Virus record (IMG/VR): IMGVR_UViG_3300031787_000341 | Span: 1 to 38,654 of that record | From: a virus | DNA: 38,654 bases | Direction: 5' to 3' (one strand) | Shown: in pieces, positions 1-38,654 of the stretch | Numbering within the stretch: the first letter of the stretch is position 1 | Layout: every line of letters starts with the position of its first letter | Translations under genes and position numbers: made by a program | Notes under the pieces: model-generated | What the model was told of the DNA's origin: nothing | Databases searched by the model: none | Seen by the model: only the letters and a program-made list of their open reading frames with translations

Positions 1-561
1 AAATGTCAAGACTACTACGCATAGGCTATCTATTAATTCATCCTTGTAATTCGCACCAACTACTTCTATTTGCGGTATGTTAAAGTAGCAGTCGTCTTGT
101 ATTACCTTACAGTCAACTAAAAGGTCTTCTATTGAGAATTGCTTATTTGAGAGGTCGGAACGGTAATTGTTGGCGAAGTAAAACTTGGTGTACATCTTAC
201 ACTTATCTATCGGGAAAATAAGACCTTTGCTACCCAATCTTTTTGACCACTCTTGCATTTGTTCCTGTATAAGCGGCTTTTGCTCTTGTAGCCATTTCTT
301 GTACTCTAGGTTTGGCATTACTTTACTGGTTGTCATGCTTACCGCTTTTTGGGCATCGGCTATGCTAACAGTTCCGTTCTTACTAACTTTCTTTAGGTAA
401 TCTCTTGCTGCTTTTCTTATTGTTACGGATAAATTGTTGTTCTTCTTGCTGACTATGTTGCCCTTTATTACAAATCGTATGCTTACAGAGCCGTTCCCCA
501 GTTTGGTTTCCTTGAACGGTGGTATTGGTGTTCCCTGTATTGATATAAACCGCTTAGTCAT
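1..561 (-). CDS. RusA-like Holliday junction resolvase, C-terminus cut off by window edge
   Basis: The minus strand reads open from an ATG at 561 to the window edge, 187 codons without a stop. The N-terminal part (MTKRFISIQGTPIPPFKET) is followed by a long basic helical stretch. Around residues 145-165 comes a RusA-like core: a charged segment with D, N and K, then SIEDLLVDCKVIQDDCYF. This fits the RusA pattern D-x-D-N-x-x-K, then DxL, then a hydrophobic stretch and DD, although the first aspartate is replaced (RSDLSNK). RusA-family enzymes are dimeric endonucleases that cut Holliday junctions using acidic residues. It starts 20 bases after the exonuclease gene and is the most downstream gene seen of the recombination operon. 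The family call is moderate because the C-terminus is missing. Confidence 0.6.
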   Translation of the reverse strand, partial: MTKRFISIQGTPIPPFKETKLGNGSVSIRFVIKGNIVSKKNNNLSVTIRKAARDYLKKVSKNGTVSIADAQKAVSMTTSKVMPNLEYKKWLQEQKPLIQEQMQEWSKRLGSKGLIFPIDKCKMYTKFYFANNYRSDLSNKQFSIEDLLVDCKVIQDDCYFNIPQIEVVGANYKDELIDSLCVVVLTF

Positions 562-581
562 CTGTGAGTGAAATACTTGTA

Positions 582-1454
582 TTACTTATTCATTCGCGAA
601 CACCTTTCTTCAAAAGAAACAAGCCAATCTCTACATAAAGCCATCTTTTGTCTTATGGCATCTATATCATCATCATTCCTTTCTATTGTTATTGCATATA
701 CTCTTTGGTGGGCTGGTATGTCGTCAAAATTCATGTTTTTTCTTATGTGTTCTATCCTTTTGCTTACATATTCATGCGGAAGGTTCAACCCCTTTATTCT
801 TGACAAATATATGTTTACCTGCTGTGTTACAATATCGGGGTGGTAAGATGTGCAACAATGTATCAAAGTTCCCCTTTTAGCACCCGTAATACTTAAATAC
901 CCCTGCATTTGCCAATAATACAATGATTCTTCTTGGGCGTTGTCTATGAAGTCTAAAAAGGTTTCATAGTTGCTTGCCGTCTTTATCTCGTATATATGCT
1001 TGGCTTTTTTAATACTGCTGCCAGAATAGGCATCTATTCTACCCTTTATATGGTCGTTTGATATTGTGTCTTTGTAAACCTTAGGTTTTATACCTAAAAC
1101 CTCTGAAGCCAATTTAAGGGAATCCCTTTCAGAAACAACACCATTAACCAAATGTGGTATGTTTTCTTTGCCCAATAAAGCCTGTTTCCCGTATTTTTCT
1201 CTTGAATATATCCTTTTTAGTACAGTTTCATTAGCTTTACATAATAGAACCGATTTCCCATCTGCATCTTCTCTCTTTGAAAATTTCTCGTAGTTATCCA
1301 AATCCGTTTTAGTCAGCTTAATACCATTGTATATTTTAGCCTTTATCTTCGCAAACTGCATCTTTTGTGCATCATTCAATGGCTTATTTTCTCTGCCATT
1401 TGACATAAGTTGCGGCAAATCAGAGCAATTAAATTTTAATTCACTAAAGTTCAT
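582..1454 (-). CDS. PD-(D/E)XK exonuclease, YqaJ/lambda-exo-like (copy A)
   Basis: A 290-residue protein with the layout of phage recombination exonucleases. E109 lies in a GVVSER segment, D141 in GRID, EIK at 156-158 is the catalytic E-x-K, and a YYWQMQGY motif at 179-186 is the QxxxY helix typical of RecB/YqaJ/Cas4-type nucleases. Such enzymes resect double-stranded DNA ends to give 3' tails for an annealing protein, here probably the Rad52/ERF-like product at 4526-5185. A second, clearly related nuclease lies at 3751-4518: both share the D...(E/D)IK...ETF...YWxQ(L/M)QxY...(S/T)GA core and a C-terminal NFDDIP. The start overlaps the previous gene by 11 bases. The long N-terminal region (about 100 residues) before the core is not recognised. 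Confidence 0.75.
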   Translation of the reverse strand: MNFSELKFNCSDLPQLMSNGRENKPLNDAQKMQFAKIKAKIYNGIKLTKTDLDNYEKFSKREDADGKSVLLCKANETVLKRIYSREKYGKQALLGKENIPHLVNGVVSERDSLKLASEVLGIKPKVYKDTISNDHIKGRIDAYSGSSIKKAKHIYEIKTASNYETFLDFIDNAQEESLYYWQMQGYLSITGAKRGTLIHCCTSYHPDIVTQQVNIYLSRIKGLNLPHEYVSKRIEHIRKNMNFDDIPAHQRVYAITIERNDDDIDAIRQKMALCRDWLVSFEERCSRMNK

Positions 1455-1683
1455 TTGTTAATTGTTTCATGGTGAAACTATTTGTTTGTCCTGCTATTTC
1501 ATCTACCATTTTCTTAGCTACAGACATTGCTTGTTCAGTTGTCTTGAAATCTTGACCAGTATTGTCCCTGAACCAAAAAGATACATTATTATCTCTCGAA
1601 GCGGATGTATATACAATACCGTTTTCATCCTTTTGAGCTATCAGCTTGTACCCCTTGTATGTTTCTTCAATTCTGTTTGTCAT
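1444..1683 (-). CDS. hypothetical protein, 79 aa
   Basis: A small soluble protein (MTNRIEETYKGYKLIAQKDE at the N-terminus) with an alternating beta-like first half and an amphipathic C-terminal helix. It resembles the generic small phage proteins that read like single beta-sheet plus helix modules, but no family is recognised. It overlaps the downstream exonuclease start by 11 bases and the upstream ribbon-helix-helix stop by 17, so translational coupling is likely. Confidence 0.6.
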   Translation of the reverse strand: MTNRIEETYKGYKLIAQKDENGIVYTSASRDNNVSFWFRDNTGQDFKTTEQAMSVAKKMVDEIAGQTNSFTMKQLTNEL

Positions 1684-1834
1684 TTGTTTTCTTTTTGGTC
1701 TTACGTTCCCTTTCTTTCAAGGCTCTTTCAAGTAGGACTTCTACTGTATTAGACAATGACCTGCTTTCTTTCTCTTGTACCTGACGTATCTTTTCGTAGG
1801 TTTCAGTGGTTACGGTTGCACTTACTTGTGGCAT
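1667..1834 (-). CDS. ribbon-helix-helix DNA-binding protein, 55 aa
   Basis: A 55-residue frame reads MPQVSATVTTETYEKIRQVQ and continues with SLSNTVEVLLERALKER. This is the CopG/Arc ribbon-helix-helix pattern: a short beta strand with alternating residues, helix A beginning at TYEKI, a turn with RSLSN, and helix B ending in a basic tail (residues 40-52, rich in K, R and E). Such proteins dimerise and use the paired strands to contact operator DNA. It is the first gene after a terminator and an AT-rich leader, so it may autoregulate the exonuclease/RusA end of the operon; this is inference. The 3' end overlaps the next gene. Confidence 0.65.
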   Translation of the reverse strand: MPQVSATVTTETYEKIRQVQEKESRSLSNTVEVLLERALKERERKTKKKTNDKQN

Positions 1835-1884
1835 ATTTGATAATTATTTTACACAAATATAAGTGAAATAATAATACAAAACAA

Positions 1885-1908
1885 AAACCCGTCTAAATTG
1901 ACGGGTTT
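1885..1908 (-). terminator. intrinsic terminator after the 71-aa gene
   Basis: A 9-bp stem (1885-1893 with 1900-1908, core CCCGTC/GACGGG) and 6-base loop lie 19 bases after the stop of the gene at 1927. On the minus strand the stem is followed by TTTTTGTTTTG. The T tracts on both sides make it potentially bidirectional, but no plus-strand gene ends here. Confidence 0.75.
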
Positions 1909-1926
1909 TCAGTTAGTGTTGGGTTT

Positions 1927-2142
1927 TTAAAGCATATTCCATGTTTCGTCCATGTTAAGTACACCATCGGCTCTAAAGCTATCGTCTTGGAGTGTTACGT
2001 TTCTTTTGGAAAACATCTTGTGTCTTTCGTCTGAAAAAATCTTAACAGCCATTTTCTTGGCTTCTTCTTCGTTTTCTGCTTTTAAATCAACACACACGAT
2101 TGATTTGTAGCCGATTGTTACTTGGTAGTTTTTCTTTGCCAT
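1927..2142 (-). CDS. small protein, DpnD/PcfM-like appearance, 71 aa
   Basis: A 71-residue protein beginning MAKKNYQVTIGYKSIVCVDL. The pattern beta strand, beta strand, AENEEEAKKMAVKIF helix resembles the short DpnD/PcfM-type domain, whose function is unknown. This resemblance rests only on the AENEEEA helix after two strands, so it is tentative. It is the last gene before the terminator at 1885-1908. Confidence 0.6.
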   Translation of the reverse strand: MAKKNYQVTIGYKSIVCVDLKAENEEEAKKMAVKIFSDERHKMFSKRNVTLQDDSFRADGVLNMDETWNML

Positions 2143-2206
2143 GTTTTTTTATGTTTTAGTTTAATTCTAAGTGTATATCTTCTGTTGGATTAGTTTGTGG
2201 CGGAAT

Positions 2207-2428
2207 CTAGTTAAGGTTAAAATCATCTTCATCTTCCATTTCTTCTAGGCTGTCTGCTGCTGACCTAAGTGCTGCTATGACTGAATCTCTGTCAAAGTTA
2301 TGGACGTGAAAATACTTCCAAAGGTCTCCAACCTCTTGCTCAAAGATAATCAATGAAAAATGGCTGTCGTCTGCTAGTTCATCTGAAATTATCTGCTTTA
2401 TGCGTTCTACTTTGTTTTGTGTGTTCAT
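2207..2428 (-). CDS. acidic small protein, 73 aa
   Basis: I chose the ATG at 2428 (MNTQNKVERIKQIISDELAD) because the longer upstream reading is K/H/P-rich and overlaps the 3' end of the secreted-protein gene at 2467 in another frame. The protein is helical and very acidic at the end (EEMEDEDDFNLN). It contains RDSVIAALRSAADSLEEME, a helix seen in small phage proteins, but no function is recognised. Confidence 0.55.
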   Translation of the reverse strand: MNTQNKVERIKQIISDELADDSHFSLIIFEQEVGDLWKYFHVHNFDRDSVIAALRSAADSLEEMEDEDDFNLN

Positions 2429-2466
2429 TTGGTTTGTTTTATTAGCTGTGATAGTATCATTTGATG

Positions 2467-2799
2467 TTATTTTTTTCTTCTTTTGGGTGGGGTGTTGATT
2501 AGGTTTTGTATTAAGTCGTAGTGGGTGGATAGTTTTATGTAGGGGGTGTCGTTGTAGTAGATAAGGTATTCGTTTACTGTTTCTACTTTGGGGGTGGACT
2601 TCTTTTGGTTTCTGTACCAATCAAGCATTTGCTTTAGTTCGGTTACCTTGTATTTTTCACCTTTAATAACAATACATAGTGATGAATCAATGTAATACAT
2701 TAGTGTTGGTCTGTATTCCTTTAAGGAGAGGGTTGGTTCCTGACTAAAAGAAATAAACGAAATGAATACAAGAATAGCTGTTAATAGTGTCTTTTTCAT
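2467..2799 (-). CDS. secreted small protein with signal peptide, 110 aa
   Basis: Starting at the ATG at 2799 gives MKKTLLTAILVFISFISFSQ, a classic Sec signal peptide: KK, a hydrophobic core of about 14 residues, and a Bacteroidetes-like FSQ cleavage region. An upstream start at 2880 would bury the signal. The mature part (about 90 residues) is soluble and ends in a basic PPKRRKK tail. Its role is unknown. A secreted early phage protein could act in the periplasm or at the envelope, for instance in superinfection exclusion, but nothing here proves that. Confidence 0.65.
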   Translation of the reverse strand: MKKTLLTAILVFISFISFSQEPTLSLKEYRPTLMYYIDSSLCIVIKGEKYKVTELKQMLDWYRNQKKSTPKVETVNEYLIYYNDTPYIKLSTHYDLIQNLINTPPKRRKK

Positions 2800-2803
2800 T
2801 GTT

Positions 2804-2935
2804 TTAGTTTTTTGTAATTTGTATGTATTTCTGTTCTGTGTAAAAGTAGTTGCCAAACCTTCGCATCCAATGTCTTTCATACTTGCCTACCAATCTTCTT
2901 TTTAGCAGCCAATTTTTAAGAGCCTTTTTACGCAT
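2804..2935 (-). CDS. basic micro-protein, 43 aa
   Basis: An open frame of 43 codons beginning MRKKALKNWLLKRRLVGKYE. It is strongly basic with several W and Y residues. It sits between two coding genes with 3- and 4-base gaps, and its stop falls just before the start of the secreted-protein gene, which supports a real gene in the operon. Function unknown. Confidence 0.5.
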   Translation of the reverse strand: MRKKALKNWLLKRRLVGKYERHWMRRFGNYFYTEQKYIQITKN

Positions 2936-2938
2936 TGT

Positions 2939-3103
2939 TTAATATTTTGTTCTTTGTAATTGTAGTGTCAACAGTTTGACATAATCATCAATCGTATAAA
3001 ATACGCCCCTTACAAATACCCCAACTTTGGGCATCATTGATTCGGGAGTTGGTATGTAATATCCTACAACTTCCCCCATCATTCCATATTTCGCGTATAT
3101 CAT
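2939..3103 (-). CDS. hypothetical small protein, 54 aa
   Basis: A 54-codon frame beginning MIYAKYGMMGEVVGYYIPTP and ending in a helix LLTLQLQRTKY. It fits tightly between the neighbours (3 bases to the next start, 9 to the previous stop). No family is recognised. The 16-bp inverted repeat at 2966-2981 lies inside its 3' end. Confidence 0.5.
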   Translation of the reverse strand: MIYAKYGMMGEVVGYYIPTPESMMPKVGVFVRGVFYTIDDYVKLLTLQLQRTKY

Positions 3104-3112
3104 AACTTGTTT

Positions 3113-3295
3113 TTAATAATGGGCGGGTGCTGGTGTCCCGAATAGTATGATGTTAAGGTTTTCAAGTTCTGTTTGCAGTTGGGTATGTTCCGCCCACCAA
3201 TAATTGTTTCTACACTTCTTCATTCTGTCTAATACTTGTATTCTTCTTTTTTGGGCTTGTAAGGGGGTTAAAGGGGGCGGTTGTAGGCTATTCAT
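3113..3295 (-). CDS. hypothetical small protein, 60 aa
   Basis: A proline-rich N-terminus (PPPLTPLQAQKRR) is followed by a helical segment with NNYWWAEHTQLQTELENLN. It overlaps the membrane-protein gene by 8 bases. No family is recognised. Confidence 0.55.
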   Translation of the reverse strand: MNSLQPPPLTPLQAQKRRIQVLDRMKKCRNNYWWAEHTQLQTELENLNIILFGTPAPAHY

Positions 3296-3524
3296 GATTA
3301 TCCTTGTTTATATCAATGAAGTTGATTATCCCTATTACGCAATATACAATAAGAATAAACCCAATAACAAACAAAAATAAGCCAGATAAAAAAATAGAAT
3401 CATTATCTGAATATTTTACAAGTACGTTGTGGACGTACTTGTAAACATAAAAAACTAAAGCAAGTATCGAAATATACATCATTAAAACCATACCCGATAC
3501 AACAGCCGTTATAAACTTATTCAT
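3288..3524 (-). CDS. two-helix small membrane protein, 78 aa
   Basis: Two hydrophobic segments (about residues 5-28 and 46-68), separated by a polar loop with KYSDNDS, predict an inner-membrane hairpin with a charged tail NKDNHE. A holin or a superinfection-type membrane protein is possible by size and topology alone. It lies within the recombination operon, not next to a lysin, so holin is only a weak suggestion. It overlaps both neighbours by 4-8 bases. Confidence 0.6.
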   Translation of the reverse strand: MNKFITAVVSGMVLMMYISILALVFYVYKYVHNVLVKYSDNDSIFLSGLFLFVIGFILIVYCVIGIINFIDINKDNHE

Positions 3525-3754
3525 TGGTTTTCGTTTAGCGCTTTGATTAATGCGTCTGCTATAAATGCAGCTTCTTTGCCAATAAAATCATAGTTTTCAG
3601 CATCGTGGTTGCCTTCAATCTCACCATTAAAAATGCTTTTATTTGCCAACATCCCCTGCATAGCCCGTGCTGCAAAGTATTCACGTTTGGTTAAGCCTTC
3701 GTTGTATTTAACATTGCTATCCATAAAGTGGATTGGGTCTTTTGCGTTTGTCAT
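3521..3754 (-). CDS. small phage protein with GLTKREYFAARAMQG motif, 77 aa
   Basis: The GLTKREYFAARAMQGMLANK segment (about residues 20-39), followed by a C-terminal AAFIADALIKALNE helix, is a pattern found in small proteins of many unrelated phages and prophages. No biochemical role is established that I know of. It overlaps the exonuclease start and the membrane gene stop by 4 bases each, so the cluster is translationally coupled. Confidence 0.7.
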   Translation of the reverse strand: MTNAKDPIHFMDSNVKYNEGLTKREYFAARAMQGMLANKSIFNGEIEGNHDAENYDFIGKEAAFIADALIKALNENQ

Positions 3755-4518
3755 AGTGCTAATTGTTTTTGATTATGTGTTTTATGTTTTTCTTCGATGA
3801 TTTGCAAGTATTCTCTTGCTTTTTCTACTTTTTGTTTGGCTTTTTGGATGGCTTCATCATCTCTTTTTACTGAAAATATGAGTATTTTTTCGCTAAGGGG
3901 GATGTCATCAAAGTTGTGAAGCAGCTTTAATTGGCTTTCTGCTTCTTTAAATTCGGGGGATTCTTCTGAAACCACGTCTAAACGCTTCAATAAAGCCCAT
4001 TTTTCGCCCTCATACAGAGTTTCGGGGGTATTTGATAGCACATAAGCTACACGGGCTACATTCGCCCCTGATAAGTCCATATAAGCCTGTAATTGCCACC
4101 AATAAATAGGGTTATTTTTCTTTAAATCATCATCTTCAAGGTTTGCTATGAAGGTTTCAAGGGTTTCGGGGGACTTTATATCCCAAATTACGTCTGCATT
4201 GGTTGGTGATTCGCCCTCGTAAATATCATATTCACCTGTAAAATGGCTGTTTGTTACCCTTTCTGTGTTCTTTTTAAGGAATTTGTTAAGGTAAAGGGAC
4301 AAGTTGGTGATTGATTCTTCTTCTACAAGTTTCCCCTTTAAGATACCCTTAGTATTAATATCATAAAACCTTTTGTATTTTAATTGGGTATATACTTTAT
4401 ATAGGTAGGACTTGGCGGTTGCTGACAACTCCCCACTATCTTTTGCCGCTTTATCTCTAGGTTCAACCATAATCAACCCCAAAGCAGATGCACGTATTAA
4501 TGTTTGTGAAAAGTCCAT
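3751..4518 (-). CDS. PD-(D/E)XK exonuclease, YqaJ/lambda-exo-like (copy B)
   Basis: A 255-residue paralogue of the nuclease at 582-1454, with a shorter N-terminus. Conserved points are E67/E68 in KLVEEES, D98 in GEYD, DIK at 113-115, and YWWQLQAYM at 139-147, followed by SGA. The C-terminal NFDDIP and the following RDDEAIQKAKQKVEKAREYL helix also match copy A. It sits directly downstream of the annealing-protein gene (7-base gap), the classical exonuclease/annealing pair, so this copy is the better candidate for the main recombination exonuclease. Target ends and polarity cannot be told from sequence. Confidence 0.8.
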   Translation of the reverse strand: MDFSQTLIRASALGLIMVEPRDKAAKDSGELSATAKSYLYKVYTQLKYKRFYDINTKGILKGKLVEEESITNLSLYLNKFLKKNTERVTNSHFTGEYDIYEGESPTNADVIWDIKSPETLETFIANLEDDDLKKNNPIYWWQLQAYMDLSGANVARVAYVLSNTPETLYEGEKWALLKRLDVVSEESPEFKEAESQLKLLHNFDDIPLSEKILIFSVKRDDEAIQKAKQKVEKAREYLQIIEEKHKTHNQKQLAL

Positions 4519-4525
4519 TATAGCT

Positions 4526-5185
4526 TTATTCTTTTGAAAGTTCTTTTACTTTGTTCATGTATAGGTCGTAGGTTTCTTTATCTCCTACTTGTATGTGCTG
4601 CTTGTGTTGTGCTAGTGATTCTAGGGTGGTTGACTTTTCGATAAGTTCACGTAGTCTTTTTATTTCGGGGGCGACCTTTGCGGGTTCGTCTGTTACCGTA
4701 AACTGAAATTCATCTAGTGTTCTGTTTAATTCACCACCAAAGAAAGCACCTAATTGTTTAAAGGCGTGTTTCTTAGCAGATGCAATGGTTTTTGCCGTGA
4801 GAAGGGGAAGATAATGAATACCCGAAGCGAACTCCGAAGCAACCCCCTGCAAATATTCATCGCTATTATCAAGTGTTTTATACTTGACCGTGATGGTTGT
4901 AGTTACCGCTACTTTGCCTTTTTCATGTGTAATATCGGGGGTGTAGATGTTTTTGATTCTCCAATCCCCGTATATCCTATAAGCAGCTTGTTCAAGTATC
5001 TGAATGGGAATAGTATAGAACCTTTGTTCAGCATCCAATAATGAAGGGTATTCTACCAACCATTCTTGTGGTGGGGGTGTTTCCCTGATATAAGCGTTTG
5101 CATCGTTGGTTAACCCCTCTTTTACAAGTCTTTTAATAAACTCAAAGTGGGGTTCACCGTATGCTAAAGCATCTGATAATGTCAT
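4526..5185 (-). CDS. Rad52/ERF-family single-strand annealing protein
   Basis: A 219-residue protein. Its first 160 residues have the mixed helix and beta-sheet make-up of Rad52/ERF annealing proteins, with a beta-rich core (KVAVTTTITVKYKTL, residues 91-105). The segment TAKTIASAKKHAFKQLGAFF (130-149), followed by GGELNR, matches the A-x-K-x-A-x-x-x-x-G-x-x-F-G signature of Rad52 superfamily members. The C-terminal part is a charged helical tail. Such proteins form rings, coat single-stranded DNA and anneal complementary strands produced by the partner exonuclease, encoded next downstream. The subfamily (ERF or Rad52/22) is not certain. Confidence 0.7.
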   Translation of the reverse strand: MTLSDALAYGEPHFEFIKRLVKEGLTNDANAYIRETPPPQEWLVEYPSLLDAEQRFYTIPIQILEQAAYRIYGDWRIKNIYTPDITHEKGKVAVTTTITVKYKTLDNSDEYLQGVASEFASGIHYLPLLTAKTIASAKKHAFKQLGAFFGGELNRTLDEFQFTVTDEPAKVAPEIKRLRELIEKSTTLESLAQHKQHIQVGDKETYDLYMNKVKELSKE

Positions 5186-5364
5186 CGTAGTAGTTTAAGT
5201 TTTTCAAGTGTTCTATCAAGCAGTAGTTGGTAGCCATCAAGGTCTTTATACCTTTCAAGGTAGTATTCTATAATAACCTTGCACCCGTCTATATCAAATT
5301 CTGTTTTACAGGATTCAATAACAGTCATAGTCCACCCTAAAGCCTGTTCTTTTGTTGCTGACAT
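5182..5364 (-). CDS. hypothetical small protein, 60 aa
   Basis: An all-helical small protein (MSATKEQALGWTMTVIESCK at the start) with two cysteines. It overlaps the annealing-protein start by 4 bases, and its start lies next to the stop of the membrane-anchored gene upstream. No family is recognised; coupling suggests co-expression with the recombination genes. Confidence 0.6.
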   Translation of the reverse strand: MSATKEQALGWTMTVIESCKTEFDIDGCKVIIEYYLERYKDLDGYQLLLDRTLEKLKLLR

Positions 5365-5622
5365 TTATTTTTTGTTTGTGGTAGTATCATTCAACTGAAC
5401 ATTTACCTGTGATACTATTTCGTTTGCAAACTTTGTTAGGCTATCTGCAAGTGGGTTAACTGATTTAGCGGGTAGGTCGCTTTGTTTAAGGGCGGCAGAT
5501 GCAGCTTGCAAAACCTGAACCTTAGTAGCCCAATCTTTTACTTCATACTTTACAACATACTGCTTTTCGGCTACAAATGATAAACCAATAATAACAGCAA
5601 ATACTAATAATGTTTTTTTCAT
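5365..5622 (-). CDS. membrane-anchored or secreted protein, 85 aa
   Basis: The ATG at 5622 gives MKKTLLVFAVIIGLSFVAEK, a signal peptide or N-terminal anchor. Starts at 5634 (MNHYMKK) or 5664 only add residues before the hydrophobic core. The mature part is a helix-rich 65 residues ending NDTTTNKK, with ADSLTKFANEIVSQVNVQL as an amphipathic stretch. This is the first gene of the left operon, downstream of two terminators that separate it from the tRNA region. A Rz/spanin-like or inhibitory role cannot be shown. Confidence 0.6.
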   Translation of the reverse strand: MKKTLLVFAVIIGLSFVAEKQYVVKYEVKDWATKVQVLQAASAALKQSDLPAKSVNPLADSLTKFANEIVSQVNVQLNDTTTNKK

Positions 5623-5693
5623 ATAATGATTCATGTTTTTGTACCCAACAAAATTAGGCAACATTCTCCCTTGTTCAAATTAAAATCTCCTTA

Positions 5694-5728
5694 AAAAAGT
5701 AAAACCCCCGAATAAGAATAAACGGGGG
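5694..5728 (-). terminator. intrinsic terminator, proximal
   Basis: A 6-bp GC stem (CCCCCG at 5705-5710 with CGGGGG at 5723-5728) and 12-base loop. On the minus strand it is followed by TTTTACTTTTTT. It lies upstream of the left operon and downstream of the RNA cluster, so it would stop transcription arriving from the tRNA region. That would leave the left operon needing its own promoter or readthrough. Confidence 0.65.
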
Positions 5729-5775
5729 AGAAAACATGAAAAAAGTATTGCACCAGAAAGCATTACAAACATAAC

Positions 5776-5805
5776 AAAAAAATAGGGGAATGTAGAAACA
5801 TCCCC
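5776..5805 (-). terminator. intrinsic terminator of the RNA cluster
   Basis: GGGG-A-ATGT (5785-5793) pairs with ACATCCCC (5798-5805) around an AGAA loop, with one bulged A. On the minus strand it is followed by TATTTTTTTG. Together with the next hairpin it forms a double terminator after the tRNA-like genes. Confidence 0.75.
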
Positions 5806-5867
5806 CGTAATTCTTAACCAAAAAATCCTGCACCTATGAGAAAATCAAAATCACCCAAAATTAAAAA

Positions 5868-6027
5868 TGTAGTTGGTGGTAGGATTGGCAGCCAATTCCG
5901 CCGTTTACCTACATGATAAAACCCTACCAACATGGCTAGTGTTGATCTACGATCACGTCTTGCCAGACTACAAGCTCAACAGAGTTTTACCTACTTGTTA
6001 GCGTCTAATTCCGCCACACCAACTACA
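5868..6027 (-). ncRNA. candidate structured RNA with tRNA-like 5' part, ~160 nt
   Basis: The ends are complementary over 11 bp (TGTAGTTGGTG at 5868-5878 with CACCAACTACA at 6017-6027). Inside are several stems: GTAGG/CCTAC (5879-5883 with 5923-5927), ATTGG/CCAAT (5884-5888 with 5892-5896), TGATC/GATCA (5943-5947 with 5951-5955) and GTCT/AGAC (5957-5960 with 5965-5968). Read on the minus strand, the start GTTGGTGTGGCGGAATTAGA followed by CGC looks like the acceptor and D-arm of a tRNA-Leu, and the far end supplies the matching acceptor half. The interior is about 70 nt too long for a tRNA and has no normal anticodon or T-arm. It precedes the terminator at 5776-5805. Strand and nature are inferred; it may be a decayed pair of tRNA genes. 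Confidence 0.35.
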
Positions 6028-6073
6028 AAGAACTTTATGCGGAGATTATCATATTTATTCTCCGCATTTTTAG

Positions 6074-6167
6074 TGAACGGGGCAGGACTCGAACCTGCAA
6101 GGAAGCATTGTCACGATTTACGTATCTTCCTAAGATTCATAGCGTCTACCAATTCCGCCACCCGTTC
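6074..6167 (-). tRNA. tRNA-Leu-like gene with irregular anticodon region
   Basis: On the minus strand the acceptor halves GAACGGG and CCCGTTC pair fully. The D-arm GCGGAATTGGTAGACGC is typical of tRNA-Leu, and the T-arm GCAGG-TTCGAGT-CCTGC is perfect, with discriminator A and no encoded CCA. The 94-nt length implies a long variable arm (class II). The anticodon loop is ambiguous: CTTAGGA would give UAG (Leu) but its stem pairs poorly, whereas TTAGGAA gives a better stem (GAATC/GATAC, one mismatch) and anticodon AGG. The variable region is longer than usual. It may be functional but degenerate. A Bacteroidetes-type promoter lies just upstream. Confidence 0.7.
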
Positions 6168-6197
6168 AAAAAGAATAGCTTAACCATTCTCCAAGTG

Positions 6198-6230
6198 CAA
6201 ATATATAACAACATTCACCCCACTTCCAAT
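6198..6230 (-). promoter_or_regulatory. promoter for the tRNA/ncRNA cluster
   Basis: On the minus strand, ATTG (6227-6230), a 21-base spacer and TATATTTG (6198-6205) match the Bacteroidetes primary-sigma pattern. Transcription would start near 6191, about 24 bases before the tRNA-like gene. Confidence 0.55.
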
Positions 6231-6251
6231 TAAAAATACCTTAAAAAAACT

Positions 6252-6306
6252 TGTCAGGTTATACCCTTACAAACACCACGCAAATGTCAGGGTATAGCCT
6301 TACAAA
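6252..6306. repeat. 22-nt direct repeat pair
   Basis: Two copies of TGTCAGGKTATASCCTTACAAA (6252-6273 and 6285-6306) differ at two of 22 positions and are spaced by 33 bases, about three helical turns. They sit 20-75 bases upstream of the tRNA-cluster promoter and touch the 3' end of the small gene at 6300. The spacing suggests binding sites on one face of the helix. Confidence 0.6.
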
Positions 6307-6587
6307 TCTTTTAGCTTTAGCTTAATATCCTTTTTACTGTTGCCGATATAAGTAAATTCAACAAACACCCTCAAGGAAAACAAATCCAACCCAACCATTA
6401 AATACTTGAATATCCTGTTTGGTTTACCAATAATACCCACCCCGATAGTTGGGCGAACCCAAATTGCCAAAGAATATCTACCCCAAGAATCCTTACTGCA
6501 AACAGAAAAAGACACCCTTCTCAAAAGCGTAATCTTAGGTAGATTAACCCCCTTGTTAAAATAAACCCTACCCCTTATTAACGACAT
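6300..6587 (-). CDS. hypothetical protein, 95 aa (doubtful)
   Basis: An open frame of 95 codons (MSLIRGRVYFNKGVNLPKIT at the start) with alternating hydrophobic and polar residues suggesting beta strands (GRYSLAIWVRPTIGVGIIG). It ends in KKDIKLKLKDL. It is the only sizeable minus-strand frame in this gene-poor region and has no recognised family. Its 3' end overlaps a copy of the 22-nt repeat. It could be a real small gene or a chance frame. Confidence 0.45.
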   Translation of the reverse strand: MSLIRGRVYFNKGVNLPKITLLRRVSFSVCSKDSWGRYSLAIWVRPTIGVGIIGKPNRIFKYLMVGLDLFSLRVFVEFTYIGNSKKDIKLKLKDL

Positions 6588-7011
6588 AAAACGTACATTT
6601 TTTACCCCACAAAATTACATAACCCCCTGATAACCACACCTTAAATAAACCTTAAAAATCACCCTACCCCATTTATACAAAAAATACACCACCCGCAAAC
6701 GCACAGGGGTGGCCTTATATTTTGGGGTGGGGTCGGTTTTAGGGGTTTCGCCATTAGCAACCCGAGTACTGGCGATTTTTTGAGGATTGCCTGTAGCTGT
6801 GTGGATTGATTGCCGTTGTGGTGTTGTGGGGCTTTGGGGCTAAAGGGCTTGCCTGTGTTGGGTTGTGGGCTGTGTGGTGGCTCTGTATGGTGGGGGTTGC
6901 TGGCTGGTTTGCTTTGTTGTTTGGTGGGGTTTGAATTGGTTGCGCTCCCTCTGTTTGTGGTGTGGGGGTGTATTGTAGGGGGGGGGGGATTTTAATATAG
7001 GGGTAACGAAG
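6588..7011. other. non-coding region with strand-composition switch and inverted repeat; possible origin or control region
   Basis: The plus strand is CA-rich and nearly free of G-runs from about 6590 to 6700, then abruptly GT-rich with many G-runs from 6706 to 7000, ending in 11 consecutive G (6978-6988). At the switch, ACCCTACCCCA (6661-6671) pairs with TGGGGTGGGGT (6723-6733), and CCACCC (6689-6694) with GGGTGG (6707-6712), making a nested hairpin or cruciform. The region separates the leftward and rightward operons. No gene is convincing in it: a plus-strand frame at 6810-6995 encodes only low-complexity G/L/V/W/C sequence. Origin function is inference. Confidence 0.4.
6748..6781 (+). terminator. 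terminator-like hairpin with T6
   Basis: TCGCCA (6748-6753) pairs with TGGCGA (6770-6775) around a 16-base loop, followed immediately by six T. It looks like the end of a short plus-strand transcript, but no gene precedes it. It may terminate a small RNA or be part of the control region. Confidence 0.4.
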
Positions 7012-7047
7012 AGTTATTTGTGTCGATGCTAAAAATAACTACATTTG
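7012..7047 (+). promoter_or_regulatory. promoter with overlapping inverted-repeat operator for the early plus operon
   Basis: TTTG (7017-7020), exactly 19 bases, then TACATTTG (7040-7047) is a full match to the Bacteroidetes promoter pattern. An inverted repeat AGTTATTT (7012-7019) / AAATAACT (7033-7040) overlaps both promoter elements, as expected of an operator. Transcription would start about 20 bases before the HTH gene at 7076. Confidence 0.65.
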
Positions 7048-7075
7048 CATAAATAAATCTAAAAATATCTAAAAT

Positions 7076-7567
7076 ATGGATTGTATTGAAAAATTAAGGT
7101 CTGAAATTGAAAAAGGGTTCACAAAGACGTTTCTTGAAAAGCAAATCGGCTTGCCCAAAAACTCCCTTGCAAGTTATTTAACGGGGGTTAAAAAAATGAC
7201 TAAAGCAAATGAAGCAAGGGTGGTTAAATTTTTTGAGCAAAACCCCAACTTGGATATTTTAGTTATGCCTAGAAGGACTAGGGGGTTATCAATCAATTTG
7301 TCATTAGAAGATGAATTTAGAAGCAACCCGCTAATTAATGCCGCAAGGGGCAGGGATGAAAATGGCATCAATAATGACGAATTGAGGCAAAATAAGCCCC
7401 GACAAGCCCAAAAACCCCAAATGGCAATACAAGTACCCAAAAAAGAAGAAAAGCCCGTAGAACCGATTAAAATAGCAAAACCCGAAAGAATGAAGGGGGA
7501 AAGTGGTTTGGATTATTCTATTAGGCTGCATGAGTGGCAAGAAAAAATGAACCAACTACCTATATAA
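7076..7567 (+). CDS. helix-turn-helix protein, putative early regulator, 163 aa
   Basis: Residues 14-45 (FTKTFLEKQIGLPKNSLASY followed by LTGVKKMTKA) form a Cro/CI-like helix-turn-helix with the usual turn at IGLPKNSL. A charged linker rich in N, P, K and Q follows, then a C-terminal helical segment SGLDYSIRLHEWQEKMNQ. The same HTH, about 60% identical by eye, is encoded at 8412-8615. It is the first gene of the rightward early operon and its promoter overlaps a palindrome, so autoregulation is likely. No cleavage-type catalytic domain is visible, so it is not a LexA/CI protease-type repressor. Confidence 0.65.
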   Translation: MDCIEKLRSEIEKGFTKTFLEKQIGLPKNSLASYLTGVKKMTKANEARVVKFFEQNPNLDILVMPRRTRGLSINLSLEDEFRSNPLINAARGRDENGINNDELRQNKPRQAQKPQMAIQVPKKEEKPVEPIKIAKPERMKGESGLDYSIRLHEWQEKMNQLPI

Positions 7568-7591
7568 CCAAACTTTTAATCCTATTTTAAC

Positions 7592-7621
7592 AACTAAATT
7601 TAGTTATTGTGGGTATATTTG
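7592..7621 (+). promoter_or_regulatory. 14-bp palindrome and -7 element, putative operator-promoter
   Basis: AACTAAATTTAGTT (7592-7605) is a perfect palindrome. Nine bases downstream lies TATATTTG (7614-7621), a Bacteroidetes -7 element; no good -33 TTTG is seen. The site is 25 bases after the HTH gene's stop and 20 before the next gene, consistent with separate control of the rest of the operon. Confidence 0.5.
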
Positions 7622-7641
7622 TATGATTAAAAACTAAAAAC

Positions 7642-7902
7642 ATGAAAGGAATATACATTACGGAAGAAGGTAAGAAAGAACTTGAAGTCAAGATAGCTGA
7701 ACTTGAAATTTTAAAGGAAGATTGTGAGGATTGTATATGGAGGGAATATAATAGTTCACAGGTAACCTACCAAGAAATCCTATCATCAGCAATAGTATTA
7801 CCTGTAGAAAAAAGTTGGATTGAAGTTTGTAGCGATTATGATGACACTTCTGATTTTTTTAAAAAATGCTACCCAAACGGATTAGTCATTCAACCTAAAT
7901 AA
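7642..7902 (+). CDS. hypothetical protein with GreA-like N-terminal helix, 86 aa
   Basis: The N-terminus MKGIYITEEGKKELEVKIAE resembles the YLTxEGxxKLxxEL start of the GreA/GreB coiled coil. The second coiled-coil helix and C-terminal FKBP-like domain are absent, so this is at most a distant likeness. The remainder (86 residues total) contains several C, W and D residues with no recognised motif. It has its own -7 element. Confidence 0.55.
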   Translation: MKGIYITEEGKKELEVKIAELEILKEDCEDCIWREYNSSQVTYQEILSSAIVLPVEKSWIEVCSDYDDTSDFFKKCYPNGLVIQPK

Positions 7903-7915
7903 AAAGTAATAACAC

Positions 7916-8230
7916 ATGGAAAAAGTATTGCGACTTACGATAAAAAAGAAGTGGTTTGACATGATTGCTTCTGGAGAAAAAAAAGAGGAATATCGTGAGT
8001 TTAAGAAGTATTGGATTAATAGACTTTGTACAGACCTTTCATTTAAGAAATATGACTTTATTGAATTTAAAAACGGTTACGGCAAAAATGCGCCAACAAT
8101 GCTTGTCGAATTTAATGGCTTAAGAATAGGTGAAGCAAAGCCTGAATGGTCTGATAATTGGCAAGGGGATGTGTTTATTATTTCACTTGGTAAAATTGTA
8201 AAGAATGAGAGTATTGCAAAACAACCTTAA
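7916..8230 (+). CDS. ASCH-domain protein, 104 aa
   Basis: The pattern LRLTIKKKWFDMIASGEKKE followed by EYREFKKYW covers residues 5-33 and is the signature of ASCH domains, a PUA-like fold. The GEKKEEYRE strand-loop and the later beta strands (MLVEFNGLRIGEA, DVFIISLGKIV) complete the small barrel, and 104 residues is a normal length. ASCH proteins are thought to bind RNA or modified nucleotides, and some have been proposed as RNA-processing or nuclease components. Here it could modulate host RNA early in infection (inference). Its end overlaps the next gene. Confidence 0.75.
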   Translation: MEKVLRLTIKKKWFDMIASGEKKEEYREFKKYWINRLCTDLSFKKYDFIEFKNGYGKNAPTMLVEFNGLRIGEAKPEWSDNWQGDVFIISLGKIVKNESIAKQP

Positions 8231-8390
8231 ACCTGCTACGCATTTTATTGAGGTGTATAAAATTTATCAAGAAACATTTAATTCAGGAACACCTTGCGAT
8301 ATAGGGTTTATTGATGATGCTATAAAATGTACAGAAGAATTGGATGACTGCAAAACCATCGCCATCTTCAAAATCCGTGCAAAAGATTAA
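8205..8390 (+). CDS. hypothetical small protein, 61 aa
   Basis: Starts 26 bases before the ASCH stop and reads MRVLQNNLKPATHFIEVYKI, ending KTIAIFKIRAKD. It has three cysteines. No family is recognised; the overlap suggests coupling, but an in-frame start further in is possible. Confidence 0.5.
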   Translation: MRVLQNNLKPATHFIEVYKIYQETFNSGTPCDIGFIDDAIKCTEELDDCKTIAIFKIRAKD

Positions 8391-8411
8391 ACTAAAAACA
8401 AACAATAAAAA

Positions 8412-8615
8412 ATGGAACAATTAGTATTAGATGCTTTAAAAAAGCAAGTAGAAGAAGGCAAAAGTAAGACTTCCTTAGAAAAGGAAATTGGTTTACCTAA
8501 GAACAGTTTATGTAATGTGTTAAAGGGGCGAACTAAATTATCTAAGGCTTCTTTGGAAAAATGTAAAGCACACTTTAACTTAAAAGAAGAAAGTAATGAA
8601 GAAGAAGGTAATTGA
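8412..8615 (+). CDS. small helix-turn-helix protein, paralogue of the 7076 regulator, 67 aa
   Basis: A minimal Cro-like protein: KTSLEKEIGLPKNSLCNVLK at residues 19-38 aligns with KTFLEKQIGLPKNSLASYLT of the 163-residue protein, including the whole recognition-helix region up to KLSKA. An acidic tail follows (EESNEEEGN). Two such related DNA-binding proteins in one operon, one with and one without a C-terminal extension, suggest a competitive switch; this is inference. The gene overlaps the downstream membrane gene by 20 bases. Confidence 0.7.
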   Translation: MEQLVLDALKKQVEEGKSKTSLEKEIGLPKNSLCNVLKGRTKLSKASLEKCKAHFNLKEESNEEEGN

Positions 8616-8871
8616 TTTTTTACAGTTTGCTTTTGTGGTGGTTTTATTGGTGGGGTTATTTGGGTGGACATTCACCCGCCACATGGAAAGGAACAAACCA
8701 CAAGAAGAAGGTGTATTTATCTTCATAGAGGGGAAACACTACGAGTTAGTCTTTGATGATTACGACAACCCCTTTATCAAACAAACATTCAACAACCAAA
8801 CCCTTTACATACCCTACCCATTTGAAATGGAAGAAATAGAAGATGTAGAGGAATTTAAACCTAAAAAATAA
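8596..8871 (+). CDS. single-pass membrane protein, 91 aa
   Basis: One transmembrane helix (about residues 8-26, FLQFAFVVVLLVGLFGW) after a KKK start, then a soluble domain of about 60 residues rich in Y, F, D and E. Its stop overlaps the next start (TAATG). Likely an inner-membrane protein with the C-terminus outside. Function unknown. Confidence 0.6.
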   Translation: MKKKVIDFLQFAFVVVLLVGLFGWTFTRHMERNKPQEEGVFIFIEGKHYELVFDDYDNPFIKQTFNNQTLYIPYPFEMEEIEDVEEFKPKK

Positions 8872-9011
8872 TGGGAGCAGAAGAAATAACAGGTAGGCTT
8901 GTTTTTTATTTTGTTGTGTTTTTGGGGGTAGTGGCGGGTACTGTTTTATTTTTTATTATTCGTTCAAAAGCAGATATAGATAAAGATGAAGAAGTACCAC
9001 AAAAAGACTGA
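8871..9011 (+). CDS. small membrane protein, 46 aa
   Basis: The ATG shares its A with the preceding stop. The protein reads MGAEEITGRLVFYFVVFLGV, then a continuous hydrophobic helix to FFIIRSKAD and an acidic tail ending EEVPQKD. One transmembrane segment, short soluble tail. It overlaps the next gene by 26 bases. Function unknown; the tight coupling to another small membrane gene suggests that the two act together. Confidence 0.55.
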   Translation: MGAEEITGRLVFYFVVFLGVVAGTVLFFIIRSKADIDKDEEVPQKD

Positions 9012-9195
9012 TTATGTTAGGTTGTATAGGTCTTGGTGTAAGGACTTGGGCGAACCTTGTAGAAAAGATGTAGATATGCTACCAACCCCCACCCTAATAG
9101 ACCTAATAGACAAACTACTTATAAAGCACGACTGCTTACCTTTTGATACAGAAGAAAAAGAATCTTTAATAAAAAACATGAATGAAAATGAGTAA
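8986..9195 (+). CDS. hypothetical small protein, 69 aa
   Basis: A helical, charged protein (MKKYHKKTDYVRLYRSWCKD at the start) with cysteines at about 18, 25 and 50. It overlaps both neighbours. No family is recognised. Confidence 0.55.
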   Translation: MKKYHKKTDYVRLYRSWCKDLGEPCRKDVDMLPTPTLIDLIDKLLIKHDCLPFDTEEKESLIKNMNENE

Positions 9196-9406
9196 AAAAC
9201 AATCATCAGTAGATTATCTTTTTGATAAGCTATGGGAAACACCAAAGGATAAGATAAATTGGTTCAATATTCTTATGGATGCTAAGGGAAAGCACGAAAG
9301 CGAAATAATTGATGCTTTTGGTGTTGGATGCCATCACGAATCTAAAAGGCTTGTAGGATATAGAGATACTGCACAACAATACTACAATGAAAATTTTAAC
9401 CAATGA
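9188..9406 (+). CDS. small conserved-type phage protein, 72 aa (paralogue of 17813-18022)
   Basis: Starting at the second ATG (9188) gives MSKKQSSVDYLFDKLWETPK; an ATG two codons earlier is also possible. The SKxQ(S/T)(S/A)VD(Y/W)L start, a central AK-x-K/M-E helix and a C-terminal QYYNENF match the pattern of the protein at 17813-18022 (MSKQQTAVDWL..., YYERIYGE). Proteins of this make-up are common in Bacteroidetes phages. Function unknown. Confidence 0.6.
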   Translation: MSKKQSSVDYLFDKLWETPKDKINWFNILMDAKGKHESEIIDAFGVGCHHESKRLVGYRDTAQQYYNENFNQ

Positions 9407-9708
9407 GTAAATATTATCAAGTATGGTTTGAAGCAGTTAAGGGCGAAGGTGTAAAGCACGAATACGACCTTTGGGAAGATGTAAAAAACACAACCCACAT
9501 TAAAGACGTAAACTCAAAAGTAATAAACGCTAAAATGGTAGAAGATGGTAACGGACTATCAATTACCCTCGAAGGAAGAAAGCCTATTAAAATAGACTAT
9601 TCAGAAGCCCAACTTATTTTCCTACTATTATCCACAAACGACACGGTAAAATATAAATTTAAAGAAGTTACTGATTCACATGAAGTAAATTCCGTATCTT
9701 TGTTTTAG
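9403..9708 (+). CDS. hypothetical protein, 101 aa
   Basis: A beta-rich soluble protein: MSKYYQVWFEAVKGEGVKHE begins a strand pair, and later ISYNSIRI-like alternation is replaced by GLSITLEGRKPIKIDYSEAQ. It overlaps the previous gene by 4 bases and ends 30 bases before a terminator. No family is recognised. A consensus DnaA-box sequence at 9628-9636 lies in this gene. Confidence 0.6.
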   Translation: MSKYYQVWFEAVKGEGVKHEYDLWEDVKNTTHIKDVNSKVINAKMVEDGNGLSITLEGRKPIKIDYSEAQLIFLLLSTNDTVKYKFKEVTDSHEVNSVSLF

Positions 9709-9737
9709 CACTCTTGCGTACTAACCTACCAATATAA

Positions 9738-9766
9738 ACCATCAGTTGAAAAGCTGGTGGTTTTTT
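9738..9766 (+). terminator. intrinsic terminator of the early plus operon
   Basis: ACCATCAG (9738-9745) pairs with CTGGTGGT (9754-9761) over 8 bp around an 8-base loop, followed by a run of T to 9766. Confidence 0.8.
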
Positions 9767-9776
9767 GTTACCTTTG
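9746..9776 (+). promoter_or_regulatory. promoter for the small membrane gene at 9799
   Basis: TTG (9746-9748), 20 bases, TACCTTTG (9769-9776). The -33 element lies in the loop of the preceding terminator. The start codon at 9799 is about 16 bases after the expected transcription start. Confidence 0.5.
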
Positions 9777-9798
9777 CCACCCTAAAATCAATGTAATT

Positions 9799-9975
9799 AT
9801 GTTTTGGATTATTTATTTGTTGGGGATGGTATTATTCCCCCTTTATTGTGCTTATAGAGTAAAAACAGGAAAGATAACCGTAGAGGTAGATGGTTTGTTG
9901 GGGGTTGCTTACTCCCTTGTGTGGCCTGTATTTCTTTTAGCAATGATTGTTCGTAAATTTAAAAGCCCCAATTAA
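9799..9975 (+). CDS. two-helix small membrane protein, 58 aa
   Basis: From the ATG at 9799 the protein is MFWIIYLLGMVLFPLYCAYR, a polar turn with KTGKITVEVDG, and a second helix LLGVAYSLVWPVFLLAMIV ending in a basic tail. An upstream start at 9757 would read through the terminator stem, so I reject it. The hairpin topology is compatible with a holin or a small inhibitory membrane protein, but no lysin is adjacent. Confidence 0.6.
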   Translation: MFWIIYLLGMVLFPLYCAYRVKTGKITVEVDGLLGVAYSLVWPVFLLAMIVRKFKSPN

Positions 9976-9986
9976 GGGGCTTCTTT
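9963..9986 (+). terminator. intrinsic terminator after the 58-aa membrane gene
   Basis: AAGCCCC (9963-9969) pairs with GGGGCTT (9976-9982) around AATTAA, followed by a short T-rich run. The stop codon of the gene lies in the loop. Confidence 0.75.
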
Positions 9987-10124
9987 ATTAAGTCAGCTAA
10001 ACTACCTTGTCCGATATTGCTCTTGGGTATCTTCCGACCCTCGGAAGGTTGATTTGGATTTACGCATTTGGATTGCTACCGCAGCCATGTAGTTCGCACC
10101 CGCTATCAGCTAACTGACTTAATA
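9986..10124. ncRNA. candidate structured RNA between convergent genes, ~139 nt
   Basis: TATTAAGTCAG (9986-9996) is perfectly complementary to CTGACTTAATA (10114-10124). Inside, ACTAC (10001-10005) pairs with GTAGT (10089-10093) and CTTCCGA/TCGGAAG (10031-10037 with 10041-10047) makes a strong hairpin with a 3-base loop. ATTTGGATT occurs twice (10051 and 10066 areas). The segment is more GC-rich than its surroundings, codes for no sizeable protein, and its right end overlaps the stop codon of the minus-strand gene at 10119. The strand cannot be decided. It resembles the element at 5868-6027 in size and closing-helix design but shows little sequence in common. Confidence 0.35.
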
Positions 10125-10640
10125 TTTTGAATCATTTAAAGACAATGTTAGTTTAGCATACTTTGAATCACCGTCAATGATGTTTTTTATTTGGTGCATT
10201 AGTCTAAAAAAGTCAAATCTATTTTCATAAGACCTTATATGTGCATCGGGAAATTTTGTTTTGCTAAAATAAAAAATTGCGGCATCTCTTTTTGTTTCAA
10301 AATTATTTTTAATAGAATCTTTTTCTAATAAATATTGTTCGTATATCCAAGTTGCGACACCTCTGACTGGTTTACTAAAGCAAGCGTTAATTGTTTGAAT
10401 TGGGTCAACCCCAACAGAATCGGGGTAGCAAGTTGGCATTATTTTTAATTCATTCATGTATAAAACAAAAACCTTAACCCCATCTATATAAACATATCCA
10501 ACCGTATAAGATGCACTTTTGCAAAAAAGACCAACAAAATTACTATGTAAAGCAAAGTAATCTTCATCCGATATTGTTAAAAAGTATCTTTCAAATAACC
10601 TTTTTTGAAAATGTAATTTATATTCTTCTAATGTTTTCAT
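10119..10640 (-). CDS. hypothetical protein, 173 aa
   Basis: A soluble alpha/beta protein starting MKTLEEYKLHFQKRLFERYF (an ATG three codons earlier is possible). Beta strands are suggested by SYTVGYVYIDGVKVFVLYMN, and the second half is helical (YEQYLLEKDSIKNNFETKRD). There are three cysteines but no zinc-finger spacing. No family is recognised. It is the last gene of this minus-strand operon, and its stop is inside the structured element at 9986-10124. Confidence 0.6.
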   Translation of the reverse strand: MKTLEEYKLHFQKRLFERYFLTISDEDYFALHSNFVGLFCKSASYTVGYVYIDGVKVFVLYMNELKIMPTCYPDSVGVDPIQTINACFSKPVRGVATWIYEQYLLEKDSIKNNFETKRDAAIFYFSKTKFPDAHIRSYENRFDFFRLMHQIKNIIDGDSKYAKLTLSLNDSKY

Positions 10641-10661
10641 AATTTGCATTTCGCGAAATGA

Positions 10662-10850
10662 CTAATAGCATTCTAAATTAAAAATCAAATCGCCCCCATT
10701 TAGCTTCCAAACGGACTTACACGTATTACTTAATCCATCAGATGTTTCAATCCACACTTCATTATCTTCTCCCTGTTCGTTTTGTTCAGGCCAGTCTTTA
10801 ATAAATTCTTTTAGCTGCTTTACGGTTATACAATTTTCATTCTTTATCAT
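10662..10850 (-). CDS. small phage protein with TVKQLKEFIKDWPE motif, 62 aa
   Basis: ITVKQLKEFIKDWPEQNEQG, followed by NEVWIETSDGLSN, is the layout of small phage proteins in which a helix is followed by a strand reading E-V-W-I. These occur in many phages of diverse hosts without a known function. It ends 12-22 bases before the next start. Confidence 0.6.
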   Translation of the reverse strand: MIKNENCITVKQLKEFIKDWPEQNEQGEDNEVWIETSDGLSNTCKSVWKLNGGDLIFNLECY

Positions 10851-10853
10851 AAC

Positions 10854-11123
10854 TTATAATTTTCTTACTGCATAATACCTATCATTAATAGCCTTTATTC
10901 TTTTTTTGGGTATTCTGTTTCTAAAGACGGTTTCCACCCACACCCCTAAAAAAGCTGCCACCTGTGCTACATTCTCAAACCTTTGTGCTTTAGCCCTTCT
11001 TTCTTCTATATTTTCTATTGATAGGTCATATACTATGTGGGGGACATGAATGTCTAATTCTCTAAAATCTGGTTGCTGTATGGCTTTAATTGGTTCGGGT
11101 TTAGGTTGGGCTTTTACTTTCAT
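10854..11123 (-). CDS. hypothetical protein with helix-turn-helix-like segment, 89 aa
   Basis: I start at the ATG at 11123 (MKVKAQPKPEPIKAIQQPDF) because an upstream ATG at 11150 lies in the putative promoter. The C-terminal part contains AQRFENVAQVAAFLGVWVET, then VFRNRIPKKRIKAINDRYYA. The VAQVAAFLGVWVETVFRNR segment has helix-turn-helix-like spacing, as in site-specific small phage DNA-binding proteins. This is a hint rather than a firm assignment. Confidence 0.5.
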   Translation of the reverse strand: MKVKAQPKPEPIKAIQQPDFRELDIHVPHIVYDLSIENIEERRAKAQRFENVAQVAAFLGVWVETVFRNRIPKKRIKAINDRYYAVRKL

Positions 11124-11147
11124 TTGTAAAATATTTTTTTTCGGAAA

Positions 11148-11155
11148 CAAAAATA
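11148..11155 (-). promoter_or_regulatory. -7 element upstream of the 89-aa gene
   Basis: TATTTTTG on the minus strand, 25 bases before the ATG at 11123. No clear TTTG is found 19-21 bases further upstream (AATT instead), so strength is uncertain. It lies inside the minus operon and may serve the three distal genes. Confidence 0.4.
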
Positions 11156-11228
11156 CAAGACTTTCCGATATAGAAATTAAAACATATTGGTTGTCAAACA
11201 GTTAAGCACTATTTCGTACATATATCAG

Positions 11229-11372
11229 TTAGCCGCAATAAACGACCAACTCTTTAAATTGTTTAAGGTTTATATAATCCTGCTTTACCCAAGTATAAAT
11301 TAACCTTAAACATTCTTCTTTTGAAAGTTTAGACAATTTCTCTTTACAATCCTCAATTTTATAATCTACCAT
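11229..11372 (-). CDS. hypothetical small protein, 47 aa
   Basis: I start at the ATG at 11372 (MVDYKIEDCKEKLSKLSKEE). The start overlaps the stop of the 52-aa gene (ATGGTAG), which supports this start over one at 11423. The protein is helical and ends FKELVVYCG. About 75 bases downstream hold a promoter-like sequence but no further gene. Confidence 0.5.
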   Translation of the reverse strand: MVDYKIEDCKEKLSKLSKEECLRLIYTWVKQDYINLKQFKELVVYCG

Positions 11373-11524
11373 AAAATTACTGCGGCTAACATTGGTTTTG
11401 CAATAGTGGGGTCTGACGTGCAAAATTCAACATTAGTACCTTGATTAAGCATTAGTAATAAATTCAACTTTTCGGCTTCGATTTCCCCACCATCGCAAAG
11501 CCGCAAAACGTCACACAGCTTCAA
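11366..11524 (-). CDS. hypothetical small protein with TTG start, 52 aa
   Basis: An unbroken frame fills the space between the DnaA-like gene and the next gene. From a TTG at 11524 it reads (M)KLCDVLRLCDGGEIEAEKL and ends PMLAAVILW. It overlaps the DnaA-like stop by 14 bases and the next start by 7. No ATG is available early, so TTG initiation, also used by the portal gene of this phage, is proposed. Function unknown. Confidence 0.45.
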   Translation of the reverse strand: MKLCDVLRLCDGGEIEAEKLNLLLMLNQGTNVEFCTSDPTIAKPMLAAVILW

Positions 11525-12029
11525 TTTGTTTTTGTTCTGTAATACCTAATATGTCTTGGATTATTGATTCCATTTTGTAAACTATTTCTGTGTATTGAGG
11601 GTCGTTTGTTTCAAGCATATCAATTACCGAATTGTAGGCGTGTACCATTGTTGAATGGTCGAACTTTCTACGTTTACATTGTTCACCCAACTTAATACCA
11701 ATCTCTTGCAAGGTTAATGTAGTGTACTCTCTAAGAAAATATACAAGGGTGTACCTTGCTAAGATTGTTTCATCTTTTCTGTTCCTTTCTTTCCATTCAG
11801 GGTGTTGCTCGTTGTAAATCTTTAATACAATGTCGTAATCACTTTTGGGTCTATTCTCTCGTCTTTGATAGTTGGATAAAAGTGAAATAGACTTTACAAG
11901 GTGCATGATAAGTCTTTTAAATTCATGCGGCTTTAGCATACCTGCATCATTACCGCAAAGATTAGCGGCAGCATGAATGTACCTTGTTGCAATTTCTAAA
12001 TCATCTGGCTTTAAACTTAATCTTCTCAT
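11511..12029 (-). CDS. DnaA domain IV-like DNA-binding protein, 172 aa
   Basis: Residues 85-150 match the C-terminal DNA-binding domain of DnaA. There is a helix around ARYTLVYFLREYTTLTLQEI, then GIKLGEQCKRRKFDHSTMVH. The DHSTMVHAYNSV segment (124-135) corresponds to the DHTTVLHAxRKI signature helix that reads the DnaA box. The ATPase domains of DnaA are missing; the first 80 residues are helical and unrelated as far as I can see. Such stand-alone proteins in phages may recruit or block the host initiation machinery or mark the phage origin. It overlaps the NinG-like gene by 4 bases (ATGA) in a replication/recombination setting. Confidence 0.7.
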   Translation of the reverse strand: MRRLSLKPDDLEIATRYIHAAANLCGNDAGMLKPHEFKRLIMHLVKSISLLSNYQRRENRPKSDYDIVLKIYNEQHPEWKERNRKDETILARYTLVYFLREYTTLTLQEIGIKLGEQCKRRKFDHSTMVHAYNSVIDMLETNDPQYTEIVYKMESIIQDILGITEQKQIEAV

Positions 12030-12547
12030 TTAAATTTACTTTGGTATAGTTGTAGTTTCTGTCTGTATTCTAGTAGTAGTTCTTTTAGTTCTGTTCGGGT
12101 GAATTTATGTACGGTGTTTGCTTGTTCGTGTAACCATTCTGTAATACCACCTTTTTCTTTTTCAAGTCTTTCAGCAAAGATAGTAAGATTTCCTTGTTTG
12201 TATTCATTGCAAGTTTTACATTGTGGTCTTAAATTATCTGTTAAGAATCTTGTTGCCATGTGCAAACGGGGTATAAAGTGCCCGCACTGTATATGGGATA
12301 TGGGATGTTTCGCATCGCAAGTAAAACATTCTACCAACCCATCTTTCCCCGCATACTTAAACCTTATCATCCTACTTGTTACTTCATCTAAGTCGTCTAT
12401 TAGTGTTTGTAAGTCATCTTCTTCTTGAATAAATCTTGTTGATACTTTTTTTTCTTTCTTATCTGTTCGGTAGTATTGGTGAATCTTACAATAACCCTTA
12501 CCCCAAACATTATTATTACAACCAATTACTTGACATTGTTTTGGCAT
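12026..12547 (-). CDS. NinG-like recombination protein (Rap family), 173 aa
   Basis: The N-terminus (CQVIGCNNNVWGKGYCKIH, residues 5-23) is a cysteine/histidine zinc-binding module. The second part has CFTC at 74-77, then ISHIQCGHFIPR (83-94) and LRPQCKTCNEYKQGN (106-120). C74, C77, C110, C113 and the QCGHFIPR/N segment are the layout of lambda NinG (Rap), an endonuclease-type protein that acts on branched DNA and resembles the HNH fold. Lambda NinG is about 200 residues, so this length is normal. It starts ten bases after the previous gene's stop. Confidence 0.75.
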   Translation of the reverse strand: MPKQCQVIGCNNNVWGKGYCKIHQYYRTDKKEKKVSTRFIQEEDDLQTLIDDLDEVTSRMIRFKYAGKDGLVECFTCDAKHPISHIQCGHFIPRLHMATRFLTDNLRPQCKTCNEYKQGNLTIFAERLEKEKGGITEWLHEQANTVHKFTRTELKELLLEYRQKLQLYQSKFK

Positions 12548-12556
12548 TTCAAATAT

Positions 12557-12826
12557 TTATAAAACTTCAAATTCTGTAGTTACGGTTTTTCTTACATTTA
12601 CCAATGTAGCCTTTTTAAGCATACCGTATTCGGGGTTATATCTATTAGTGTTTGCGGGGTTCCATGTCATATCTGTTGGTTCTTTACAATATCTTGGGTC
12701 GCTTATTTCTGCATTATCAAAATCAACAAAGCCCTTACTTGGTGAATCCCCATAATTATGCTCAAACCCCCAAAATTTACCATTATACATTGCGGCAACA
12801 CCTTCTATTACTTCTACCTTTTTCAT
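12557..12826 (-). CDS. hypothetical protein, 89 aa
   Basis: A beta-rich soluble protein (MKKVEVIEGVAAMYNGKFWG, ending LVNVRKTVTTEFEVL) with the middle rich in N, P, D and Y. No family is recognised. Its start abuts the preceding stop (one-base overlap). Confidence 0.6.
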   Translation of the reverse strand: MKKVEVIEGVAAMYNGKFWGFEHNYGDSPSKGFVDFDNAEISDPRYCKEPTDMTWNPANTNRYNPEYGMLKKATLVNVRKTVTTEFEVL

Positions 12827-13101
12827 TATTTATTTTTTACAGTTATTCTAATTTCTTCTTGATTAGGTAATGTTTGTACGGTTACGGGGAGGTTACCTAA
12901 TAATTCAACCAATTTGTCTTTTACTTTCTCTAATAAAACACCCGTAGTAAATATGTAAATGTAGTTGTAGATAAGACCTTTCGGTTCTAGTAACGCCCCC
13001 ATACCTAACCCCTTAACTTCCGCCCCCCTTAATAACAAATAAGCATCATACAATACTACATCTATATAACCACCCTTAAATGGTACAAGTTCTTTTTTCA
13101 T
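12826..13101 (-). CDS. hypothetical protein, 91 aa
   Basis: Alternating beta strands and a C-terminal helix (LEKVKDKLVELLGNLPVTVQ) suggest a small alpha/beta fold. The start is MKKELVPFKGGYIDVVLYDA. No family is recognised. It lies two bases downstream of the first gene of the operon. Confidence 0.6.
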   Translation of the reverse strand: MKKELVPFKGGYIDVVLYDAYLLLRGAEVKGLGMGALLEPKGLIYNYIYIFTTGVLLEKVKDKLVELLGNLPVTVQTLPNQEEIRITVKNK

Positions 13102-13103
13102 TA

Positions 13104-13298
13104 CTAAATTTTTGAACGTAACTTATCAATAAAATCACACAGTTCTATAAATTCATTATAATCAAGATACATTTCAGATACAACTTCACTATCAGCATCA
13201 ACTTTCATCAACCTAACAATAGATGATGTGCTATAATGAATAAACTCAAAACTACCGTTTTCACTTTCTGAAGTAAATAATTGCAACCATTTTTCCAT
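13104..13298 (-). CDS. hypothetical small protein, first gene of the minus operon, 64 aa
   Basis: The ATG at 13298 (MEKWLQLFTSESENGSFEFI) lies six bases after a consensus -7 element; the upstream ATG at 13331 would overlap the promoter, so I reject it. The protein is acidic, with YLDYNEFIELCDFIDKLRSK at the end forming a helix. No family is recognised. Confidence 0.55.
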   Translation of the reverse strand: MEKWLQLFTSESENGSFEFIHYSTSSIVRLMKVDADSEVVSEMYLDYNEFIELCDFIDKLRSKI

Positions 13299-13303
13299 AA
13301 ACA

Positions 13304-13334
13304 CAAAATTAACCAACCAACCAACCACCACAAA
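13304..13334 (-). promoter_or_regulatory. promoter of the minus operon with AACC-repeat spacer
   Basis: On the minus strand TTTG (13331-13334), a 19-base spacer and TAATTTTG (13304-13311). The spacer is built of tandem four-base units (plus-strand AACC repeated four times). The transcription start would fall almost at the start codon. Confidence 0.65.
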
Positions 13335-13359
13335 TTAAAACTACCTTAAAAAATATTTT

Positions 13360-13392
13360 TTTGTTTTTCGTATGTGTTTTTTATTATTTTTG
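13360..13392 (+). promoter_or_regulatory. promoter of the replication operon
   Basis: TTTG (13360-13363), 21 bases, TATTTTTG (13385-13392). It diverges from the minus promoter at 13304-13334 with the two -33 elements about 26 bases apart. The leader to the ATG at 13510 is roughly 110 nt and highly structured. Confidence 0.6.
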
Positions 13393-13403
13393 CGATACAG
13401 TTC

Positions 13404-13508
13404 ATCACCTTTGTGATTTAGTAAAAGCTGCCGACACAGCTAACATAAAACTTATTTGAACCTGTATGGGGGCGGCTGTCGGGCCAAACCCGTACAGGTT
13501 ATTTTTTG
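13404..13508 (+). promoter_or_regulatory. structured leader with complementary hairpin loops and a terminator before the HNH gene
   Basis: Hairpin 1 is ATCAC/GTGAT (13404-13417). Hairpin 2 is AGCTG-CCGACA-CAGCT (13426-13441). Hairpin 3 is a 12-bp stem (13459-13470 with 13489-13500, one G-T wobble) whose apical GGC-TGTCGG-GCC carries the loop TGTCGG (13477-13482), the exact complement of the CCGACA loop. It is followed by ATTTTTTG, so hairpin 3 is an intrinsic terminator ending one base before the start codon. The design suggests attenuation or a ligand- or protein-controlled switch over the replication genes. It matches no riboswitch class that I can name. Confidence 0.55.
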
Positions 13509-13509
13509 T

Positions 13510-14151
13510 ATGAAAACGCATTTGATAAAAGGTACACGGAATTATTTTATTTCATCAAATGGTTATGTCTTTAAGGTGGAAAAGGGTAAAGAGATTAGGT
13601 GTAAAGCTAGGTTAACACCTAAATCTAAAGAGGTTAGAGTTTTTGTTAATGGTAAGGACTGTAATCTATTATATTTGATGATAGAGTATTTTTTTGGGGA
13701 AATAAAGCCAACAGATAGTATAAAGTTCAAGATTAATAAAAATTTAGAGATTAGTTACAATTCTATTAGGATTAGGTCGGCTATTGGGAATGATAAACTT
13801 TCAGCACACGAAGAAAAACTGCTTTTTGATTTTAATTGTCATATTAAAGCCACATCTGCTAATGCTAGGGCTATGGATAAAATAACTGGTATAGAAGTTT
13901 TTAAGGTGTTACAAATTTCTGATTTTAGATGCGTTTACTGTGGTTGTCAATTACATCCAAAAACCTTTCACTTAGACCACTTTCAAAGTTTACATAAGGG
14001 TGGAAAGAATAGGTTTAGAAACTTAGTTGCAAGCTGCAATATTTGTAACTTAATGAAGGGTGCTATGGATGGAAATGAATTTTATGCAATGTGCAAGAAA
14101 ATAGTTAGTAAATATCTTTATGCAAATAATTTACCAATTGAAAGTCAATAA
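13510..14151 (+). CDS. HNH endonuclease-type protein with NUMOD4-like N-terminus, 213 aa
   Basis: From the ATG at 13510 (MKTHLIKGTRNYFISSNGYV) the first 75 residues resemble the NUMOD4/AP2-type DNA-binding segment of phage HNH homing nucleases (NYFISSNGYVFKVEKGKEIR). The C-terminus has an HNH core: CVYC (141-144), FHLDHFQSLHKGG (153-165), N171, and CNICN (176-180). It is the first gene of the replication operon. It could be a homing endonuclease or a domesticated nuclease. An upstream ATG at 13456 lies in the terminator stem and is unlikely. The CxxC, LDH and CNxCN residues are all present, so nuclease activity is plausible. Confidence 0.7.
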   Translation: MKTHLIKGTRNYFISSNGYVFKVEKGKEIRCKARLTPKSKEVRVFVNGKDCNLLYLMIEYFFGEIKPTDSIKFKINKNLEISYNSIRIRSAIGNDKLSAHEEKLLFDFNCHIKATSANARAMDKITGIEVFKVLQISDFRCVYCGCQLHPKTFHLDHFQSLHKGGKNRFRNLVASCNICNLMKGAMDGNEFYAMCKKIVSKYLYANNLPIESQ

Positions 14152-14191
14152 ATTATGAAAAAATTAGTAAAAAATTTAAAACAACAGACAA

Positions 14192-15034
14192 ATGCCTAAA
14201 AAAGACGCTTTTTATTTCCCACACGATTACAATGCCGCTAACGATGTAAAATGCCTTTTTCTTAGGCAGCAACTTGGTATGGAAGGGTATGGTATTTTTT
14301 GGTTTTTGGTTGAACAATTAGCTAATTCAGGTGGTAAATTGCCGTTGCAAATTATTCCCGTTTTAGCCATGCAAATGCAGGTTCCAGAGGTGAAAGTAAC
14401 TGCTGTTATTAAGCAATTTGGTCTTTTTGAGGTAGAAGAAAATGAGATTTTCTTTAGTAATAGACTAAATGCGCATCTGTTTGAAAGAGAGCAAATTAGA
14501 TTAAGAAATTCAGATAAAGGAAAGAAAAGTGGCGAAAAAAGAGCAGCAATGGTTCAACAACGGTTAAACAACGGTTCAACTGCGGATGAACAAAGGAAAG
14601 GAAAGGAAACTAAAGGAAATGAAAAGAAAGTAAAAGAAAGTAAAGAAAAGGAAACTAAAGAAAAAACGGTAAACGGAATTTTGGAAGAATCATGGATTAA
14701 TGCACAAAGAATCCTAAAAGACGACAAACCCTACATTGAAGCCATAGCCATGAAACACAGGGTTGAGTTTAAACAAATTCAAGTTAGGCTCAATGCTTTC
14801 CTGAAAAGATTAGACGAAACCCTAGATTGGAAAGATGTGCCCGCTTTAAAACGGCACTTTTCAAATTCACTAAACAAACACGGTGTAGCTGTTCCTGATT
14901 TTAGTTCGGGGGATGTTGGCAGAAAAACAGCGATAGTAGAACCGCCCATGACAATGACGAAAGAGGAAATGATGTACGGGTGGGATGAACCGCCAAAGGA
15001 TGAATACGATTACTCGAATATTAGTTGGGATTAA
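14192..15034 (+). CDS. DUF4373-type replication protein, 280 aa
   Basis: Residues 1-95 (KKDAFYFPHDYNAANDVKCL, then FLRQQLGMEGYGIFWFLVEQ) match the Lin1244/Lin1753-like (DUF4373) N-terminal domain, a winged-helix-like region found in phage replication proteins. A basic, repetitive linker follows (residues 120-165; alternating K, E, T and G). The C-terminal half is helical and resembles a DnaD/helicase-loader partner. In many phages such a protein precedes a DnaC-type ATPase, as here, and is thought to bind the origin and load the helicase. Whether it initiates replication or only assists cannot be told. Confidence 0.65.
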   Translation: MPKKDAFYFPHDYNAANDVKCLFLRQQLGMEGYGIFWFLVEQLANSGGKLPLQIIPVLAMQMQVPEVKVTAVIKQFGLFEVEENEIFFSNRLNAHLFEREQIRLRNSDKGKKSGEKRAAMVQQRLNNGSTADEQRKGKETKGNEKKVKESKEKETKEKTVNGILEESWINAQRILKDDKPYIEAIAMKHRVEFKQIQVRLNAFLKRLDETLDWKDVPALKRHFSNSLNKHGVAVPDFSSGDVGRKTAIVEPPMTMTKEEMMYGWDEPPKDEYDYSNISWD

Positions 15035-15054
15035 CCACCCGAAAAAAGTAAAAC

Positions 15055-15648
15055 ATGAAGTTTTCAGAAATCATAATTCAGGAAGGCAAAAAAATAACCC
15101 CAAATTTTAGTTTAGACGCTAATAATTTGAGAAAAAACTACCAAACGGTGTATGAGGGGTTTAAGAATAGCTTTATTTGCCCCTTAGAGTGCCCAAAAAA
15201 GGGCTTTCTCCATGTTGGTGGGGTAGGAGTAGGAAAGACAATTTTGATGCGAATTTTCCAGCGTATAATGCGAAATACGGAAAGACGGTTTAAATGGCTT
15301 TCTGCCTATGAGTTAAAAGACCTTTTGGAAACAGAGGGGGTTGCTTGGGTAAAAAAGCATTACGGAAGGGATTTAAAACAAGATTTGTACATTGACGATA
15401 TAGGGGTTACTTCATCCGATTACATGAAGTATGGAAACACAACTAACATTTTAGCGGAACTGCTACTTGAACGGTACGATTTGTTTATTAGCGAGGGGTA
15501 CTTAACCCACCTTTCCACTAACCTACCACCCCGCCACAATGATGCAAAAGTTCCTACTTTAGAAAAAATTTTAACAGCAAGGGTGATGGATAGAGTTCGT
15601 GAAATGTGCCAAATCATTACTTTTGAGGGTGGAAGCCTTCGTAAATAA
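15055..15648 (+). CDS. DnaC-like helicase-loader ATPase, 197 aa
   Basis: Walker A GGVGVGKT (55-62) and Walker B DLYIDDIG (110-117) with the usual spacing mark an AAA+ ATPase of the DnaC/IstB type. The N-terminal region is short, and LERYDLFISEGYLTHLSTNL resembles sensor 1 (THLSTN). The C-terminus carries RVMDRVREM, where R residues may act as an arginine finger. DnaC-type loaders open DnaB rings and place them at origins. The immediate neighbour downstream is the DnaB-like helicase, with a 12-base gap. Confidence 0.8.
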   Translation: MKFSEIIIQEGKKITPNFSLDANNLRKNYQTVYEGFKNSFICPLECPKKGFLHVGGVGVGKTILMRIFQRIMRNTERRFKWLSAYELKDLLETEGVAWVKKHYGRDLKQDLYIDDIGVTSSDYMKYGNTTNILAELLLERYDLFISEGYLTHLSTNLPPRHNDAKVPTLEKILTARVMDRVREMCQIITFEGGSLRK

Positions 15649-15660
15649 CCTGTAGAAAAC

Positions 15661-17100
15661 ATGACTAAGACCAAGAAAAAAGACGATTTATCATTGATTT
15701 TCGGGAAGGTTCAACCAAATGCGAAGGAATCAGAGAAGTATGTTTTAGGGGTTTGCTTGAACCATCCGAAAGAATATCTTACAGCCGTAAAAGAAATTTT
15801 AAAGCCTGAAGATTTTTACGTTTCCGAAAATGCTATTATTTACGAAGCGGTTGTAGAAATTTCAGAAAAAACAGTACCCGATATTAGGCTTGTTATGGAA
15901 CATTTAAAATCGGGTGAAAAATTAGAGCAAATTGGCGGGATGCCATTTTTGGTTTCTTTTTTGGAGGTTACCCCAACAGCCACGCCTATTAGGCAACATT
16001 GCTTGATAATTAAGCAAAAAAGCCTACAAAGAAAGTTGGTTGAATTTAGTTCAAAAACACTAACTGCCGCAATGGATGATGGTGAAGATGTTTTTGAAAC
16101 ATTAAGATATTCCGAAAACTACCTTTCAGAAATAAACAACGAACTTGCACAAATGAAGGTTACGCCAATAGAAAACGTAGCCGCAAATGTGATTGATAGT
16201 TTCTGCGAAAAAGTGTACAAAGCAAGACGTGGTGAGGTAGATGAAAAAGCTGTTTACACAGGAATAAAAGAATGGGATGAAATGAATGGTGCTTTATTTA
16301 ACGGTTTGTATATTATCGCAGGTCGCCCCGCAATGGGTAAGGGTGTACACCTAACGCAACTGGCAGTAAACATGGGTAAAAGATACAAGATAGGAATTGT
16401 GAACGGGGAAATGACAAACGAACAATTACTCATAAGAATTGGGTGTAACTTGAAAGGAATAGATAACTTTTTGTTTAAGAAAAAGCCCGAATATATCAAA
16501 GATGAAGATATGGATTTGGTTCGTGAAGCAATGGATGAAGCTATACAATTGAACATAAAACTTGAAGATAAAAGACGAATAGATGTAATTGCAAATAAGA
16601 TAAGATTGTGGGTTAAACAAGACGGGGTGCAATGTGTATTGGCAGACTTTCTTACCATATTCCAAGTGCCACCCGAACACGAAAGATACATGACCGACAA
16701 ACAAAAAGTAGATTATGTGTTGAATGTGTTTGTGAATCTTACAAAAGAATTGAAAATACCTATCATTCTTTACGCACAGATGAACCGTGAAATACTAGGC
16801 AGGCATGGTAAAAAAGAACCAAACCTTGCAGACTTAAAGCAGTCGGGCAGTATTGAAGAACTTGCCTACCAAGTATCTTTCTTACACCGCCCCGAATATT
16901 ACGACCCACAAGCAACAGTAGATGAAGATGGTAACGACATAAAAGGTCTTATGTACCAAATAGTAGCAAAACACAGAGATGGTAGAATAGGAAGAATAAA
17001 ACTTAAAGCCCACCTTGAAAAATCATTATTAACAGAATGGGAAGAAGAAACATTTGACTTTAAAAAAGCAATAGGGACGGCAGAACCACTACCATTCTAA
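15661..17100 (+). CDS. DnaB-like replicative helicase, 479 aa
   Basis: The N-terminal helical domain (1-165) has the SEKYVLGVCLNHPKEYL pattern of DnaB. Walker A is AGRPAMGKGVHLTQ: G221...GK226-227, where the usual S/T after K is G228. The Walker B-like ADFLTIF follows VQCVL. The later motif is ILYAQMNREILGR, then LKQSGSIEELAYQVSFLHRP (the DnaB H3/H4 region). The length matches DnaB (about 470). It would unwind the fork as a hexamer loaded by the product encoded just before it. The missing S/T is unusual and may reduce ATP handling, or K-G may be tolerated. Confidence 0.8.
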   Translation: MTKTKKKDDLSLIFGKVQPNAKESEKYVLGVCLNHPKEYLTAVKEILKPEDFYVSENAIIYEAVVEISEKTVPDIRLVMEHLKSGEKLEQIGGMPFLVSFLEVTPTATPIRQHCLIIKQKSLQRKLVEFSSKTLTAAMDDGEDVFETLRYSENYLSEINNELAQMKVTPIENVAANVIDSFCEKVYKARRGEVDEKAVYTGIKEWDEMNGALFNGLYIIAGRPAMGKGVHLTQLAVNMGKRYKIGIVNGEMTNEQLLIRIGCNLKGIDNFLFKKKPEYIKDEDMDLVREAMDEAIQLNIKLEDKRRIDVIANKIRLWVKQDGVQCVLADFLTIFQVPPEHERYMTDKQKVDYVLNVFVNLTKELKIPIILYAQMNREILGRHGKKEPNLADLKQSGSIEELAYQVSFLHRPEYYDPQATVDEDGNDIKGLMYQIVAKHRDGRIGRIKLKAHLEKSLLTEWEEETFDFKKAIGTAEPLPF

Positions 17101-17154
17101 ATTAAAATAACCTTAAAACTAAAATACTTGGTTATTTGTATGTAGTGGGAGTAG

Positions 17155-17162
17155 TAAATTTG
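17155..17162 (+). promoter_or_regulatory. -7 element upstream of ssb
   Basis: TAAATTTG lies 26 bases before the ssb start. TTTG occurs 16 bases upstream, slightly closer than usual. A secondary promoter for SSB and the distal small genes is plausible. Confidence 0.45.
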
Positions 17163-17188
17163 ATTTATACTTTTAAAATAAACACACA

Positions 17189-17578
17189 ATGCTAAAATTA
17201 GAATTAATTGGAAACTTGGGACAAGATGCAGTAGTAAATAATGTTAATGGGAAAACAGTTGTAAATTTCTCGGTAGCAATTACTGAAAAGTGGAAAGGGG
17301 TTGGTGGTGAACCTATGGAGAAAACATATTGGGTGTCCTGCGCTTATTGGGCTGAAAAGACTAAAGTAGCAGAATATCTTAAAAAAGGAACATCTGTTTT
17401 CTTGGAAGGAACCCCCGAGGCATCCCTTTACACAAACAAACAAGGACAAACTATTCCTCAATTAAAAGTAAGAGTAAGTTACTTGAAACTTTTATCTAAG
17501 GGTAATAGTGGTGGAACGCAGCAACAAAATGAGAACGCAAACGATATTACAGAACCAATAGAAAACTTGCCATTTTAA
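17189..17578 (+). CDS. ssb: single-stranded DNA-binding protein, 129 aa
   Basis: A standard OB-fold SSB: MLKLELIGNLGQDAVVNNVN, NFSVAITEKWKG, YWVSCAYWAEKTKVAEYLKK, GTSVFLEGTP (the GxxVxVxG strand). The tail is polar and acidic, ending ENLPF, the C-terminal tip (D/E-rich plus PF) that recruits replication and recombination partners. At 129 residues it is shorter than E. coli SSB because of the shortened linker. It has its own promoter-like sequence. It probably protects single strands made by the DnaB helicase and the exonucleases. Confidence 0.92.
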   Translation: MLKLELIGNLGQDAVVNNVNGKTVVNFSVAITEKWKGVGGEPMEKTYWVSCAYWAEKTKVAEYLKKGTSVFLEGTPEASLYTNKQGQTIPQLKVRVSYLKLLSKGNSGGTQQQNENANDITEPIENLPF

Positions 17579-17589
17579 ATTAGTATAAT

Positions 17590-17802
17590 ATGGAAAAAAC
17601 ATTTAAAGTATTGCCTCCTACTATGCCTAATTTTGTAAGGTTTGAAAAATCTGTTGGTTTAAGACAAGATGGTTTTCAAAAAGATGAAGGGTTTGATATA
17701 GCCAACTTTACAAAAGAAGAAGCACAAGATTTTGCAGAGTTAATGTACAGAACTTTTATGGAACATTGGGAGAAACGTAAATTAAAGATTGGTCAAAAAT
17801 AA
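17590..17802 (+). CDS. hypothetical small protein, 70 aa
   Basis: Residues 1-35 (MEKTFKVLPPTMPNFVRFEK) are followed by a helical end NFTKEEAQDFAELMYRTFME. The NFTKEEAQDFAELM segment resembles the small proteins encoded next to SSB in other Bacteroidetes phages. Function unknown. It follows ssb by 11 bases. Confidence 0.6.
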   Translation: MEKTFKVLPPTMPNFVRFEKSVGLRQDGFQKDEGFDIANFTKEEAQDFAELMYRTFMEHWEKRKLKIGQK

Positions 17803-17812
17803 ACACACAACT

Positions 17813-18022
17813 ATGAGTAAACAGCAAACGGCAGTAGATTGGTTGATTGATACAATGGCAAATTCTGCATCTATGAATCAACCTGAAATAGACAAAGTAT
17901 TTGAGCAAGCCAAGCAAATGGAACGCCAGCAGATTATTGATGCTTGGCTAGATGGTTTACAGAAAAATGAATTACAAACTCAAATTGCGAAGAAGTATTA
18001 CGAAAGAATTTATGGAGAATAA
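17813..18022 (+). CDS. small phage protein, paralogue of 9188-9406, 69 aa
   Basis: From the ATG at 17813, MSKQQTAVDWLIDTMANSAS. An earlier in-frame ATG at 17789 overlaps the previous gene. The motif QAKQMERQQIIDAWLDGLQK and terminal YYERIYGE match the protein at 9188-9406. Two diverged copies in different operons suggest recent duplication within the genome. Function unknown. Confidence 0.6.
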   Translation: MSKQQTAVDWLIDTMANSASMNQPEIDKVFEQAKQMERQQIIDAWLDGLQKNELQTQIAKKYYERIYGE

Positions 18023-18212
18023 AGACAAGAATATTAGTATAAAAGTTACAGTAGAGTATTACATCAAAGATGCTATTAGCGAGTTTGATTTTGTTAATGA
18101 CTTTTACGAGGACGCATTTAATTGGTACAAATTTATTTCAGATGATTTTAGAGATTCTCCCGAAAACTTTACTGATAATGTAAAAGTGGTTAAAGTAGAA
18201 ACTTGCAAATAA
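18012..18212 (+). CDS. hypothetical small protein, 66 aa
   Basis: I prefer the ATG at 18012 (MENKDKNISIKVTVEYYIKD) since the longer form overlaps the preceding gene by 71 bases. The chain has one beta pair (ISIKVTVEYYI) and an acidic D/E/F/Y-rich middle. No family is recognised. Confidence 0.55.
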   Translation: MENKDKNISIKVTVEYYIKDAISEFDFVNDFYEDAFNWYKFISDDFRDSPENFTDNVKVVKVETCK

Positions 18213-18566
18213 ATGGTTTACGTAGCATCCAACATACTTGCAGCCGATACCGTTCAAGAACTACTTGATGTATTAGATGCTTATTATTTAAGTAAAGAGT
18301 GGATAGAGATTAATGGTAGAATCCGCCCCCGTATCATATACCGATTATACGGTAACATGAAAAGAAGAATATACGAAGATAGAAAGGTGGATATTGTATC
18401 ATTAAGAGAGTTGGTAGAGAAATTAAAAATAAGCAGCCCCGTTACAGAAGAAGAACTTGCAGAGTGGGAGAAAAGATACGGTAAACTACCTAAACTATCC
18501 AAAGACAAAGCAGAAGAACTTTGGCAAAAAATAATGGAGAGAATAAATAAAAACAAAGAAAAATGA
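18213..18566 (+). CDS. hypothetical helical protein, 117 aa
   Basis: A mostly helical, charged protein: TVQELLDVLDAYYLSKEWIE, then RPRIIYRLYGNMKRRIYEDR, and a C-terminal helix LSKDKAEELWQKIMERINKN. No membrane segment and no family is recognised. It starts directly after the previous stop and overlaps the next gene by 4 bases. Confidence 0.6.
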   Translation: MVYVASNILAADTVQELLDVLDAYYLSKEWIEINGRIRPRIIYRLYGNMKRRIYEDRKVDIVSLRELVEKLKISSPVTEEELAEWEKRYGKLPKLSKDKAEELWQKIMERINKNKEK

Positions 18567-18796
18567 CAGCTTCTTTTGTTTCGGAATTTGATTTGTGGTT
18601 AGACCGTAGGTTTGGTGTAGAAAAAATAAACGATTTGTCTTATATATTGTGGTATAATGGAAGTTGGTGTTTTTTAAAAATTAATATTATGCCAAATTCT
18701 AAAGATGTAAAAATAATGCCACTTAATATAAATGATAATATAGGCTTGGGAAAAGGAAAGTCAATTAATCTTAGATTTAAAAGAAAAAAAAAATAA
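18563..18796 (+). CDS. hypothetical small protein, 77 aa
   Basis: A soluble protein with a C-terminal basic tail (LRFKRKKK). The beginning, MTASFVSEFDLWLDRRFGVE, is helical and the middle beta-like. It is markedly AT-rich in its 3' half. No family is recognised. Confidence 0.5.
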   Translation: MTASFVSEFDLWLDRRFGVEKINDLSYILWYNGSWCFLKINIMPNSKDVKIMPLNINDNIGLGKGKSINLRFKRKKK

Positions 18797-18799
18797 AAC

Positions 18800-19078
18800 A
18801 TGACAGCAACAGCAGCATTAGCAAAATACCTATTAGAAGGTAATGTAGTTTCTATTATGGATGGGTTTAAGTTGTTTGGTATTACAAACGTCCCCCGTGA
18901 AATATCAAGAGCTATTGAACAACCATTTAATGTAATAGTAAGCAGAACCCCCAAGAAATTCAAATCCCGTTATGGTAGAAAAGGAGAATACTACGAGTAC
19001 AGACTTAACTACACCGACTACAACAAAAACGGAATTAAAAAGATGAAAGATTATATTAAAGAAAAATCTACAAAATGA
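18800..19078 (+). CDS. hypothetical protein, 92 aa
   Basis: MTATAALAKYLLEGNVVSIM starts with a helix; a beta-like middle (FNVIVSRTPKKFKSRYGRKG) and a basic end follow. The N-terminus, with GFKLFGITNVPREISRAIEQ, suggests a DNA-binding winged-helix-like module (as in helix-turn-helix proteins that replace promoters' -35 contacts), but this is weak. Its stop overlaps the next start (ATGA). Confidence 0.55.
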   Translation: MTATAALAKYLLEGNVVSIMDGFKLFGITNVPREISRAIEQPFNVIVSRTPKKFKSRYGRKGEYYEYRLNYTDYNKNGIKKMKDYIKEKSTK

Positions 19079-19227
19079 ACCGAAAACAAGCCAAGAAAAT
19101 AAGAAAAGCAGCTAAAGCTATTTCTACACTTTACGGGAACGATGAAGAAAAAGTGTACAAAGAAATGAAGCAGGTTCAAAAGACGCTAACTAAAACCCAA
19201 AAGACAAACAATGGCAGAAACAAGTAA
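19075..19227 (+). CDS. basic helical micro-protein, 50 aa
   Basis: Fifty codons from an ATG that overlaps the preceding stop: MNRKQAKKIRKAAKAISTLY, ending NNGRNK. It is rich in K, A and Q and reads as a single charged helix. It overlaps the methyltransferase start by 17 bases. DNA- or RNA-binding is a reasonable guess from charge only. Confidence 0.5.
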   Translation: MNRKQAKKIRKAAKAISTLYGNDEEKVYKEMKQVQKTLTKTQKTNNGRNK

Positions 19228-19780
19228 AAGTAAACCAAGACGAGAATCGGAGGGATTTTATGAAAAGTTTATCAAAGGGTATGGTATAGATATTGGTGTT
19301 GGTCGTATTGATACTTTTGATGGGGCAGACCCAATTTCGGTAGAAAACTGTTTCCACCACGATAAGGACACTTGCGATGCCGTTACTATGGATGTGTTTC
19401 AAGATGAAACATTCGACTATGTTTACGCAAGCCACATTTTAGAACACGTAAACTATCCATCAAAAGCCATAAGAAATTGGTATAGAATATGTAAGAAAGG
19501 GGGGTACTTAATTATAGCTGTTCCCGATAGAGATAGCTACGAAAGAAAAGAAAGACTGCCAAGCAGATGGAATGAAGATCACAAGTTTTTTATTACCGAA
19601 AATGAATCATTCCCTCCTAATACATATTCGCTAAGGGGGTTACTACATGAAGCATTATGGGATTTACCACATGAAATTGTTTACATGAAAACAATAAACA
19701 CTTGCACCAATAATGAAAATAAAAACGAACACGGAAACGGAGAGTATCAAATAGAAGTGGTAATAAAAAAGCCCCTGTAA
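19211..19780 (+). CDS. class I SAM-dependent methyltransferase, 189 aa
   Basis: Motif I is YGIDIGVGRID (24-34), followed by the DAVTMDVFQDETFDYVYASH segment (56-75) that holds motif II, then ILEHVNYPSKAIRNWYRICK (76-95), GGYLIIAVPDRD (97-108). This is the Methyltransf_11 pattern: a G-rich SAM loop, an acidic strand end, and HxLEHV as in many small-molecule or glycan methyltransferases. The length is on the short side (189). The substrate is not visible. The nearby glycosyltransferase-like gene suggests modification of a sugar or nucleoside for evasion; this is inference. Confidence 0.75.
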   Translation: MAETSKSKPRRESEGFYEKFIKGYGIDIGVGRIDTFDGADPISVENCFHHDKDTCDAVTMDVFQDETFDYVYASHILEHVNYPSKAIRNWYRICKKGGYLIIAVPDRDSYERKERLPSRWNEDHKFFITENESFPPNTYSLRGLLHEALWDLPHEIVYMKTINTCTNNENKNEHGNGEYQIEVVIKKPL

Positions 19781-19795
19781 TAAGGGGCTAATTGT
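19765..19795. terminator. bidirectional terminator between the methyltransferase and the minus-strand 80-aa gene
   Basis: AGCCCC (19770-19775) pairs with GGGGCT (19784-19789) around an 8-base loop containing the methyltransferase stop. On the minus strand it is followed by six T, and on the plus strand by AATTGTTTTT after the stem, so both convergent genes may use it. Confidence 0.75.
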
Positions 19796-19811
19796 TTTTC
19801 AACAAAACGAA

Positions 19812-20054
19812 TTAGGCGTTAGCCAAAGATGCGAGTTGCTGAACAGTCTCTACGGTGTAGTATTGCGGTTGACTCAAAACTTCAAGACCTTGCTTTTTGA
19901 GTTCAACGATACCATACAAGCGTACGCCTGCTGCGGTAGTTACTACGCCAGATACCTCACGAAAGATTACAGAAGAAACAGGAAAGCCAAAACGCTGTAC
20001 GGTAATGTCGCTACTGTTCACTCGGTAAACATTTGGGGTGATTACTGCTGCCAT
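19812..20054 (-). CDS. small predicted beta-rich protein, possibly structural, on the opposite strand, 80 aa
   Basis: The minus-strand frame reads MAAVITPNVYRVNSSDITVQ, then FGFPVSSVIFREVSGVVTTA, and ends YYTVETVQQLASLANA: alternating hydrophobic strands and a terminal helix. This looks more protein-like than the overlapping plus-strand frame at 19836-20078 (C-rich). Similar small beta-rich proteins occur in Bacteroidetes phages with virion roles suspected, but I cannot confirm this. It is the only minus-strand gene in a 25-kb plus-strand block and uses the bidirectional terminator at 19765-19795. Confidence 0.6.
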   Translation of the reverse strand: MAAVITPNVYRVNSSDITVQRFGFPVSSVIFREVSGVVTTAAGVRLYGIVELKKQGLEVLSQPQYYTVETVQQLASLANA

Positions 20055-20081
20055 TTGTTACATTTTTTTTGTGATTGAATG

Positions 20082-20112
20082 ATTGTTGACAAGGCTAAAA
20101 TACTTAAATTTG
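20082..20112 (+). promoter_or_regulatory. promoter for the late plus-strand block
   Basis: ATTG (20082-20085), exactly 19 bases, TAAATTTG (20105-20112), 21 bases before the ATG at 20133. It diverges from the minus-strand 80-aa gene. Confidence 0.65.
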
Positions 20113-20132
20113 TATTAAAATAGAAAAAAAAC

Positions 20133-20951
20133 ATGAGTAAAGCTATTTCAGTAAGACACTCCTGTAATATTGGCGATTTAATTGCCAGTCTTTGCGGGTT
20201 GTATAATCATTGGAAAGAATACGGGAATACTTTTGTCTATTTACAGGAATTAAACGTGGATGGGGTGTATGTAAACAACGCCTACCACCCAACACAAGAA
20301 GGCGGCAAACAAGTCATGTGCAACCAAAAAATGTTTGACATGATTAAGCCACTAGTAGAACAGCAACCATACATACGTTCTTTTGAAGAATATACAGGGC
20401 AAGAAGTTGTGGTGGATTTTAACAAGATTAGAATAGGAAACCCCGCCAATATCCCGTACACCCCGATTCAAGCATGGTACGGTTTTGTTTTCCCCGACCT
20501 GCATTGTGATTTTTCAAAACCGTGGATTAAAGTTCAAAAGCGTGAATTAGAAGAAGGGGTTACTGAAATTAGCGACAAAATTTTGATTAACTTTACACAC
20601 AGATATAGAAATCAGTTTATTCAGTATTACTTTTTAAAAGAATACGAGAGCCAATTATTGTTTGTGGGCACTGAAAATGAACACTACGATTTTTGTAAAA
20701 AATGGAATTTGGATGTGCCAAGACTAATTGTAGATGATTTTTACCAATTAGCACAACTACTTATGGAGTGTAAGTTTTTTATGGGTAATCAGTCTTTTTG
20801 TTGGAACTTAGCAACAGCTTTGGGTGTGCCAAGAATCTTAGAAATGTACGAATACGCCCCCAACTGCATACCCTTTGTGGGTGAACATAACTATGGATTT
20901 TATCATCAAAACGCAGTAGAGTTTTACTTTAAAAAGTTAGCCAATGCTTGA
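20133..20951 (+). CDS. glycosyltransferase family 9-like protein, 272 aa
   Basis: The first residues MSKAISVRHSCNIGDLIASL contain an N-I-G-D-L motif typical of ADP-heptose:LPS heptosyltransferase-like (GT-B fold) proteins. The C-terminal half shows LLFVGTENEHYDFCKKW, then FYQLAQLLMECKFFMGNQSF and CWNLATALGVPRILEMYE. This is the GT9 pattern of a strand, an L-x-x-L-A-Q-L-L helix and a G-N-x-S/P-x-x-x-x-A loop that binds the nucleotide sugar. At 272 residues it is smaller than cellular enzymes (about 350). It might glycosylate virion or host surface components. It overlaps the next gene by 8 bases. Confidence 0.6.
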   Translation: MSKAISVRHSCNIGDLIASLCGLYNHWKEYGNTFVYLQELNVDGVYVNNAYHPTQEGGKQVMCNQKMFDMIKPLVEQQPYIRSFEEYTGQEVVVDFNKIRIGNPANIPYTPIQAWYGFVFPDLHCDFSKPWIKVQKRELEEGVTEISDKILINFTHRYRNQFIQYYFLKEYESQLLFVGTENEHYDFCKKWNLDVPRLIVDDFYQLAQLLMECKFFMGNQSFCWNLATALGVPRILEMYEYAPNCIPFVGEHNYGFYHQNAVEFYFKKLANA

Positions 20952-21696
20952 CCAAATATTACACGACCTTAAAGAATACGAATTTAAGGAAGATATTAAG
21001 CGGTTAGTGCCCAACGTAAAAGGGGCAAATGATAGGGTAATAGTAAAGGTGGATATAGAAAAAAAGAACAGCCACCGAATGGAGAATGGACAAGAATTAA
21101 AACTTGCAAGGGGGTGGAACAACCTAAACCAAAGGGAAACCCAACCCGTAAACGGTACAGTTGTAGATGGTTCTGCCGCCAATATTCCAAACGGTTCTGA
21201 AATTATCTTTAACCACAATTCCATACACCCCGTAAACAGGCTTTTTAACTTTACAGGATTAGTAGATGAAGCATCAAACCCTATTCAATACTATTCCATT
21301 TTAAGCAATGAGTGTTATATTTGGAGAAGTCCTGAAAGTTTCACGTGGAACGCTTGTGAGGGGTTTTGTATAGCGGAAAGGGTGTTTAGACCCTATAGTG
21401 GTTTTTTGCAGGGTATATTGCCCACCCAAATACAAAGCGTACTGTATATCAAAACAGGTGAATTTAAGGGCAAGGTGGTGCATACGCTAAAGCATTGCGA
21501 TTATGAAATGGTGTTTCAAGGTGTGCAAGGCAGAGAAGAAAGACTAATTAGATGTCGCCACTTTGAAAAAGAAAATAAGTACGCTGAAAGAGAAGAAATC
21601 ATAGCAGTAGCAGACGACCTTACTGAATTAATAAACGAAGGAAAGCTACTTGTAGGATTAACACCAACTGACGCTAAAATTGCCACAAATGATTGA
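20944..21696 (+). CDS. GroES-like fold protein, possibly two-domain co-chaperonin, 250 aa
   Basis: Residues 28-90 follow the GroES layout: NDRVIVKVDIEKKNSHRMEN (the D-R-V-x-V-K start), a long flexible stretch in place of the mobile loop, GTVVDGSAANIPNGSEIIFN, and then SILSNECYIW (the L/V-x-x-x-D-I-L-A-like end). The second half (VLYIKTGEFKGKVVHTLKHC, then MVFQGVQGREERLIRCRHFE) repeats a similar order of strands, which would make a tandem GroES-like protein. This is a fold-level impression and is not certain. A shorter, clearer GroES-like protein is encoded at 31955. It lies directly upstream of the terminase genes. Confidence 0.45.
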   Translation: MLDQILHDLKEYEFKEDIKRLVPNVKGANDRVIVKVDIEKKNSHRMENGQELKLARGWNNLNQRETQPVNGTVVDGSAANIPNGSEIIFNHNSIHPVNRLFNFTGLVDEASNPIQYYSILSNECYIWRSPESFTWNACEGFCIAERVFRPYSGFLQGILPTQIQSVLYIKTGEFKGKVVHTLKHCDYEMVFQGVQGREERLIRCRHFEKENKYAEREEIIAVADDLTELINEGKLLVGLTPTDAKIATND

Positions 21697-22102
21697 TAGA
21701 AAAGAACTAGAGCAATTATCAAAAGAAGATTTGATTGATAGGCTTATTACTGAAAAAAATAGCAACCAATATCTTTTAGGCAAGATTAGGTTGTATGAAT
21801 TACCTTCCCCCGCAAGGGCTTATTATGTTGGGCAAAAGATTCTTAATCAGCAGGTGGACTATTTGGATAAGTTTGACTTGGAGAGAGAAATAGGTGTAAA
21901 CCCAAAAGAAGATAAAATTTACGACAGGGCTATGGATTTATTTGAAAAACTATCGGCTAACGCTGTAAAGATTGATAGCCTGAAAAGAGAGTTAAACCTT
22001 AGCGGGGACAAAGATAAAGACACTAAAATTGGGAAGCCATCATTTACGCCTGAATCAGTTGCGGATTCTGTAGGTGAATTAGCGGGGCAGCATAAAAGAT
22101 AA
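21689..22102 (+). CDS. putative small terminase subunit, 137 aa
   Basis: Helical and acidic: MIDRKELEQLSKEDLIDRLI, then YYVGQKILNQQVDYLDKFDL, LFEKLSANAVKIDSLKRELN, with a K/D-rich linker before the end. The position immediately before TerL (2-base gap), size and helical make-up fit a TerS that would bind the packaging site. No HTH motif is plainly visible, so the role is mainly by context. The ATG at 21689 was chosen over a TTG three codons earlier. Confidence 0.45.
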   Translation: MIDRKELEQLSKEDLIDRLITEKNSNQYLLGKIRLYELPSPARAYYVGQKILNQQVDYLDKFDLEREIGVNPKEDKIYDRAMDLFEKLSANAVKIDSLKRELNLSGDKDKDTKIGKPSFTPESVADSVGELAGQHKR

Positions 22103-22104
22103 TT

Positions 22105-24162
22105 ATGTATCAACCAATAGAAGGGGGTAAGTGTGTTCATGTGCAGGGGTTAGACTGTTGGCTACCCCCCGAAGGGTATGTGTATAATATCATCACTAAA
22201 AAGCTAGAATACAGAGGCGTATGGGAACGTAGTGAGGATGCAAAAGAGCAATATTGGGAACGACCACAGCTCCCGCTTTGGTACAAAGATGTAATGAAGG
22301 AATGGGATGATTACGATTCCAAAAAGAAAGAAACAGAACCCGACTTTTACGATGTAAGACTTGAAGAATTTAAAAGGCAAGAGTGGGATAGACGACTTAA
22401 CGGGTTTTGGTTTAGAAATAACGGTGAAGCGGTTTACCTAACGGGTACGCATTATTTATACCTTATGTGGTGGCCGATTGATATTGGCTACCCAAAATTC
22501 AGGATTCCCGACTTAGAAAAGGCTTACTTTATGCAGTATTGCATAGAAGACCCTAAGTGTATGGGGATGGTTGAAGTAACGAAACGAAGATTTGGTAAAT
22601 CATTTTGGGCGGGCGTGTTTCTTACGGAATACGTTACCCGTACTAAAATGACTAACGCAGGTATTCAATCTAAGACGGGCGCAGATGCTAAAAAGTTCTT
22701 TTCTAAAACGGTTGTAAATCCTTTTAGAAGATTACCTAAGTTTTTTAGACCTGTTTATGATGATAGTCTTGGTGTGAACCCTAAGTCTGAAATGCGTTTT
22801 CAAAGACCAAACGTAAAGGGCAAAAGGGCTAACCAAAACGTAGGCGAAGATGAACTTGGTTCAATCATAGATTGGGGTTCATCAGAAGAAGTAGCATACG
22901 ATGGTCAAAAACTACATAGATACGTAGCGGACGAGGTTGCAAAGACTAAGGGCGTGGATGTTTACAACAGGCATGAGGTTGTTCGTTATTGTTTATTAGA
23001 TGATGAAGGTAGGGTTATTGGTAAAGCGTTGTACACCACAACCGTAGAAAAAATTGAGGGTGAAGATGAAGATATTTCGTCTGCCTTTAAATTGCTTTGG
23101 GATGAAAGCGACCAATTAAGAAAGGGCGAAGATGGCATGACGGGTAGTGGTTTGTACCGATTCTTTATGTCTGCCAAAAGAACAAGGAACTTTGACCCAT
23201 ACGGACACCCTGACGAAGCACTTACGGAAAAGATGATTTTGCTTGACCGTGAGAAAGTAAAAAACAACCCCCGTTCACTTGCTGCCCGTATTAGAAAAGA
23301 ACCACTTACTATTGATGAGGCGTTTTTAATAGATTCCGAAAACTGCGTATTCAATATTTTAAACATACAGAAAAGGGAAAAGGAATTATCAGAAAAGCCC
23401 GTACACCTAAGAAAAGTACAATTTTACAGAGATTTTGACGGTACGGTTAAGTGGCGGGATGCCAACCAAAACAGCGAATTTCATTGGGAAATTACATGGT
23501 TCCCTAAAGTGCCAAACAAGAGAAAAAAAGTAGGGATAGATTTTATTCCTGACAACACAAGGGATGGTGCTATTACGGTGGATAGTTATTCAAGTTCACA
23601 AGGCGGCAGAAAGTACGGTTCAAAGGCTTCCGCATGGATAGGTAGAAGAATAGACCTTTCAGATACGCAAAACAGTTTTAAGGCTGTAGGACACTTATAC
23701 GGGCGACCCAAAGTAAAGGAAGAATTACACGAACAAGTAATGCTTGCATCTGAATACTACGGCTATCAAGCATGGTATGAACACGCGGGGGGCGATGATT
23801 ACTTTTCGTATTTTAGAGAAAGAGGCAAGTTGGCTTATCTTGGCTTGTACCCCGTTAGCGCAATAAAGCCCGAAGATAGGGGTAAAGCAGAAAGATTAAG
23901 GGGCTTCCCCGTAACCCCATTTTCACTAACTAAGCAGTTAGATTGCGGTATCGCTTACTTTGAAAATTATTGCCATAAAATAGATTATCCTATTTTGTTA
24001 AAATTTGCCAAAGATTTTGACCCATACGATAGAACCAAGTTTGACTGCGTAGTATCTTTTATGATGCTTATAGTGGTGCTCACAGAACCTTTACCACAAC
24101 AAATTTCGCCTTCAGAACCCTTTATTAAAGAATATTTCTCACAACAAGTAGAAAAGTTTTAA
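22105..24162 (+). CDS. terL: large terminase subunit (TerL), 685 aa
   Basis: The ATPase shows a TerL-type Walker A (KRRFGKSF, 160-167) and a Walker B-like LHRYVADEVAKT (270-281, DE pair). The nuclease part begins KKVGIDFIPDNTRDGAI (474-490), with D479 and D483 as likely metal ligands, then AWYEHAGGDDYF (556-567) and FDCVVSFMMLIV near residue 655. This arrangement fits an RNase H-like nuclease. TerL cuts the concatemer and drives DNA into the procapsid through the portal encoded next. At 685 residues it is rather long because of an extended N-terminus (about 150). Confidence 0.88.
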   Translation: MYQPIEGGKCVHVQGLDCWLPPEGYVYNIITKKLEYRGVWERSEDAKEQYWERPQLPLWYKDVMKEWDDYDSKKKETEPDFYDVRLEEFKRQEWDRRLNGFWFRNNGEAVYLTGTHYLYLMWWPIDIGYPKFRIPDLEKAYFMQYCIEDPKCMGMVEVTKRRFGKSFWAGVFLTEYVTRTKMTNAGIQSKTGADAKKFFSKTVVNPFRRLPKFFRPVYDDSLGVNPKSEMRFQRPNVKGKRANQNVGEDELGSIIDWGSSEEVAYDGQKLHRYVADEVAKTKGVDVYNRHEVVRYCLLDDEGRVIGKALYTTTVEKIEGEDEDISSAFKLLWDESDQLRKGEDGMTGSGLYRFFMSAKRTRNFDPYGHPDEALTEKMILLDREKVKNNPRSLAARIRKEPLTIDEAFLIDSENCVFNILNIQKREKELSEKPVHLRKVQFYRDFDGTVKWRDANQNSEFHWEITWFPKVPNKRKKVGIDFIPDNTRDGAITVDSYSSSQGGRKYGSKASAWIGRRIDLSDTQNSFKAVGHLYGRPKVKEELHEQVMLASEYYGYQAWYEHAGGDDYFSYFRERGKLAYLGLYPVSAIKPEDRGKAERLRGFPVTPFSLTKQLDCGIAYFENYCHKIDYPILLKFAKDFDPYDRTKFDCVVSFMMLIVVLTEPLPQQISPSEPFIKEYFSQQVEKF

Positions 24163-24191
24163 GGTTTTTTTAATGTAATATCAAAATATAC

Positions 24192-24199
24192 TATATTTG
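24192..24199 (+). promoter_or_regulatory. -7 element upstream of the portal gene
   Basis: TATATTTG lies 20 bases before the TTG start of the portal gene, with a T-rich -33 region but no TTTG. The 57-base gap after TerL contains nothing else, so it may be an internal late promoter. Confidence 0.45.
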
Positions 24200-24219
24200 G
24201 GCTATAACAATTTGTTAAA

Positions 24220-26547
24220 TTGGCTCAAAATAGCATACCCGAAGGTTCACAAGCAATAAAGCAATTTCAGCTTACCCCCGATGTAAAGTCTAAAAAAGAT
24301 TGGAGTTGGGGTGAATCTATTGCTAAGACAATTTATGGTTCTGTTACAGGAAACCAAAGCTATTTCTTTTTAAGAAATCAGCGTTTCAGAAAGAATAGAG
24401 AGATTGCTAATGGCCGCATGAATATGCAAGTATTCATGGATAGGTTGAACTTTGACGGGAAAGTAAACTACGCAAACATTAACTGGCAAGCCATTAAGAT
24501 AGTAAATACTGCTATCGGTAGAATGGTCGCCCGTTTTATGGGTAGAAAAGAAAAGATACAAGTATCTGCCGTAGATTTAGATGCCAAAAAAAGAAAGAAT
24601 CAAGCCGCATTAGAAGCGGAGTTTTTCATGTTGAATAAAGAACAACTGTTAGCGGAACAAGAAGCTACAGGTGTTCAAATGATACCACAAGACCAATTCG
24701 TGCCCGAAGATAAAGACGAACTTGACCAATGGGTTGCAGAGTTTAACCAACTACCTGAAGAAATTAAGTTTTCGCTTGCAGCAAATAATATTTTGTCTGC
24801 AAATGGTTTGTATAGCACAATCAAAGAAAAACTTATTTGGGATGCTGCATCTGTTGGTTTAATTGGTACTTACACTTACATGAACGAACAAGGCGAAGTA
24901 GTAAGTGAATGGCTGCGCCCTGAAAATATTATTTATTCATTTTCGGAGTTTAATGATTTTAGAGATACTTCATGGAGAGGTTATATCCGTTCTGTAAAGA
25001 TTAGTGCTTTAAGACAAAAGTATGGTGTGCAAGCGGGCGGAACATTGACAGAAGAAAAACTATTTGAGATTGCACAGATGTGTAAAGAATATCAGCTTAT
25101 TGATAGACTTACATGGTTGCAAGAGTGGAATACTTCATTATTTAGACCATACGATGAATGGAATATTGATACAATAGAGTTTGAAATTAAATCTTTTGAC
25201 GAAGAAGCGTACACCGTTACTAAGACAAAAGAAAAGAACAACACTATTGTAAGACGTGGCTTACCTGAAAAGATAAAAGAAAATCAATCCGTAGTAAAAA
25301 GCGGTGAGTATAATATCTACAGGGGCGTGTTTATTATGAACCCACAGATTATGTTGGAGTGGGGCGTAAAGAAAAACATGGTAAGACCACAAGACCCCAA
25401 AGAATTAGGTAACGCAGAGTTTTCTTATAGTTTCTATATGTACCAAAATCAGGATATGCGAAATGTAGCTATCCCTGAAAAAGTAGAAGAACCTATTGAA
25501 CAAATGATTTTGGCAAGGCTGAAAATTCAGCAACTTGTAGCTAAAATGAAGCCTTCGGGTTCTGCTGTAAATATTGATGCCTTGCAAGCGATTGATATGG
25601 GGTTATCAGAACCTACAAGCCCCTTGCAGATTAAAAAGATTTGGGAACAAACGGGTGATTTATATTACAGAGGACGAGATGCGGAAGGTAATTACTTACA
25701 AACACCTATTACTGAATTAGCTAACAACGCATTTCAATCGCAAGTTGAAGGTTTGATTAGATTGTACGAGTTTCACTACAAAGTCTTACAAGATGAACTA
25801 GGCGAAAACCCGAACATTTCTAATGCAATTTCAGCCCCAAGAGTAACCACAGAAAACGCACAAAACGCACTTGTAACAGCCGAGCAAGCTACAGAACACA
25901 TTTACGATTCTTACTTGTATTTGATGGAAGATGTAGCTAAAAAGGTTGCTTGCTTATGTAGTGATAGTGTTAAGTATGGTGCAAAGACTTACAAAGACAT
26001 TCTTCAAGAAGAAGATGTAGATGGTAGAGTGTTTGCTACAAAAGTAGAAATGATGCCCCAAGCGCAAGACATTGCGAATTTGGAAGGTATGTTGAATAAC
26101 GCAATTATATCCGACCCTGAATTTATCTTATACATAGACCCATTCAAGATTAAAAGAATGGCTAAGGAAGATGTAAGATTAGCGGAGTTATATTTCCGTA
26201 GGGCGCAAAAAAGATACATTAAAGCCAAGCAGCAAATAGCCCAACAGAATAGTGAAATGAATATTCAAGGCCAAATAGCATCTGCAAAAGAAAAGGCTAA
26301 TTCTGATATGATGATTAAAGACGCAGAAGCAACAGCAAAAGAAAGACAGATTGTATTACAGGGGGCTATTGAGTTGACTAAGAACGGTGTGCAAATGAAG
26401 CCCGAAATGAACGAGCTGTTGCAGCAAATCATTCAAAAAGCAGCAATGAGTCTGTATATGGATAATAAGCAGCAAGAACAAGAAATAGTAGCAGCCGAAC
26501 AAGAGCAAATGATGGCAGCACAAGAACAGAAACAACAAATGGCATAA
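24220..26547 (+). CDS. portal protein, 775 aa, TTG start
   Basis: A 775-residue protein between TerL and the scaffold/capsid genes. Its N-terminus AQNSIPEGSQAIKQFQLTPD is followed by a mixed alpha/beta core (LRPENIIYSFSEFNDFRDTS), and it ends in a very Q/E/A-rich helical tail (EQEIVAAEQEQMMAAQEQKQ). This is the make-up of crAss-like and P22-type portals, which have long C-terminal helical barrels. The portal forms the dodecameric ring for DNA packaging and tail attachment. The start is TTG, as no ATG lies nearby. Identification rests on position, size and composition. Confidence 0.75.
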   Translation: MAQNSIPEGSQAIKQFQLTPDVKSKKDWSWGESIAKTIYGSVTGNQSYFFLRNQRFRKNREIANGRMNMQVFMDRLNFDGKVNYANINWQAIKIVNTAIGRMVARFMGRKEKIQVSAVDLDAKKRKNQAALEAEFFMLNKEQLLAEQEATGVQMIPQDQFVPEDKDELDQWVAEFNQLPEEIKFSLAANNILSANGLYSTIKEKLIWDAASVGLIGTYTYMNEQGEVVSEWLRPENIIYSFSEFNDFRDTSWRGYIRSVKISALRQKYGVQAGGTLTEEKLFEIAQMCKEYQLIDRLTWLQEWNTSLFRPYDEWNIDTIEFEIKSFDEEAYTVTKTKEKNNTIVRRGLPEKIKENQSVVKSGEYNIYRGVFIMNPQIMLEWGVKKNMVRPQDPKELGNAEFSYSFYMYQNQDMRNVAIPEKVEEPIEQMILARLKIQQLVAKMKPSGSAVNIDALQAIDMGLSEPTSPLQIKKIWEQTGDLYYRGRDAEGNYLQTPITELANNAFQSQVEGLIRLYEFHYKVLQDELGENPNISNAISAPRVTTENAQNALVTAEQATEHIYDSYLYLMEDVAKKVACLCSDSVKYGAKTYKDILQEEDVDGRVFATKVEMMPQAQDIANLEGMLNNAIISDPEFILYIDPFKIKRMAKEDVRLAELYFRRAQKRYIKAKQQIAQQNSEMNIQGQIASAKEKANSDMMIKDAEATAKERQIVLQGAIELTKNGVQMKPEMNELLQQIIQKAAMSLYMDNKQQEQEIVAAEQEQMMAAQEQKQQMA

Positions 26548-26565
26548 CAATTAAACTAAATAATT

Positions 26566-26922
26566 ATGATAGTTCAAAGTGTGGATTTTACAAGTCAATT
26601 TAACGCAAGCAACAATGCTACGTTTGACGTAAGCCAATACGACTTTGTAGTTGTAAGACTAAACACCGTAACAAGTACCGTAAACTTCCAAGCAAGTGTG
26701 GATGATACGGGTAATTCTACTTTGTTTGGTGCGGGTAGTGCTGAAACTGCAACAGATTTTTATTCTGTACAAGGAGTAAACCTTGCCACAGGCGCGGGCG
26801 CAACTTCACTTGCTTCAGGTAGCGCAACTTTTAGATTTGAAAGAGTTGGTAAGTTTTTAAACTTCAACAAAACAGGCGTAACCGCAACTAAGGTTATTCT
26901 GCACCTGATGAAAATAGCATAA
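26566..26922 (+). CDS. small beta-rich virion protein, 118 aa
   Basis: Residues alternate hydrophobic and small polar residues (FDVSQYDFVVVRLNTVTSTV, then SVDDTGNSTLFGAGSAETAT) and end with KVILHLMKIA. Composition rich in T, S, N, V and F with no K/E-rich helix is typical of head decoration or head-fibre proteins. The place between portal and scaffold fits a capsid decoration role, which remains inference. Confidence 0.6.
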   Translation: MIVQSVDFTSQFNASNNATFDVSQYDFVVVRLNTVTSTVNFQASVDDTGNSTLFGAGSAETATDFYSVQGVNLATGAGATSLASGSATFRFERVGKFLNFNKTGVTATKVILHLMKIA

Positions 26923-26939
26923 ACCAAAACATAATATAT

Positions 26940-28115
26940 ATGTCTGAAGAACAAGTAGTAGCACAAGAAGGAACAGAAACCCAAGACGTTCAAGCGCAAT
27001 TTAATCCGTTTGACGAAACTTCATGGGTTGAAGCTGCTCCGACTGCCGCCCCGCAGGGCGAAGAAACACAAGTTGCACAAGCTACAGCAACACAAACTAC
27101 AGTAGAAGAAAATAAACAAACCAATACTGTAGATTATTCAGCTTTCGTAAAGGAAACCTTTGGCTTTGAAAGTGTAGATGAAATCAAGTCTGCTATTGAT
27201 GAGTACAAGGTTTTGAAATCTACACCTAAAACAGAAGTAGAGTTTTCAAACGAAATTAGTAAGAACCTGTATCAAGCACTTTTGGAAGGCAAAGAAGCAG
27301 AAGTTTATTCCTACTTAGCAGAAAAGCAAAAGGTGGATAGACTTGCGAATTTAGAAGTTACAGATGCAAAGTCTGGACTTGAAATTCTTGCCGCTAAGCT
27401 TGCCAACCAATACAAGGAACTTACCCCTGACGAAATTGAATACAAACTAAGTAAGCAGTACCGTATTCCCGAACAACCTGTACGAGATGATTACGATACT
27501 GATGAAGATTACGAAAGAAAACTTAGCGCATGGCAAAAAGAAAAATCACTTGTAGAAAAAGAGATTATTGTAGATGCCAAAATCGCTAAGCCCGAAATAG
27601 CTAAAATTGAGTTGGTATTACCCGATGTGCTAAAAAGTTCTGAAAAACAAGCAACACAACAAGAACAGGGAGTTCAAGTTGACCCTGCTGTTAGACAGAA
27701 ATACTTAGATACATTGAAAAAAGAGTACAACTTGTTCGATGGTTTTAAAGTAGCCGCTAAAGACGAGGATGTCGAAGTAGCAGTAGCTTACACCCCAACC
27801 AACGAAGAAAAGTTGGCTTTGAAAAACGTACTTGAAAACTTTAATGCTGACGAGTTTTTGGGTAGTATGTGGATTTCCGATGAAGGTAAATTCAATACTA
27901 AACAGGCAATGGAAGATTTGTATTTGTTGCAAAACAAAGAAAAGGTCTTTCAAAAAATTGCAAACGAAGCAGTATCGCAGTTTAAAGTAGGATTAATCAA
28001 AGCAAAAAAGAATATCAACTTGACAAGCACTTCAGGAGGTGCATATCAAGGAAACACCAACGGTCAAGCGGAAATCCCCGCAGATGCAGTTGCATACTTC
28101 TTTGAAAATTCCTGA
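26940..28115 (+). CDS. scaffolding-type protein, 391 aa
   Basis: The N-terminus is Q/E/A/T-rich (MSEEQVVAQEGTETQDVQAQ) and disordered-looking; the middle is helical and charged (LYQALLEGKEAEVYSYLAEK). A C-terminal basic segment KVGLIKAKKNINLTSTSGGA is typical of the capsid-binding end of scaffolds. It lies directly upstream of the capsid gene, the usual site of the scaffold gene. No protease motif is seen. Confidence 0.7.
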   Translation: MSEEQVVAQEGTETQDVQAQFNPFDETSWVEAAPTAAPQGEETQVAQATATQTTVEENKQTNTVDYSAFVKETFGFESVDEIKSAIDEYKVLKSTPKTEVEFSNEISKNLYQALLEGKEAEVYSYLAEKQKVDRLANLEVTDAKSGLEILAAKLANQYKELTPDEIEYKLSKQYRIPEQPVRDDYDTDEDYERKLSAWQKEKSLVEKEIIVDAKIAKPEIAKIELVLPDVLKSSEKQATQQEQGVQVDPAVRQKYLDTLKKEYNLFDGFKVAAKDEDVEVAVAYTPTNEEKLALKNVLENFNADEFLGSMWISDEGKFNTKQAMEDLYLLQNKEKVFQKIANEAVSQFKVGLIKAKKNINLTSTSGGAYQGNTNGQAEIPADAVAYFFENS

Positions 28116-28153
28116 TAAACAATTATTCAAAAACCCAATTAAATTTTTAAAAA

Positions 28154-29578
28154 ATGTCAAGTGGAATCCCTACTTCATTAGTGCCAAAACCCGGTGCAAT
28201 TACAGTACCGAATGGCGTAGATAGGGCGTTAATTTCTGACCTTCAGTTGTTGACCCCTCAATTTTATTCTAAGTACACCGAAAAATATGGTAACGAAGAT
28301 TTTACCATGTGGCTTGCTACATTTGGTGGTATGGAAGAAGTTAAGAACCGTGAATTTTTCTGGTTCCAAAACAGAGGTCGTAACCAATTAGCGGTTAGTG
28401 TTGGTTCTGTAGTTTCTGCTCCTGCTGCGGGTGCTACTGTAACCGTAACTATCTCTGCTGAAGATATGTACGATTCTGATAGCTCTCCTTTGCGTGTAGG
28501 TGAAACAGTACGTATTGCTTCAAGCAATATCGAAGGTAAAATCCTGACTGTAAACACAGGCGCAAACCCTCAAACTTGTACTATCCGTCCTTTGCTTTCT
28601 TCTCAAGCATTTGTATCTGCTGGTAGCACAGACCTGTTAGCAAACGAAGTCCTGTTGCTTTCTGGTATCACAGACGCAGGTGAAGCATCTGATACAAACG
28701 ATACACAAGTACATTTGGACGAGAAAAAGACCAACACAACCACCGAAATCCGTGATACATTCTCTGCTACTGACTTAGCTGAAATGGCTGAAGTATTCTA
28801 CAATAGCGGTGTAAGCGGTTCTGCCCCTGCGGGTGGTGGTTTGGCTGGCCCTTCTTTCTTCACTCTGAAAGGCTTGTTTAAGACTAACCAACGCTTCAAG
28901 AACAACATCGAGTTCAAGCTGATGCGTGGTAACACAGTTAACAACATCTCTGGCGGTACTTCCGTTGGTTCTAAGGGTATCATCCCACAGGTTGAAGATG
29001 TTGCTACTGAAATCAACTACTCTGCTGGTTCTTTGGATATTTCTAAGCTGCATGAGATTACTCGTAGCATGGACGTTCAAGGTTGCGCCAAGCAGAACGT
29101 ATGGTTGATGGATATTTACCAAAAGCAAAACTTCTCTGATGGCTTGTACAAAGACCTCCCTGCTGGTGCATGGGTATGGGGTAGCGGTGAAAAGTCTAAA
29201 GAAGCATCTTTGGCTTACGGCTTTGAAAGCGTAATGATTGATGGCTACTTGTTCCAAACCAAGAAGTACACTCCATTCAACACCGAAGCTGTTTATGGTA
29301 AAACACCCGCAAATGATTACTTCCGTGATTACGGTTTAATCATCCCACAAGGTGAAGCACGTGATACCCGTAACGCTGCTAATGTTTACAAAAACATTCA
29401 GATTATGTACCAACAGCCTGTTAAAGGTGGTACTATCGGTAACGGTATTCGTGTTTGGAGATGGGGCGGTGGTTCTGAAAACCCAACTTCAGGTAAAATG
29501 GAAGATAACGTAGAAATGATCTGTTACAGAGGCAGCCGTGTTGTTGCGGGTAACCAGTTCATCATCGTTAGAGGCTAA
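28154..29578 (+). CDS. major capsid protein, 474 aa
   Basis: A 474-residue protein starting MSSGIPTSLVPKPGAITVPN. The segment FTMWLATFGGMEEVKNREFF is close to the pattern seen in capsid proteins of crAss-like Bacteroidetes phages. The codon choice is distinctly more GC-rich and uniform (GGT, GCT, AAC) than in neighbours, as in a highly expressed gene. The absence of a coiled N-terminal delta domain agrees with the separate scaffold gene. A strong terminator follows at 29593, so the capsid mRNA may be partly separated from downstream genes. Confidence 0.8.
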   Translation: MSSGIPTSLVPKPGAITVPNGVDRALISDLQLLTPQFYSKYTEKYGNEDFTMWLATFGGMEEVKNREFFWFQNRGRNQLAVSVGSVVSAPAAGATVTVTISAEDMYDSDSSPLRVGETVRIASSNIEGKILTVNTGANPQTCTIRPLLSSQAFVSAGSTDLLANEVLLLSGITDAGEASDTNDTQVHLDEKKTNTTTEIRDTFSATDLAEMAEVFYNSGVSGSAPAGGGLAGPSFFTLKGLFKTNQRFKNNIEFKLMRGNTVNNISGGTSVGSKGIIPQVEDVATEINYSAGSLDISKLHEITRSMDVQGCAKQNVWLMDIYQKQNFSDGLYKDLPAGAWVWGSGEKSKEASLAYGFESVMIDGYLFQTKKYTPFNTEAVYGKTPANDYFRDYGLIIPQGEARDTRNAANVYKNIQIMYQQPVKGGTIGNGIRVWRWGGGSENPTSGKMEDNVEMICYRGSRVVAGNQFIIVRG

Positions 29579-29592
29579 TTACCAATAACTTA

Positions 29593-29618
29593 GGGGCGGT
29601 GAAATTCCGCCCCATTTT
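29593..29618 (+). terminator. intrinsic terminator after the capsid gene
   Basis: GGGGCGG (29593-29599) pairs with CCGCCCC (29607-29613) around 7 bases, followed by ATTTTTA. Two further small hairpins follow: CTCCC-CGCA-GGGAG (29626-29639) and CCCAATATTGGG (29643-29654), before the next gene. Confidence 0.75.
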
Positions 29619-29679
29619 TAAATATCTCCCCGCAGGGAGTTGCCCAATATTGGGTGTTAAATGTAAAAAAAAAAATAAA

Positions 29680-30579
29680 ATGGGACGCAAAGCCACAACG
29701 CTGACTAATGTTCAGCAATCAATGAATGGTAGTGAAGGTTCTTTAAATCTTGAGCCGTTACCAGAGTTAGTATCAAGTGATGATACTGTATTTGAAAATG
29801 AAAAACCAAAACCCCAAAAAGAGTTCTATATCTATAGAATGAAGGGTAGTAGAAAGGGGACGATTTATATTGATGGTATCGAAGATGTAATTGACCCCGC
29901 CACAGGTAAAACAAGACGAGCAAGACTGCTTTCGGGTGTTTCTACCATTTGGATGGACGAACAAAAAGAGTACGACAAAGACTACGTAAACAGAAACCGT
30001 AGAAGCATTAGGTTTGATAACCGTATTGCAAGAATTTCAGCACACGATGAAACTGCTTTGTTGTTTTTAGACTTACACAATGGTAACGTAGATGTAAAGA
30101 AAAAAATACGTTATTGCCGTTTCCAATTTGAAAAGCACGACCCATTAAAGGCAGCACAACAAGCCGAACAACAAGCAATGGCAGAATTTGATGCAATGCA
30201 AAAAGCACTTACCTGCGATTATGAAATTGCTAAAAAACACGCTTCATTCTTAGGTGTAAGGTTTACAGATGAATTTGGGGAGTTGAAGCCCGAAAAGATG
30301 ATTCGCTACGAATACGCGCAAAAGGCAAAAGCCAACCCTGAATTTTTCCATAAAACATTTGACAGCGAACAAGTAGAGGTATCTTACATGGTAAGAAGGG
30401 CTGTTAGTCAAAGCAAGATTATGGTTAATGGCGATAAGATTTATTGGGGTACGGGCGGTTTTATCTGTTCTGTTCCACCTGCTGTAAATCCCACAAAGCA
30501 CTTAATTGACTTTGCTTTAAACAGAACAAAAGAATCTACAGAGTTCTTGCAGCAACTAAAACAATACGCTGTAATGTAG
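29680..30579 (+). CDS. putative virion-associated protein, 299 aa
   Basis: The likely start is the ATG at 29680 (MGRKATTLTNVQQSMNGSEG); the ATG at 29599 lies inside the terminator. The protein is charged, with YIYRMKGSRKGTIYIDGIED, a helical K/Q/A-rich centre (HDPLKAAQQAEQQAMAEFDA) and a C-terminal EVSYMVRRAVSQSKIMVNGD region. Location after the capsid gene fits a minor head or head-completion protein, but no family can be named with confidence. Confidence 0.5.
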   Translation: MGRKATTLTNVQQSMNGSEGSLNLEPLPELVSSDDTVFENEKPKPQKEFYIYRMKGSRKGTIYIDGIEDVIDPATGKTRRARLLSGVSTIWMDEQKEYDKDYVNRNRRSIRFDNRIARISAHDETALLFLDLHNGNVDVKKKIRYCRFQFEKHDPLKAAQQAEQQAMAEFDAMQKALTCDYEIAKKHASFLGVRFTDEFGELKPEKMIRYEYAQKAKANPEFFHKTFDSEQVEVSYMVRRAVSQSKIMVNGDKIYWGTGGFICSVPPAVNPTKHLIDFALNRTKESTEFLQQLKQYAVM

Positions 30580-30600
30580 TTTGAATTGTTTTTAAAAATT

Positions 30601-30627
30601 AGCCCACTTTTTTGTGGGCTTTTTTTG
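30601..30627 (+). terminator. intrinsic terminator
   Basis: AGCCCAC (30601-30607) pairs with GTGGGCT (30614-30620) around a T-rich loop of 6, followed by six T. It precedes the next gene by about 24 bases. A -7-like TATATTTG at 30639-30646 is immediately before the next start. Confidence 0.85.
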
Positions 30628-30650
30628 TTGGAATTAATTATATTTGGCTT

Positions 30651-31316
30651 ATGAACGTCAATCAGGTTTATCAGCTTATACAATACATAATCAATAAGCA
30701 GCAAACGGGCGACCTATCTCCCGATGAATTTAATTTGATTATGCCACAGGCTGAAAGGTCTTATTTGGCGTTTTTGTTGGGCAACCCCGAACAATACCAA
30801 TACGGCAGACAGGTAGCAAGAATTGAGTTGGGTATGAACCAACCAATTATGCAAAGATTAACACCGTTTATTCAAGCCCCCGTTACATTGTCAGTTTCAA
30901 GTGGGGTGGCAGCATATCCCGCAGATTTTGAAGCGGCAGTAGCAATGTACACAAGTGATGATAAAAGGGTTCGTTTTGTTCAACAGGATAGTCTTTATAG
31001 CTATAAGAATAGCGTAATTGACCCCGTAGCAACAAACCCTATTTATCTTATTCAGTCAAACGGTTTCTTATTCTATCCTAATAGTATCTCAAATCCCAAA
31101 TTAAGCTATGTTAGAACACCTAACTATATGCAATGGGGTTATACCTTAGATGGCGATGGTCGCCCTGTATATAATTCGGGTACTTCCGTACAGCCCGAAT
31201 GGTACGATGTGGATATTATGCAGATTATAGCAAGGGCTTTACCAATGATAAGTGTAAACCTTCAAGCAAACGATATTGCGGCTTACGCTGCTCAACTTAA
31301 AGCACAAGGTCAATAA
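30651..31316 (+). CDS. head-tail connector or tail stabilisation-type protein, 221 aa
   Basis: From the ATG at 30651 (MNVNQVYQLIQYIINKQQTG) the chain has a helical N-terminus, then a beta-rich core (PVTLSVSSGVAAYPADFEAA) and a helical end. The start 42 bases earlier overlaps the terminator and is rejected. It leads a run of four genes that precede the large tail protein, the place of ring/connector proteins in crAss-like phages. The identity is by order and size. Confidence 0.5.
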   Translation: MNVNQVYQLIQYIINKQQTGDLSPDEFNLIMPQAERSYLAFLLGNPEQYQYGRQVARIELGMNQPIMQRLTPFIQAPVTLSVSSGVAAYPADFEAAVAMYTSDDKRVRFVQQDSLYSYKNSVIDPVATNPIYLIQSNGFLFYPNSISNPKLSYVRTPNYMQWGYTLDGDGRPVYNSGTSVQPEWYDVDIMQIIARALPMISVNLQANDIAAYAAQLKAQGQ

Positions 31317-31939
31317 TGACAAGAAGGTATTTTATAGAACAGGTACTTAGGCAGGTGTACGGTGGGCAGCCCAACGATGATGCCGCTATTACCGAAGGTT
31401 TAGTTAATTCATACCTAAATGAAGCTATTGGCTTTGTAGCAAGAAAAAACTATACAGATAGTAATGCCTTAGATGGGGTTGCTTATGTAAACAATAGCTT
31501 TTATACTACTTACAAGGGGCTTGCTATTACGCAAGATGAAAACTTTATTTATAAGTTGACTATCCCACAAGTCCCCGTAGGCGTAGGCAAAAACGAAGGG
31601 GTTGCGTCTGTACAGCTTAAAGATGGCAAAGACGTTTCATTAGAAGTGGTTATTTTAAGCATGAATGAGGTTAGCTTTTTGTCAAGCGCAAGACCTATTC
31701 AAAACAGGGTAGTTGGTTGGAATGAAGGGGATAGTTTCTACATTAAGAGTGTAATACCCCTTACTGATTATACAGCGAAAGTAAGAATTATTAGCGGTGG
31801 GGATAGTGCCGATTTGGATAGCAAGCTAAATGTTCCTGACGATTACATACCACAACTTCGTGAATATGTAGTTAGGCAATTAGTTTTTGAACGTGGGCAA
31901 AAGAAAGATTCCGCTAATGATGGTGTGGACGTTGCATAA
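31316..31939 (+). CDS. ring/connector-type virion protein, 207 aa
   Basis: Overlaps the preceding stop by one base. The start MTRRYFIEQVLRQVYGGQPN is helical, with a beta-rich middle (YTTYKGLAITQDENFIYKLT). The C-terminal DLDSKLNVPDDYIPQLREYV, followed by ERGQKKDSANDGVDVA, has an N-V-P-D-D-Y-I element recurrent in connector proteins of crAss-related phages. It probably sits between portal and tail; the ring it belongs to cannot be chosen. Confidence 0.5.
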   Translation: MTRRYFIEQVLRQVYGGQPNDDAAITEGLVNSYLNEAIGFVARKNYTDSNALDGVAYVNNSFYTTYKGLAITQDENFIYKLTIPQVPVGVGKNEGVASVQLKDGKDVSLEVVILSMNEVSFLSSARPIQNRVVGWNEGDSFYIKSVIPLTDYTAKVRIISGGDSADLDSKLNVPDDYIPQLREYVVRQLVFERGQKKDSANDGVDVA

Positions 31940-31954
31940 GAAAAACAAATAAAC

Positions 31955-32227
31955 ATGATAAAGCCAATTAGAAACAAGGTGCTATTAAAGCCAGTACCTA
32001 TGCAAGATGTAACAGATAGTGGTATTATTGTGCCTGATTCTTTTAAGAAAAGGGGATGCCAAGCAAAGATTGTAGATGTGGGTAACGGAACGGCAAAAAA
32101 GCCAATGGAGTTTAAAGCAGGTCAAACTTGTTGGCATATTAAAGACGCAGGGTTGGAGATTGAAGAAAATGGCGAAACGTATGTGCTGATAGATGATTAT
32201 GATATTTTGGGTTATACAGAAAATTAA
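31955..32227 (+). CDS. GroES-like co-chaperonin, 90 aa
   Basis: MIKPIRNKVLLKPVPMQDVT matches the first GroES strands (x-x-x-D/N-R/K-V-L-L/V-K-P). The mobile loop region TDSGIIVPDSFKKRG is present, then AKIVDVGNGTAKKPMEFKAG (GxVxxVGxG, x-x-x-x-x-V-K-x-G-D), and the end YVLIDDYDILGYTEN resembles Y-L-I-x-x-x-D-I-L-A. The length (90) is like GroES (about 95). It lies inside the connector cluster. T4 and other phages replace host GroES to fold their capsid proteins; the same may occur here. Anchoring residues for GroEL (an IVL-type motif) are represented by GIIV. Confidence 0.8.
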   Translation: MIKPIRNKVLLKPVPMQDVTDSGIIVPDSFKKRGCQAKIVDVGNGTAKKPMEFKAGQTCWHIKDAGLEIEENGETYVLIDDYDILGYTEN

Positions 32228-32233
32228 CAATAA

Positions 32234-32998
32234 ATGACACCTAAAACCGCAGGTTGGATAAGCATAGATTCCGTAGTCGTTGACTACCTTACCCAAAGCG
32301 AACAATCAAACCACAAGTATAATAAGTTGTGGAATTTGGCTTTTCGTGGAATGGATAAGTTGGGGATTGGTATGTTTTATCAAATTAGAACACAGAAGTT
32401 ACCCGTAAAAGGTAACAAAACAGTAGATATACCTGCCGATTGTATTAGGTGGAATAAAGTAGGTATCTTAAATAGCAGGGGGGAGATTGTTGTTTTAAAG
32501 CAAAACGACAAACTAACCAACTTTGCAGCAAACCTACCCGACAGACAAACAAAGACAGAAGATAATACTTTAGTAGATATTTACAACCAAAACCCTTACA
32601 ATTTCTTTAATTTTTGGACGGGCGGTTTCTTTTATCAATTATACGGTGCGCCAAGTGGTACACAGGTGGGCGGGTATAAGGTAAGCGTAAGCGATGGTGT
32701 AATTCTTTTGAACGAAGATTTTGCCTACGATTACATTATGCTAGAGTACCAATGCGCCCCCGATGAAAGCCAAGAGTATTCTATTCCACTTGTATTTAGA
32801 GAAGCGCTTATAGCATGGTTGGCATGGAAAGACAATGAACTTTCTTTTAAGGGTAGAAAGTTGGGTGTGCCTGTAAGTGAATTAAAGTCAAATTTCTACA
32901 ACGAAAGACGACACGCTATTGCACAATGGAATCCGCTTGATTTGAACCAAGCATACCAATGGAACTTAGAGAATCAGCGACTAACAGTTAAAGTGTAA
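32234..32998 (+). CDS. connector/adaptor-type virion protein, 254 aa
   Basis: Begins MTPKTAGWISIDSVVVDYLT with a helical start, then a beta-rich body (TVDIPADCIRWNKVGILNSR) and a C-terminal helical stretch (LVFREALIAWLAWKDNELSF, then SNFYNERRHAIAQW). The helices FxxAxIAWLAWKD and FYNERRHAI resemble the gp4/tail-adaptor pattern in podoviruses. It ends five bases before the large tail gene. Identified by order. Confidence 0.5.
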   Translation: MTPKTAGWISIDSVVVDYLTQSEQSNHKYNKLWNLAFRGMDKLGIGMFYQIRTQKLPVKGNKTVDIPADCIRWNKVGILNSRGEIVVLKQNDKLTNFAANLPDRQTKTEDNTLVDIYNQNPYNFFNFWTGGFFYQLYGAPSGTQVGGYKVSVSDGVILLNEDFAYDYIMLEYQCAPDESQEYSIPLVFREALIAWLAWKDNELSFKGRKLGVPVSELKSNFYNERRHAIAQWNPLDLNQAYQWNLENQRLTVKV

Positions 32999-33003
32999 CA
33001 TAA

Positions 33004-36000
33004 ATGCTTATAAACAGGGATTTTAGCGGTAAGTTGAACTTAGATGTGCAGGACTTTAAAGTGCCTGCGGGTGATTATACTTATGCCTTAAACATTACAA
33101 AAGATTCTTTAGGTGAAGGGCAAGATAGGGTTGTGGCTAATATATTAGGCAACAGAAAGGTAAACTATACTTTACCAAGTGGCGACAATAAAGAAATAGG
33201 GCACTACCCCGACTTAGTAAGAAACAAGATTTACTACTTTATTTGGAATAGTAACAACTTCCACAGCATACTTGCTTACAACAGAAATACAGATACAATA
33301 TCTAAGGTTTTAGAAAGCAAAACAGATAGTGGTGGCGTAGATATTTTAAACTTCAACCCTTCATATAAAGTAAACTCTATAAACGTAATTCATAGAGATG
33401 AAAGTGAAGGGGACTTGTTATTTTTTAATGACGGGCTGAACCAGCCAAGACGCATAAACGTAGGTGCTACTTACTCTACATGGTTGGAAGAATACTTAGA
33501 TGTGGCTAAACCTTGCCCACAAATGGCTCCAAAAGTTGTTTATGTAAACGATACAAACGTAACAATAAACAATCTTAAAAATAAACTGTTTCAATTTTCA
33601 TATAGATGGGTATTTGAGAACTACGAAAAGTCCGTATGGTCTGAATTTTCAGCAGTTCCTTTGCCTTTTGATTATGATGATACTTATGCAGACGACCCGA
33701 CAAAAAACAACAAGATTGCAATATATCTAAGTACTGGTTCGCTTGAAGTAAAAAAGATTGAAGTTGCGGTAAGAGAGATTGTAAGCGGGGCTACTACCGA
33801 TTGGCAGTTGTTTGAAATTATAGACAAAGATGAATTGTCTATTTCAGACGATGAATTTTATTTGACACATTTTAAGAACGATGGCTTATATACCCCTATT
33901 GACTTAACAGAATTTAATGAGATTCAAGACTACGTTCCTTTAAAGGCTAATGCAGCAGAAATGCTTAATGGTAATACTCCTATTTACGGTGGTATTACGG
34001 AAGGGTATAATAAAGTAAATGCAGATATTGAAGTAAACATAGATAACGCTTTACCTAGTTTAAAGTACGAATATGCGGGGGTTGACGAAATAACATTGTA
34101 TGTTGGTTCGGCTGTTGTAGCGGGTACTACTTATAATGTTAGTTTTGATTATGTTTCTAATGCCGTAGGCGATGCTTCCCCTAAAAATATTTCTTATTTG
34201 TTTTCGGGTGGTGGCGACCAGAACACAATAGCAAATAGCATTGCTTCATTACTTTCGGGTAATAACATTGATGCACAAAATTTGGGCGGTGGGCTTATTA
34301 GAGTTCAAACAATCAATGGTGTAAACGGAAGTATTACGAATGTGGTTGTTTCTGTTAGTGTTGGTGCTGCATCTGATTACTTTTTAGATTATTCAGGAAC
34401 ACTTTTTACTGCATTTTGTAAAGGTGTAGATAGCGGAACACAAGGAACACAAATAAAAATTGTTTTAAACGGGTTTCAAGTAAATGCAGATGATTTATTA
34501 AATGGACGTGCAAAGTATGTCATTAATGCTATAAATGGTTCTGGTTCAAGTATTGGCGTAGAATATTCTTACACAAGTGGCGACCAAGTTTCTGTTTCTA
34601 CATTGTTAGGCAATATTCAAGCTGCTTTAATATCTAATGGATGGACTTTTGTAAGTCTTTCTAATGGTGTTTTAACAATGAATTATGCGGGTGGGTTTAC
34701 ATTGTTTTCAAGTGGCTTAAAACTTAACTCATCTTCAATTAATAGACAAACAACACAGTTTGCTTATCCATACGATGCGGGTGCTACTTTTCAATTAATG
34801 TACTTTGATAGTAAGGGTAGGACTAACGGTGTTACTTATGACGTAGATGGAAACTTTAAAACTCCTTCGGGTAGTAATGCAGTAGATTTCCCGCAACCGC
34901 AACTTATAATCAACCACAGACCGCCTACGTGGGCTGTATATTACAAGATTGTAAGAACAAACAACACTACCTATCAAAAACGATTGCAATGGATAAGTGA
35001 TAGTGCTTATTCGGATTCTGCTTCAACCCCTTCAGGAGATAGGTATGTTTACATAGGCATATCAAACATTGACCTTTATAATAATCAGATAGAGGGGACT
35101 AAGGGTATTGTATCTTATAGTTATCAGCAAGGAGATAGGATTCGCATTACAAACAGATATTCCGCTTTGGGCGTATTGAACGCAGTAGAACAAGTGGATT
35201 ATGAAGTATTGGGATTAGAAACAAACCCTGTAATTAATGGTGCAGAATATAGCGGAAACTTTGTAAAGGTTAAATACCCACAATCCCTACCTACAGGAAT
35301 TTTATTTGACGGAACAGCAGATTATCAGAATTATGAAATTCTACTTTATAGTATTAGACAAACAGCAGCAGACACTAAAAAGTTATACTTTGAGTTCGGC
35401 AAATGCTTTGGAATTGGTAACGCTGGAACAGCAAACGCCTACCACATTGGACTTGACCAAACCCAAAGTGCAGACCTCGCAACCCCCGCAAAAATCACAT
35501 TAGCTAACGGAGATTTATTCTTTAGAAAAAGAACTATCCCATTAGGAACAAGAAAGACTTTTAGCGGTTCGGGTTTGTACACAACCAATTTTGGTACTGT
35601 TTCTCCTTTTTGGATGGTGGGTGTTCCTGTTGGAACAATCACCAACGGAAACTTTACATTCAGGACACAAAATTCAAATGCGGCAAGTAACGCAGCAGGT
35701 GTATTCCCAACCAACGCAAGCAACGAATGTGTGTTTAATAACACAGGGGCTAACCCTTGCTTTTTAAGATTGGCGGGTACTATTCCTGTAACTTCCGATG
35801 CTTCCGCTTCATACGCCCTTATAGCAAAGATTACTACTGCATCAACCACAACCATTCAAACGGTTATGGAAGCGCAGTCTATTACTTTACCCGATGCAGG
35901 GTATAATTTTGAGTTTGATAGAGTTATTACCGTACCCGCAAATGCCAAAGTGTTTTTACTTTCTCATGTGTTAGGAAGAACCGCAACCCCGCCAAATGTG

Positions 36001-37263
36001 GGCGTAGGTTCTTTTAACTTAACCGCAGAAGCGTACACTAAACTAACTATCCCTATCATTGAACAAAGTTTTAGTGATACATATAATTTGGTTGGTAATT
36101 CAAACGGTAGGGCAAGTGCGGTAGATGAAAACGCAAAACAAACCTACTATCCAACCCTTGTAAGATTTGGACAATCTTATCAAGCCGATACAAGCATAAA
36201 CGGCACAAACCGATTCTTATTTGACAATTTTGATACTTACGACAGGTCTTTTGGAGATGTAAGAAGATTGCACGTAAGAGATAGGTACATGAAAGTGTAT
36301 CAGAAATTCAAGGTGGGTAACGTGCCTGTATTAACCCAAATAGTAAAAGACGTACAAGGCAACCCGTTACAGGCTGAAAGTGATAGATTAATCAATAAGA
36401 TTCAATACTATTCAGGCGAATATGGAATAGGCGACAGCCCCAACAGTCTTGCATGGAATAACTTTGCAGATTACTTTGTAGATGATTACAGGGGGGTTGT
36501 ATGTAGGCTAGGACAAGAGGGTATTACCCCTTTAAGCATAGTACACGAAACAAACGCTTTCTTTGTAGATAAACTAAAAGCATACAGAACCGATTTAAAT
36601 AACGGAATTGCCGCTACAGGACAAACCTATAAGGGCGACCCACAGGTGTACGGGGTATTTGATGCTGCCACAAATAAGTACATTATTATGATGGAGCAAA
36701 TTACCCGATACAGCAACCCAAGCACAATATCTTTCCAACAAGAAGGCTATACAGTATGTTTCGATGAAAGACTAAACGGTTTTGAAAGTTTCTATTCATG
36801 GAAACCTGAAGGCGCTACTTGTTTGGGTACTTTGTTGGTTAGCTTTAAAGAAGGTGAACTTTGGAAGCATGACAGCACAACTTACTGTAACTTTTACGGC
36901 ACACAATACCAAGCAGAAATAGACGGTGCTTTTAATGACAATATGTTGCAGAAAAAGACCTTTATTTCGCTTTCAGAACTATCAAGTGGTGTGTGGACTT
37001 GCCCTGAAATATCAACCCAAATGTACAGCTACGGTACAACTAAACAGCAGTCTAACCTTATAGTGGGTGATTTTAAACTGAAGGAAGGACAGTACCATGC
37101 CACCTTTAAAAGAGATTCAAATAGTCAACGTGGTTTGATTAACGGTGAAACCTTGAAAGGACAGTACATTTTGATTAAATTTCGTGCTACAAATCCATCT
37201 CAATTCGTATATTTGAGTGGGGTAAGTGTTAAATATATTCCAAGCCCTTTAACTAATAGATAA
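33004..37263 (+). CDS. large tail/stabilisation protein, crAss muzzle-like, 1419 aa
   Basis: A 1419-residue protein with start MLINRDFSGKLNLDVQDFKV, followed by PAGDYTYALNIT. This N-terminal motif (N-x-D-F-S/G-x-x-x-N-L-D-x-x-x-x-x-x-P-x-G-D/T-Y-x-x-A-L-N) and the following GLNQPRRIN segment (around residue 145) recall the muzzle/stabilisation proteins of crAss-like phages. The body is beta-rich with long T/S/N/G stretches (around 340-560 and 880-960). The C-terminal part (residues 1040-1380) has RRLHVRDRYMKVYQKFKVGN and YKGDPQVYGVFDAATNKYII. In crAss phages this protein caps the tail end. No enzymatic motif is seen. Confidence 0.65.
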   Translation: MLINRDFSGKLNLDVQDFKVPAGDYTYALNITKDSLGEGQDRVVANILGNRKVNYTLPSGDNKEIGHYPDLVRNKIYYFIWNSNNFHSILAYNRNTDTISKVLESKTDSGGVDILNFNPSYKVNSINVIHRDESEGDLLFFNDGLNQPRRINVGATYSTWLEEYLDVAKPCPQMAPKVVYVNDTNVTINNLKNKLFQFSYRWVFENYEKSVWSEFSAVPLPFDYDDTYADDPTKNNKIAIYLSTGSLEVKKIEVAVREIVSGATTDWQLFEIIDKDELSISDDEFYLTHFKNDGLYTPIDLTEFNEIQDYVPLKANAAEMLNGNTPIYGGITEGYNKVNADIEVNIDNALPSLKYEYAGVDEITLYVGSAVVAGTTYNVSFDYVSNAVGDASPKNISYLFSGGGDQNTIANSIASLLSGNNIDAQNLGGGLIRVQTINGVNGSITNVVVSVSVGAASDYFLDYSGTLFTAFCKGVDSGTQGTQIKIVLNGFQVNADDLLNGRAKYVINAINGSGSSIGVEYSYTSGDQVSVSTLLGNIQAALISNGWTFVSLSNGVLTMNYAGGFTLFSSGLKLNSSSINRQTTQFAYPYDAGATFQLMYFDSKGRTNGVTYDVDGNFKTPSGSNAVDFPQPQLIINHRPPTWAVYYKIVRTNNTTYQKRLQWISDSAYSDSASTPSGDRYVYIGISNIDLYNNQIEGTKGIVSYSYQQGDRIRITNRYSALGVLNAVEQVDYEVLGLETNPVINGAEYSGNFVKVKYPQSLPTGILFDGTADYQNYEILLYSIRQTAADTKKLYFEFGKCFGIGNAGTANAYHIGLDQTQSADLATPAKITLANGDLFFRKRTIPLGTRKTFSGSGLYTTNFGTVSPFWMVGVPVGTITNGNFTFRTQNSNAASNAAGVFPTNASNECVFNNTGANPCFLRLAGTIPVTSDASASYALIAKITTASTTTIQTVMEAQSITLPDAGYNFEFDRVITVPANAKVFLLSHVLGRTATPPNVGVGSFNLTAEAYTKLTIPIIEQSFSDTYNLVGNSNGRASAVDENAKQTYYPTLVRFGQSYQADTSINGTNRFLFDNFDTYDRSFGDVRRLHVRDRYMKVYQKFKVGNVPVLTQIVKDVQGNPLQAESDRLINKIQYYSGEYGIGDSPNSLAWNNFADYFVDDYRGVVCRLGQEGITPLSIVHETNAFFVDKLKAYRTDLNNGIAATGQTYKGDPQVYGVFDAATNKYIIMMEQITRYSNPSTISFQQEGYTVCFDERLNGFESFYSWKPEGATCLGTLLVSFKEGELWKHDSTTYCNFYGTQYQAEIDGAFNDNMLQKKTFISLSELSSGVWTCPEISTQMYSYGTTKQQSNLIVGDFKLKEGQYHATFKRDSNSQRGLINGETLKGQYILIKFRATNPSQFVYLSGVSVKYIPSPLTNR

Positions 37264-37264
37264 T

Positions 37265-38311
37265 ATGCCAATTCCTTTAGGTTTAGCCTTAGCGGGCGCA
37301 CAAGCAGTAGCAGGTTTAGGACAAAGCCTTTTTTCGGGCAGAAAAAGAGCCGAAAGAGAATTAGACGCTTTAGGTAATAAGATGCCTGTTTATTCAGGAA
37401 ATAAGTCTATTAACGACTTTTACCAAGAAGCACAGAATAGATACAACGAAAACCTACTTAATAACCCTGTATATCTTCAATCAAAACAAAATGCAGATAG
37501 AGTAGCTGCAACTGCATTAGGTGGATTACAAGGTCGTGGGGGTGCATCTGCAACAGCAGCAAGATTAGCAGGTATTCAGAACGAAGGTTTGATGGGTGCG
37601 GCAGCAACCGCCCAACAAATGAAAGACCAACGCTTTAGAGAATTAAGCGGTGCTACAGGAATGAAAGCAGCAGATGATAGAATGATTTTCCAAAGTGGCT
37701 TAGAAAAGTTTAACAGACAAGATTTACTAGCAAGACAAAAAGCAGCAGCAGCCAACGCAAGATTTGATGCAGGGCTAAAAAATATATTTGGTGCTGCGGG
37801 TAATGCAGCTTTAATGGCAGGGGATGTTAAATTGGGTGGTGGTAAGGCTAAAAGTGGGTTTACTGAACAGCCTATTGCTTCTGTGAAAAGTATTACAGGA
37901 ATGTCTACGCCTAGCAAGTTGACAATCCCCGCAGACGGAAGATTTACGCCATCGGGTTCATCTAATACAATACTTAGGTTGCCAGATGTTAAACTTTCTC
38001 CTTTGCCTGAAAAAATGCAGAGTTCATTAAATGAATCACTGTATGGTAAATTAACGCCACCGACCGAAGAAAGTCAATTAAGTGCGGAAGATTTGAATTT
38101 AAAAGCGGGGACTTTGGCTACAAAAGTGCTTCAAGGTCTTGGAAACATGACAGATTCGGAGTTCTCTAAATACAGAAGTAAGGGAGATTCTTCGCCATTA
38201 AAAGCTATTTTTAAGGTAAATGGGGTTGATAAATATATTGATACAGACGAAAATTCATTGATTAATTTTTTAAAGCTAAACCCGTCAGCAACATTTATTG
38301 ATTACAAATAG
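37265..38311 (+). CDS. internal virion (ejection)-type protein, 348 aa
   Basis: N-terminus MPIPLGLALAGAQAVAGLGQ is a glycine/alanine-rich hydrophobic stretch like those of injected virion proteins. A long A/Q/R/N-rich helical middle follows (AATALGGLQGRGGASATAAR, then QRFRELSGATGM...). The second half is less ordered. Position after the large tail protein fits the ejected proteins of podoviruses and the cargo proteins of crAss-like phages. It begins one base after the previous stop. Confidence 0.6.
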   Translation: MPIPLGLALAGAQAVAGLGQSLFSGRKRAERELDALGNKMPVYSGNKSINDFYQEAQNRYNENLLNNPVYLQSKQNADRVAATALGGLQGRGGASATAARLAGIQNEGLMGAAATAQQMKDQRFRELSGATGMKAADDRMIFQSGLEKFNRQDLLARQKAAAANARFDAGLKNIFGAAGNAALMAGDVKLGGGKAKSGFTEQPIASVKSITGMSTPSKLTIPADGRFTPSGSSNTILRLPDVKLSPLPEKMQSSLNESLYGKLTPPTEESQLSAEDLNLKAGTLATKVLQGLGNMTDSEFSKYRSKGDSSPLKAIFKVNGVDKYIDTDENSLINFLKLNPSATFIDYK

Positions 38312-38542
38312 GTTAGTTTTCTATTTCAACATCTAATATGAATAAAGATGAAATTATATAAAAAACCGATATTAGTAATCTAAATGAATCATTAGAAGAT
38401 TTCTCATGTGAATAAAAATAAACAACAGATAAAATGATAAACAGAATTACCCTTAAAAGTATTTTTGTATGTCTTTTCATAAAACAAAATTATTTTTTTC
38501 TTTTTCAAGAAAGGCTTAAAATTTGATTAACTTTTTAAAATT
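38312..38542 (+). other. 231-bp AT-rich gap between virion genes
   Basis: It contains a -7 type TATTTTTG (38460-38467) without a good -33, and AAAATTTG about 20 bases before the next ATG. An 8-codon reading from 38338, then TAA, is followed in the same frame by 17 more sense codons. A 30-codon frame from 38434 is also open but unremarkable. No strong hairpin or gene is seen. Confidence 0.4.
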
Positions 38543-38654
38543 ATGGCACAAACTTACGGTGTAAATCCTTATGCTTACGGGGCGCAGGTATTTGATACCA
38601 CCCCTTATACAAAAGTGTTTCTTGAAAGACAAGCAAAAGAACAAGCAAAACAAG
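38543..38654 (+). CDS. start of a large virion (cargo)-type protein, cut off by the window edge
   Basis: The ATG at 38543 opens a frame of 37 codons to the window end: MAQTYGVNPYAYGAQVFDTT, then PYTKVFLERQAKEQAKQ. The run into a K/Q/A/E-rich helix (LERQAKEQAKQ) is how cargo or internal virion proteins of crAss-like phages tend to begin, and it follows another such gene. Nothing more can be said without the rest. Confidence 0.55.
   Translation, partial: MAQTYGVNPYAYGAQVFDTTPYTKVFLERQAKEQAKQ

Follow-up and report, generated by a model that had tools for sequence, protein, structure and literature searches.

A recurrent phage leader whose 5' hairpin and predicted intrinsic terminator carry complementary loops

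The window analysed here, a stretch of 38,654 nucleotides (IMG/VR virus record IMGVR_UViG_3300031787_000341), carries in front of its replication operon a short leader in which a 5' hairpin and an intrinsic terminator have complementary loops. Leaders of this kind are apparently a real and undescribed RNA switch or brake before early and replication genes in many Bacteroidota-type phages. At the level of sequence, comparison establishes a conserved potential for pairing between the two loops, a predicted terminator, and the placing of both between a promoter and a start codon. We interpret the window as one member of this recurrent element, the 'kissing-loop terminator leader', in which premature termination, locked in cis by the loops, would restrain or time early genes; we hold this interpretation to be modestly probable, as there are no transcript or termination data and neither the direction of the effect nor cis versus trans action has been tested.

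The leader and its operon in the window

The initial annotation, made from the letters alone, had placed between 13360 and 13512 a leader RNA with a promoter, two hairpins and a terminator reaching the start codon, and direct reading located all of these pieces. The promoter claimed at 13360-13392 does contain Bacteroidota-type TTTG and TAnnTTTG elements, the two loops claimed to be complementary, CCGACA and TGTCGG, are exact reverse complements over 6 nt, and the terminator, with a T-tract just before the ATG at 13510, is present and ranks first among the terminator-like hairpins of the window. The features of the region are:

13304..13334, minus strand: divergent promoter of the same type, serving the leftward operon (promoter scan)
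13360..13363, plus strand: -33 promoter element TTTG (promoter scan)
13385..13392, plus strand: -7 promoter element TATTTTTG (TAnnTTTG; sequence reading, promoter scan)
13404..13417, plus strand: extra weak hairpin ATCAC-CTTT-GTGAT, -2.5 kcal/mol (RNA folding)
13426..13441, plus strand: hairpin 1 (H1), AGCTG-CCGACA-CAGCT, kissing loop CCGACA at 13431-13436 (reading, folding)
13449..13456, plus strand: linker motif AACTTATT, immediately 5' of the terminator and common to one family subtype (motif comparison)
13459..13500, plus strand: terminator hairpin, -26.3 kcal/mol, 12-bp outer stem 13459-13470/13489-13500 (RNA folding)
13474..13485, plus strand: apical hairpin GGC-TGTCGG-GCC, kissing loop TGTCGG at 13477-13482 (reading, folding)
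13501..13508, plus strand: terminator T-tract ATTTTTTG (reading, terminator scan)
13510..14151, plus strand: HNH endonuclease, 213 aa, first gene behind the element (PF01844, 1.4e-09)
14192..15034, plus strand: DUF4373/Lin1244_N replication initiation-type protein (PF14297; phrog_2562)
15055..15648, plus strand: DnaC-like helicase loader (phrog_3277)
15661..17100, plus strand: DnaB-type helicase (PF03796, PF00772)

The transcript is inferred to start at about 13396-13399, and the leader RNA folds at -38.8 kcal/mol (z = -3.7), with none of 200 shuffles as good. Its terminator (-26.3 kcal/mol alone, -27.4 kcal/mol with flank) was the strongest terminator-like hairpin on either strand in a whole-window scan, the next one lying 9 kcal/mol behind. 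The arms, AACCTGTATGGG (13459-13470) and CCCGTACAGGTT (13489-13500), form 12 bp with one G-U, the ATG lies 9 nt past the stem, and the loop duplex CCGACA/TGTCGG is worth about -8 kcal/mol. Promoter sites of the TTTG ... TAnnTTTG type, which we take to be the Bacteroidota consensus, number 7 in the window against 2.0 expected, a count matched by none of 100 shuffles. The weak hairpin at 13404-13417 was not seen in relatives.

Some further features of the window were noted in passing. A 15-codon frame (ATG...TGA, 13466-13513) lies within the terminator and overlaps the HNH start as ATGA; it is possibly a leader peptide, or chance. Terminator-promoter junctions occur at 1911-1854 (minus strand), where a matching Bacteroidota-type promoter takes its -33 TTTG from the hairpin tail, and at 9736-9784 (plus strand), where a TAnnTTTG box comes right after the T-tract. 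Two 22-nt near-palindromic direct repeats, TGTCAGGnTATAnCCTTACAAA, lie 33 nt apart in non-coding sequence at 6244-6312 and are operator- or iteron-like, and positions 6722-6993 form a repetitive G/T-rich stretch, apparently non-coding, with several degenerate TTGTGGTGTTGTGGGG-like units.

Two other signals were considered for the window and rejected. An antiterminator in which the first bases of the window RNA, TACAGTTC (13396-13403), pair with GAACCTGTA (13458-13466) does arise in prefix folds, but 39% of shuffles pair equally well, and the pairing is absent from relatives. The motif AACCTGTA, considered as a palindromic operator, is not in excess in the window (34 occurrences against 43.5 expected).

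Taken without its relatives, the 6-nt loop match of the window is no more than suggestive. Any loop-complementary pair of this kind appears in about 0.1% of leader shuffles, and the exact window loop falls inside a hairpin of at least 5 bp with a chance of 8e-5; across the whole window, about 2.5 loop-complementary hairpin pairs are expected by chance and 2 were seen. As the window at large yields such pairs by chance, it was only the relatives that made the match convincing.

Immediate relatives are few. A single contig, IMGVR_UViG_3300042691_023337, shares the leader, with 100% identity throughout the 6.6 kb of the comparison; it is also the only one to match the exact two-loop pattern of the window. 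Because this sole homologue is identical, covariation cannot test the window copy's own pairing. A nucleotide search found no homologues in named phages. HNH homologues were discarded as a guide to further copies of the leader, since the domain itself is common and a full-length homologue exists only in the sister contig. The related phages L069-L074 and L082 have a terminase 66-67% identical to that of the window and keep the NinG-DUF4373-SSB order, and at the site of the window's HNH gene they show no HNH gene and no hairpin, only a short plain leader and a gene of about 65 aa. Since both are missing from the phages nearest in terminase, the element is not ancestral to this replication operon, and by this comparison the HNH gene and its leader have taken the place of something else in the window's lineage. 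In five of these loci (L069, L070, L072, L073 and L082) a gene of about 65 aa was observed upstream of DUF4373, with a leader of about 30 nt, right behind the promoter region.

Loop complementarity in other phage leaders

The DUF4373 (Lin1244_N) protein served to collect loci of the wider family. In other Bacteroidota-like phages, replication operons of the DUF4373 type differ in sequence and share a layout, in the order promoter TAnnTTTG, 5' hairpin, terminator, T-tract and ATG. The loop-loop pairing (kiss) takes a different sequence from leader to leader, for example:

L037: loop ..AGTAGAGAA.. with TTCTCTACT
L036: GTAAGGAG with CTCCTTAC
L041: ATTGCGC with GCGCAAT
L014/L017: AGGTCGAAGC with GCTTCGACCT
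L022: ATTGCAGC with GCTGCAAT, on a scaffold nearly that of L014/L017
L026/L027: CGTCTCAC:GTGAGACG versus GGTCTCAC:GTGAGACC

For an enrichment test, terminators were chosen on energy and T-tract alone, deduplicated, and then classed by the ATG/ORF that follows and by the TAnnTTTG box; expected numbers of loop matches were derived from shuffled upstream sequence. Where an ATG (ORF of at least 60 aa) lay within 25 nt and a promoter box no more than 110 nt upstream (n = 67), 40 terminators showed an exact loop-loop match of at least 7 nt to an upstream hairpin (1.2 expected), 20 a match of at least 8 nt (0.2 expected) and 11 a match of at least 9 nt (0.0 expected). At a threshold of at least 6 nt, two thirds of the class kiss (45/67), and some of the 22 'negatives' are members that the descriptor missed, such as L056 and L198 with their branched terminators. 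No excess was found among terminators with a promoter and without an ATG (n = 257), where a loop match occurred in 5 against 6.8 expected, and all 3002 terminators without an ATG gave 20 matches of at least 8 nt (9.6 expected). The match is specific to the reverse complement, with 40 cases against 2 for identity and 4 for the unreversed complement. The descriptor scan detected no promoter-plus-ATG element in the remainder of the sister contig, in Flavobacterium phages 1/32 and 6H, in Bacteroides phage B124-14, in Riemerella phage CRP6 or in the part of Porphyromonas phage005b that was scanned.

Covariation was followed in an alignment of eight leaders of one subtype (A6), in which every cell of a 7-bp kiss helix is paired (56/56) and 5 of the 7 pairs show double changes. 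A covariance model built from A6 without the kiss pairs (R2) gave 30 matches among 88 loci, and all 17 of its distinct full-length matches kiss, over 7-8 nt; the kissing matches include leaders outside both the seed and the descriptor list (L297, L306, L010 and L315:2058). Within these 17 leaders 119/119 kiss cells are paired, only one of them as G-U, and 29 cells carry double changes against a shuffle mean of 9.1, a number that none of 500 shuffles reached. Kiss covariation was 0.611, compared with 0.147 for shuffled and at most 0.095 for slid partners; relatedness, which the shuffle control leaves uncorrected, is allowed for by the slid control and by the independent subtypes. In subtype A, described by model R1, all 13 proper distinct matches kiss. 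R2 had no matches among 295 genomes from the class to which G017 belongs (the Chitinophagaceae MAG genome that holds L316), a set without a positive control. The initial annotation was to be given up if the two loops neither covaried nor were both conserved in relatives; the pairing is conserved, with many compensatory changes, across dozens of phage leaders of the same layout. Its idea of a loop-loop pairing in the leader gains support from this conservation and from the lack of an Rfam family, while the control of read-through that it proposed remains an inference, with no termination measured.

Anatomy was compared in 43 non-redundant members from 41 loci. H1 usually starts 3-8 nt past the -7 box, that is, at the predicted 5' end; linkers span 7-43 nt and leaders 88-127 nt, the ATG lies 2-24 nt past the terminator stem, mostly 8-12, and most relatives kiss over 7-10 nt. 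By our own estimate of geometry (2.8 Å per bp, 6 Å per linker nt), the linker can span a straight coaxial stack of H1, kiss and terminator in 37/43 members and is too short in 6/43. The gene behind the element is most commonly DUF4373, and DnaG-type primase-helicases, N6/N4 DNA methylases, KilA-N and a SLOG protein are also found there, as are HNH genes in the window, L036, L237 and L315. L315 holds two paralogous elements whose loops differ; the first precedes DUF4373, the second a NUMOD4-HNH gene. L039 and L199 also hold two elements each, with non-matching loops. The HNH gene of L315 has an element copy to itself, which would fit an element that moves together with homing endonucleases or draws them in. 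The four HNH genes lie directly behind unrelated leaders (L315 4026-4547, L237 7254-7790, L036 2687-3253 and window 13510-14151), and two carry NUMOD4.

One member comes from a phage in culture. The leader of Flavobacterium phage 11b (AJ842011.2) has the promoter box TATATTTG at 33621-33628, a hairpin GTTATTA-TTCGGGCAGGTC-TAATAAC, and a terminator GCTCATCA...CCTGCCCG...TGATGGGC followed by a T-tract and the ATG at 33738 (PHG11b_62), and its kiss is CGGGCAGG:CCTGCCCG. Bacteroidota hosts are inferred from four lines of evidence: the promoter type, the gene families, phage 11b and the Chitinophagaceae MAG contig L316.

The window leader is very probably an outlying member of this family; its own loops are without covariation evidence, and the assignment rests on layout, the AACTTATT motif and the family. 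It meets the promoter criterion (TAnnTTTG no more than 110 nt upstream) with TATTTTTG at 13385-13392 and TTTG at 13360-13363, the terminator criterion with a T-tract and then the ATG of an ORF within 25 nt, and the loop criterion, but with a kiss of only 6 nt (CCGACA/TGTCGG). It lacks a 5'-terminal H1, which here starts 33 nt past the -7 box with the extra weak hairpin in front; this is not a strict requirement, as H1 of L039:6590 is also distant, at 26 nt. Neither R1 nor R2 matched the window, and the two models describe two subtypes only. The motif AACTTATT stands 5' of the terminator in the window and seven other members; in its general form, AACTT[ACT]TT right 5' of the terminator, it marks 8/43 members including the window, compared with 5/3002 control terminators.

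Possible modes of action

The reading that we prefer is termination locked in cis. Most transcripts would end at the T-tract as RNAs of about 90-120 nt. H1, folding first, could seize the terminator loop as it emerges, and this grip may speed or lock the folding of the terminator, leaving controlled read-through as the only route to expression of the early, replication or endonuclease gene that follows, as a control of timing or dosage; no releasing ligand, protein or RNA has been identified. Several observations count against this lock, namely the 6-nt kiss and distant H1 of the window, the lack of an R2 match and the identity of its homologue, the 6/43 linkers too short for a straight cis complex, and L069-L074 and L082, without HNH gene and hairpin at the window's site.

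An effect of opposite sign is possible, if doubtful: the H1 loop may capture the terminator loop before the 3' arm exists, delay the terminator and favour read-through, a kinetic antiterminator built from loops rather than from an alternative stem. Transcription does reach the loop ahead of the 3' arm, which allows the kiss to form first, and in the 6/43 members with short linkers kiss and complete terminator do not fit together without a bend. Yet the two can coexist in 37/43, terminators of -10 to -26 kcal/mol outweigh a loop contact of 6-10 bp (about -8 kcal/mol in the window), and in many members the kiss fills the small apical loop of the terminator itself, which exists only once the stem closes.

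We consider action in trans similarly unlikely. Here the accumulated short RNA would pair through its loops with nascent leaders of its own or a superinfecting phage, as feedback or immunity in the manner of P4 CI RNA, c4 and IsrK, or would dimerise. Loops do vary from phage to phage, and even within a phage that carries two elements (L315, L039, L199, L167), and there is a precedent in IsrK, a prophage leader whose terminated sRNA acts on its own read-through mRNA (PMC4825925). Against this, a tyrosine integrase (PF00589) is missing from 16 of the 17 virus records that carry the element, many of which are fragmentary, so lysogenic immunity is not an obvious need, and cis geometry suffices. 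An immunity arms race predicts loops evolving faster than stems, which was not seen: double changes affect 29/119 kiss cells and 23 to 33 per 80 to 106 stem cells, so that the kiss pairs change no faster and give no sign of such a race.

It is improbable that the element is a stand-alone small RNA gene, closed by the kiss into a nuclease-resistant RNA with its own function, the gene behind being merely next or separately promoted. Most members have H1 at the predicted 5' end and the terminator as 3' end, which would protect both ends, but dozens of phages place a start codon mostly 8-12 nt past the terminator, and since the loop match is not in excess for promoter and terminator without a following ATG (5 seen, 6.8 expected), the tie to the downstream gene is part of the pattern. 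As for the window alone, an ordinary terminator imported behind a promoter with the HNH gene, with an accidental loop match, would agree with the 2 pairs found against 2.5 expected window-wide, with the missing R2 match and with the identical sole sister, but it has little to commend it given a pair seen in only 0.1% of leader shuffles, a complete family layout (promoter box, terminator, ATG at +9, linker motif) and a kiss in two thirds of such leaders (45/67 at 6 nt or more).

Returning to the family as a whole, we think it fairly probable that these leaders form a widespread class of phage regulatory RNA that has not been described. In such RNAs an obligate loop-loop contact with the 5' hairpin of the same transcript would condition the intrinsic terminator; each early gene would thus have a stop signal that can be addressed individually and that other RNA copies could possibly read in trans.

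Comparison with known systems

The expectation that no named element has this form was borne out against Rfam, which gave no match at the gathering score for the window or for those relatives that were scanned; the sRNA matches to the window and to L037 were all below it. Within the literature searched, which was restricted to open-licence papers and does not exclude an earlier description elsewhere, no kissing terminator of Bacteroidota phages was found. The trpB motif (RF04312) matched L037 weakly, at 36.2 bits against a gathering score of 59, and did not match the window. It resembles the phage element as a 5' leader of two hairpins, the second an intrinsic terminator. It is nevertheless a different RNA, given the score of the relative, the taxa and genes concerned (Firmicutes and Fusobacteria, near amino-acid genes) and an antiterminator proposed in the P1 stem, with kissing not mentioned (PMC11109978). 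IsrK of prophage Gifsy-1 is also a phage leader, in which one promoter gives a short terminated RNA and a read-through mRNA; it differs in that it controls, in trans, how its own long transcript is translated, and the abstract describes no loop-loop match between a 5' hairpin and the terminator (PMC4825925).

Leaders that terminate prematurely are well known, as are kissing loops; a recurrent leader whose terminator loop is the partner of its 5' hairpin is absent from Rfam and from the papers searched. The element precedes replication, primase, methylase and homing-endonuclease genes, in phages of Bacteroidota type whose early gene control is little understood, and the copy in cultured Flavobacterium phage 11b makes the mechanism experimentally accessible now.

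The P4 CI and P1/P7 c4 RNAs are leader RNAs complementary to parts of their own leader, and in P4 termination occurs prematurely in front of the replication genes. They are separate processed antisense RNAs that act in trans in immunity, and unlike the element described here they are not known to pair a 5' hairpin with an intrinsic terminator loop at a start codon. The put RNA of HK022, a hairpin RNA right behind early phage promoters, also governs termination in cis. It binds RNA polymerase and prevents termination at distant terminators, whereas the element described here contains its terminator, which pairs with the hairpin. Kissing loops also control termination or priming before replication genes in the plasmid attenuators of pT181 and pIP501 and in RNAI/RNAII of ColE1, and several family members have 7-nt loops like RNAI/RNAII. 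Engineered antisense attenuators reportedly exist, and the strictly Watson-Crick, freely exchangeable loops described here would suit orthogonal transcription-control parts. In the plasmid systems the partners are separate RNAs from opposite strands, whereas the phage element carries both loops on one short transcript.
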